Below, in pieces: positions 1 through 42,428 of a stretch of DNA of 42,428 nt; positions within the stretch are counted from its first letter, which is position 1, and each line of letters begins with the position of its first letter. The notes below the pieces were generated by a model. It saw nothing but the letters and a program-made list of their open reading frames with translations, was not told the origin of the DNA and searched no databases. Source of the DNA: Desulfobulbus propionicus (GTDB lineage: Bacteria; Desulfobacterota; Dissulfuribacteria; Dissulfuribacterales; DYOW01); NCBI GenBank assembly GCA_020720325.1, contig DYOW01000009.1, positions 1 to 42,428 on the forward strand. Direction: 5' to 3'. A program made the position numbers and the translations under genes.

Positions 1-34
1 AAGACTTTTGCTTTGTTTTGAGCAATTATGCAAT

Positions 35-50
35 TTTTAGCTTGCTAAAA
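35..50. repeat. Small inverted repeat upstream of the first chemoreceptor
   Basis: TTTTAGC, a TT loop, then GCTAAAA form a perfect 7-bp inverted repeat about 56 bp before the MCP start codon. Just before it lies a GCAATT-AT-GCAATT direct repeat (22-35). It could be an operator or the hairpin of an upstream gene outside the window. No U-run follows, so a terminator is not supported. Confidence 0.3.
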
Positions 51-105
51 TTAAATTTAAAGATAAAATTTTTTATATATATTTTAAAAATTTGGAGGAA
101 CTAAA

Positions 106-2292
106 ATGGAAGATAATAATTTTATCACAAAATTCTGGAGTAATCTAAGTATTAAATTTAAATTTTTATTATCAATATATTTGATCCTTTTTATTGCCGT
201 AGCAATTGTCCTTGGCACAATATTACAAACTATTAATGCAAATGCTGAAAAAAGCTTGCGGGAGTACTCAAACAATGAAATTGAAAAAGTTAAGCAGGGT
301 TTAGAAAATTATGTAAACATGGCTTATGAGGTTGTTGATAGAAAATATAAAGAAGCAACAAAAAAAGAGAATATTGAAAGGAGATACGGGAGGTATCTAT
401 CCGATTTAATTGAATTGGCTTACTCAGAGATAACATTATATGTTAACGCAGCAGAACAGGGTAAGATGACCGTTGAAGAGGCGCAGGCAAAAACAATATC
501 TTTTTTAAAAACCGTAAGATATGATGATGGAACCGGTTATATCTGGATTAATGATATGACAAAGCCATTTCCCAAAATGATAATGCATCCAACTGTTTCA
601 TCTCTTGACGGCAAAGTTTTGGATGCTTCAAAATTTAACTGTGCTCGCGGGAAAAATGAAAACCTCTTTAAGGCATTTGTGGAGGTTGTTGAAACACATA
701 ATGGAAGTGGTTTTGTTGATTATCTTTGGCCAAAACCTACAAAAGACGGCTTAACAAAGGATCAGCCTAAATTATCTCATGTAAGGGAAATAAAGCAATG
801 GAAATGGATCATAGGCACTGGTGTTTATGTTGATGATGCCCTTTCCGATGCCGTTGAAGACATAAAAAATACCATCAGAGATATCAGATATGATAATGGA
901 GAGGGTTATATCTGGATAAATGATATGACAAAGCCATTTCCCAAAATGATAATGCACCCCATAAAACCTTCCCTTGAAGGAAAGCCGATGGATGACCCGA
1001 TATTTAATTGTGCTTTTGGAAAAAAAGAAAATGTTGGAAAGGCTTTTGTTGATATATGCGAAAAAAAACATGAGGGTTTTGTTGATTATGTTTGGCCAAA
1101 ACCCACAAAAGACGGCGGTTTAGCGACAAAGGAACAGCCAAAACTTTCCTTTGTAAAGGAATATAAACCGTTAAACTGGATAATTGGCACTGGTGTTTAC
1201 ACAGACCATATAGATGAAATGATCGCGCAGAAAAAAAATGAATTAAAGAGTCAGACTAAAAAATTATTATTAAAAATCGGCGTTGTTTTTTTATTCGCAG
1301 CAGTGATTTTACTTTTATTTATTAATTATCTTTCGGATTTAATTATAGTAAAACCTCTTAACAGCTCAAATAAATGGATAAATAAGGTTGCAACAGGTGA
1401 CTTTACCTCTAAAATAGATTTTAAGGTTAATAATGATGAAATAGGAAAGTTTATTTTGTCATTACAAAGGATGATTGAAGAATTAAAAGCAATTATCAGG
1501 AATGTTTCATCAGCATCAATGGATCTTAAAAATCATGGCATGAGTCTTCAAGGCGCAGCAACACAGTTATTATCCGAATCACAATCAACCCAGATGCATT
1601 CAGGGGCAATCAAAAATAATGCAAAAATATCCTCCGAAAGTGTAACGAGTGTTGCTGGCGCTATGGAGGAAATGGCTGCGACCATAAATGAAATCAGTAT
1701 GAATACAACAAAGGCAAAAGACGCTTCAGATAATGCAAACGAAAAGGCGCAAGCAGCAAATCAGGAAATAACCTCACTTTCTCAATCAGCGAATAAAGTA
1801 GGAGATATTACCAAGCTTATAGGGGAAATTGCCTCGCAAACCAATCTTCTTGCCTTAAATGCCACAATAGAGGCTGCAAGGGCAGGTGAAATGGGAAAAG
1901 GATTTGCAGTTGTCGCAAATGAGGTAAAAGAGCTTGCAAAGCAGACAGCCCAGGCTGTTGGAGAAATTGAGAATATTGTGCATGAGATACAAAGTCGGAC
2001 CAAAAATACCTCGCATGAAGTAACTCAGATTGTTGATGCAGTATCACATGTAACAGATATAACAAACACAATAGCCGCTGCAATAGAGCAACAATCCACA
2101 GCAGCATCAGAGATAAGCCGAAGAATACAGCTTGCGGGAAGCCAGGTTCTTAATACCTTTAACGCCACAGATTCCATTGTAAAATCAAGCAATATGACTA
2201 TAGAAAGCGCTGATAGCATAAAAGAGTCCGCAGATGAATTAAACAGGCTTTCCAAAATGCTTTCGGATGAAATGAAAAAATTTACTCTTTAG
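106..2292 (+). CDS. Methyl-accepting chemotaxis protein with two Cache modules
   Basis: Transmembrane chemoreceptor of 728 aa that should sense a periplasmic ligand and control CheA. TM1 is at about residues 18-40 and TM2 at about 385-410. Between them are two homologous sCache-type units, each with the signature [16 protein letters not shown] and ending IIGTGVY (about 137-244 and 260-367). A HAMP region (about 410-460) and an MCP signalling domain follow; the hairpin tip reads [17 protein letters not shown] near residue 580. There is no C-terminal NWETF-like CheR tether. GGAGG at 94-98 supports the start, and a hairpin terminator follows the stop. The two Cache units are nearly identical over a stretch of DNA. 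The ligand is unknown; small carboxylates are typical for sCache families, which is family knowledge only. Confidence 0.95.
514..1206 (+). repeat. Tandem intragenic duplication of the Cache unit
   Basis: Two copies with a 369-bp (123-codon) period lie inside the first MCP gene. The best-conserved segment, 535-590 versus 904-959, differs at only about two positions by eye. A second block (about 715-750 versus 1081-1116) is also nearly identical, and the sequence between is diverged. This suggests a fairly recent duplication or gene conversion. Confidence 0.8.
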
Positions 2293-2301
2293 AAAAATAT
2301 T

Positions 2302-2336
2302 AAGCCCTTTAACAGCATTTTGTTCGGGGGCTTTTT
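2302..2336 (+). terminator. Rho-independent terminator after the MCP gene
   Basis: AAGCCC (2302-2307) pairs with GGGCTT (2328-2333), with an inner AACA/TGTT pairing, followed by a T-rich tail. The T-run overlaps the stop codon of the convergent GH26 gene, so the hairpin may also serve that minus-strand operon. Confidence 0.75.
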
Positions 2337-3438
2337 ATTTAAAAAGTGGTTTGTCAATCCAATAATTATCTTTCATAATCTCCCTGAACACATTTAGTGA
2401 CTTTAAGCTTGAGTTAACCCTGATGTTGCTTATGCTTCCATCACTGTTTTCCCATCTTTCATGCCAGTAAACCACACCTTTTACAAGTGTATATCTGGTC
2501 TGAAAACTGCCATAAGCCTCTTTAAGCCACTCTGCCTTATCTCCATTTTGAGGAAATTCGCCAACACCCAATTCAGCAAGAATCAAGGGTTTATTCGGGG
2601 CAAGCTTTATCATCTCATTATATCCTTTATCTATCATATCAGGCCATTTAAGCCATCCCTGCCCGGGAAACTGCTGTCCGTAAACGCTTAAGCCTGTCCA
2701 GTCAACATATTCATCCCCCGGATAATAATTTGCAAAGACATTCCAGGGTTCGGCGGGGCTTGGTCCATTATTTGTATGAAATCCCCAGAGGATATTTTTT
2801 GTCCGTTTTCTTGCCCTGTCAACAACGTATTTATAAGCCTTTATAAAGGTGTCTGTGCCTTTATACGTGGTCTTTCCATTAATATTGATCTTTTCGCCTC
2901 CACCGCATAATACCCCGGACCACGGAAACCAGTGACCGTTCATTTCAATTGCAAAGGCAACCAGTATAGGATGGGAAAACTTGTTTGCCTCATCTGCCCA
3001 CATGTCAATATATGCATCCCATTTGCCTTCCAGGATGGAGGCAAAGTTGTATTTTTTATCAATTCCTCTTTCCTGCTGGTAGGGTCTGTCCCAGGGAGAC
3101 CAGTAAATCAGGGGAATTGCCCCGTAATTATGTATTAGTTTACAATTATCCATTGGAAAAGTATTTTCACCCCAGTAGCTTGATGATGCAATAATTGCCT
3201 GATGTTTGCCCACAAGTTTTTCAAAATCAAGCATTGCCTCAAAGGTTACATTGTCTTCACCATCACCAAAATCGATATATGCGCCTGTGTAGGCGCCTTT
3301 TTCTGGGAAAATAAAGGTTTTATTATTTTTTTCAGTATTGGTTATTGGTTTTGTTAGTTCCTGATTTTGACAGGAATAAGAAAAAAACAATATTGATAAC
3401 GAAAATAACAAGGCAAAAATTTTAAGTAAGTTTTTCAT
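2335..3438 (-). CDS. GH26 family (beta-mannanase-like) lipoprotein
   Basis: Glycoside hydrolase of 367 aa. The N-terminus is a lipoprotein-type signal (hydrophobic 7-19, candidate lipidation Cys23 in SYSC), so it is probably anchored facing the periplasm or exterior. The fold markers of GH26 are present: the acid/base Glu165 in IEMNGHWFPW and the nucleophile Glu289 in LAELGVGE, plus WGFHTNNG and YVDWTGLSVYG segments. GH26 enzymes usually cleave beta-1,4-mannan, and some act on other beta-glucans. It lies 46 bp downstream of the GH18-like/NodB/GT2 fusion gene on the same strand and is probably co-transcribed. That context suggests it trims or releases the polymer made by the fusion protein rather than digesting food mannan. 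Substrate is not determinable from sequence. Confidence 0.88.
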   Translation of the reverse strand: MKNLLKIFALLFSLSILFFSYSCQNQELTKPITNTEKNNKTFIFPEKGAYTGAYIDFGDGEDNVTFEAMLDFEKLVGKHQAIIASSSYWGENTFPMDNCKLIHNYGAIPLIYWSPWDRPYQQERGIDKKYNFASILEGKWDAYIDMWADEANKFSHPILVAFAIEMNGHWFPWSGVLCGGGEKININGKTTYKGTDTFIKAYKYVVDRARKRTKNILWGFHTNNGPSPAEPWNVFANYYPGDEYVDWTGLSVYGQQFPGQGWLKWPDMIDKGYNEMIKLAPNKPLILAELGVGEFPQNGDKAEWLKEAYGSFQTRYTLVKGVVYWHERWENSDGSISNIRVNSSLKSLNVFREIMKDNYWIDKPLFK

Positions 3439-3484
3439 GTTTCTCCTTTTTTATTTGCTCCAATCACAGAAAAATTTATTAAAT

Positions 3485-6400
3485 TTAAGATTTAATCAGG
3501 GAGTTGTCAAGATTTATGCTAACAGATGCAGACCTGTCTAATTTTCCCCAGCCTACCCAGATTCCCTGTATTGCCCTCAGCAGCACCTTCCACATTACAT
3601 AACCCAGAAGGGCTTTATAAAAAAATCTCATCGGGATAATAATAAAAGATTTTTTTATTCCTTCACCTTCCATTATACAAGCGGCAATGGCAAGAAATAT
3701 ATCTATAAGGATAAATAATGCGAAAAAGATATATAGTACAGGGTTAATTGGATTTAATAAGGTCAGAAGAAAAAACGTATCAATAACAGGTCCTATTGCA
3801 ATAAGAAAAATATGAAAAAACCACATTCCCGGTATTGCAAAAAGACCTAATGTGCCAAAACCTGGTGAAAATGCCATATCCCTGTGTTTCCAAAGGCATT
3901 GAAGTGTTCCATAACCCCATCTTATTCTTTGTTTTACAAGGGATTTTATGGTTTCAGGGGCTTCTGTCCATGCAACGGCATTTTTTGCATATACCACCCT
4001 GTAACCTGTTCTGTGAAGACTTAGCGTAAAATCAGTATCTTCAGCAAGGGTATCGTTTGTTATTCCCCCTGCCTTTAATAATGCTGTTTTTCTCACTGCG
4101 CATACAGCTCCCGGAACAACAGTTATGCAGTTAAGCTCATGATAAGCCCTTCTGTCAAGATTAAAACCTGAAATATATTCAAGGTCCTGGCATCTTGAAA
4201 TAAAATTTCTACTGTTCCCTACCCTTGCGTGACCTGAGACAGCGCCAACCTTTGGGTCAATAAAGGGAATCACAAGATTTCTCACAGTATCTTTCTGAAA
4301 CTGTGTGTCAGCGTCAAGCATTATAATAATCTCGTTTTTTGCTATAGATATGCCGTTTTTCAGCGCAAGAGCCTTTCCTGCATTTTCCTGTCTCACAAGG
4401 ATAATTTCAGGAAATTTTTTTGCAAGGCTTGAAACAACAATGCTTGTATCGTCTTTTGAACCGTCATCTATAATAATTATTTCCTTTTTCCCTTTATAGT
4501 CGGAATTAATGAGGGATAAAAGTGTTTTTTCTATAACTTTTCCTTCATTATAAGCAGATATAAGGATGGTGACCTGTGGATTAAACAAATTATCTTTTGA
4601 TTGATATTTTTTTGTTTTATACCGTAGGGCAAAGAAAAAGACAATAGCGCCCCTTAATACCACAAGAACAGTTGAGATTATTATAAATGCCCAAAAAATT
4701 TCGTTTAACCATCTTTTTACCTTAATGCCTGTTCCTGCCACAATGCGTGTAAGATTTTGCTTTCCTGCATCCGCAAAGGGCATTAATACTGATTTATCAA
4801 TTCCTGCAACCTCATCAAGGGAAACAATTTTATCTCCCCTATCCCTAAAAAACTTAATAATAAGCGGCAATGCCTCCACTGTCTGGCTTCTGTCGCCGCC
4901 CGCGTCATGAAGGAGAACAACATTGCCTTCATTACGTTCATTTTTTATATTTTCAAGGATTTTTTCCACACCGGGTTTTTCCCAATCCTTAGAATCAATG
5001 GTATAGGCAATTGTAAAATACCCCATATCCTGAATCTGAATAAAAGGGTTAAATTCCTGGTAAGATATTGGTTTATTATCGCTGTAGGGAGGTCTGAAAA
5101 GCAACGCTGATTTGCCGGTGATTGCCTGTATTAATCTTTCGGAGGCGTTAAGCTCAAGCGTTATTCTTTCCCTGCTGATTTGATATATATCCGGGTGGGT
5201 GTAGGAATGGATGCCAATAAGATGGCCTTCGTTTACTATTCTTCTTACAAGCTCAGGTTGTTTTTCAGCCTTTGCGCCAAGTATAAAAAATGTTGCCTGA
5301 ACATTATTTTCTTTCAGAATATCAAGAAGTTTTGGGGTATACTGGGGATCAGGCCCGTCATCAAATGTAATTGCAATTTTTGAGGAGTCTGTTCTTTGTC
5401 TTGATACATTATAATATGACGGTATTTCAGTATAGGTTTCATAAAAAGAACCATCTGTATTTTGTATGATTTTTCTCTTGCCGTCAAATGCTTTATTATC
5501 AAATGAAAGCAATTCCCCTTCACCGACATTTGCAATAATGTCATTTGTCTGTATGTTTGCTATTTGATTAAACAGTTCTTCATCTGTATATGGTTCTTCC
5601 TCAAGAAAATTTGAAAAAATTTTCCACACAGCCGCATCTTCAAACCCAAGTGTGCTAATTGAAACCCCGCCTTTCATTTTTGTTTTCACAGCATTAAAGG
5701 TGTTTAAAAACGTCACTGCATCAAGAAACCATACCTCATGAATATTGTTATTAATTTCATAAATAAAATTAGGCTCAAGGCTTTCTTTATTCATTGCAAA
5801 ATTGGTGATTCCTGATTGCCTTGCCCGTATCATTGCATCCGGAAAACTAATTAGCCCCCCTTTTTTATTTTTTTCCCAATCATAGCCATAGTTTCCTATA
5901 TCAATGATCCATTGTTCAGGAGAGCCATAAGCGCTTATTGTATCAGACCATCCCTGAACCCATGAAATGGATGAAATTGGGCCTGGCTCATCGTTTTCAG
6001 AATTTTCATCATGAAGGGATGCTATAAATTTATCAACAAAGACAGAAAGTCCTTCAAGGTTATATGCCCTTAATTCAAGCCCCATAGGCAGGCACAACCA
6101 GAGCTGTTTTTGATTTTCCTTTAATTGATGCGAAAGCAACTCAAAAAATTGCGTATAGTTATTCCTGTATGAGGGGTCTATCATACCAAAATCAACTATT
6201 AAGCCGGCCGCATTGATTTCATTGATTTCTTCAGTTATTTTTTTTATAAATTGTTCTTTGACTGTATTATCGTTGTTTACAATATCCTCCACAGCTTCAG
6301 GCATCCATTTATCTGTTTCAAGGTTTTTTAAAACAGGCATAAAATTAACCTTTTTTTCCTTTAATAAGTGAAGCAATTCTTCGTCATTATTAATTTTTAG

Positions 6401-6823
6401 CCGTGAATCATCTAAAGATATTGTGAACCAGTCTGAAGCGACATGGGTGAGAAATTTTGCGTTTTCTTCTAAGGATTTCCAGCTTCTCCTGTCCCAGTTT
6501 ATATAAAATCCCAAATTAATAAAATCCGATTTTTTTTGTTCATGAATTAGATTGTTCTGATTTTTATTTAATGTCCTTGAAAACTGCAGCCATTCTTTTT
6601 TGGATAAATAATGATTATCAGCGTTTTGATCCATTGCCTTTAATTTAGTTTTCATTTCTTTTATCTGTACGGGTATGTTAAAGACAGGTTTTACAAATAA
6701 AGATTTAATAAATATAACGGTTAATAATGAGAAAATGATTGAAAAAATAAAAAAAAAGGATTTAAACCTTGACCAGCGTCTTCCAGAGGCATCATGGAAG
6801 ATAAAGGAATTTTGATTATGCAT
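3485..6823 (-). CDS. Trimodular membrane polysaccharide synthase: GH18-like, NodB deacetylase, GT2
   Basis: A 1112-aa fusion. TM1 is at about 19-45. A GH18-like barrel (about 95-430) follows, then a NodB polysaccharide deacetylase (about 480-690), TM2 (about 700-730), a GT2 processive glycosyltransferase (about 755-1000) and further TM segments to the C-terminus. NodB motifs are intact: TFDDGPD (Asp488-Asp489), HSYTH (His539, His543), RPPYS and LLHDAGG. GT2 motifs are intact: DDGS, DAD (837-839), EDTD and QRIRW. In the GH18-like domain the catalytic Glu of the DxxDxDxE motif appears to be Gly213 (IVDFGMID), so this domain is probably non-hydrolytic. The predicted topology puts GH18 and NodB outside and GT2 in the cytoplasm. 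By analogy with PgaB and PgaC it would make and deacetylate an amino-sugar polymer. Similar GH18/NodB/GT2 fusions are known. Confidence 0.92.
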   Translation of the reverse strand: MHNQNSFIFHDASGRRWSRFKSFFFIFSIIFSLLTVIFIKSLFVKPVFNIPVQIKEMKTKLKAMDQNADNHYLSKKEWLQFSRTLNKNQNNLIHEQKKSDFINLGFYINWDRRSWKSLEENAKFLTHVASDWFTISLDDSRLKINNDEELLHLLKEKKVNFMPVLKNLETDKWMPEAVEDIVNNDNTVKEQFIKKITEEINEINAAGLIVDFGMIDPSYRNNYTQFFELLSHQLKENQKQLWLCLPMGLELRAYNLEGLSVFVDKFIASLHDENSENDEPGPISSISWVQGWSDTISAYGSPEQWIIDIGNYGYDWEKNKKGGLISFPDAMIRARQSGITNFAMNKESLEPNFIYEINNNIHEVWFLDAVTFLNTFNAVKTKMKGGVSISTLGFEDAAVWKIFSNFLEEEPYTDEELFNQIANIQTNDIIANVGEGELLSFDNKAFDGKRKIIQNTDGSFYETYTEIPSYYNVSRQRTDSSKIAITFDDGPDPQYTPKLLDILKENNVQATFFILGAKAEKQPELVRRIVNEGHLIGIHSYTHPDIYQISRERITLELNASERLIQAITGKSALLFRPPYSDNKPISYQEFNPFIQIQDMGYFTIAYTIDSKDWEKPGVEKILENIKNERNEGNVVLLHDAGGDRSQTVEALPLIIKFFRDRGDKIVSLDEVAGIDKSVLMPFADAGKQNLTRIVAGTGIKVKRWLNEIFWAFIIISTVLVVLRGAIVFFFALRYKTKKYQSKDNLFNPQVTILISAYNEGKVIEKTLLSLINSDYKGKKEIIIIDDGSKDDTSIVVSSLAKKFPEIILVRQENAGKALALKNGISIAKNEIIIMLDADTQFQKDTVRNLVIPFIDPKVGAVSGHARVGNSRNFISRCQDLEYISGFNLDRRAYHELNCITVVPGAVCAVRKTALLKAGGITNDTLAEDTDFTLSLHRTGYRVVYAKNAVAWTEAPETIKSLVKQRIRWGYGTLQCLWKHRDMAFSPGFGTLGLFAIPGMWFFHIFLIAIGPVIDTFFLLTLLNPINPVLYIFFALFILIDIFLAIAACIMEGEGIKKSFIIIPMRFFYKALLGYVMWKVLLRAIQGIWVGWGKLDRSASVSINLDNSLIKS

Positions 6824-6890
6824 ATATTATGTATATTTTATAATCGTTAGCTTTGTTTTGATTGTAAAAAAGAATAACCATATTATTAGA

Positions 6891-6923
6891 ATTAATTTTA
6901 TAATAATAATATTAATTTTATAA
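6891..6923. repeat. 13-bp direct repeat in the divergent intergenic region
   Basis: ATTAATTTTATAA occurs at 6891-6903 and again at 6911-6923, 20 bp apart (two helical turns), between the polysaccharide synthase and ppsA starts. In DNA this AT-rich it may be chance, but the spacing would suit a dimeric regulator. Confidence 0.3.
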
Positions 6924-6980
6924 AATTCAATTTTATTTTAATTTTAGTGTTACATTATTTTATTTTTTTGTTAAATTTTA

Positions 6981-7009
6981 TTGACAATTTTTGCTTTTTC
7001 CCATAAATT
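6981..7009 (+). promoter_or_regulatory. Candidate sigma-70 promoter of ppsA
   Basis: A perfect TTGACA (6981-6986) is followed after 17 bp by TAAATT (7004-7009), a 4/6 match to the -10 box. It lies 35 bp before the ppsA start. The -35 box is the strong part; the -10 assignment is uncertain. Confidence 0.45.
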
Positions 7010-7034
7010 AAAACTATGCAAAAATAAAAAAAAT

Positions 7035-7040
7035 GGAGGG
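7035..7040 (+). promoter_or_regulatory. Ribosome binding site deciding the ppsA start
   Basis: GGAGGG lies 5 nt before the ATG at 7045. An in-frame ATG at 7033 overlaps this Shine-Dalgarno sequence and has none of its own, so 7045 is the better start. Confidence 0.75.
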
Positions 7041-7044
7041 ATTT

Positions 7045-9480
7045 ATGTTAAAACCTTTTATTATGTGGTTTGACCAGATATCAATTAACGATGTAGGACT
7101 TGTGGGTGGTAAAAACGCATCTCTTGGTGAAATGTACAGAAACCTAAAATCTAAAGGTGTAAACATCCCCAATGGTTTTGCTATTACTGCTGAGGCATAT
7201 AAACACCTGTTAAAACATGGTGGCATAGAAAATGAGATTGAATCTGCTATGGAAGGACTTGACACTCATGACATTGATAATTTGAAAAAAAGAGGGAAAA
7301 AAATCAGAGAAATAATATTAAATTCCCCGTTTCCTCCTGATCTTGAAGAGGAAATTCTTAAATCTTATAAAGATCTATCCAACGCATACAAAACTGAAAA
7401 TGTTGATGTCGCGGTGAGATCTTCAGCCACTGCCGAAGACCTGCCAGACGCATCCTTTGCAGGTCAACAGGAAACCTATCTAAATATCACCGGGGCAAAA
7501 ACTTTAATTAATGCGTGTCAGAAATGTTTTGCAAGCCTTTTTACTGACAGGGCAATTTCATACAGACAAGACAAGGGATTCGGACACTTTGATGTGTATC
7601 TGTCCATAGCTGTGATGAAAATGGTAAGAAGCGACAGCTCAAGCAGCGGTGTTATGTTTACAATTGATACTGAAAGTGGTTTTAAAGATGTTGTATATGT
7701 CACAGGCGCATGGGGTCTTGGTGAAAATGTTGTGCAGGGAGCTGTTAATCCTGATCAGTTTTATATATTTAAGCCATTATTAAATACTGATAAAAGACCC
7801 ATCATTCATAAAAAACTTGGCTTAAAACAAAAAACAATGATTTATACAAATAATCCTTCTGCTCCTGTTAAAAATATCCCTACCAAGCCGGCAATGAAAA
7901 ATACATTTGTATTAAATGATGATGAGCTTTTAACCCTTGGAAGATGGGCATGTATCATTGAAGACCATTATAAAAAATCAATGGATATTGAATGGGCAAA
8001 GGATGGTGATGGCAAGACTATTGGCACAGGAGAGCTTTTTATTGTTCAGGCGCGTCCGGAAACCGTTCACTCCCAGCGTGATATAAATTTTTATGAAACA
8101 TATGTCTTAAAAAGCAACGGCAAGCTTCTTGTCACCGGAAATGCAGTGGGCGCCAAGATTGGCAAAGGAAAAGCAAATATTATAGAAGAAGTAAAAGATA
8201 TCTCAAACTTCAAAAAAGGTGAAATCCTTATCACTGATATGACAGACCCTGACTGGGAGCCAATAATGAAAATTGCCTCAGCCATTGTGACAAACAGGGG
8301 TGGAAGAACCTGTCATGCAGCGATAATTTCAAGGGAACTTGGCATCCCATGTATTGTAGGAACTGAAAACGGAACCGCTAAGTTAAAAGGTGTTAAAGAG
8401 GTTACTGTCTCATGTTGTGAAGGAGAAGAAGGCAGGGTTTATGAAGGACTTCTCGATTTTGAGGTTCAAAGGATAAATATCACCGAATTGCCACAAACAA
8501 AGACGAAAATAATGATGAATGTGGGTATTCCTGAACAGGCATTTAACCAGGGGCAAATTCCAAATGACGGGGTAGGTCTTGCAAGGCTTGAGTTTATTAT
8601 TAACTCTCACATAGGAATTCATCCCCTTGCTCTTATACATTTTGAAGAGCTTGTAAAAAAATCAAATGCAGAACCTAAGAATTCCCGTCTTAAAGGCTTA
8701 ATAAACCTGATAGAGAATAAAACTTCAGCATATAAGGATAAATCGAAGTTTTTTGTAGATACCCTTGCCCAGGGAGTCGCAAGGATTGCGGCAGGATTTT
8801 ATCCAAATGACGTTATTGTAAGAATGTCTGATTTCAAGACCAATGAATATGCAAACCTTGTGGGCGGCACAATTTATGAACCAATAGAACACAATCCAAT
8901 GATTGGTTGGCGCGGAGCGTCCCGTTATTATGCGCCTAATTTTGAACCTGCTTTTGCCCTTGAGTGTGAGGCTTTAAAGAAGGTCAGGGATGAAATGGGA
9001 TTATCCAATGTAAAGACAATGATACCATTTTGCAGAACCGTTGAAGAAGGCAAAAAAGTCATTGAAGTAATGGAAAAATACGGCTTAAAACAGGGAGAAA
9101 ACGGACTTGAAATATATGTGATGTGCGAAATTCCAAGCAATGTTATCCTTGCGGATGAATTCTGCAAAGTATTTGACGGATTTTCAATAGGCTCAAACGA
9201 CCTTACCCAGCTTACCCTTGGTCTTGACAGGGATTCAGAGCTTGTTTCCCATATTTATGACGAAAGAAATGAGGCTGTAAAAAGGCTTATAAGACAGGTG
9301 ATAAACACTGCTAAGGCAAATGGAAGAAAAATAGGCATCTGCGGCCAGGCGCCCAGTGATTTCCCTGATTTTGCGGCATTTCTTGTGGAATGCGGAATTG
9401 ATTCCATGAGCCTCACCCCTGACACAGCAATTAAAACCAGAATGATAGTCGCTGAAAAGGAAAAAGAATTGGGAAAATAA
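7045..9480 (+). CDS. ppsA: Phosphoenolpyruvate synthase
   Basis: PEP synthase (pyruvate, water dikinase) converts pyruvate, ATP and water to PEP, AMP and phosphate; it feeds gluconeogenesis, essential when growing on C2 compounds or autotrophically. With the ATG at 7045 it has 811 aa, normal for the family. The N-terminal ATP-grasp-like domain carries VAVRSSATAEDLPDASFAGQ. The swivelling domain carries the phosphohistidine His424 in GGRTCHAAIISRELG. The C-terminal PEP-binding barrel carries GSNDLTQLTLGLDRD and the catalytic Cys766 in GICGQAPSD. All key residues are present. It is monocistronic: own promoter candidate upstream and a strong terminator 28 bp after the stop. Confidence 0.97.
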   Translation: MLKPFIMWFDQISINDVGLVGGKNASLGEMYRNLKSKGVNIPNGFAITAEAYKHLLKHGGIENEIESAMEGLDTHDIDNLKKRGKKIREIILNSPFPPDLEEEILKSYKDLSNAYKTENVDVAVRSSATAEDLPDASFAGQQETYLNITGAKTLINACQKCFASLFTDRAISYRQDKGFGHFDVYLSIAVMKMVRSDSSSSGVMFTIDTESGFKDVVYVTGAWGLGENVVQGAVNPDQFYIFKPLLNTDKRPIIHKKLGLKQKTMIYTNNPSAPVKNIPTKPAMKNTFVLNDDELLTLGRWACIIEDHYKKSMDIEWAKDGDGKTIGTGELFIVQARPETVHSQRDINFYETYVLKSNGKLLVTGNAVGAKIGKGKANIIEEVKDISNFKKGEILITDMTDPDWEPIMKIASAIVTNRGGRTCHAAIISRELGIPCIVGTENGTAKLKGVKEVTVSCCEGEEGRVYEGLLDFEVQRINITELPQTKTKIMMNVGIPEQAFNQGQIPNDGVGLARLEFIINSHIGIHPLALIHFEELVKKSNAEPKNSRLKGLINLIENKTSAYKDKSKFFVDTLAQGVARIAAGFYPNDVIVRMSDFKTNEYANLVGGTIYEPIEHNPMIGWRGASRYYAPNFEPAFALECEALKKVRDEMGLSNVKTMIPFCRTVEEGKKVIEVMEKYGLKQGENGLEIYVMCEIPSNVILADEFCKVFDGFSIGSNDLTQLTLGLDRDSELVSHIYDERNEAVKRLIRQVINTAKANGRKIGICGQAPSDFPDFAAFLVECGIDSMSLTPDTAIKTRMIVAEKEKELGK

Positions 9481-9507
9481 TCCATAACCATTAAATAAAT
9501 ATAGAAG

Positions 9508-9530
9508 AAGGGGAGAAATCCCCTTTTTTT
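9508..9530 (+). terminator. Rho-independent terminator of ppsA
   Basis: AAGGGGA (9508-9514), a GAAA tetraloop, then TCCCCTT (9519-9525) running into a T-tract. A textbook intrinsic terminator 28 bp after the ppsA stop. Confidence 0.9.
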
Positions 9531-9677
9531 GTTTTAAAATAATTAATTATAAAAAAAATGATTTTATTAATTGAAAATTTGTTTACAATCATATAATATT
9601 AATATTTTTATAACGTTTTAAAATATTAAATAAAATCAGATTTAAGATAAAACGAAAAATAAATTAAGGACAATTAT

Positions 9678-10352
9678 ATGCTGCAAAAACAACTTAAAGA
9701 ATTTTATTATGAAATTCTTGAACTTTTACCATCAGATGTCAGAGAATTTTTTCTAAAAAGAGGTAAAGACATTTTAATAATATTTTTGGTAGTTGGAGTA
9801 ATATATGTCCTCACTTTTTCATTTATTAAATATCAGGAAAAAATACAGTTAGCAGCAGCAAAAGAACTTGGTTTTGCAATAGCAGAAAATGATATGAAAA
9901 AGAAAGAAAAGATGTTTAAGGATATAATAAATGGGTATTCCAACACTTCTTCGGCTAATTTTTCCCGCTTAATTCTGGGTTCTTTAATGCTTGAGACAGG
10001 CAAAAAAGATGATGCAAGGAATTCTTTTCAGGAAGCCCAAAAAAAATTATCCGCCACACCCGCTCTTAAGGCTTCCGCAAGGATTGGAGAGGCGTATTCC
10101 ATTATAGACACCAAACAGGATGAAGCTCTTTCAATCCTTAAAGAAATATCCGAAAGTGAAAATAATCCATATACCGGCGTCGCTCTTATCAGCATGGCTG
10201 TTATTTATGAAAACAAAGGGGATTTTAAGCAGGCAAAGACATATTATGATAAATATAACCGCTTATTTCCAAATGACCCTAATTCATCAATGATAAAAGA
10301 AAAGCTTCAGAGGATGGTGGATTTAAGCGGTGGAAATAATACCTCCAGTTAA
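9678..10352 (+). CDS. Membrane-anchored TPR protein (YfgM-like)
   Basis: A 224-aa protein with a short cytoplasmic N-terminus, one TM helix at about 31-51 (ILIIFLVVGVIYVLTFSF) and a TPR-like solenoid from about 60 to the end. The helix pairs include SRLILGSLMLETGKKDDA and AVIYENKGDFKQAKTYYDKY, a clear TPR. The architecture matches the YfgM/TPR_21 family, ancillary to the Sec translocon and periplasmic chaperones in E. coli, but similarity is at the level of layout. It is the first gene of a probable operon: its 3' end overlaps tsaD by 23 nt. No catalytic residues are expected; it probably scaffolds envelope proteins. Confidence 0.7.
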   Translation: MLQKQLKEFYYEILELLPSDVREFFLKRGKDILIIFLVVGVIYVLTFSFIKYQEKIQLAAAKELGFAIAENDMKKKEKMFKDIINGYSNTSSANFSRLILGSLMLETGKKDDARNSFQEAQKKLSATPALKASARIGEAYSIIDTKQDEALSILKEISESENNPYTGVALISMAVIYENKGDFKQAKTYYDKYNRLFPNDPNSSMIKEKLQRMVDLSGGNNTSS

Positions 10353-11376
10353 TCAGAACGAATATAATTATATTCTTGGCATTGAGACTTCATGCGATGA
10401 GACAGCAGCTTCTGTATTTTCTCCGGGAAAAGGCATTATTTCATCAATAATTTCCTCCCAGGTTGAATTGCATTCAGGATTTGGTGGAGTTGTGCCGGAA
10501 ATTGCAAGCAGGAAACACCTTGAATATATTTTGCCTGTAACACTTGAAGCTCTACAAATATCAGGATTAACATTAAAAGATATTGACGCTGTATCATGCG
10601 CCCAGGGACCAGGTCTTGTTGGCGCTCTCGCTGTTGGATGGTCATTTGCTAAGACAATTGCTGCGGTTAATAATCTTCCTTTTATTGGGGTAAATCATAC
10701 ATACAGTCATCTTTTATCGGTTTTTTTGAAAAATAATCGTGATAAAGCCCCGGATTTTCCTTTTATTGGTCTTGTTGTTTCCGGCGGGCATACAAGCCTT
10801 TATATTGTGGATGATTTTATAAATTATAAAGAAATAGGAAGGACAAGGGATGACGCGGCTGGCGAGGCATTCGACAAGGTGGCAAAGATACTTGGACTTT
10901 CATATCCGGGTGGGCCTCAGATAAGCAAGTATGCTTTAAAAGGAAAATCTGTTTACAATCTTCCAAGGGCAAGGCTTATTGATACTCCCTTTGATTTCAG
11001 CTTCAGCGGATTAAAAACAGCAGTGTCAAACCTTTTAAAAAAAGAAGAAAAAACAGAGAATATAATTTATAATATCGCTGCGTCCTTTCAGGATGCTGTT
11101 GTGGATATTCTTTGCGAAAAGGCAATAAACGCAGCAAAAAAATTTGCTATAAAAGAGATTGTCATTTCAGGCGGGGTGTCAGCCAATAAAAAGCTAAGGG
11201 AAAAGATGGATAATCAATGTAAAAAAAATGATATATTATTTTATGCGCCTGATTTTCAGTATTGCTCAGACAATGCCGCAATGACTGCATTCGCAGGTTA
11301 TAATTTATTAATAAACGGTTTTATATCCAACCAGGATGAAGATGTCTATTCCAGAAACAAAAACCACTTTTTTTAA
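10330..11376 (+). CDS. tsaD: tRNA N6-adenosine threonylcarbamoyltransferase TsaD
   Basis: Transfers the threonylcarbamoyl group from TC-AMP to A37 of ANN-decoding tRNAs (t6A synthesis), working with TsaB and TsaE, which are not in the window. The 348-aa product has the ASKHA-type opening GIETSCDETAASV, the metal-binding HTYSHL, the nucleotide loop VVSGGHTSLY, and the C-terminal ISGGVSANKKLRE and CSDNAAMTAF motifs. The chosen start is GTG at 10330, inside the end of the TPR gene; no ATG lies close enough to the conserved N-terminus. The 23-nt overlap implies translational coupling. The 3' end overlaps the DUF2062 gene by about 35 nt. Confidence 0.96.
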   Translation: MEIIPPVNQNEYNYILGIETSCDETAASVFSPGKGIISSIISSQVELHSGFGGVVPEIASRKHLEYILPVTLEALQISGLTLKDIDAVSCAQGPGLVGALAVGWSFAKTIAAVNNLPFIGVNHTYSHLLSVFLKNNRDKAPDFPFIGLVVSGGHTSLYIVDDFINYKEIGRTRDDAAGEAFDKVAKILGLSYPGGPQISKYALKGKSVYNLPRARLIDTPFDFSFSGLKTAVSNLLKKEEKTENIIYNIAASFQDAVVDILCEKAINAAKKFAIKEIVISGGVSANKKLREKMDNQCKKNDILFYAPDFQYCSDNAAMTAFAGYNLLINGFISNQDEDVYSRNKNHFF

Positions 11377-11905
11377 GGTCAATAAAAACAATAAAATTGG
11401 TTTATTAAGATGGCTCAGGTATAATTATCTTAAATTACTAAGGATTAATACTGACCCAACGATATTTGCAAGAGGAATAGCAATTGGCGTCTTTATCGGT
11501 CTTACTCCTACAATTCCTTTTCATACGGTTTTAATGCTTTTGCTAAGTATTTTAAGCAGAGGACATTTTTTTGCAGGACTTATTGTCAGCTACATAATCT
11601 GTAATCCCTTAACCATGCCTTTAATCTATTATGCATCATGGTTTACAGGAAAAATTTTTATTCATTCAGAAATAGATGGCAAGGTTTTTGCTGATTTTAT
11701 TTCTTTAATCATTCATCTGAAACTTGGAGATTCCATTGAACTTTTAAAGAAGATGGGATTTGATTTTCTTATCACCTTAAATATCGGCGGCATTATTTTT
11801 GCCGCTCCTTTTGGGATATTATCATATTGGATAGCTCTTAAGTCGTATGGATTGTATCAGAAAAAAAGATATGAACGGTTTAAGCTTGCGGTTTTAAAGA
11901 AATAA
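11342..11905 (+). CDS. DUF2062 membrane protein
   Basis: A 187-aa integral membrane protein of the DUF2062 family. The signature ARGIAIGVFIGLTPTIPFH is near the N-terminus, followed by hydrophobic segments at about 45-70, 70-100 and 145-165 and a conserved CNPLTMPLIYY stretch. The biochemical role of DUF2062 is unknown; some members are fused to glycosyltransferases. The start is placed at ATG 11342 because AGGA lies 5 nt upstream; an in-frame ATG at 11336 is the alternative. It overlaps the end of tsaD, so it is probably the last gene of the TPR-tsaD operon. Confidence 0.82.
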   Translation: MSIPETKTTFFKVNKNNKIGLLRWLRYNYLKLLRINTDPTIFARGIAIGVFIGLTPTIPFHTVLMLLLSILSRGHFFAGLIVSYIICNPLTMPLIYYASWFTGKIFIHSEIDGKVFADFISLIIHLKLGDSIELLKKMGFDFLITLNIGGIIFAAPFGILSYWIALKSYGLYQKKRYERFKLAVLKK

Positions 11906-12126
11906 AAAAATACACACATTTTTTATAAAATTTTTTAACTGTTTGATGATTTTTGCCATGCAGCCTGTTCTTTTTGAGCTAAAGTTTATTTATTATCAAA
12001 AAGTCATCAAAAATTTTCTAAAATTTAACGATATTGTATTGTTTTTTTTCTTTTGTATAATATTATTAAAGAAATATTCAGGAGCTGGACGGGATTATTA
12101 CTTAAATAATTTATTTAGAGAAAAAA

Positions 12127-13086
12127 ATGAAACCAAATAGAAAATTTAATATTTTTACTTTTATAACTGATGTAAATATATTAAATATTTTTAAAAAAAT
12201 TGAGAACAATCTTAATAGACACACTTTTACCTTTTTCCCTGATTTTCCCAGCCTTTTTTCTTTTATGGAGGTTGAAACCCCTGATTTAATTATTTTGGAA
12301 TTATTAAAAACTGAAGATTCCACTAATTTTCTCCTTGAGCTCAGGTCTGAGGATTCTCATTTACATACAGTCCCCCTTATTTTTATACTTGAACCTGTGC
12401 TTCTCTGGGAAAGAGGCGGAGCATTTTCAACCGGAAATTTTGACTATATGGTTAAACCGCTAAATATTCATGAAATTATCTGTAAAATGAATATGCTACT
12501 TGGGGTTAATCTTGATGCGCAAGCAATAAAATATAAGCAGTTGGAATCGCTGAATGAAAAAGTTGAATTAAAAACCTCTAAATTTTTTAATATAATAAAT
12601 CTTTCAAACCAGCTTAATGCAGAAAGAGACCTGTCAAAAATTTTTCATATTGTGGTAAGCCACATAACCAAAATAATGGGAGCGGAAAGATCATCCCTTT
12701 TTCTTATAAATCAGTCCACAGGAGAGTTATGGTCAAAGGCTGCGGAAGGACTTGGTGAGATAATACTTCTTCCCAAAGGTCAGGGAATTGCCGGCAAGGT
12801 AGCTATGTCCGGAAAACCTATAATTATTCCGGATACATCAAAAAACCCTGATTTTGACCCGTCCTGGGATAAAAAAACTGGTTTTGTAACAAAGAATATG
12901 ATCTGCTTTCCTATAAAAAACCGAAACGGTGTATTAAAAGGTGTTCTTCAGATAATAAACCTGAATATTGATAGCTTTCTTGCAAGCGATATGGCTCTTG
13001 CCGGCGCGTGCGCATCCCTTATAGGCGTTGCAATAGAAAACATAGAAAGTATAGCTGCTCTACAAAATCTTTTAATGCATAAATAA
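12127..13086 (+). CDS. Pseudo-receiver plus GAF domain regulatory protein
   Basis: A 319-aa cytoplasmic protein. Residues about 8-128 match a CheY-like receiver: a PDLIILELL strand, PLIFILEP, and YMVKPL with the conserved Lys110. The phosphoacceptor Asp position is Glu58, and the usual Ser/Thr switch position also appears to be Glu, so phosphorylation by a kinase is unlikely. After a short helical linker (about 130-150), residues about 150-315 form a GAF domain with GAERSSLFL, GEIILLPKGQGIAGKVA and NMICFPIKNRNG, typical of cyclic-nucleotide or small-ligand GAF folds. No output domain follows. It stands alone between a 221-bp AT-rich gap and the ettA terminator. It could act through protein-protein contacts; the ligand is unknown. 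Confidence 0.8.
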   Translation: MKPNRKFNIFTFITDVNILNIFKKIENNLNRHTFTFFPDFPSLFSFMEVETPDLIILELLKTEDSTNFLLELRSEDSHLHTVPLIFILEPVLLWERGGAFSTGNFDYMVKPLNIHEIICKMNMLLGVNLDAQAIKYKQLESLNEKVELKTSKFFNIINLSNQLNAERDLSKIFHIVVSHITKIMGAERSSLFLINQSTGELWSKAAEGLGEIILLPKGQGIAGKVAMSGKPIIIPDTSKNPDFDPSWDKKTGFVTKNMICFPIKNRNGVLKGVLQIINLNIDSFLASDMALAGACASLIGVAIENIESIAALQNLLMHK

Positions 13087-13089
13087 AAA

Positions 13090-13115
13090 AAAGGGGAAAT
13101 TCATCCCCTATTTTA
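13090..13115. terminator. Bidirectional terminator between the GAF gene and ettA
   Basis: GGGGA (13093-13097) and TCCCC (13104-13108) form a stem with a 6-nt loop. Read on the minus strand it is followed by a run of T residues, a strong terminator for ettA. On the plus strand the tail TATTTTA is weaker but may stop the GAF gene. Confidence 0.75.
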
Positions 13116-13166
13116 TGTATGTATTCTTCAAATACAATCCTTAAGCATTTTCAAATAAAACTTAAT

Positions 13167-14840
13167 TTATCTTTTTATTGGTTTATACTTTATCCTCTGG
13201 GGAATAATGGATGATATTCCAAGCCTTTTTTTCCTGTCTTCTTCATATTCAGTGAAGTTTCCATAAAAGAAATTAACCTTGCTGTCGCCTTCAAACGCAA
13301 GAATATGGGAGGCAACCCTGTCAAGAAACCATCTGTCATGGCTGACAACAATCGCAGAGCCTGTGAATGCCTCAAGGGATTCTTCAAGGGCTCTTACAGT
13401 ATTTACATCAAGATCATTTGTAGGCTCGTCAAGAAGAATTACGTTTGCGCCAGTTTTAAGTATTTTGGCAAGATATAGTCTGTTTCTTTCACCGCCGGAA
13501 AGCATATTTACCTGTTTTTGCTGGTCGCTTCCGGTAAAATTAAAACTTGCGACATACGCTCTTGAATTAATGCGTCTTCCATCAAACTGAAAGAAATCTT
13601 CACCGCCTGAAATTTCATCCCAGACAGTCTTTTTTTCGTTTAATGTCTCTTTTATCTGGTCAACATATGCAAGTTTGACGGTTGGTCCAATTTCTACCGT
13701 GCCAATATCGGGCTTTTCCTGCCCCACAATCATCCTTAATAATGTTGATTTACCAGCTCCGTTTGGCCCGATTACACCCACAATGCTTCCGGGAGGGAAA
13801 TTTAATGTAAGGTCATCAATTAGAAGTCTGTCAGCGTAGCCCTTTGACACATTCTTAAATTCTATTACTTTGTCTCCCAAACGCGGGGCATTTGGTATTG
13901 AAATTTCAAGCTCATCCCTGTATTTTTCAAATTCTGCTGTAAAGAGTTTATCGTAGGCGCTTACCCTTGCCTTTGATTTTGTTGTTCTTGCCTTTGGAGT
14001 CATCTTAATCCACTCAAGCTCTCTTTCGAGGGTTTTCTGTCTCTTGGATTCAGACTTTTCTTCCTTTCTTAATCTATCCATTTTTTGTGAAAGCCATGAG
14101 GAGTAATTGCCTCTCCACGGAATGCCATGTCCCCTGTCAAGCTCCAAAATCCATTGGGCAACATTATCAAGAAAATATCTGTCATGTGTGACCGCTATAA
14201 CTGTGCCTTTATAATTTTCAAGGTGATGTTCAAGCCATGCCACTGTCTCTGCGTCAAGGTGGTTGGTAGGCTCATCAAGAAGCAAAATATCTGGCTCCTG
14301 CAAAAGAAGTCGGCATAGAGCGACCCTTCTTCTTTCTCCACCTGATAATTGTGAAATTGGTGTGTCGTCAGGAGGACATCTTAAAGCCTCCATGGCAAGG
14401 TCAAGCTTGCTGTCAAGATTCCAGGCATCAATACGGTCAAGCTCTTCCTGAAGTTTTGCCTGTTCGTCAACAAGCTTGTCAATATCCGCTTCAGGATCTG
14501 CAAAGCTGTTGTTTACATCATCAAATCTTTTTAATAAATCAACTGTGTATTGAACCCCCTGGCTTACTATTTCTTTAACGCTTTTATTTTCATCAAGTTT
14601 TGGCTCCTGCTCAAGCATGCCCACAGAATATCCCTTGCTAAAGCTCACCTCGCCAAGATAATCTTTGTCAATGCCTGCGATTATCCTTAAAAGCGAGCTT
14701 TTGCCTGAACCGTTTAGACCAAGAACGCCGATTTTAGCGCCGTAATAAAAACCAAGGGAAATATCTTTGATAACCTGCCTTGCTGGCGGATATACCTTTG
14801 AAACCTTGACCATTGAAAAAATAACTTTATTGTCTTCCAT
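13167..14840 (-). CDS. ettA: Energy-dependent translational throttle protein EttA (ABC-F)
   Basis: An ABC-F ATPase of 557 aa that binds the ribosomal E site and gates the first elongation step according to ATP/ADP ratio. It is soluble, with two ABC domains. The first has Walker A GLNGSGKSS (about residue 40), LSGGERRRVALCRLL and LLLDEPTNHLD. The second has GPNGAGKST (about 345), LSGGERNRLYLAK and ILLDEPTNDLD. Between them is the basic linker (KRQKTLERELEWI) seen in EttA. Length matches the family. The nearest Shine-Dalgarno (GGAGG on the minus strand) sits about 13 nt before the ATG, longer than usual. Monocistronic, ending at the 13090-13115 terminator. Confidence 0.95.
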   Translation of the reverse strand: MEDNKVIFSMVKVSKVYPPARQVIKDISLGFYYGAKIGVLGLNGSGKSSLLRIIAGIDKDYLGEVSFSKGYSVGMLEQEPKLDENKSVKEIVSQGVQYTVDLLKRFDDVNNSFADPEADIDKLVDEQAKLQEELDRIDAWNLDSKLDLAMEALRCPPDDTPISQLSGGERRRVALCRLLLQEPDILLLDEPTNHLDAETVAWLEHHLENYKGTVIAVTHDRYFLDNVAQWILELDRGHGIPWRGNYSSWLSQKMDRLRKEEKSESKRQKTLERELEWIKMTPKARTTKSKARVSAYDKLFTAEFEKYRDELEISIPNAPRLGDKVIEFKNVSKGYADRLLIDDLTLNFPPGSIVGVIGPNGAGKSTLLRMIVGQEKPDIGTVEIGPTVKLAYVDQIKETLNEKKTVWDEISGGEDFFQFDGRRINSRAYVASFNFTGSDQQKQVNMLSGGERNRLYLAKILKTGANVILLDEPTNDLDVNTVRALEESLEAFTGSAIVVSHDRWFLDRVASHILAFEGDSKVNFFYGNFTEYEEDRKKRLGISSIIPQRIKYKPIKR

Positions 14841-14920
14841 AAAAATATTAATGCCTCCGAAATTTTATGATATTTTTTATTAAAATAGAGATGAAAAATC
14901 TTGTTAACTGTAGATTACAA

Positions 14921-15166
14921 TTATTGTATGAATTTTTCATCTCCTTGCCTATTACAAAACTTATAAAGAGTTTTGGGCTCAATATCCACCAAGCCATCTT
15001 TAAATTCTAAACAACCCCATTCTTCGTCTATTCTTGCGCTGTCTAAAGCATTTAGCTCAACTTTTTGAGAAATAAGATTTTTTAAGTCAACCTCTTTTGT
15101 CTCCCCGTTTTCAAATCGCAAAAAAAAACGATACCCTCCCAAATTTTTAAAATCAATTATTTTCAT
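14921..15166 (-). CDS. DUF2442 small protein
   Basis: An 81-aa protein with the DUF2442 pattern: an N-terminal strand-rich YRFFLRFENGETKEVDLK, then the C-terminal CLEFKDGLVDIEPKTLY. It follows the DUF4160 gene after 4 nt on the same strand. DUF2442 and DUF4160 genes commonly occur as neighbours and are often listed as putative toxin-antitoxin pairs. No biochemical function is established for the family as far as I know. Confidence 0.82.
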   Translation of the reverse strand: MKIIDFKNLGGYRFFLRFENGETKEVDLKNLISQKVELNALDSARIDEEWGCLEFKDGLVDIEPKTLYKFCNRQGDEKFIQ

Positions 15167-15170
15167 TTTT

Positions 15171-15425
15171 TTACTCCAAGGGCTCTATTTTGCGAAAATG
15201 TTGTGTGTCCCACATTTCTTTTAATTCATCCTGATGTATTTCTGCCCACTCTCTAACAAGGATTCTCGCTCTTTTTGGCAAACTCCCATCAATTATATTT
15301 AAATTTTCTATCTCCATCACGGCCTCATGCTCGCCATATTTTATGTGGATATGTTTTGGGGGATGCTCGCTGTCTATGCTAAACATTCTTATTATGATTC
15401 CGTAAAATCTACAAATCTCGGGCAT
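15171..15425 (-). CDS. DUF4160 small protein
   Basis: An 84-aa protein of the DUF4160 family. It begins MPEICRFYGIIIRMF and carries the family's HPPKHIHIKYGEHEAVMEI block and a C-terminal ILVREWAEIHQDELKEMW helix. It is followed after 4 nt by the DUF2442 gene. The pair sits directly downstream of a Phd-like antitoxin gene that has no RelE/ParE/Doc toxin beside it. Toxin-antitoxin function is inferred from context only. Confidence 0.82.
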   Translation of the reverse strand: MPEICRFYGIIIRMFSIDSEHPPKHIHIKYGEHEAVMEIENLNIIDGSLPKRARILVREWAEIHQDELKEMWDTQHFRKIEPLE

Positions 15426-15467
15426 TTATTTTTTTTCTCATAAATAACTTTTGATTATACTTTTTTT

Positions 15468-15686
15468 TCAATGTTGACACCCTACAAGTCCAACATTGGT
15501 ATTACATCTTTTTTTGGGCGCATTATTCCGTCTGACTCTTTTTTTGGCTTGTCTCAAATCTGTCAAATCTTCGTAACCCTCCAATATTTCGCTTATATGT
15601 TGGTATTCATTTATTGGAAGCAACTCGTACCCTGGTTTTCCATTTTTTTCTATAAATTGTGGGTGAAAAGTCTTCATTTTGCTCAT
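15468..15686 (-). pseudogene. Phd/YefM-type antitoxin, 3' end apparently frameshifted
   Basis: The N-terminal 50 or so residues match the prevent-host-death family (MKTFHPQFIEKNGKPGYELL, then EILEGYEDLTDLRQAKK). After QAKK the reading frame runs into an unusual basic tail (RVRRNNAPKKRCNTN). At this point the minus strand has a run of seven A. Reading six A gives ESDGIMRPKKDVIPMLDL and a TAG stop at 15482-15484, which looks like a normal antitoxin end. So either an A was inserted (mutation or sequencing error) or slippage restores the frame. ATG 15686 and ATG 15677 are both possible starts; neither has a clear Shine-Dalgarno. No cognate toxin of a standard family is adjacent. Confidence 0.65.
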
Positions 15687-15726
15687 TAAAGAAATATAAT
15701 AACTTATCAATAAAATATTTATACTA

Positions 15727-16830
15727 TTATTTCAAATTATCAAGAGTTGGCGCCCTTGGGATGGTGCGAAGTTCCTTTTGGATATAAATCCTGATGGTTG
15801 TTCCTTCATCTTCAATGGAATCAATGGCAATCTTGCCTACCTGTTCTTCAAGGATCATTTTTGATTTTGTAAGACCTATTCCTATATGTCCTGTTTTTGT
15901 TGTAAAAAAAGGATCAAAAATCTTATCAATAAGCTGGGGTTTGATGCCGCAACCCCAATCCGTAACAGATATGAAACAAGCCCATCTTTTTTCCCTTGAT
16001 TCTTCAACAGCTAAATGAATTTTGGGTTCACGTTCTATATAGTGATAAGAATCAATAGCATTTTTTATAATTTCAAATAAAACGGGTCTCAGCGTTGTAA
16101 TATCAAAAACAGCGGCTTTGTCATTATTTATTAATTTGCTTTCAAAAGAAATTGGGATGGAAAATTCATTTGCAAACTCTTTTACAATTATTTCTGCGCT
16201 TTTAGCGATCTCACTAAGTTTAACCGCAACTGGTTTTGGTCTTGTAAGATTTATAAGCTCCTCGCTTTTGTTAAGAAGTTTTTCAAGCTTAAAGCTTTCC
16301 AGCAATATAGCGTCAATATAACTTTTATTAATCAGGTCATGTTTCTGAAGTCTTTTGGCAAGACCTCCAATGGCAAGGATGGGATTTCTTATCTGATGAT
16401 TAATGTCGTCAAGCATATCTCCAAGGCTTGCAAGTCTTTTGGAAATTCTCAGGAGTCTTTCCATGCCTTTCAGGCGTGAAATATCATGTAGCACAATAAT
16501 TATATGCTCATAATCAATATCATTATCTTTATAAGGCATTGAAGAACAGGAAATCATTGCGACAAAATAGGCGTCATCCTGCCTTTTAAGCAAAACTTCA
16601 CCCTCAAATTCCCCATGTATATTGCAAAAATGTATGATATTTTGAGCATCAAGGTGGTTGTCAGGATGAAAAAGATTATCAAAGCATGTCTTCATTAAAA
16701 ATCCGTTGTTGTCCTTAAAAATTAATCTTGCTTTCTTATTTGCAAGCTTAACCTCTCCGGTGTTTTTATTTATAACAATTATTGCGCTGTTAATAATTTC
16801 TAAAATGGATTCCAAAACAACCTCTATCAT
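15727..16830 (-). CDS. PAS-domain sensor histidine kinase
   Basis: A 367-aa soluble two-component kinase without TM segments. A PAS-like sensor region is at about 1-120, then a dimerisation domain with phospho-His145 in DDINHQIRNPILAIGG, then an ATPase domain with the N box EIIKNAIDSY, G1 DWGCGI, F box FDPFFTTK and G2 GHIGIGL. The H box has Gln directly after His instead of the more common Glu. No response regulator lies nearby. It is the last gene of the thiL-ogt-phosphoesterase-kinase run, 8 bp after the phosphoesterase gene. Signal unknown; a soluble PAS suggests a cytoplasmic cue such as redox or a cofactor. Confidence 0.9.
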   Translation of the reverse strand: MIEVVLESILEIINSAIIVINKNTGEVKLANKKARLIFKDNNGFLMKTCFDNLFHPDNHLDAQNIIHFCNIHGEFEGEVLLKRQDDAYFVAMISCSSMPYKDNDIDYEHIIIVLHDISRLKGMERLLRISKRLASLGDMLDDINHQIRNPILAIGGLAKRLQKHDLINKSYIDAILLESFKLEKLLNKSEELINLTRPKPVAVKLSEIAKSAEIIVKEFANEFSIPISFESKLINNDKAAVFDITTLRPVLFEIIKNAIDSYHYIEREPKIHLAVEESREKRWACFISVTDWGCGIKPQLIDKIFDPFFTTKTGHIGIGLTKSKMILEEQVGKIAIDSIEDEGTTIRIYIQKELRTIPRAPTLDNLK

Positions 16831-16838
16831 AAATAAAA

Positions 16839-17330
16839 CTAAAAAACCATCCTGTCTATTTTAAGGTTTTCTGTATCAACAAAAGCCCAGGAAGGAGGTC
16901 CTTTTTTCCCAAGAAGTTCCCCTGGATTTAACAGAATTTTATTATTTATTACCTGGTAATCCCATAAATGTGTATGACCATAAAATAACATATCAAAATC
17001 ACCAGATTTTACAATGGGATAGGCAAAATAAGGCTCGTGGACAAAGGCAATGTTTTTATCACCTATTTTTAATTTCCCAAACTGCCCGTGGAAAAAAAAA
17101 TTCCCTTTTTGTTCACTGCATTTTTCCATAATAAGCTGGATGTCTCCGGGATTATTGCCTATAATAAAATGAAATTCACCTGGAAATTTTTCAAACTCAT
17201 CAAGAACAAACGGAGATACCAAGTCACCGCAGTGGATTATTTTTTCAACGCCTTTTTTTTCAGCCTGAATAACGGCATTTTTTACATTTAGAAGATTATC
17301 ATGGCTGTCACTGAATATGCCAAGTTTCAT
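16839..17330 (-). CDS. YfcE/MJ0936-type metallophosphoesterase
   Basis: A 163-aa calcineurin-like phosphodiesterase. The dimetal motifs are complete: GIFSDSHDN at the N-terminus, IHCGDLV, IIGNNPGD, FVHEP and YGHTHLWD near the C-terminus. Members hydrolyse phosphodiesters in vitro; the physiological substrate is unknown. The ATG overlaps the stop of ogt (ATGA, 17327-17330), indicating translational coupling. Confidence 0.92.
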   Translation of the reverse strand: MKLGIFSDSHDNLLNVKNAVIQAEKKGVEKIIHCGDLVSPFVLDEFEKFPGEFHFIIGNNPGDIQLIMEKCSEQKGNFFFHGQFGKLKIGDKNIAFVHEPYFAYPIVKSGDFDMLFYGHTHLWDYQVINNKILLNPGELLGKKGPPSWAFVDTENLKIDRMVF

Positions 17331-17821
17331 TTTTTTCTTGCCTCCCAGGACAAAAGCAATTGTTTCATTTCCAGACCAAAGGCATATCCCCTAAGAGTTT
17401 TATCCTTGCCGATAATGCGGTGGCAAGGGATGACAATAGGCAAAGGGTTTTTGGATAAAATATTACCAATATACCTTGGGCTTGAAAAACCTGTCTTAAT
17501 AGATAATTCGGAATAGTTGCGTGTTTCCCCATACGGGACTTCCATTAATTCTTTATATACCATTAACTGTCTGTCATTACAAGTTAAATCAAATAAATTA
17601 GAAATGTTATTTTTATCACTGTTAAGAATGGATATTATCTCTGATTTTATCGGAGTATTTATATCTTGATTTACAGGCAGTTGGGAAAATTCCAGTTCAA
17701 TTTTGCAGCATTTATCCTGCTTTATCAAACATTTAAACAGAATTAATCTGTCGAAAATTTTTACTGTAAAAGATTCCTGAAGGCGCTTGTCAGGATATTT
17801 AATTTGTTTTGTAAGAGCCAT
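17327..17821 (-). CDS. ogt: Methylated-DNA--[protein]-cysteine S-methyltransferase
   Basis: Suicide repair protein that moves O6-alkyl groups from guanine to its own Cys. The C-terminal domain has the active-site VIPCHRIIG, followed by GYAFGLEMKQLLL, and the upstream helix-turn-helix region VPYGETRNYSELSIKTGFSSPRYIGN. The N-terminal domain is poorly conserved, as usual. I place the start at ATG 17821 (164 aa) because AGGG lies 8 nt upstream; an in-frame ATG at 17827 is also possible. It overlaps the end of thiL by about 23 nt and couples to the phosphoesterase gene downstream. Confidence 0.93.
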   Translation of the reverse strand: MALTKQIKYPDKRLQESFTVKIFDRLILFKCLIKQDKCCKIELEFSQLPVNQDINTPIKSEIISILNSDKNNISNLFDLTCNDRQLMVYKELMEVPYGETRNYSELSIKTGFSSPRYIGNILSKNPLPIVIPCHRIIGKDKTLRGYAFGLEMKQLLLSWEARKK

Positions 17822-18812
17822 GTTCATAACCCTGATATGTTATTTCCTCTTTTTGCCCGTTTTGTTCAAGAAAAACGCCTTTTCCCTCTGTTATTTGTCC
17901 CACATAATAAGGTCTGTGTCCTAAAATTTTTGTTGCTTCTTTAAGCATTTCATCTTCTATAGAGGGGTTTGCCGTCCATAATAATTCAAAGTCTTCCCCG
18001 CCTTTTAAGGCTAATTCAAGGGGAGATATCCTTAATAATTTTGAAAGATTATTGGTTTCACGTGATATTGGGATATTATCCGCAAAAATTATTGCTCCAG
18101 CACAACTCTCTTCACAAACATGGGATAGGTCAGTGGCAAGTCCGTCTGAAAGGTCAATGGCGCAGGCAACAAGACCCTTTGATGAAAGCATCTTTCCAAG
18201 TTCAAGCTGTGGAGAGGGATTTATGTGTCTTTTTATCAGATAGTTCCTGTCAGAATCACCAATATCTAATTTTTCATTGTTATTCAGGTTAAGTATTTTT
18301 AAACCACCTGCTGAATCACCAAGATAGCCAGACACATAAATTTTATCTCCAACCTTTGCGGCATCCCTTCTTAACCATTTTTCTGGAATTACCGCGCCAA
18401 TCAAGGTAAGATTAATGGTTAACACGGAGGATGCAACAGTGTCTCCACCAACAAGTGAAATTTTATATTCCTGGAGAGTGTCGCAGATTCCATTTATAAA
18501 ATCATTCCAGAAATTATCATTAAGTCCATTCCTGAAGGCAATATTTAATGTGGCCCATAAAGGTGTGCCGCCAACCGCCGCTATATCGCTAACATTGGCA
18601 AGCACGGTTTTTTTTCCAAGGTCATATGCTGAGATAAAATTCAGGTCAAAATGAATTTTTTCAACGAGTGTGTCTGTGGTAATGGAGAGATAGGAATTTA
18701 ATTCAGGCTTTAATATGGCGCAATCATCGCCAATACCCTTTATAATATTTTTAGTTTCGCCATGCAAAGATGAATGTTGTTTTAATTTTTTTATAAGCTC
18801 AAGTTCTTTCAT
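17799..18812 (-). CDS. thiL: Thiamine-monophosphate kinase ThiL
   Basis: Phosphorylates thiamine monophosphate to the active cofactor thiamine diphosphate with ATP. The 337-aa product has the family motifs GIGDDCAIL (Mg-ATP binding), TDTLVEKIHFD, VLANVSDIAAVGGTPLW, LVGGDTVASS and CAIDLSDGLATDLSH. It leads a minus-strand operon with ogt, the phosphoesterase and the PAS kinase; these partners are not thiamine genes. I see no TPP riboswitch in the 150-bp upstream gap. Confidence 0.96.
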   Translation of the reverse strand: MKELELIKKLKQHSSLHGETKNIIKGIGDDCAILKPELNSYLSITTDTLVEKIHFDLNFISAYDLGKKTVLANVSDIAAVGGTPLWATLNIAFRNGLNDNFWNDFINGICDTLQEYKISLVGGDTVASSVLTINLTLIGAVIPEKWLRRDAAKVGDKIYVSGYLGDSAGGLKILNLNNNEKLDIGDSDRNYLIKRHINPSPQLELGKMLSSKGLVACAIDLSDGLATDLSHVCEESCAGAIIFADNIPISRETNNLSKLLRISPLELALKGGEDFELLWTANPSIEDEMLKEATKILGHRPYYVGQITEGKGVFLEQNGQKEEITYQGYEHGSYKTN

Positions 18813-18923
18813 TATAACGTCCTTTATTTTATATTAAACCAACAATAGTTCTTAATCTATAATTTATTAAAGATTTTAAAAAGTCAGAATTTAAATTTTT
18901 CTGATTGAAAGCCATAATTAATC

Positions 18924-18951
18924 TTGACTTTATTTTTTAAGGATGTAAAAT
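18924..18951 (+). promoter_or_regulatory. Candidate sigma-70 promoter of feoB
   Basis: TTGACT (18924-18929), a 16-bp spacer and TAAAAT (18946-18951) match the consensus at 5/6 and 5/6 positions. It sits about 55 bp before the preferred feoB start. No obvious Fur box was seen around it. Confidence 0.5.
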
Positions 18952-18995
18952 TTATTTACTTTATTGAGAATGAGTTTCAATAAAAGAACTGATAC

Positions 18996-19001
18996 AAAGG
19001 A
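18996..19001 (+). promoter_or_regulatory. Ribosome binding site deciding the feoB start
   Basis: AAAGGA ends 4 nt before the ATG at 19006. Upstream in-frame starts (TTG 18964, ATG 18970) lack a comparable site and would add residues not needed for the G domain. Confidence 0.6.
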
Positions 19002-19005
19002 ATTT

Positions 19006-21336
19006 ATGGAATTTATGGAACAAAAAGATATTATAGTGGGTCTGGTTGGAAATCCAAACTGTGGCAAAACAACACTTTTTAATATGCTTACGGGTCTTAA
19101 TCAAAGGATTGGAAACTGGCCCGGGGTAACTGTAGAAAAAAAATCCGGATTTTTTGAACATGCCATAGAGAATAAACACAAAAAAATTGAAATTGTTGAC
19201 CTTCCGGGTATTTATTCCCTTTCAGCAGGCTCGCTAGATGAACAGGTTTCTCAGGACTATATCCTTGCGGGAGACGCAGACCTCTATGTTAATATTGTTG
19301 ATGCCACCCATTTAATACGAAGCCTGTATCTTACAACTCAGCTTATAGAGATGAAAATTCCGGTTATTGTCGTTGTAAATATGATGGACTTAGCCAAAGA
19401 CAAGGATATAAAAATTGATATCAAAAAGCTTTCAAAAAAGCTGGGGTGTCCTGTGATTCCAATGATTGCCAAAAAAAAATTAGGCATTCAGGAGCTTAAA
19501 GACCTTATAATCACATCTTATTATAATACTCCTATACCAAAAGCAACACTTTCATATCCTCATGAAATAAAAAAAATAATGGATTATCTATTGCCATTTA
19601 CAAAGGTTTTATCGCTTCCTGAAAGCTGGGTTGCAATGAAATGGATTGATGGTGACGAAAAACTACTTGAGGCGCTGCCATCTGACGCAAAAGATGTATT
19701 GGAACAAAAAAAGGATGAATTAAAAAAATCAGGCATTGATATCAATATTACCATTGCTTCGGCGCGCTATAATTTTATCAAAGATACAACAAGGGATGCA
19801 ATAGCGCTTCCGGATAAAGAGAAAAGAAACATCACAGACTTGCTTGACGCTATTTTTCTGAATAATTATATAGGAATTCCGTTTTTTTTCTTTGCAATAT
19901 ACCTTGTTTTTCTCTTCAGCATTGTTTTTAGCGGTGTTTTTATTGATTTTTTTGATAAATTCACCGGATTGATTCTTGTTGACAGCACATCTTTTTTATT
20001 GGAACAAATCAATGCCCCGAAGTGGATTATTGCAATAATATCAAACGGCATAGGCGCGGGCATCCAGACTGTTTCCACCTTTATTCCCCCTATTGGTTTC
20101 ATGTTTATTGCTCTGGCAATACTTGAAGATTCCGGTTACATGGCAAGGGCAGCCCTTTTGATGGATAAATTCATGCAAATGATAGGTCTTCCCGGCAAGG
20201 CTGTTGTGCCTGTAATTATTGGTTTTGGTTGTAATGTTCCAGCTGCAATGGCAACAAGGACCCTTGAAAATCCCAGGGACAGGATTCTCACAATGATGAT
20301 GACTCCTTTTATGTCATGCGGCGCAAGGCTTCCTATCTATGCCCTTTTTTCCACTGCAATTTTTACCCAAAACGGTCAAAATATTGTATTTTTACTGTAT
20401 TTAACAGGGATAATTTTTGCGGTTATCACGGTTTTTATCCTGAAACAAACCATATTAAAAGGTGAAATTACCCCGTTTATAATAGAACTTCCCCAGTATC
20501 ACATCCCCACTTTCAGAGGGGTTTTCATAATGGCGTGGGAAAGGCTAAAAGGCTTTATATTAAAGGCAGGTCGCATAATCCTTCCAATGGTTATTTTATT
20601 GAATTTTATTAATACAATGAATATTCATGGACAATTTAGCAGTGATACAGACGCTGATTCCATCTTGTCCTCAATAGGAAAGGCAATCACCCCTGTTTTT
20701 GCTCCCATAGGAATAAAAGAAGAAAACTGGCCTGCCACAGTGGGAATTTTTACCGGGGTTTTTGCCAAAGAGGCTGTTGTTGGAACATTAAATACGCTTT
20801 ATTCCCAATTTGAAAAAGTTGATAATGAGTCTCAAGGTATAAAAGATGAATTTAATTTTAATGAAGGATTAAAAGATGCCTTTGTAAGTATTCCTGAAAA
20901 TTTCCGGGCAGCATCCGGATCGCTTTTAGACCCCCTTGGTTTTTCTGTAATAAAGGGTGAAGATATTAATGACATGGCTGAAAAACAGGGTGTGACAGTT
21001 GGAATCTATAAATCCATTGCAGATATGTTTGACGGCACAGCGGGAGCATTTGCCTATCTTCTTTTTTTGCTTCTTTATTTCCCGTGTATAGGCGTTCTTG
21101 CAGCAATTTACAGAGAAACAAACATTTTCTGGACGGTTTTTGCCGGAATGTGGACAACATTTATTGCATATTCAGTTTCAACAATATTTTATCAGGTTGC
21201 CACCTTTACAAGGCATCCGGGCATGTCAACGGGATTTATAACTGGAGTTGTGGTTATCTGGATTATATTGCTTCTAATAATGAATGTATTTTCAAAAAGG
21301 TGTGAAAACAGCAAGGAATGCTTCAGAGCAGTATAA
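19006..21336 (+). CDS. feoB: Ferrous iron transporter FeoB
   Basis: Inner-membrane Fe(II) importer of 776 aa. The N-terminal G domain has G1 GNPNCGKTT, G3 DLPGIYSLS and G4 VVNMMDLAKD, followed by the helical GDI-like region. The membrane part holds two Gate repeats: the first with DSGYMARAALLMDKFM and FGCNVPAAMATRTLE, the second with GVFAKEAVVGTLNTLY. These Cys and charged residues line the iron path in the family. Size is typical. No feoA or feoC lies beside it. It points to a reducing habitat where ferrous iron is the main source. rsmA follows 24 bp later on the same strand. Confidence 0.96.
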   Translation: MEFMEQKDIIVGLVGNPNCGKTTLFNMLTGLNQRIGNWPGVTVEKKSGFFEHAIENKHKKIEIVDLPGIYSLSAGSLDEQVSQDYILAGDADLYVNIVDATHLIRSLYLTTQLIEMKIPVIVVVNMMDLAKDKDIKIDIKKLSKKLGCPVIPMIAKKKLGIQELKDLIITSYYNTPIPKATLSYPHEIKKIMDYLLPFTKVLSLPESWVAMKWIDGDEKLLEALPSDAKDVLEQKKDELKKSGIDINITIASARYNFIKDTTRDAIALPDKEKRNITDLLDAIFLNNYIGIPFFFFAIYLVFLFSIVFSGVFIDFFDKFTGLILVDSTSFLLEQINAPKWIIAIISNGIGAGIQTVSTFIPPIGFMFIALAILEDSGYMARAALLMDKFMQMIGLPGKAVVPVIIGFGCNVPAAMATRTLENPRDRILTMMMTPFMSCGARLPIYALFSTAIFTQNGQNIVFLLYLTGIIFAVITVFILKQTILKGEITPFIIELPQYHIPTFRGVFIMAWERLKGFILKAGRIILPMVILLNFINTMNIHGQFSSDTDADSILSSIGKAITPVFAPIGIKEENWPATVGIFTGVFAKEAVVGTLNTLYSQFEKVDNESQGIKDEFNFNEGLKDAFVSIPENFRAASGSLLDPLGFSVIKGEDINDMAEKQGVTVGIYKSIADMFDGTAGAFAYLLFLLLYFPCIGVLAAIYRETNIFWTVFAGMWTTFIAYSVSTIFYQVATFTRHPGMSTGFITGVVVIWIILLLIMNVFSKRCENSKECFRAV

Positions 21337-21360
21337 AATAAACAAAGAAAAACAATATTT

Positions 21361-22176
21361 ATGTATTCCAATCCTCCCCTTAAATCCCTCGGCCAGAATT
21401 TTCTTAAAGATCAGAATATTATTTCAAAAATACTTAATCTTGTTGATATAAAACCTGAGGATAATATCCTTGAGCTTGGCTGTGGTCCCGGCGCTCTGAC
21501 AAAAGAAATAATCAAACATACAGATAATTTTATGGGCATTGAAAAGGATATAAGGCTTTTTGAGTCCCTTAAGTCAGAACTGGGTGAAAAATTTTCAAAT
21601 AAAATCATATTGGGTGATATGCTAAGGGTTTCTTTTAATGAAACAGCAAAAAAAATGCGTGGCAAGATAAAACTTGTGGGAAATCTGCCTTATAACATAT
21701 CATCTCAGGTTGTTTTTAAGATAATTGACGAATATCTTGCAGAAAATCTTTTTGATTCTGCCTTTCTTATGTTTCAGAAAGAGGTTGCAGACAGGCTTTG
21801 CTCAAGAGAAGGTTTAAAGGATTACGGGATATTGTCGGTCTTATTAAGATATGTTGCGGATGCAAAAAGTGAGATATCTGTTTCTCCTTTTTGTTTCTAT
21901 CCAAAACCCAAGGTATATTCCTCAGTGGTTAAATGCGTTTTCAGGGAATATCCTAAAAAGGCAAATGATGTAAGATTATTAAAAAATGTTGTAAAATCAG
22001 CCTTTAATCAAAGGAGAAAGAAGATAAATAACTCACTGAAGCCTGTAATAAAAGACCCGGATGTTTTTAAGGAGATAATATCAAAGTGCGGTTTGACAGG
22101 CAATGAAAGGGCAGAGGATTTGTCTCTGGATAATTATATTGATATTTCAAATAATCTGATAATGTTACAGGGTTAA
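21361..22176 (+). CDS. rsmA: 16S rRNA dimethyladenosine transferase RsmA/KsgA
   Basis: Dimethylates the two adjacent adenosines in the loop of helix 45 of 16S rRNA during small-subunit maturation. The 271-aa product has the N-terminal SLGQNFLKDQNI, SAM motif LELGCGPGALTKEI, the acidic EKDIRL, the catalytic NLPYNISSQVVFK and the C-terminal FNQRRKKINNSL. It lies 24 bp after feoB and converges on the PaaK-like gene with a 23-bp gap lacking a clear hairpin. Confidence 0.96.
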   Translation: MYSNPPLKSLGQNFLKDQNIISKILNLVDIKPEDNILELGCGPGALTKEIIKHTDNFMGIEKDIRLFESLKSELGEKFSNKIILGDMLRVSFNETAKKMRGKIKLVGNLPYNISSQVVFKIIDEYLAENLFDSAFLMFQKEVADRLCSREGLKDYGILSVLLRYVADAKSEISVSPFCFYPKPKVYSSVVKCVFREYPKKANDVRLLKNVVKSAFNQRRKKINNSLKPVIKDPDVFKEIISKCGLTGNERAEDLSLDNYIDISNNLIMLQG

Positions 22177-22199
22177 AAGTTTTGCCTGACGCTTTATCA

Positions 22200-23501
22200 T
22201 CATTTAATATCTTCCTTAATCTCCAAAAACAACCTGTCACCAATTTTATATTGTTCAAGGGCTGACAATTCAACAGGCTTTATTGAACAGTAAAGCCCGA
22301 AAATATCTTCAAAATCCGTTTCCATTGTCAGCAATAATTTATGAAGCTGGGGGAGGCTTCCGCTGAAATTTTTATTATCCATAACAAGCCACAATTCAGG
22401 TTCTTTTTTATAAGTAAAATCCCTTGCCACAAAGAGATATCTTGTCTGATGCATATTGTAATTTCTTAAAAAATCTTTTATCTGAAAGAGATTAATCTTT
22501 ATGCCTCTAATATTTACCCTTTTATCTGATGTTTTGGATACCGGAGCAATTCTCCATTCGTGTCTGCCACAATCACATCTTTGCAGGATAATGCTTGTGA
22601 TATCCCCTGTTCTGAAACGTATTAAGGGATTTGCCTTTGATCGTAGGGTGGTTAATACCAATTCACCCTCACTGCCTGCGGGAAGATTTTCTCCTGTTAA
22701 AGGATCTATTATTTCAGGGATAAAATGCTCCATAGCAATATGAAGACCGTTTTGCGCCTCGCATTCAAAGGCACAAGGGCCTCCAAGTTCAATAAGTCCG
22801 TAAAATGAATAACAATCCACTGAAAGTCTGTCTTTTAACTGGTTTCTTGTATTTTTATCAAGATATTCACCTATAAAAAGAATTTTTTTCAGGGACAGAC
22901 CTGCGACAGGGATTTCATTTTTCTGTATTTCATGCAGGATATTTTGCATGGCAGTGGGGGTGGTGATAAGGGCCGTTGTCTTAAAATCTCTCATAACCAT
23001 TAAAAGAGACTGGAGATTTAAGGGGTCAGGAGGGATTGTAAGGGCGCCAAGATATTCTGCTCCTTCTTTAAGCTCGCTTCCCCACACAGCCATACCCTTC
23101 TCAAGGTATATTTGAATGATATCTTCCTGTCCAATTGCGCAGGACTTAAAAAATTGGGCAAACAAAAGACGTCTTGTTTCTATATCAGATTTGGTATATC
23201 CTATTATGACAGGATTTCCAAATGGCATTTTAAGTGTGTGAAGCCTGACAATATCTCTTAGAGGCACTGCAAAAAAATTATAGGGGTAATTTAGGGCAAG
23301 ATCATCCCTTGTTGTAAAAGGCAATAGGGATAAATCAGAGGTTTTTTCAATTTGTTCAGGCATTATCCCTTTTTTGTCCATTACATTTTTATAAAAATTA
23401 ACCCTTTTATATGCCCGGTTAAGGACATGCTGAAGTGATTCCAATTGATACTGGGAAATATTTTCTTCTGTAAGATTATTAATTTGTTCCATGTTTTCCA
23501 T
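22200..23501 (-). CDS. PaaK-like acyl-CoA ligase family protein, atypical motif 1
   Basis: A 433-aa member of the phenylacetate-CoA ligase branch of adenylate-forming enzymes. Supporting segments: the N-terminal FYKNVMDKKGI and LPFTTRDDL, YGLIELGGPCAFEC, EIIDPLTGENLPAGSEGELVLTTL, IRFRTGDIT and RVNIRGIKINLFQI near the C-terminal domain. The expected ATP-phosphate loop, normally SSGTTGKP before VVGYT, reads LKMPFGNP here (about residues 90-97) with the following VIIGYT kept. Catalysis of adenylation is therefore doubtful. The gene starts 2 bp after the LivF gene. It could be a degenerate ligase retained for acyl or CoA binding, or a variant subfamily. Substrate unknown. Confidence 0.82.
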   Translation of the reverse strand: MENMEQINNLTEENISQYQLESLQHVLNRAYKRVNFYKNVMDKKGIMPEQIEKTSDLSLLPFTTRDDLALNYPYNFFAVPLRDIVRLHTLKMPFGNPVIIGYTKSDIETRRLLFAQFFKSCAIGQEDIIQIYLEKGMAVWGSELKEGAEYLGALTIPPDPLNLQSLLMVMRDFKTTALITTPTAMQNILHEIQKNEIPVAGLSLKKILFIGEYLDKNTRNQLKDRLSVDCYSFYGLIELGGPCAFECEAQNGLHIAMEHFIPEIIDPLTGENLPAGSEGELVLTTLRSKANPLIRFRTGDITSIILQRCDCGRHEWRIAPVSKTSDKRVNIRGIKINLFQIKDFLRNYNMHQTRYLFVARDFTYKKEPELWLVMDNKNFSGSLPQLHKLLLTMETDFEDIFGLYCSIKPVELSALEQYKIGDRLFLEIKEDIK

Positions 23502-23503
23502 AA

Positions 23504-24250
23504 TTATCTCTCTGAAATTGATTGATAGTCTTTTCCAAGATATGCCCGTTGCACATCCGGGTCATCAATTAGGTATGAAGATTCACCTTGTAAGACAATT
23601 TTACCTGTGTCAAGCACATATCCCCTGTGTGAAATATTCAGGGCTTTTTTGGCATTTTGCTCAACAAGGAGTATGGTCAAACCGTTTTTATTCAATAGCG
23701 TGATTGTCTGCATTATTAATTCCACTATTTTGGGGGCAAGACCCAAGGAGGGTTCATCAAGAAGCAAAAGCGCTGGTTTTGACATAAATGCCCTTGCAAT
23801 CGCAAGCATTTGCTGTTCGCCACCACTTAATGTCCCGGCAATCTGATTTTTTCGTTCATAAAGAATGGGAAAAAGGTCAAAGATAAAATCAAGGTCATTT
23901 TTAAGTGATTTTTTGTCTTTATCGTTTCTTGAAAAGGCGCCAAGCAAAATATTGTCATAAACAGTCATGGGGGAAAAAATCTGTCTTCCCTCTGGCACAT
24001 GGGAAATGCCAAGGCGGACAATTCTGTGAGGAGGCAGTTTATGTATTTCATTTCCTGCAAAATAAATTTGCCCTTTTTGAGATTTTATAATGCCTGAAAT
24101 AACATTTAAGAGCGTGGTTTTTCCTGCTCCGTTTGAACCAATAAGCGTAATGGTTTCCCCTTTGTTGATATGCAGGGAAATATTTGTAAGAATAGGGATA
24201 TCTCTATAGCCTGCCCATAAATTTTTTATTGTTAATAATGATGATTCCAT
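23504..24250 (-). CDS. livF: LivF-type branched-chain amino acid ABC transporter ATPase
   Basis: A 248-aa ABC ATPase of the LivF class. Walker A GSNGAGKTT, signature LSGGEQQMLAIARAF, Walker B LLLLDEPSLGLAP and the H-loop region are complete. The segments SHVPEGRQIFSPMTVYDNILLGAF and NGLTILLVEQNAKKAL are typical of LivF. Its partner genes (livG, livH, livM, livJ) are not in the window, so it is an orphan here. It sits between dapF (11 bp upstream) and the PaaK-like gene (2 bp downstream). In anaerobes such LivF-PaaK pairs may handle aromatic or organic acids, but that is inference. Confidence 0.9.
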   Translation of the reverse strand: MESSLLTIKNLWAGYRDIPILTNISLHINKGETITLIGSNGAGKTTLLNVISGIIKSQKGQIYFAGNEIHKLPPHRIVRLGISHVPEGRQIFSPMTVYDNILLGAFSRNDKDKKSLKNDLDFIFDLFPILYERKNQIAGTLSGGEQQMLAIARAFMSKPALLLLDEPSLGLAPKIVELIMQTITLLNKNGLTILLVEQNAKKALNISHRGYVLDTGKIVLQGESSYLIDDPDVQRAYLGKDYQSISER

Positions 24251-24261
24251 AGAAAAATATC

Positions 24262-25104
24262 TTATTTTATTCCAATTTGTTCCAATGTCTCATCTGAAAG
24301 TAAACCTTCAAATGCAAAAAAAGCAGGGCCTTTAAGGCTCACATTATTAATATTATTTTTTTCCATTGTAAATCCTACCTCAAGCATGTCGCCGCCCCTG
24401 GTTTTTACATTTACCGGAGAAAGCAGACCATGATTTAACGCGGAAATAATGCTGCTTGCCACAGCCCCTGTGCCGCAGGCAAGAGTTTCATCTTCAACTC
24501 CCCTTTCATATGTTCTTATGGAAATTGAATGCCTGTCAATGATTTTTACAAAATTTACATTTGTTCCGGCAGGCATAAAAAAATCGTGAAATCTTATGTA
24601 GCTTCCATATTTTTTAACTTCTTCATTTTCAAGGTCTTCAGAAAAAATTACAGAGTGAGGCACACCTGTGTTAATAAAAAAAACAGTTGTAAGATTTTCA
24701 CCAATTTTAAGGAGAAAGTTTTCAGGCATAAGGTGTTCCTGTGTAAGAGGAAGGCTTATCTTGACTATTTTATCCTCCACAGTCGCCTTAATTATTCCGG
24801 CTATGGTTTCAAATTTCATTTCTTTTGGGGCTATTTCCTCGATAAAGGCAAATCTAGCAGCGCATCTTGCGCCGTTTCCGCACATTTCAGCCTCTGAACC
24901 GTCTGAATTATAAAAACGCCACTTAAAGTGATATTTTTCAGAATTTTGAATAAGGATAAGTCCATCAGCGCCAATACCCATTTTAGGCATACAGAGAAAT
25001 TTTGCAGTATCCTTTGACTTTTCAGAAGGAATAATACCTTCTCTGTTGTCTATAAGGATAAAGTCATTAAAACATCCGTGAAATTTTTTAAATTTTATCT
25101 TCAT
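24262..25104 (-). CDS. dapF: Diaminopimelate epimerase
   Basis: Interconverts LL- and meso-diaminopimelate for lysine and peptidoglycan. The 280-aa product has the two catalytic cysteines: Cys75 in MCGNGARCAARF and Cys210 in LACGTGAVASS, plus NDFILIDNREG near the N-terminus and GAGIGADGLIL-like MGIGADGLILI. Length is normal. It is the first gene of a minus-strand run with livF and the PaaK-like gene. Confidence 0.97.
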   Translation of the reverse strand: MKIKFKKFHGCFNDFILIDNREGIIPSEKSKDTAKFLCMPKMGIGADGLILIQNSEKYHFKWRFYNSDGSEAEMCGNGARCAARFAFIEEIAPKEMKFETIAGIIKATVEDKIVKISLPLTQEHLMPENFLLKIGENLTTVFFINTGVPHSVIFSEDLENEEVKKYGSYIRFHDFFMPAGTNVNFVKIIDRHSISIRTYERGVEDETLACGTGAVASSIISALNHGLLSPVNVKTRGGDMLEVGFTMEKNNINNVSLKGPAFFAFEGLLSDETLEQIGIK

Positions 25105-25174
25105 TTTCTTATAAATGTAATTTTATTGTAACAAGTTTTTGATATTTTATAATTTTAATTTTTAGTTTAAATAT

Positions 25175-25261
25175 AAAAGGAGGTGGTTTTTTTTAATTCT
25201 GTTTTTTAAGGCTATTTTAATAACAAAAAACAAAAAAATAAACAACAAAGGGAGGATCTAA
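25175..25261 (+). other. Strong SD-like sequence and possible non-AUG leader ORF
   Basis: AAAAGGAGGTGG (25175-25186) is an excellent Shine-Dalgarno but has no ATG after it. An ORF opening with ATT 25196 or CTG 25199 runs about 20 codons and ends in TAA at 25259-25261, overlapping the ATG of the nucleotidase (TAATG). A weak TATAAA overlaps the same region. It may be a leader, or chance. Confidence 0.2.
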
Positions 25262-26946
25262 TGAAGATCGCAACAAAAAAAAGTTATTTTTTCTTGTCTT
25301 TCCTGCTTTTTAATTTAATAATTATAGCAGGAAATCAGTGTTATGCGGATGTGACCGCAAAAATTTTGGCAATTAATGACTTTCATGGGCAGATAGGCAC
25401 AGGCAAAACTGTTACAGAAAGCGGCAAAAAAAGAAACATTGGCAGCGCTCCTGTTTTGGCATCATACCTTAAGCACTATTCAAAAAGCTATGAAGACCGC
25501 ACAGTGATTGTTTCTGCAGGAGATTTTGTAGGCGCTTCTCCGCCCAATTCAGCTCTATTACAGGATGAGCCATCTATGATGTTTTATAATTCATTGGGAA
25601 ATGAAGACTGCTCATATGGCGATAAAGATGATATGTATTGTAATCTTATTGCAATTTGCGGTAATCATGAATTTGATGAGGGTATTAATGAGTTTTTCAG
25701 ACTTGTTGATGGTGGAAACCATAAAAGCGGTCCATTTCTTGAAAATCCTTATCAGGGCGCCAAATATCCTATGCTTTGCGCAAATGTTGTAAGAGAAAGC
25801 GATGGAAACGCAATAGCATCACAAACTGTAATGCCTTATACCATAAAGTGCATGGGAGGAATTAACGTTGGTTTTATTGGAGTGGTATTAAAAGAAACCC
25901 CCACAATGGTAACCCCAACAGGTGTGGCGGGGCTTAAATTTCTTGATGAAGCGGAAACAATCAACTATTATGTAAAAAAACTCAGGAAAAAAAGGGTTAA
26001 CGCCATTGTCGCAATTATACATCAGGGCGGAACTCAGGATTCTGACAAAGTTATTTCCAAACCAATTTCTGATATTGTAAAAAAACTTGACTCAGAGGTT
26101 GACCTTGTTATTTCAGGTCATAGTCATACCGCCATTAATTCCACTGTAAAAAACGCAAAAGGCAAGGCAATTCCGGTTGTTCAGGCATATTCATCAGGAA
26201 CAGCCTTTGCTGATTTAACCATTACTTTAAACGAAACAGCAAGGGATATCACAGCAGTCAGCGCCAAAATTGTGACAACATATGCTGATGAGGGTCCTGG
26301 TCTTACACCAGATACAACAGCAAAGGCTATATTGGATTCTGCAGAAGCAAAAGTGGCCCCACTTATCAAAAAAATTATCGCAAATGCAGGAGAAGCCCTT
26401 ACAAAAACACAGAATGCAGCAGGCGAGTCTGTTCTTGGCGACATGATAGCGGATGCCCAGAAGAAAAAAGTAAGCGCGCAGATTGCCTTTATGAATCCGG
26501 GCGGAATCAGGGCAGATATTGATGCCGGAGAAATAACCTGGGGTGAATTATATACTGTTCAGCCCTTTAACAACTATCTTGTGACAATGACCTTAACCGG
26601 ACAGCAGATTTATGATCTTCTTGAACAGCAGTGGCCTCCTCAGAACACAGCGGTCAGAATGATGCAGATTGCCGGAATAACCTATACATGGGACGGAAAC
26701 GGCGGAGATAATAAAAAGATTATTGAAGTAAAACTTGATGACGGAAAGACTCTTGATAAAGCCGCAAAATATAAGATTGTTTGCAATAACTTTATGGCTT
26801 CTGGCGGCGACAACTACACTGTATTTAAACAGGCTACTGATCAGAAAGACAGCGGTTTTTCTGATCTTGACGCATTTATTGAGTATATGACATCTCTTCC
26901 ACAGCCAATAACCTATACACTTAAAAACAGAATAACAAAAAAATAA
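25261..26946 (+). CDS. Periplasmic 5'-nucleotidase / 2',3'-cyclic phosphodiesterase
   Basis: A 561-aa exported UshA/CpdB-type enzyme that strips phosphate from nucleotides in the periplasm. A Sec signal peptide covers about 1-30 (hydrophobic core FFLSFLLFNLIIIAG, likely cleavage after CYA). The metallophosphatase domain (about 31-300) has ILAINDFHGQIG, VSAGDFVGASP, CGNHEFDEG and SGHSHTA. The 5'-nucleotidase C-terminal domain (about 360-530) has LGDMIADAQ, FMNPGGIRADI and NNFMASGGDNYTVFK. RBS GGGAGG (25250-25255) supports the start. It has its own terminator. Likely for phosphate or nucleoside scavenging. The substrate class is not resolvable from sequence. Confidence 0.93.
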   Translation: MKIATKKSYFFLSFLLFNLIIIAGNQCYADVTAKILAINDFHGQIGTGKTVTESGKKRNIGSAPVLASYLKHYSKSYEDRTVIVSAGDFVGASPPNSALLQDEPSMMFYNSLGNEDCSYGDKDDMYCNLIAICGNHEFDEGINEFFRLVDGGNHKSGPFLENPYQGAKYPMLCANVVRESDGNAIASQTVMPYTIKCMGGINVGFIGVVLKETPTMVTPTGVAGLKFLDEAETINYYVKKLRKKRVNAIVAIIHQGGTQDSDKVISKPISDIVKKLDSEVDLVISGHSHTAINSTVKNAKGKAIPVVQAYSSGTAFADLTITLNETARDITAVSAKIVTTYADEGPGLTPDTTAKAILDSAEAKVAPLIKKIIANAGEALTKTQNAAGESVLGDMIADAQKKKVSAQIAFMNPGGIRADIDAGEITWGELYTVQPFNNYLVTMTLTGQQIYDLLEQQWPPQNTAVRMMQIAGITYTWDGNGGDNKKIIEVKLDDGKTLDKAAKYKIVCNNFMASGGDNYTVFKQATDQKDSGFSDLDAFIEYMTSLPQPITYTLKNRITKK

Positions 26947-26970
26947 TTTAACTTTATCTATATAAGATAT

Positions 26971-27000
26971 AAAAAGGGGCGCCAAGCCCCTTTTTATTTT
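26971..27000. terminator. Bidirectional terminator between nucleotidase and lipoprotein genes
   Basis: AAAAAGGGGC (26971-26980), loop GCCAA, GCCCCTTTTT (26986-26995), then ATTTT. The A-run/T-run symmetry lets it terminate both convergent genes. Confidence 0.92.
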
Positions 27001-27020
27001 CGATCAAGATAAATAAATTT

Positions 27021-27431
27021 TTAATCGCAGGTTAATTGTTCATCAACAACCCTTCCGTTTTCAAAGGTTTTTACAAGAACGCATCTGTCTCCCTGGTAGC
27101 GGTTTCTTGGCGCAGCCTCAACCCTCTGCCAGCCGCCATTGTCTGTTTGTCTTTCATAACTTACAGGTCTTCCATTGCTTCTTGCTTCATTTGCAGCCCT
27201 TTTGGAAACCTCAGCCATTGATGCTCCTGCAACAGCTCCAAGGGCTCCTCCTATCATTGCGCCTCTCCATGGATTGCTTCTGTCAATAAGCGCGCCTGCA
27301 ACGCCTCCTATTACGGCTCCAGCTCCTGCGCCTTCATAATTTGACTGAGTTGGAGCACACGCTACAATAGTAGAAGTAAGTGAAATTGCAGTGATAATTG
27401 CAATAAAATTTTTCTTATAATTAGTAAACAT
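27021..27431 (-). CDS. Glycine-zipper outer-membrane lipoprotein
   Basis: A 136-aa small lipoprotein. The signal peptide ends in TIVAC, giving a lipidated Cys near residue 25. Residues about 34-75 form a glycine zipper (GAGAGAVIGGVAGALI then GAMIGGALGAVAGASM), two hairpin membrane segments like those of 17-kDa surface-antigen or SlyB-type proteins. The C-terminal region has WQRVEAAPRN, a Cys pair and DEQLTCD. The RBS AAAAGGAG precedes the ATG. The role is probably envelope integrity; no specific function can be assigned. Confidence 0.82.
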   Translation of the reverse strand: MFTNYKKNFIAIITAISLTSTIVACAPTQSNYEGAGAGAVIGGVAGALIDRSNPWRGAMIGGALGAVAGASMAEVSKRAANEARSNGRPVSYERQTDNGGWQRVEAAPRNRYQGDRCVLVKTFENGRVVDEQLTCD

Positions 27432-27615
27432 TTTTTTCTCCTTTTAGTTTTTAAAATGTAAAATAATATTATACATCAAAAATTATGACTTAAAATAATA
27501 ATGTTTGTTTAATAAAAAGGGTCAAAATCATATTTTCTATAGTTTTAAAAGAATTATTTTATAGATAAAATAAGTATGATACAATGAAAAGCAAGAAAAC
27601 AAGATAGCAGGTTAA

Positions 27616-28455
27616 ATGGAAGTAAAAATAGCTAAAATAGCAGGATTTTGTATGGGAGTGAGAAAGGCAATGGATATAGCGCTTTCCTGCGCCCAAACAA
27701 CCCAAAAACCTATATACACCTTTGGACCCCTTATTCATAATCCGTCAGCTCTTGATTTATTAGCATCTAAAGACATAGAAATTCTGAAACATGTCCCTCA
27801 GAGTGGAAACGGAGCTGTAATAATCAGAGCGCATGGTGTCCCGCCTGAAACAAAAATGCAACTTAAATACGCTGGTTTTTATATAATTGACGCAACATGC
27901 ACAAGGGTGATAAAGGTGCAGATGCTGGTGAGGCATTATGCCAAAAAAGGCTTTCACTGCCTTGTGATAGGAGATGAAGGTCACCCTGAAGTAATTGGTA
28001 TTATGGGCTATGGAGGAGAAAAGGCAATACTTGTAAGCAACGAGGAAGAATTAAAGAAAATAGACGCTTTAAATCTGAAGGATTATATAATTGTTGCCCA
28101 GACCACACAAGATTATGAAAGATACGACAAATGGTGTAATGAAATAACCGCAAGATTTCCGGGAGGCAGGATTTTTCATACAATTTGTGATTCCACTCAT
28201 AAAAGACAAAGAGAGGCAAAAAGGCTTGCAGATGAGGTTGATATGGTGGTTGTAGTTGGAGGCAAAAAAAGCGCCAATACAAAAAGACTTGCTGAAATTG
28301 TTCATGAATCCGGAAAGGAAGCCCTTGCAGTGGAGGATGAAAGGGATTTGGATTTGGAGCGACTTAAAAAATTTAATAAAATAGGTATAACAGCCGGCGC
28401 CTCTACACCTGAGTGGATAATTAACAGGATTGTGGAAAAAATAGGCTCTATTTAA
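27616..28455 (+). CDS. ispH: 4-hydroxy-3-methylbut-2-enyl diphosphate reductase IspH
   Basis: Last enzyme of the MEP isoprenoid pathway: reduces HMBPP to IPP and DMAPP using an iron-sulfur cluster. The 279-aa product keeps the three cluster cysteines: Cys12 in GFCMGVRKA, Cys95 in DATCTRV and Cys191 in TICDST. Also present are RAHGVPPE, VIGDEGHPEVIGIMG and ITAGASTPEWII. It opens the plus-strand run ispH-cbiG-cobJ-ldtD-mepK; cbiG follows after 69 bp, in which I see no cobalamin riboswitch. Confidence 0.97.
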   Translation: MEVKIAKIAGFCMGVRKAMDIALSCAQTTQKPIYTFGPLIHNPSALDLLASKDIEILKHVPQSGNGAVIIRAHGVPPETKMQLKYAGFYIIDATCTRVIKVQMLVRHYAKKGFHCLVIGDEGHPEVIGIMGYGGEKAILVSNEEELKKIDALNLKDYIIVAQTTQDYERYDKWCNEITARFPGGRIFHTICDSTHKRQREAKRLADEVDMVVVVGGKKSANTKRLAEIVHESGKEALAVEDERDLDLERLKKFNKIGITAGASTPEWIINRIVEKIGSI

Positions 28456-28524
28456 TGATAATTTTTGATTTCTATTTAGAATTTATAATTTGAAAATAAA
28501 TAAAAAAAATAAGCTGTACCAGAA

Positions 28525-29574
28525 ATGATAATTTGCGCATTAACACCTGGCGGGGTTAAACTTGCCATTAACATAGCCCGAAAAATCAATCAAACACAAA
28601 TTTATTTGCCTGTTAAATTAAAAAATATAATTTTTGAAAACAATTACATATTGTTTTTTGATGATTTTGATGAAATAATAAAAAATGCCTTTGAAAAAAA
28701 AATTCCACTTGTATTTATAATGGCAACAGGTATTGTTGTTAGAAAAATATGTCCCTGCTTAATGGGCAAAGAAAAAGACCCGCCAGTTATAGTAATGGAT
28801 GAAAAAGGCAAGTTTGTAATCAGTCTGATTTCAGGGCATCTTGGCGGCGCTAATGAACTGGCAAAAAAAATTTCCGTTATTACCGGCGGTGAGGCAGTAA
28901 TTACCACCGCAACTGATGTAAACAGCCTTCCTGCCATTGATAATATAGCAAAAAAAAATAATCTGATTATTGAAAATATTGATGCTATTAAGGTTATTAA
29001 TTATGCGATACTAACGGATAATAAGATAAATCTTGTTGATATTGGGAGAGTTATAGAAGAATCTGATAAAAATTTTATCAAAACCGATTTTAAGACCGCA
29101 TTAACAAGCGCTTTGCCAACGGTTTATATTTCGTTTTATATGCCTTTTGACAAAAGTGATAAAATCCCTGCTAACTGGCTTTTTTTACGGCCTAAAAATC
29201 TTATTATCGGCGTTGGATGCAACCGTTGCGCCTCAAAAAATGAGATAATTGATTTTATATATGAAATTTTTAGTAAACACAGGTTATCACTGCTTTCATT
29301 AAAAAAAATTGCCTCTATTGATGCAAAAATGGATGAAACAGGGATTATTGACACAGCAAAACAATTTGGAGTTAATATAGAATGGTACTCAAAAGAAAGA
29401 TTATCCGGGGTGAAGGTTCCAAACCCATCGGAAACAGTGATGAAAAACATGGGGACACCCACAGTATCCGAGGCAGCGGCGCTGATTGCCTCAAAGAACA
29501 CAAGATTACTTGTGACAAAACAGAAAAAGGGCAATGTGACAATCGCGGTTGCAAGGGAAGCATATCAGTCATAG
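28525..29574 (+). CDS. cbiG: Cobalt-precorrin 5A hydrolase CbiG
   Basis: Opens the lactone ring of cobalt-precorrin 5A and releases acetaldehyde, a step of the oxygen-independent cobalamin route. In this 349-aa protein the central conserved part has ATGIVVRKICPCLMGKEKDPP, ISLISGHLGGANELA and TTATDVN. The C-terminal domain has IIGVGCNRCAS, SIDAKMDETGI, and ends with GNVTIAVAREAYQ, a normal family ending. The reading frame overlaps that of cobJ at its 3' end. Other cobalamin genes besides cobJ are not in the window. Confidence 0.94.
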   Translation: MIICALTPGGVKLAINIARKINQTQIYLPVKLKNIIFENNYILFFDDFDEIIKNAFEKKIPLVFIMATGIVVRKICPCLMGKEKDPPVIVMDEKGKFVISLISGHLGGANELAKKISVITGGEAVITTATDVNSLPAIDNIAKKNNLIIENIDAIKVINYAILTDNKINLVDIGRVIEESDKNFIKTDFKTALTSALPTVYISFYMPFDKSDKIPANWLFLRPKNLIIGVGCNRCASKNEIIDFIYEIFSKHRLSLLSLKKIASIDAKMDETGIIDTAKQFGVNIEWYSKERLSGVKVPNPSETVMKNMGTPTVSEAAALIASKNTRLLVTKQKKGNVTIAVAREAYQS

Positions 29575-30332
29575 GCACAGGGCCGGGTTTTGTGGAATAT
29601 ATGACACAGGCCGCAGTTAATGCCATAGAAAAATCCCGGATTATTATAGGATATAAGACATATCTTGATTGTATTGAAGAACTTATAAAAGACAAGGAAG
29701 TCATTGATTCAGGCATGAGACAGGAGGTTGACCGCTCTAAAAAAGCAGTTGAGCTTGCGATATCCGGAAGGCAAGTGGCTATGATTTCAGGCGGGGATTC
29801 CGGTATTTACGGCATGGCAGGTTTAATTTTTGAGATTTGTAAAGAACAGGGGTTAAAGATTTGGAATAAAAACAACCCAATAAAAGACTATGACATATCT
29901 GTTGAAGTTATTCCGGGAATTCCTGCCTTTGTTGCCGCCTCATCCCTTCTTGGCGCCCCACTTATGCATGATTTTGCATCAGTTTCTCTTAGCGATCTGC
30001 TTACACCATGGGAAACAATAGAAAAAAAGCTAAAAAATGCGGCTGAGGCAGATTTCATAATTGCCATTTACAATCCGAAAAGCATTAAAAGGGACTGGCA
30101 ATTAAAACAGGCAATTGATATAATTTCTGCATATCGGGACGGGTTAACTCCTGCTGGCATTGTAAAAAAAGCAATGAGACCTGGTCAGGAGATAATAATA
30201 ACTTCATTAAATGAAATAATTAATATTGATATTGATATGCAGACTGTTATAATGATTGGAAATTCTCAAACATATATATATGATAGCCATATTATCACGC
30301 CAAGGGGTTACCAAAACAAATATGAATATTAA
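29382..30332 (+). CDS. cobJ: Precorrin-3B C17-methyltransferase (CobJ/CbiH), start unclear
   Basis: SAM-dependent methylase that contracts the corrin ring. Conserved sequence begins at about 29559 with SISVIGTGPGF, then IIIGYKTYLDCI, MISGGDSGIYGMAG, EVIPGIPAFVAASSLLGAP and AIYNPKS, all typical. No ATG, GTG or TTG exists close before 29559. The nearest in-frame ATG is at 29382, with a weak GGAG 10 nt upstream; it would add about 59 residues of unfamiliar sequence and overlap cbiG by 193 nt. Starting at GTG 29592 or ATG 29601 would remove the GTGPG motif. A non-AUG start, coupled reinitiation or a frameshifted fusion with CbiG are the alternatives. The 3' end overlaps the transpeptidase gene by 11 nt. 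Confidence 0.85.
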   Translation: MVLKRKIIRGEGSKPIGNSDEKHGDTHSIRGSGADCLKEHKITCDKTEKGQCDNRGCKGSISVIGTGPGFVEYMTQAAVNAIEKSRIIIGYKTYLDCIEELIKDKEVIDSGMRQEVDRSKKAVELAISGRQVAMISGGDSGIYGMAGLIFEICKEQGLKIWNKNNPIKDYDISVEVIPGIPAFVAASSLLGAPLMHDFASVSLSDLLTPWETIEKKLKNAAEADFIIAIYNPKSIKRDWQLKQAIDIISAYRDGLTPAGIVKKAMRPGQEIIITSLNEIINIDIDMQTVIMIGNSQTYIYDSHIITPRGYQNKYEY

Positions 30333-32031
30333 GAAAAAAAACTTTTTTCTGATAATTTTATCATTTTTTTTATTTTTTAGTGATTCTTTTCAGTCAGCCG
30401 CATCTGAAACCAGTATTGATATTTCAGTCCGTATCAAAGATATTGTAAATGATAATACAACCTTGCAGTGTTACAGCGGTTTTTTATGCAATGCGCAACA
30501 CTTAAGAAAATTGTATGAATCCAATAATTATCAGCCATTATGGATAAAAAATGGCAAAGTTTCTGATAATGCCGTCAATTTTTTAAAATTTATAGATAAA
30601 ATAAGTGATGAAGGGCTAAATCCACAGCACTATAACCATAATCTCATTACAGAATTGATAAAAACAGCGGAAAAAAACAATTCTATCGATGAATTTGCCT
30701 TTCTTGATATGTCATTAAGCAGCTCTTTTTTAAGTCTTTCTTCCCATCTTATTTCCGGAAGGATTAATCCAAGGGTAATCTATGGCTCATGGACATTAAA
30801 ATCATCAGAGACTGATGCCGGACCCCTTCTTCTTGATACCATTACATCCGGTGGAAATGTCACAGAAGTATTAAGGGGAATGATACATAAAGACCCTCAC
30901 TATCTGAGTCTTAAATCATATTTAAAAAAATATCGTGAAATTGCAAAAAATAACGGCTGGGAAAAGTTCGGAGAGTCTCCAAGGCTTGAAAAGGGGATGA
31001 ACCATAAAAAAGTGGAGACTTTAAGACAGATTTTATATACTACAGGCGACTTCACAAGCGCTAATCTTTTAAGCCCTGTGTTTGATAATGATTTGGAAAA
31101 AGCGCTTATAAAATTTCAGACAAGGCATGGTCTTAGCCCTGACGGACAGGTTGGGCAACAAACAGCCACAGCGCTTAACATGCCTGTTGAAGCAAGAATC
31201 AAACAGATAGAGCTTAATATGGAAAGCTGGAGATGGCTGCCAAGGGAACTTGGAGAAAAATATCTTATTATAAATATTGCAAATTTTGAACTTGAACTTT
31301 TTGAAAAAGGAAATAAGATAATGCAAATGAAAACAGTGGTGGGAAAACCTTACAGGATGACACCGGTTTTCAGTAGCGAAATAAATCAGATTGTATTAAA
31401 CCCCCACTGGCATGTGCCAAGGTCTATTGCTGTAAATGACATTCTTCCTGATATAAAAAATAATTTAAATACTATTTCCAAAAAAAGATTAAAGGTTTAT
31501 GCAAGGAATAAAAACGGTGTTTCAGAGATAAATCCAAATGAAGCGGATTGGTCACAAATCAACAAAAGAAATTTTAACTATTATTTTGTACAGCCTCCAG
31601 GGGACTTTAATGCCCTTGGAAGGATAAAATTTAATCTCCCCAATGAATTTGATGTTTACCTTCACGGAACCTCGCAAAAAAATCTTTTTTTAAAAAATAA
31701 AAGGGATTTCAGCTCAGGATGCGTAAGGCTTGAAGATCCCCTTGCGCTTGCCTTGTATCTCCTGAAAGACGACGCAAGGTGGTCAAAGGAAAAGATTGAA
31801 AAAATAATCCAACAGGGAAATACAGCTAGCATTAATATAGCCCATTCGCTTCCGGCACATTTTCTTTACTGGACTGCCTGGGTTGACGAAAAAGATAATA
31901 TACATTTCAGGGAAGATATATATAACAGAGAAGAATTAATGGAAAAAATATTGCAAGATTATATAAAACGTGATAAAAAGAATATGGCATTAAATTTAGG
32001 CATTAAGAGGGAGGTTAACGCTATAAAATGA
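30322..32031 (+). CDS. L,D-transpeptidase, YcbB/LdtD-like
   Basis: Periplasmic 569-aa enzyme that makes 3-3 crosslinks in peptidoglycan. I place the start at ATG 30322 because a signal peptide follows at once (KKKNFFLIILSFFLFF, cleavage likely near SAAS); upstream in-frame ATGs lie inside cobJ. After a YcbB-type N-terminal domain (about 50-220), a peptidoglycan-binding module (about 225-295, KFQTRHGLSPDGQVGQQTA) and the YkuD catalytic domain (about 300-500) follow. The nucleophile is Cys467 in SSGCVRLEDP, with the partner His in YLHGTS. The mepK-like gene overlaps by 4 nt, as in the E. coli ldtD-mepK pairing. Confidence 0.93.
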   Translation: MNIKKKNFFLIILSFFLFFSDSFQSAASETSIDISVRIKDIVNDNTTLQCYSGFLCNAQHLRKLYESNNYQPLWIKNGKVSDNAVNFLKFIDKISDEGLNPQHYNHNLITELIKTAEKNNSIDEFAFLDMSLSSSFLSLSSHLISGRINPRVIYGSWTLKSSETDAGPLLLDTITSGGNVTEVLRGMIHKDPHYLSLKSYLKKYREIAKNNGWEKFGESPRLEKGMNHKKVETLRQILYTTGDFTSANLLSPVFDNDLEKALIKFQTRHGLSPDGQVGQQTATALNMPVEARIKQIELNMESWRWLPRELGEKYLIINIANFELELFEKGNKIMQMKTVVGKPYRMTPVFSSEINQIVLNPHWHVPRSIAVNDILPDIKNNLNTISKKRLKVYARNKNGVSEINPNEADWSQINKRNFNYYFVQPPGDFNALGRIKFNLPNEFDVYLHGTSQKNLFLKNKRDFSSGCVRLEDPLALALYLLKDDARWSKEKIEKIIQQGNTASINIAHSLPAHFLYWTAWVDEKDNIHFREDIYNREELMEKILQDYIKRDKKNMALNLGIKREVNAIK

Positions 32032-32585
32032 CATGCAATCTGGACAGAAGAAATTTTTTAAAAATGGGTTTGGGAATTCTGGGATGTGCTCTGATACCTG
32101 AAGAACTTTTGGCAGCTCCGGCAAAACTAAGAAAAAAGCTTGAAGTAAAGACTCTTAATTTTTACAACCTTCATACTGAAGAGAAATTATCTGTGAATTA
32201 CTGGGTAAACGGCCAATATGTCAGGCAGGCTCTTAAAAAAATAAATTTTATTTTCAGAGATCACAGGGCAAATATCTCAAAGCCCATTGACACTGAGCTT
32301 TTAGACCTTTTATTTACAATGAAAAAAGGATTAAAAATAAAAGAGCCTTTCAGGATAATTTCAGGCTACAGAGCTCCCTTAACCAATGAAATGCTTGCTC
32401 AGAACAGTGACGGAGTCGCTAAAAACAGCTATCACTTAAAAGGTATGGCTGTTGATATAAGCCTTGAGGGTATGAACCTTAAAAAGATCAGTGACTTCGC
32501 TATGAAGCTTGAAAAAGGCGGTGTTGGCTACTACCCGCAATCAAATTTTGTGCATCTTGATGTGGGTCCTGTAAGACACTGGTAG
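32028..32585 (+). CDS. Murein endopeptidase, MepK/YcbK-like (peptidase M15, DUF882)
   Basis: A 185-aa exported zinc peptidase. The N-terminus is a twin-arginine signal: DRRNFLKMG followed by a hydrophobic core and cleavage near LLAAP. The M15 domain has ISGYRAPLTNEML, the zinc ligands in SYHLKGMAVDIS, and FVHLDVGPVRHW at the end. In E. coli MepK cleaves mDAP-mDAP (3-3) crosslinks, the opposite of LdtD activity. Here the ATG overlaps the transpeptidase stop (ATGA, 32028-32031), so the two would be made together. It converges on the RodZ-like gene with a 7-bp gap. Confidence 0.92.
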   Translation: MTCNLDRRNFLKMGLGILGCALIPEELLAAPAKLRKKLEVKTLNFYNLHTEEKLSVNYWVNGQYVRQALKKINFIFRDHRANISKPIDTELLDLLFTMKKGLKIKEPFRIISGYRAPLTNEMLAQNSDGVAKNSYHLKGMAVDISLEGMNLKKISDFAMKLEKGGVGYYPQSNFVHLDVGPVRHW

Positions 32586-32592
32586 GGGTTGG

Positions 32593-33021
32593 TTAAAAAT
32601 AAAAAAGATAGATAATTCCGCCCAAAAGGATAATAATTAATAAACTAATTACGATCCACTGGAAAAAATTGAAACCCTCATCTTCTTTTTCAAAATTATA
32701 GTTATGTATTGGTTCGGGCTTTTTATTTTCTGTTTTTTTTACTGATTCTTCATACTTTTTTAGAATTTCATCAGGATCAAGCCCTAAAAACTTTGCATAG
32801 TTTTTTATAAATCCTTTTGTGTAGATTTCAGCGGAGAACATATCCCAGTTATCTTCTTCAATGGCTTCTAAATAAAGTTTTGTTATTTTTGTAGCTTCTA
32901 CAACCTGGTTTAATGTAATTTTTTTTGCTTCACGCTGGGATTTCAGGTAAAGACCCGGGGAAAAGGTCGCGTTCTGTTCCTGTTCTGGTTCAAAATTTTC
33001 TTTTTTCTTGTTGGATGGCAT
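32593..33021 (-). CDS. RodZ-like helix-turn-helix membrane protein
   Basis: A 142-aa protein with a cytoplasmic HTH_25-type domain at about 20-90 (LYLKSQREAKKITLNQVVEATKI, FIKNYAKFLGLDPDEIL), a charged linker and one TM helix at about 118-140 (FFQWIVISLLIIILLGGIIYL). The order matches the N-terminal half of RodZ, the MreB-binding shape factor, but the periplasmic domain is missing, so it is a short form. It starts 2 bp after the SurA-like gene and is probably co-transcribed. Whether it binds MreB or DNA is unknown. Confidence 0.83.
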   Translation of the reverse strand: MPSNKKKENFEPEQEQNATFSPGLYLKSQREAKKITLNQVVEATKITKLYLEAIEEDNWDMFSAEIYTKGFIKNYAKFLGLDPDEILKKYEESVKKTENKKPEPIHNYNFEKEDEGFNFFQWIVISLLIIILLGGIIYLFYF

Positions 33022-33023
33022 AA

Positions 33024-34004
33024 TTATAATAAAATCCTGATGCTTGATTTTGAGCGAAGTTCTTTAATCCAATCCTGAAATGTTTGGTTTAGTTTCTCTT
33101 TATAAAGGTGCTCCCTGATTTCATTTCTCTTCTGTTTATCAATATTGCTGATTTTTTTATCTTCTGAAGTCTTTTCTTTAAGCATGAAAATATAAAAACC
33201 ATCGTTGGTTTTAATTATATTGGTGGTTTCATTAACCTTCAAATGTGTCACTTCTTTTTTGATAAGAGGGGACATTTCTTCAATTTTAAATGCGCCGGCA
33301 ACTAAACCTTTGTCAGACGAGTTTTCATTATACAAATCAGAATAATTTTTTGCAACCTCAGAAAATTTTTGTCCTTTTTCAAGCTCTGTCTTTGCAAGAT
33401 TTATTTTTTTTTCGCAATCAGCAATATTATTGGGATTATTTGCATCTTTAATAATAACCGCTATCTGCTCAAGGATATAAATTTCTCCTTTTTCAATGGT
33501 CTTTTCAGGATTTTCCTTTTTAATAAAATTATCTATTTCTTCTTCGGAAACCACAACTTTGGCTTTTACAGCAAAATTTATAAGTTTTGACCGTAAAATT
33601 TGATTTTTTATATCTTTTTTGTAGTCATCCAAAGTTATGCCTTCCATGCCAAGTCTTTCTGCGAGTTGTTCCTTTGTAAGGGAATTTTGAAGAAGGATAT
33701 TATTTATTGCAAAATCCACATCTTCATCGCCAACCTTAATATTTCTTTTCTTTATCTCATTTTCAGCAATTTTTTCATCAATGATCTGGGGAAGAATCTG
33801 GTTATAAAGCGTCTGCATCTGCTGTTTGGAGGGTTTGGTGAGCAGATTTTTTTCAATTATAGGTTTAAGTTTTTCGTTAAGCTCAGACATGGTTATCACC
33901 TCATCATCAACAATAGCAACAATTCTGTCAATGGTTTCCGCAAAGGATGTCTGATTAAGACTTAAAAAAAAGATTGATAAAAAAGTTAAAAACAAAATAT
34001 TCAT
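33024..34004 (-). CDS. SurA-like periplasmic peptidyl-prolyl isomerase/chaperone
   Basis: A 326-aa exported protein. A signal peptide covers about 1-22 (cleavage near SFA). A SurA_N-like region (about 23-160) has DRIVAIVDDEVITMSELNE and QIIDEKIAENEIKKRNI, followed by a parvulin-type domain (about 170-285) with FSEVAKNYSDLY, GLVAGAFKIEEMSPLI and IIKTNDGFYIFMLKEK. There is only one parvulin domain, where E. coli SurA has two. It would assist outer-membrane protein folding. The upstream 126-bp gap to the divergent kinase gene should hold both promoters. Confidence 0.88.
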   Translation of the reverse strand: MNILFLTFLSIFFLSLNQTSFAETIDRIVAIVDDEVITMSELNEKLKPIIEKNLLTKPSKQQMQTLYNQILPQIIDEKIAENEIKKRNIKVGDEDVDFAINNILLQNSLTKEQLAERLGMEGITLDDYKKDIKNQILRSKLINFAVKAKVVVSEEEIDNFIKKENPEKTIEKGEIYILEQIAVIIKDANNPNNIADCEKKINLAKTELEKGQKFSEVAKNYSDLYNENSSDKGLVAGAFKIEEMSPLIKKEVTHLKVNETTNIIKTNDGFYIFMLKEKTSEDKKISNIDKQKRNEIREHLYKEKLNQTFQDWIKELRSKSSIRILL

Positions 34005-34130
34005 TCTAACACCAAATTAAATAATATCTTAAAAAATATTAATTTTTTTCATTTATGCTATTATACTCTTTTAAAATAAAAAAAAAACAAGACCGTAACA
34101 TTTTTTCGTCTTTTTATAAAAAATATATTA

Positions 34131-35465
34131 ATGCCATACCTGCAAAATCTTAAAATTAAGGGAGTTTATATCCACGAAATAGCTTATAAAGTGGCTATCG
34201 TAGTGATTCTTTTGCTTTTTTCAATACTTCTGATTTTTACGGCGGTTAACAGTTATATGTTATCCCTTAATGCATCACAGAATATTCTTGAGGGAAGGGC
34301 ATTGTCAATTTCTGTAAACATAAGGATTACCATTGAAAAACTTGGAATAAGACATGAAATTTTTCCGGAATTCATGGATAAAGATACTAATGGTGATATT
34401 GCATTTATTGCCCTTTATAATAAATCAGGAAAAACTGTTATGCATACCAATCCTCAAATGGTGAACAGACCTGTTGAGGATCAGGATTTTGAAGAATTTT
34501 TTGAAAAAGACCGCCCTCAAAAATATAAGATGAAACTTGCCACAGGTGAAAATGTCTTTGTTATGGATTTTCCAATGCAGTTTGACGCTGATATTAACAA
34601 TAAAAATAAGGATAAAGATAATAAATATTGTCTGAGGATAGCCCTTCATCCATCATTTTCAATGTTTATTTCAAGACAGGCATTTGCAGGAATGGTTTTT
34701 ATATTTATAAGCATCATTATCTTATGGTCACTTGCCTTTATGGTCTATCAGAATATGAAAAAAAGGGAAAGATTGAAGGTTTTGTTGAATGAAAAGCAAA
34801 GACTTGCCGCCCTTGGGGAAATGGCCTCTGTTCTTGCGCATGAAATAAGAAATCCTTTAAGCAGCATAAAAGGCTTTGCCCAGTTTCACCTTGAAAGGAC
34901 AGTTGATAAGATACTTTATGAAGATCTGAAGGTAATTGTTGAGGAAACAGGTAGGCTGGAAAGACTTACTTCAAACCTTCTTGATTATGCCCGTCCGCTA
35001 AAGTTATTTAAAAAAAGATTTTCGCTAAAATATTTATGTGAAATATTAAAAAAAGAACTTGGGGCTGTCCCTGTTGGCATCACAATGCACTTTGAATGTG
35101 AATTTGACGATATTTACGGGGACAGGGAGAAATTCCTTCAGATATTAATTAATCTAATTCATAATTCCATTTCAGCCCTTGAGGAAAAAGGCGGTGAAAT
35201 ATGGATTAGCGTGACAAAAAAAGAGGGGAAAATTTATATTAATGTTAGGGATAATGGCCCTGGCTTTGCCCAAAACATCCTTGAAAAAATCTTTGAGCCT
35301 TTTGTCACCACCAAGGCAAAGGGAGTGGGACTGGGACTTGCTATTGTTAAGAGACTCACAAGGGAAATGAACGGAGAGATTCACGCTGAAAATTTGGAGG
35401 AATGCGGGGCTTCGGTGACTATTATAATAAAGGATGAAGAAGAGCCGTTAAAGGAAGATGTGTGA
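34131..35465 (+). CDS. Membrane sensor histidine kinase (ZraS/NtrB-like)
   Basis: A 444-aa two-component kinase. TM1 is at about 17-42, a periplasmic sensor of about 140 residues follows, then TM2 at about 187-208. The dimerisation domain carries phospho-His237 in VLAHEIRNPLSSIKGFAQF. The ATPase domain has LINLIHNSISALEE, DNGPGF, FEPFVTTKAKGVGLGLAIVKRL. No response regulator is adjacent. No clear Shine-Dalgarno precedes the ATG at 34131. It lies 83 bp before the hdrA-type gene on the same strand, so it could sense a condition relevant to that module, but this is inference. Confidence 0.92.
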   Translation: MPYLQNLKIKGVYIHEIAYKVAIVVILLLFSILLIFTAVNSYMLSLNASQNILEGRALSISVNIRITIEKLGIRHEIFPEFMDKDTNGDIAFIALYNKSGKTVMHTNPQMVNRPVEDQDFEEFFEKDRPQKYKMKLATGENVFVMDFPMQFDADINNKNKDKDNKYCLRIALHPSFSMFISRQAFAGMVFIFISIIILWSLAFMVYQNMKKRERLKVLLNEKQRLAALGEMASVLAHEIRNPLSSIKGFAQFHLERTVDKILYEDLKVIVEETGRLERLTSNLLDYARPLKLFKKRFSLKYLCEILKKELGAVPVGITMHFECEFDDIYGDREKFLQILINLIHNSISALEEKGGEIWISVTKKEGKIYINVRDNGPGFAQNILEKIFEPFVTTKAKGVGLGLAIVKRLTREMNGEIHAENLEECGASVTIIIKDEEEPLKEDV

Positions 35466-35548
35466 TTTTTTAATTGTAAATGCATTTTTCCAATTTATAA
35501 TTATTTTATTAAGGATATGTTTTTTCAAATCTTTTTTCTTAGAGGTAT

Positions 35549-38500
35549 ATGATGCGTCCTAAAGGCTCGGTTCTTGTTGTCGGTGGGGGAATAAGCGGGG
35601 TTCAGGCATCACTTGATCTGGCTAACAGCGGTTTTTTTGTGCATCTTATTGAGAAAAAACCCTCAATAGGCGGCAAAATGGCCCAGCTTGACAAGACTTT
35701 TCCCACAAACGACTGTTCAGCATGTATTCTTTCACCAAAGCTTGTTGAGGCGGGAAGGCATCCAAATATCAAGCTCCACACCCTTTCGGAAATTGTTGAG
35801 CTTAAAGGCGATGTGGGAGATTTCACAGCGATTGTCAAACAATATCCAAGATATATTGACACATCAAAATGTATTGCTTGTGGCGCATGCGCTGAAAAAT
35901 GTCCTAAAAAAGTGGAAAATGAATTTGATTTTGCCCTTGGAACAAGAAAATCTGCATACATACCTTACCCACAGGCAGTTCCGTTAAAATATCTTATTGA
36001 CAAAGAAAGTTGTATCTGGTTAAAAAATCCCGGAAGGTGCGGATTTTGTCAGAAAGTCTGTCCCGCTGGAGCTGTAAATTTTGAAGACACAGAAAAAATT
36101 ATTCAGATAAATGCCGGCGCAGTCATAATATCCACAGGCTACACCACCTTTAATCCCCAATCCCTTGATTATACCGGCTATAAAATCATACCAAATGTGG
36201 TGACAGCTCTGGAATTTGAAAGGATACTTAGCCCATCAGGTCCATGTATGGGACATCTTGAAAGACCATCCGATAAAAAAGTCCCCAAAAAAATAGCATG
36301 GCTTCAATGCGTTGGCTCGCGCTCCATGTCGCGGGACTCAAAGCCTTACTGTTCTTCATTTTGCTGTATGTATGCCATAAAACAGGCTGTTATTTCAAGG
36401 GAGCATTCAAAAGAACATCTTTCAGCAAGCATCTTTTATATGGATATGAGGACGCATGGCAAGGATTTTGAGGCATATTACAACAGGGCGAAAAAAAGCG
36501 GGATAAATTTTATTAAGGCAAGGGTTCATAATATTGTTCCAACGCACGAGGGAAATGTCATTATAAGATATTCAACCCCTGATAAAAAAATAAATTATGA
36601 GGAATTTGACCTTGCGGTTCTGTCAACAGGCATTGAAACAGATCTATCCACTATTAACCTTGCCAGACACTTAAATATAGAACTTGATGATAATAATTTT
36701 ATCAAGACGGAGACTTTTAACCCCTCTAAAACCTCACGAAACGGCATATTTGTCTGCGGAAATGCCGGAAGCCCGAAGGATATCCCGCAATCTGTCATGG
36801 ACGCAAGCGCCGCCTCAGTAAATGTATCGGGATTTATATTTCAATCAAGGTGGGAAGACACAGTAAATATTGAAAGACCAAAGGAAAGAAATATATCTGC
36901 AGAGTCTCCCAAGATTGGAGTTTTTGTCTGTCACTGCGGGATCAATATTTCAAGTGTTGTGGATGTAAAGGCTGTGTCTGAGTATGCAAGGACATTAAAG
37001 GATGTGGCGTTTGTTCAGGACAATATTTTCTCATGCTCACAGGATACCATTGGTCAGATGGTGAATATAATAAAAGAAAAATCACTAAACAGGGTTGTTG
37101 TGGCCTCATGCAGCCCCAGAACTCATGAAGCCCTTTTTCAGGAAACACTGGAGGATGCAGGACTTAACAGATATCTCTTTGAAATGGCAAATATAAGGGA
37201 TCAGGATTCATGGGTGCACAAAGATAATCCTGAAAAAGCAACCCGCAAGGCAATGGATCTGGTAAGGATGGCTGTTAACAGGGTGCGTTCCTATAATGCG
37301 CTTCCTTTTAATTCTGTAGGCGTAAATAAAACCGCCCTTGTCATAGGCGCCGGAGTCGCGGGAATCACCGCTGCTTTAAGCATTGCGGATCAGGGTTTTC
37401 CTGTTGTTCTTGTTGAGAGAAAGGACAGGCTTGGCGGACATGCAAATAAATTTTTTATGACATGGCAGGGAGATGATGTAAGAAAATATCTTGATAATAT
37501 CACGGAAAAGGTAAAAAATCACCCGAACATCACCCTTAAATTAAATAATGAGATAAGCGATGTTAAAGGCTCTGTGGGCAGGTTTTCAACTACATTATCT
37601 GACGGAAGCCAAATTGATCACGGCGTGGCAATTGTTGCCATTGGCGGTGAGTCCTATAAACCAAAGGATAAAAATCTGCCGCATAATTATTTATACAATC
37701 AAAATCCCAATGTTATGACCCTTCTTGAGCTGGATCAGAAATTTTTAAAAAATGAAATAGACGCGAAAAATATTAATACCGCTGTTTTTATTCACTGCGT
37801 TGGCTCAAGGATTCCCCAAAGACCTTATTGCAGCCGGGTATGCTGCACACATGCCATACAACGCGCGATTGAGCTTAAGAAACAAAAGCCACTGATGAAA
37901 ATTTTTATGTTATACCGTGACATAAGGACATTTGGCGTTATTGAAAGGCTTTACACCGAGGCAAGAGAGCTTGGCATATTATTTTTAAGACACGACACAG
38001 AGCATTTTCCTGTTGTGACAGAAGAAAACAAAAAGATAATAGTCCTTGCATGGGATGAGGTTTTGCAAACAAATATTGAGATTCACCCGGATATGCTTGT
38101 TCTTGCATCTGGGGTGCGTCCCAGAGATGATGCAAAAAAACTTGCGATGCTCTTTAAGTGCGCGATAAATCAGGACGGTTACTTACTTGAGGCTCACTTA
38201 AAATTAAGACCCGTTGACTTTGCAACCGAAGGAATTTTTCTTGCGGGATTATGCCACTATCCAAAGTTTATTGATGAGTCTGTTTCGCAGGCAATGGCAG
38301 CGGCAGGCAGGGCGCTAACCATTCTTTCAAAGGATGTCATTCCCGCTGAAAGCATTGTAGCTAATGTAAATATTCAAAAATGCGCTGCGTGCGCTGTGTG
38401 TATTGAGGTATGCCCTTATAAGGCAATATCAATGGATGAAAAAACAGGAAAAGCCATTGTAAATGAAACACTCTGCAAGGGATGCGGGGCATGTGTCGCC

Positions 38501-38599
38501 GGTTGTAGGTCGGATGCAATAATATTAAAAAACATTGGAAATATTGAGATAATTTCTGCAATAAAGGCTGGATTGGAGGAAACGCTTTTTTTTAATTGA
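35549..38599 (+). CDS. Double HdrA-type FAD/iron-sulfur oxidoreductase
   Basis: A 1016-aa cytoplasmic flavoprotein made of two HdrA units. Unit 1 (about 1-440): FAD fold VLVVGGGISGVQASLDLA, the HdrA block NDCSACILSPKLVEAGRHPNI, ferredoxin motif CIACGACAEKCPKK, a CGFCQKVCP cluster site, and YCSSFCCMYAIKQ. Unit 2 (about 460-940): FVCHCGINIS, SCSPRTHEALFQ, a second FAD site VIGAGVAGITAAL, and YCSRVCCTHAIQ. The C-terminus has two [4Fe-4S] motifs (CAACAVCIEVCP, CKGCGACVAGC). Such proteins take part in flavin-based electron bifurcation with HdrBC, hydrogenase or formate dehydrogenase partners; sulfate reducers often carry several. No HdrB/C gene is present, but an MvhD-like gene follows after an inserted MCP gene. 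Confidence 0.93.
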   Translation: MMRPKGSVLVVGGGISGVQASLDLANSGFFVHLIEKKPSIGGKMAQLDKTFPTNDCSACILSPKLVEAGRHPNIKLHTLSEIVELKGDVGDFTAIVKQYPRYIDTSKCIACGACAEKCPKKVENEFDFALGTRKSAYIPYPQAVPLKYLIDKESCIWLKNPGRCGFCQKVCPAGAVNFEDTEKIIQINAGAVIISTGYTTFNPQSLDYTGYKIIPNVVTALEFERILSPSGPCMGHLERPSDKKVPKKIAWLQCVGSRSMSRDSKPYCSSFCCMYAIKQAVISREHSKEHLSASIFYMDMRTHGKDFEAYYNRAKKSGINFIKARVHNIVPTHEGNVIIRYSTPDKKINYEEFDLAVLSTGIETDLSTINLARHLNIELDDNNFIKTETFNPSKTSRNGIFVCGNAGSPKDIPQSVMDASAASVNVSGFIFQSRWEDTVNIERPKERNISAESPKIGVFVCHCGINISSVVDVKAVSEYARTLKDVAFVQDNIFSCSQDTIGQMVNIIKEKSLNRVVVASCSPRTHEALFQETLEDAGLNRYLFEMANIRDQDSWVHKDNPEKATRKAMDLVRMAVNRVRSYNALPFNSVGVNKTALVIGAGVAGITAALSIADQGFPVVLVERKDRLGGHANKFFMTWQGDDVRKYLDNITEKVKNHPNITLKLNNEISDVKGSVGRFSTTLSDGSQIDHGVAIVAIGGESYKPKDKNLPHNYLYNQNPNVMTLLELDQKFLKNEIDAKNINTAVFIHCVGSRIPQRPYCSRVCCTHAIQRAIELKKQKPLMKIFMLYRDIRTFGVIERLYTEARELGILFLRHDTEHFPVVTEENKKIIVLAWDEVLQTNIEIHPDMLVLASGVRPRDDAKKLAMLFKCAINQDGYLLEAHLKLRPVDFATEGIFLAGLCHYPKFIDESVSQAMAAAGRALTILSKDVIPAESIVANVNIQKCAACAVCIEVCPYKAISMDEKTGKAIVNETLCKGCGACVAGCRSDAIILKNIGNIEIISAIKAGLEETLFFN

Positions 38600-38679
38600 A
38601 CTTTAATCCCATTAAGATTTCTTAAAAGATTGAAATTATGCTAAACTATTTTAATTATTTCTATTAAAATGGGTGTTAA

Positions 38680-40287
38680 ATGAAATTAAAGCAACAAATT
38701 CAAATCGGCGTGACATTTATAATGGTTTTTGCAACCATCATAGCAATTTTTATCGCATGGGCAATGCCTATCTTAAATGGCAATTACAAGCTGCAAAACC
38801 AGGCGCAGGAAACTGAAAAACTTCTTTTGAAAATTGAGGCAGATGGAAATTATATTTCAAGGGCAACAAGGAATATCATTCTTGGCTCTGATTATGATAA
38901 AAATATGGACTCAATACATAAGAAAATTAAATCAATTGAAGATAGTTTCAAAAAAATTGAGAAATTAAAAGACGATTATAAAAAATTATGGTTAAATTCA
39001 GATGAAAATACCAATTTTTTAAAGATTGCAAAGACAGACCAGATGTCTTTTATTCTTGAATCAAAAAGAATCATGGAACGCTTACAGGATGTGGCTCCTG
39101 AATCAAGAAATTCCATGTATAAAGAATATAGCAAGGTTATCTCGCCTCCTGCAGAAAAGGCAAGAGAAAGCTTTCAAAAACTTTCCGAAGTCGCCAATAA
39201 ATTTGCCATTGAAAATTCTGAAAGCTTTGAGAATAAATTAAATACCCTTAAAATAATTCTTATTTTTTGTATGTTATCATGTGGCATTGTTGTTGCCCTG
39301 ATGTTTTTAATTTTCTGGAAAATCTTTATGAAGCAGCTTGGCGCAGAGCCTCATCAGCTTGCAGATATTGCGGATGGCATTTCAAAGGGAGATATGAGGA
39401 CTTTTTGTGATTTATCTGATTCAGATAAAGGGGTTCTTGCAGCTCTTAGCGCCATGAAAAACAAAATTACCGAGCTTGTGTATAAAATCCAGCAATCCTC
39501 TTCAGTGCTTTTTGAATTTAATGAGCAGCTTCATTCTTCTTCTGAAAATTTATTGAATATCTCATACTCAAATCACAAAAAGACGCTTGCAGCAAAGACA
39601 GATATAGACTTTACAATCCAGTCTGTAAGCAATGTTGCGGCTGCAATAGAGGAAATGGTTGCGACAATAGGAGAAATCAGTAATAACAGCGAAAAAGCAA
39701 GGAGTTCGGCATTACAAACTTATGATAAGGCTGTAGAGGCCAAATCTGTTATGGAAAATCTCTCAAATTCAGCCCAAAAAGTAAGCTCAGTTAGCAACAT
39801 TATAGGACAGATTGCCAGCCAGACAAATCTTCTTGCGCTTAATGCAACAATAGAGGCTGCAAGGGCAGGCGAGGCCGGAAAGGGTTTTGCTGTTGTGGCA
39901 AACGAGGTTAAGGAGCTTGCAAAGCAAACAGGCCAATCAGTGGCTGAGATAGAAAATATAATAAATGAAATCCAGTCAGGCTGTAATTCAGCCCAAAAAG
40001 TTGCTCAGGAAATACTTGATTCAATAAATATTGTTTCCGGGCTTTCAAACAGCACGGCAATTTCTATTGAACAGCAGTCTCAGGCAACCTCCGAGATTAG
40101 CAGCAGGATAAATGATTCAGATGCAAAATTAAAGGATATGGCGAGATTTTTTGATGGAATGGAGGCAACAGGGGGAAAAATTGTCGAAATTGCAGGAGAT
40201 GTTAAAACTGTTGCCGAGGATCAAAATGAGATTGCAGAAGTTTTAAAACATGATATATCTTATTTTAAATGTGAAATAAAAAGATAA
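38680..40287 (+). CDS. Methyl-accepting chemotaxis protein between hdrA and mvhD genes
   Basis: A 535-aa chemoreceptor. TM1 is at about 8-30, a helical periplasmic sensor (four-helix-bundle type, about 31-185) follows, TM2 is at about 187-212, then a HAMP-like region and an MCP signalling domain. The tip sequence [21 protein letters not shown] lies near residue 380. No C-terminal pentapeptide. It lies 80 bp after the double-HdrA gene and only 8 bp before the MvhD-like gene, so it is probably part of the same transcript. No classic RBS is obvious. The periplasmic domain has no recognisable PAS or heme motif, so a direct redox sensor is not evident. Confidence 0.93.
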
Positions 40288-40295
40288 AAATATTT

Positions 40296-40715
40296 ATGGA
40301 AAATTTTGAACCTAAAATAATTGCCTTTTTGTGTACATGGTGTAGCTACGCAGGCGCTGACCTTGCTGGCATATCCCGTTTTCAGTATGCGCCCAATATA
40401 CGCATTATTAAAACGCCATGTTCAGGCAGGGTAAGCCCTCAGATGATACTTGCGGCTTTGATGCAGGGAGCAGACGGCGTCCTTGTATCCGGCTGCCATC
40501 CGGGTGACTGCCATTATATGACAGGAAATCTCTTTGCAAGAAGGCGTTTTGCCCTATTAAAAGGACTTCTTGAATTTATTGGCATTGAAAAAGACAGGGT
40601 AAATTTTACATGGGTTTCTGCATCGGAAGGGGAGCAGTTTGCAAAAATCGTTAATGAAGTCACAAAAAAAATTAAGGAACTAGGCCCCAACAAAAAACTT
40701 CTGTATGAATTATAA
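40296..40715 (+). CDS. MvhD-like iron-sulfur subunit (HdrA partner)
   Basis: A 139-aa protein of the methyl-viologen-reducing hydrogenase delta subunit family, which passes electrons between hydrogenase or other donors and HdrA via a [2Fe-2S] cluster. Conserved cysteines are Cys13 and Cys16 (FLCTWCSYAGAD), Cys42 (TPCSGRVSP), Cys67 and Cys72 (GCHPGDCHY). Full length for the family. It starts 8 nt after the MCP stop with no clear Shine-Dalgarno, suggesting coupling. Its natural partner in the window is the double-HdrA protein two genes upstream. No hydrogenase genes are in view. Confidence 0.93.
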   Translation: MENFEPKIIAFLCTWCSYAGADLAGISRFQYAPNIRIIKTPCSGRVSPQMILAALMQGADGVLVSGCHPGDCHYMTGNLFARRRFALLKGLLEFIGIEKDRVNFTWVSASEGEQFAKIVNEVTKKIKELGPNKKLLYEL

Positions 40716-40761
40716 CGCTGTTTGGGAATGAATTTTCTAAAAAAAATTGAGGTAGTTAAAA

Positions 40762-41181
40762 ATGCTCAATAAATTTATTATATTTTTTTTTCTTATTACT
40801 TTTTCTCATAATATGGTTTTTGCTGTTGAAGCAGAAAAAGAAAAGGCTGCTGTTCATGCCTCGGAAAAATGGCTTCAATTGATTGATAATGGAAAATACG
40901 ACCAAAGCTGGGATGAAGCAGCCTTATTTTTCAAAAATGCCGTTATTAAGGAGCAATGGAATCATTCCCTGAATTCAGCAAGAAAACCCCTTGGCAAACT
41001 AATTTCAAGAAAAGTCAATACCACAACATACAGAACAAGCCTTCCAGGCGCGCCTGACGGAGAATATGTTGTTATTCAATTTAATGCAATATATGAGAAT
41101 AAGAAATCAGCCACTGAAACCGTCACCCTAATGCTTGAAAAAGACGGCAAGTGGAGGGTTTCAGGATATTACATTAAATAG
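40762..41181 (+). CDS. DUF4019 exported protein
   Basis: A 139-aa protein with a Sec signal peptide (about 1-21: FIIFFFLITFSHNMVFA). The mature part matches DUF4019: ASEKWLQLIDNGKYDQSWDEAA, ARKPLGKLISRKV and EYVVIQFNAIYENKKSATETV, ending in LEKDGKWRVSGYYIK. The fold resembles small NTF2/SnoaL-like domains. Function is unknown. RBS GAGG precedes the ATG. It lies 46 bp after the MvhD gene and may be the last gene of that run. Confidence 0.82.
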   Translation: MLNKFIIFFFLITFSHNMVFAVEAEKEKAAVHASEKWLQLIDNGKYDQSWDEAALFFKNAVIKEQWNHSLNSARKPLGKLISRKVNTTTYRTSLPGAPDGEYVVIQFNAIYENKKSATETVTLMLEKDGKWRVSGYYIK

Positions 41182-41211
41182 TCCTATTTTTTTTCTATTT
41201 AAGTCCATTTT

Positions 41212-41249
41212 GCACAATAAAATAACATTTTTTTAAATTTTAGTTGTGC
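41212..41249. repeat. Imperfect inverted repeat upstream of the aminotransferase gene
   Basis: GCACAATAAAAT (41212-41223) can pair with ATTTTA-G-TTGTGC (41237-41249), a 12-bp stem with one bulged G and a 13-nt T-rich loop. It overlaps a candidate -35 box. It may be an operator or mRNA structure; the tail is not a clean U-run, so a terminator is less likely. Confidence 0.4.
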
Positions 41250-41272
41250 TTCATCTTTAAATATCTTATATT
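41244..41272 (+). promoter_or_regulatory. Candidate promoter of the aminotransferase gene
   Basis: TTGTGC (41244-41249), 17-bp spacer, TATATT (41267-41272). The -10 box matches at 5/6, the -35 box only at 3/6. It overlaps the right arm of the inverted repeat at 41212-41249. Confidence 0.35.
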
Positions 41273-41286
41273 GTCTGTATTTTAAA

Positions 41287-41294
41287 AAAGGAAG
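41287..41294 (+). promoter_or_regulatory. Ribosome binding site for a TTG start
   Basis: AAAGGAAG lies 8 nt before TTG 41303. An ATG at 41295 is in another frame and stops after seven codons, so the site fits the TTG. Confidence 0.6.
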
Positions 41295-41302
41295 ATGAAA
41301 AT

Positions 41303-42427
41303 TTGCTGCCATTTATAGACCTTAAATCACAACAACAAAGAATAAAAGATGATATCCTTGCTGCTATTAATAATGTCCTTGAACACGGACAATATATTAT
41401 GGGGAGGGAAGTCTTTAAGCTTGAAGAAGAATTGTCAAAATTTATTGGGGTGAAACATGCTGTAAGCTGTTCTTCAGGCACAGACGCTCTTTTAATGGCA
41501 TTAATGGCGCTTGGAATTGAAAGAGGAGATGCTGTTTTTACAACTCCCTTTACCTTTATCGCAACTGCCGAAGTTATTTCTTTATTGGGGGCTGTTCCTG
41601 TATTCGTGGATATTGACCCTGACACCTTTAATATTGACCCCATAAAACTTGAAGAGACCATCAACAGGACAAAAAAATGCCTGTTTAAGCCTAAGGCAGT
41701 TATAACCGTTGATTTATTCGGTCTTCCATGTGATTACGACATAATCAATGAAATTGGTAAAAAATACGGACTTTATGTAATTGAAGATGCTGCGCAGGGG
41801 TTTGGCGGGCAATATAAGGGTAAATACGCTGGAAGTCTTTCTCCCATTGCATGCACAAGTTTTTTTCCTGCAAAACCCCTGGGGTGCTATGGGGATGGCG
41901 GGGCTATTTTTCTTGATGATACTCCCCTCCATCAAAAACTTCTTTCAATAAGGATTCACGGACAGGGAAGGGATAAATATGAAAATGTAAGAATTGGCAT
42001 AAACGGAAGGCTTGATACCGTTCAGGCAGCGATACTTCTTGAAAAATTAAAGATATTTTCCGAAGAGCTTAAATTAAGGGATGAAGTGGCAAATAAATAT
42101 TCTTTAAGGCTTAAAAATATTGTGAAAATTCCTGTAATACCCGATGGTTACAAAAGCGCATGGGCGCAGTATTCAGTCTTATTGGAAAAAGGCATTCTTC
42201 GTGATAAATTCCAGAATCACCTGAAAGAAAAAGGCATACCCACTGCAATCTATTATCCCATACCTCTTCACCTGCAAAAGGCTTTTTCATATTTAAGTTA
42301 CAAAGAGGGGGATTTTCCTTTATCAGAAGATATTTCAGGAAAGATAGTGAGCCTTCCCATGCATCCTTACTTAAAGGATGAAGATATAGACTTTGTATGC
42401 GGGGTCATTAAGAAGTTTTTTATTTAA
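41303..42427 (+). CDS. DegT/DnrJ/EryC1/StrS family sugar aminotransferase
   Basis: A 374-aa PLP-dependent aminotransferase that adds an amino group to a nucleotide keto-sugar for surface polysaccharide or glycan synthesis. Key motifs: the N-terminal LPFIDLKSQQ, GVKHAVSCSSGTDALLMALMAL, VFVDIDPDTFNIDP, IEDAAQGFGG, and the PLP-lysine Lys191 in FFPAKPLGCYGDGGA; NGRLDTVQAAIL and PTAIYYPIPLHLQKAF follow. The start is TTG at 41303 with a good Shine-Dalgarno. The stop lies 1 nt from the window end, so the gene is complete but its downstream partners are unseen. WbpE-like enzymes are the closest type I recognise; the exact sugar cannot be told. Confidence 0.93.
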   Translation: MLPFIDLKSQQQRIKDDILAAINNVLEHGQYIMGREVFKLEEELSKFIGVKHAVSCSSGTDALLMALMALGIERGDAVFTTPFTFIATAEVISLLGAVPVFVDIDPDTFNIDPIKLEETINRTKKCLFKPKAVITVDLFGLPCDYDIINEIGKKYGLYVIEDAAQGFGGQYKGKYAGSLSPIACTSFFPAKPLGCYGDGGAIFLDDTPLHQKLLSIRIHGQGRDKYENVRIGINGRLDTVQAAILLEKLKIFSEELKLRDEVANKYSLRLKNIVKIPVIPDGYKSAWAQYSVLLEKGILRDKFQNHLKEKGIPTAIYYPIPLHLQKAFSYLSYKEGDFPLSEDISGKIVSLPMHPYLKDEDIDFVCGVIKKFFI

Positions 42428-42428
42428 T

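Follow-up and report, generated by a model that had tools for sequence, protein, structure and literature searches.

A conserved gene pair joining a GH18-like/CE4/GT2 fusion protein with a GH26 protein is a candidate exopolysaccharide system of Desulfobacterota and Verrucomicrobiota

Introduction

Streptomyces MatB, the nearest characterized synthase to the protein described here, is a CE4-TM-GT2 fusion that makes and is needed for PNAG (PMC5972031). A synthase operon carrying a GH26 gene is known as well, the arabinose-polysaccharide (APS) operon of S. meliloti (PMC7902896). A 2026 paper on Actinoplanes stated that a Wzx/Wzy cluster with a GH26 was yet to be characterized (PMC13390465), indicating that GH26 enzymes in EPS clusters have been little studied.

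Here, we describe a pair of genes in which the GH26 partner accompanies a triple fusion of GH18-like, CE4, and GT2 domains. Each part comes from a known family, and both a bifunctional deacetylase-synthase and a GH26 synthase operon are on record. We know of no GH26 enzyme that acts on amino-sugar polymers, and no report of the fusion/GH26 pair, or of the triple fusion with GH26, was found in the open-access literature, in which absence is weak evidence. A preliminary description of the locus considered GH26 unusual beside an amino-sugar-type synthase. That stands insofar as no report of the pairing was found, but the presence of GH26 in a synthase operon is not itself new, given the S. meliloti case with its cellulose-type GT2 (PMC7902896).

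Results

A two-gene locus

The window analyzed is a stretch of 42,428 nucleotides from a contig of Desulfobulbus propionicus (DYOW01000009.1). Its minus strand carries the fusion gene (3485..6823), with a product of 1112 aa, and downstream of it on the same strand the GH26 gene (2335..3438), with a product of 367 aa; both ORFs were confirmed at these coordinates. The 46-nt gap between them (3439..3484, minus strand) has an AAGGAG ribosome-binding site ahead of the GH26 ATG and no terminator-like site. Upstream of the fusion gene and divergent from it is a gene for phosphoenolpyruvate synthase (7033-9480, plus strand), and past the GH26 gene, in the opposite orientation, is a dCache chemoreceptor gene (106-2292, plus strand). 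No outer-membrane porin gene adjoins the pair, and the rest of the window holds ordinary housekeeping and signalling genes. Each member of the pair is single-copy in the 2.44 Mb assembly.

At 35549-40715 of the window, a 1016-aa HdrA2-like protein is followed by an MCP-domain protein and then by an FlpD/MvhD-type subunit, a gene order that is odd for an electron-bifurcating cluster.

Conservation and co-evolution of the pair

A close fusion (37-49% identity) was found in 25 genomes of Desulfobacterota and Verrucomicrobiota, and in 22 of them a GH26 gene lies directly downstream on the same strand. With this adjacency in two phyla, the recurrence of the pair is not chance, and the idea that the pairing is unique to the window genome is refuted. 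The genome search suggested in the preliminary description thus found the pairing conserved, and the proposal of a single operon agrees with the shared strand and short gap in the window as well as with the 22 adjacent pairs elsewhere.

A single genome scan returned five GH26 relatives, four with a 1117-1121-aa fusion ORF directly upstream and the fifth, from Udaeobacter, with the fusion on a different contig. In the first sample (488 genomes from two phyla, with a close GH26 defined by an identity of at least 45%), the 10 genomes with a full fusion were the same 10 that had a close GH26, adjacent in all. They comprised 5 of the 247 genomes from the phylum of the window and 5 of the 241 from that of the Verrucomicrobia MAG, the fusion and the adjacent GH26 being present in the same five in each case. 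The sample drawn for the phylum of the window was identical to that obtained with a Desulfobacterales MAG, which places the window genome in the phylum termed Desulfobacterota here. Larger draws gave the fusion in 12 of 345 and 9 of 388 genomes, and nine of 11 new genomes from these draws had the GH26 directly downstream. The exceptions among the 25 are G777 and G891, with a fusion and no adjacent GH26, and G247, whose GH26 is on another contig; GH26 is therefore not strictly needed in cis.

Stop and start codons of the two genes frequently overlap, as in the TGATG at locus L005, and one Verrucomicrobiota genome, G754, contains two full fusion and GH26 cassettes in tandem (L118 3473-12586), the fusions of both being 42-44% identical to the window fusion. 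The distance matrices of the fusion and GH26 proteins were correlated with a Mantel r of 0.78, which none of 9999 permutations reached, and the sub-clades G101+G052, G034+G132, and G264+G418+G247 are present in both protein trees. Two Desulfobacterota sequences are nested, at moderate support, within Verrucomicrobiota in the tree of the fusion, a placement hinting that the pair may have been transferred as one unit.

An all-against-all ORF comparison across 13 neighborhoods revealed no third conserved gene. The pair alone was shared, and the additional ORF clusters were overlapping antisense ORFs or scattered ABC and kinase paralogues; a third gene or a porin conserved nearby was accordingly rejected as a candidate. 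No PgaA or PgaD homologue is linked to the pair, and none of 14 fusion genomes had a match over the cut-off to the PgaA porin model (TIGR03939), which one of 14 control genomes did. The earlier remark that the locus has no porin is therefore borne out in the window, in the neighborhoods, and in the genomes searched with this model.

Architecture of the fusion protein

The preliminary description held that a single polypeptide places a GT2 synthase, a NodB deacetylase, and a GH18-like part on the two sides of the membrane, and domain searches and transmembrane helices agree with this. All features are encoded on the minus strand. Hydropathy places a first TM helix at residues ~26-44, and the GH18-like domain follows (5564..6526, residues ~100-420) as delimited by phmmer and AlphaFold2/Foldseek. 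The CE4/NodB deacetylase (4808..5395, residues ~477-672) and the GT2 synthase domain (3908..4579, residues ~749-972), both recognized by Pfam and by their motifs, flank a second TM helix located by hydropathy (residues ~713-731). The C-terminal TM helices occupy residues ~992-1085, of which hydropathy gives about 992-1050. The Pfam matches were to Polysacc_deac_1 at 477-583 (E 8e-36) and to GT2 families at 749-1031 (E 4e-30). An AlphaFold2 model with a mean pLDDT of 78 comprises a TM helix, a GH18-like barrel, CE4, a long TM helix, GT2, and further TM helices, in the same order as obtained by hydropathy. Foldseek matched this model to SleL, GH18 chitinases, hyaluronan and cellulose synthases, and a Bc1960/PgdA-type deacetylase.

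The CE4 motifs TFDDGP, HSYTH, RPPY, and LLHD are intact in the window fusion, as are the D, DxD (D837/D839), AED (E928/D929), and QxxRW (965-969) motifs of GT2. Both sets, as TFDDGP, H(S/T)xxH, RPPY, and LLHD for CE4 and DDG, DADT, AEDTD, and QRxRW for GT2, are kept clade-wide, and the rare substitutions spare the catalytic residues. In having CE4 and a PgaC-like GT2 in one polypeptide with a TM helix between them, the protein resembles the bifunctional enzymes of the MatB type.

The GH18-like domain has a degenerate site

The window copy of the GH18-like domain gave no Pfam match. SleL/YaaH-type GH18 structures nonetheless match the window fusion at about 114-404 (phmmer, E 2e-12), PF00704 matches 10 of 13 fusion orthologues, and a structural search with the AlphaFold2 model retrieved SleL together with a GH18 chitinase (E 1e-21). 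In the position of the DxE of active GH18 enzymes is D211-F212-G213, with Gly213 replacing the catalytic Glu, and the GH18-like part of the window protein is for this reason unlikely to be hydrolytic. The earlier label of GH18-like is thus right as to the domain, which profile matches to orthologues and the predicted fold both recover, but it should not be taken to mean a hydrolase. The GH153 domain of PgaB is a hydrolase although it is without the second catalytic residue of GH18/GH20 (PMC5933820), so that activity by another route stays conceivable.

The catalytic DxE (of DxxDxDxE) is intact in 9 of 25 clade fusions; in the others, G, Q, A, N, or S replaces the Glu, or the Asp is lost. In the first sets compared, DxE was kept in six of six partnerless fusions versus six of 14 with GH26 (Fisher p 0.04, from phylogenetically non-independent sequences), which is only suggestive of a link between GH18 decay and the gain of a partner hydrolase. 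That decay strictly tracks this gain was rejected, since G777 and G891 have lost DxE and yet have no adjacent GH26.

The relatives of these domains bring the cell wall into consideration. The GH18 part is nearest to the spore cortex-lytic SleL and the CE4 nearest to peptidoglycan deacetylases, and the two might bind and deacetylate peptidoglycan-type chains, so that the system would build or remodel a glycan that stays in the periplasm or on the wall instead of being secreted; the lack of a porin, whether linked or above the cut-off, would suit such a role. Peptidoglycan is not, however, the product of a processive GT2. Moreover, the CE4 of MatB also has its best match in PgdA although MatB makes PNAG (PMC5972031), and similarity to PgdA is therefore not diagnostic. 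We regard a cell-wall role as improbable.

Affinities of the GT2 domain

The best NCBIfam model for the GT2 domain was PgaC_IcaA with 197 bits, followed by NodC (97) and CelA (76). Since the PgaC_IcaA score (TIGR03937) is below the curated cut-off of 422, PNAG itself falls short of being established as the product. A GT2 tree placed the window protein with PgaC/IcaA and the MatB-like synthase, apart from NodC, the cellulose synthases, and the GT2 of the S. meliloti GH26 operon. Together, the best model, the position in the tree, and the MatB precedent make a partly deacetylated, PNAG-like polymer the best guess from sequence.

The GH26 protein

The 367-aa protein matches Glyco_hydro_26 in Pfam with 39.8 bits against a cut-off of 20.2, and the acid/base E165 and nucleophile E289 are invariant across the clade GH26 proteins. 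The His of the HE motif, present in CtLic26A and the mannanases, is missing from the clade. The residue ahead of the acid/base is Ile in the window protein and Ile, Leu, Val, Asn, or Cys in the clade. This motif, which has been called a defining feature of GH26, is not present in the xylanase branch or in one further branch of unknown function (PMC6556568). The changed -1 subsite residue would fit a substrate with a substituted C2, for example GlcNAc or GlcN.

By sequence (E 8e-25), profile, and fold, the nearest solved structure is the lichenase CtLic26A, which is 28-32% identical to the window GH26. The predicted structure (pLDDT 86) matched CtLic26A in Foldseek with an E value of 4e-24 and a TM-score of 0.86-0.90 by target length, and mannanases ranked behind it with E about 1e-13 by fold. 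CtLic26A being a beta-1,3-1,4-glucanase, this result is a counterpoint to a PNAG-like polymer. Together with the GH26 beside a cellulose-type GT2 in the S. meliloti operon (PMC7902896), it would suit a synthase making a neutral or mixed beta-glucan-type polymer trimmed by a lichenase-like GH26, in the manner of the cellulases of cellulose operons. A neutral glucan, however, would offer little work for a CE4 deacetylase whose motifs are all intact. In addition, the GT2 falls on the PgaC/IcaA/MatB side of the tree, at a distance from BcsA, CelA, and the S. meliloti GT2, and the His ahead of the acid/base is kept by CtLic26A but not by the clade. A glucan product thus appears unlikely.

Most of the GH26 enzymes characterized are beta-mannanases that break down polysaccharides (PMC6556568) and this GH26 is exported, so that one could picture an enzyme for scavenging or for plant polysaccharides that does no more than share the operon of the synthase. 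Against this are the linkage held across two phyla by co-evolving sequences, the lack of any transporter or other GH genes conserved beside GH26, and the distance from all mannanases of an enzyme without the HE motif; we consider scavenging very improbable. For the same reasons of motif and distance, a role as a plant-mannan degrader was rejected, and the clustering with such degraders that had been raised earlier as a concern was not seen.

The protein has an N-terminal export signal and had been called a lipoprotein. The signal itself and a Cys that aligns at this position in 12 of 14 GH26 orthologues favor the call, but the window lipobox, FSYSC (Cys23), is poor, making a lipoprotein probable, and plausible rather than clean. 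The surface location proposed in the preliminary description is putative.

Other HE-less GH26 proteins were encountered. Three Verrucomicrobiota genomes with the pair (L055, L056, and L057) hold a second, unlinked GH26 from another HE-less branch, with Thr or Val ahead of the acid/base. G156, from the same order as the window and without a fusion, encodes a solitary 479-aa GH26 (L087 2784-4223; 38% identity) with Pro ahead of the acid/base, located between apparent TRAP-transporter genes and a nucleotide-sugar dehydratase gene.

A wider fusion family without GH26

Searches of plasmids by tblastn revealed the GH18-CE4-GT2 order, with an identity of 30-33% and over 75-99% of the length, in Deinococcus, Sphingobium, Novosphingobium, Sphingomonas, Prevotella, and Sulfitobacter. 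These proteins are annotated merely as glycosyltransferase, no report of their function was found in the literature, and GH26 was found beside none of the plasmid fusions. DxE is kept in them, with the exception of Sulfitobacter. The architecture is thus widespread, and the GH26 pairing marks one clade of it. The preliminary description had regarded the fusion of these activities as a departure from known systems, a view contradicted by the plasmid fusions of six genera and by the CE4-GT2 protein MatB (PMC5972031).

The surroundings of the wider-family genes differ by group. On Sulfitobacter plasmids L066, L080, and L082, a DUF995 gene precedes the fusion and a DUF3131 gene follows it, adjacent or in one case overlapping, and in Sulfitobacter L081 the fusion is split into a GH18-CE4 gene and a GT2 gene. 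In three genera of sphingomonads the fusion adjoins a VirJ/AcvB-type lysyl-phosphatidylglycerol hydrolase and a lysyl-PG synthase (LPG_synthase/MprF), the loci being L063 2958-6568, L064 10345-13690, and L067 5789-6541 and 12968-15562. A Kocuria plasmid (L070 2346-5651) has a MatB-like CE4-GT2 gene that encodes no GH18 domain; next to it, in convergent orientation, is a GH18 "chitinase" gene of its own, so that the locus looks like the triple fusion taken apart.

Discussion

We propose, with a probability of roughly 0.6, that the pair is a compact exopolysaccharide system composed of a porin-less, PNAG-like synthase/deacetylase and a dedicated GH26 that cuts the same polymer. In the cytosol, the GT2 domain would polymerize a beta-linked chain of amino sugars that most likely resembles poly-GlcNAc, and it would extrude this chain via the TM helices of the fusion itself. 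On the periplasmic side, CE4 would strip some of the N-acetyl groups, while the GH18-like domain, which in the window is without the catalytic Glu, would hold the chain or guide it. Once exported, probably as a lipoprotein, the GH26 would cut or trim the same polymer and might thereby set chain length, clear stalled chains, or release the polymer. We infer the direction of synthesis, the topology, and the partial deacetylation from the families concerned; the identity of the polymer and its role as the GH26 substrate are putative, the latter being suggested by linkage and co-evolution. At the outer membrane, the polymer might use an unlinked porin or might not cross at all, being periplasmic or wall-bound.

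More tentatively, the HE-less GH26 branch could represent a new specificity, endo-acting on a partly deacetylated amino-sugar polymer and serving in trans a synthase whose GH18 is often non-catalytic. The porin-less two-gene cassette would then make, deacetylate, and trim an unreported exopolysaccharide in Gram-negative bacteria, a possibility that we hold to be somewhat doubtful.

The proposed system is a small, testable exopolysaccharide module of two genes, conserved in two phyla and represented here mainly by metagenome-assembled genomes, that would have polymerase, deacetylase, and chain-binding part in one molecule and the cutting enzyme as its fixed partner. How such a polymer would get past the outer membrane when no porin is linked is a further question that it poses. 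If it is true that the GH26 cuts an amino-sugar polymer, the reach of GH26 extends past mannan, xylan, and mixed glucan, and the enzyme becomes a candidate against PNAG-type biofilms.

The locus shares features with described systems. In Streptomyces MatAB, one protein likewise contains a CE4 and a PgaC-type GT2 with a TM helix joining them, and the Kocuria MatB-like protein has a GT2 that is 42% identical to that of the window. MatB has no GH18-like domain, however, its partner MatA, without any known domain, is no GH26 protein, and the host is Gram-positive. The Pga/Hms and Ica systems (PgaABCD, IcaADBC) provide, in PgaC/IcaA, the nearest characterized GT2 family model, and PgaB also unites a CE4 deacetylase with a glycoside-hydrolase-type domain (GH153). 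In these systems the parts are separate polypeptides, the order in PgaB is CE4 then GH whereas in the window fusion it is GH then CE4, a GH18-like domain replaces GH153, and the window pair has no linked PgaA porin or PgaD. The S. meliloti APS operon, whose gene order was matched to L078, resembles the pair as a GT2 synthase operon with a GH26 gene, but its GT2 is on the cellulose-synthase side, it has no CE4/GH18 part, and its polymer contains arabinose. Finally, CtLic26A of Clostridium thermocellum is the closest solved GH26 and has the HE motif, in contrast to the window GH26, in which Ile is ahead of the acid/base.
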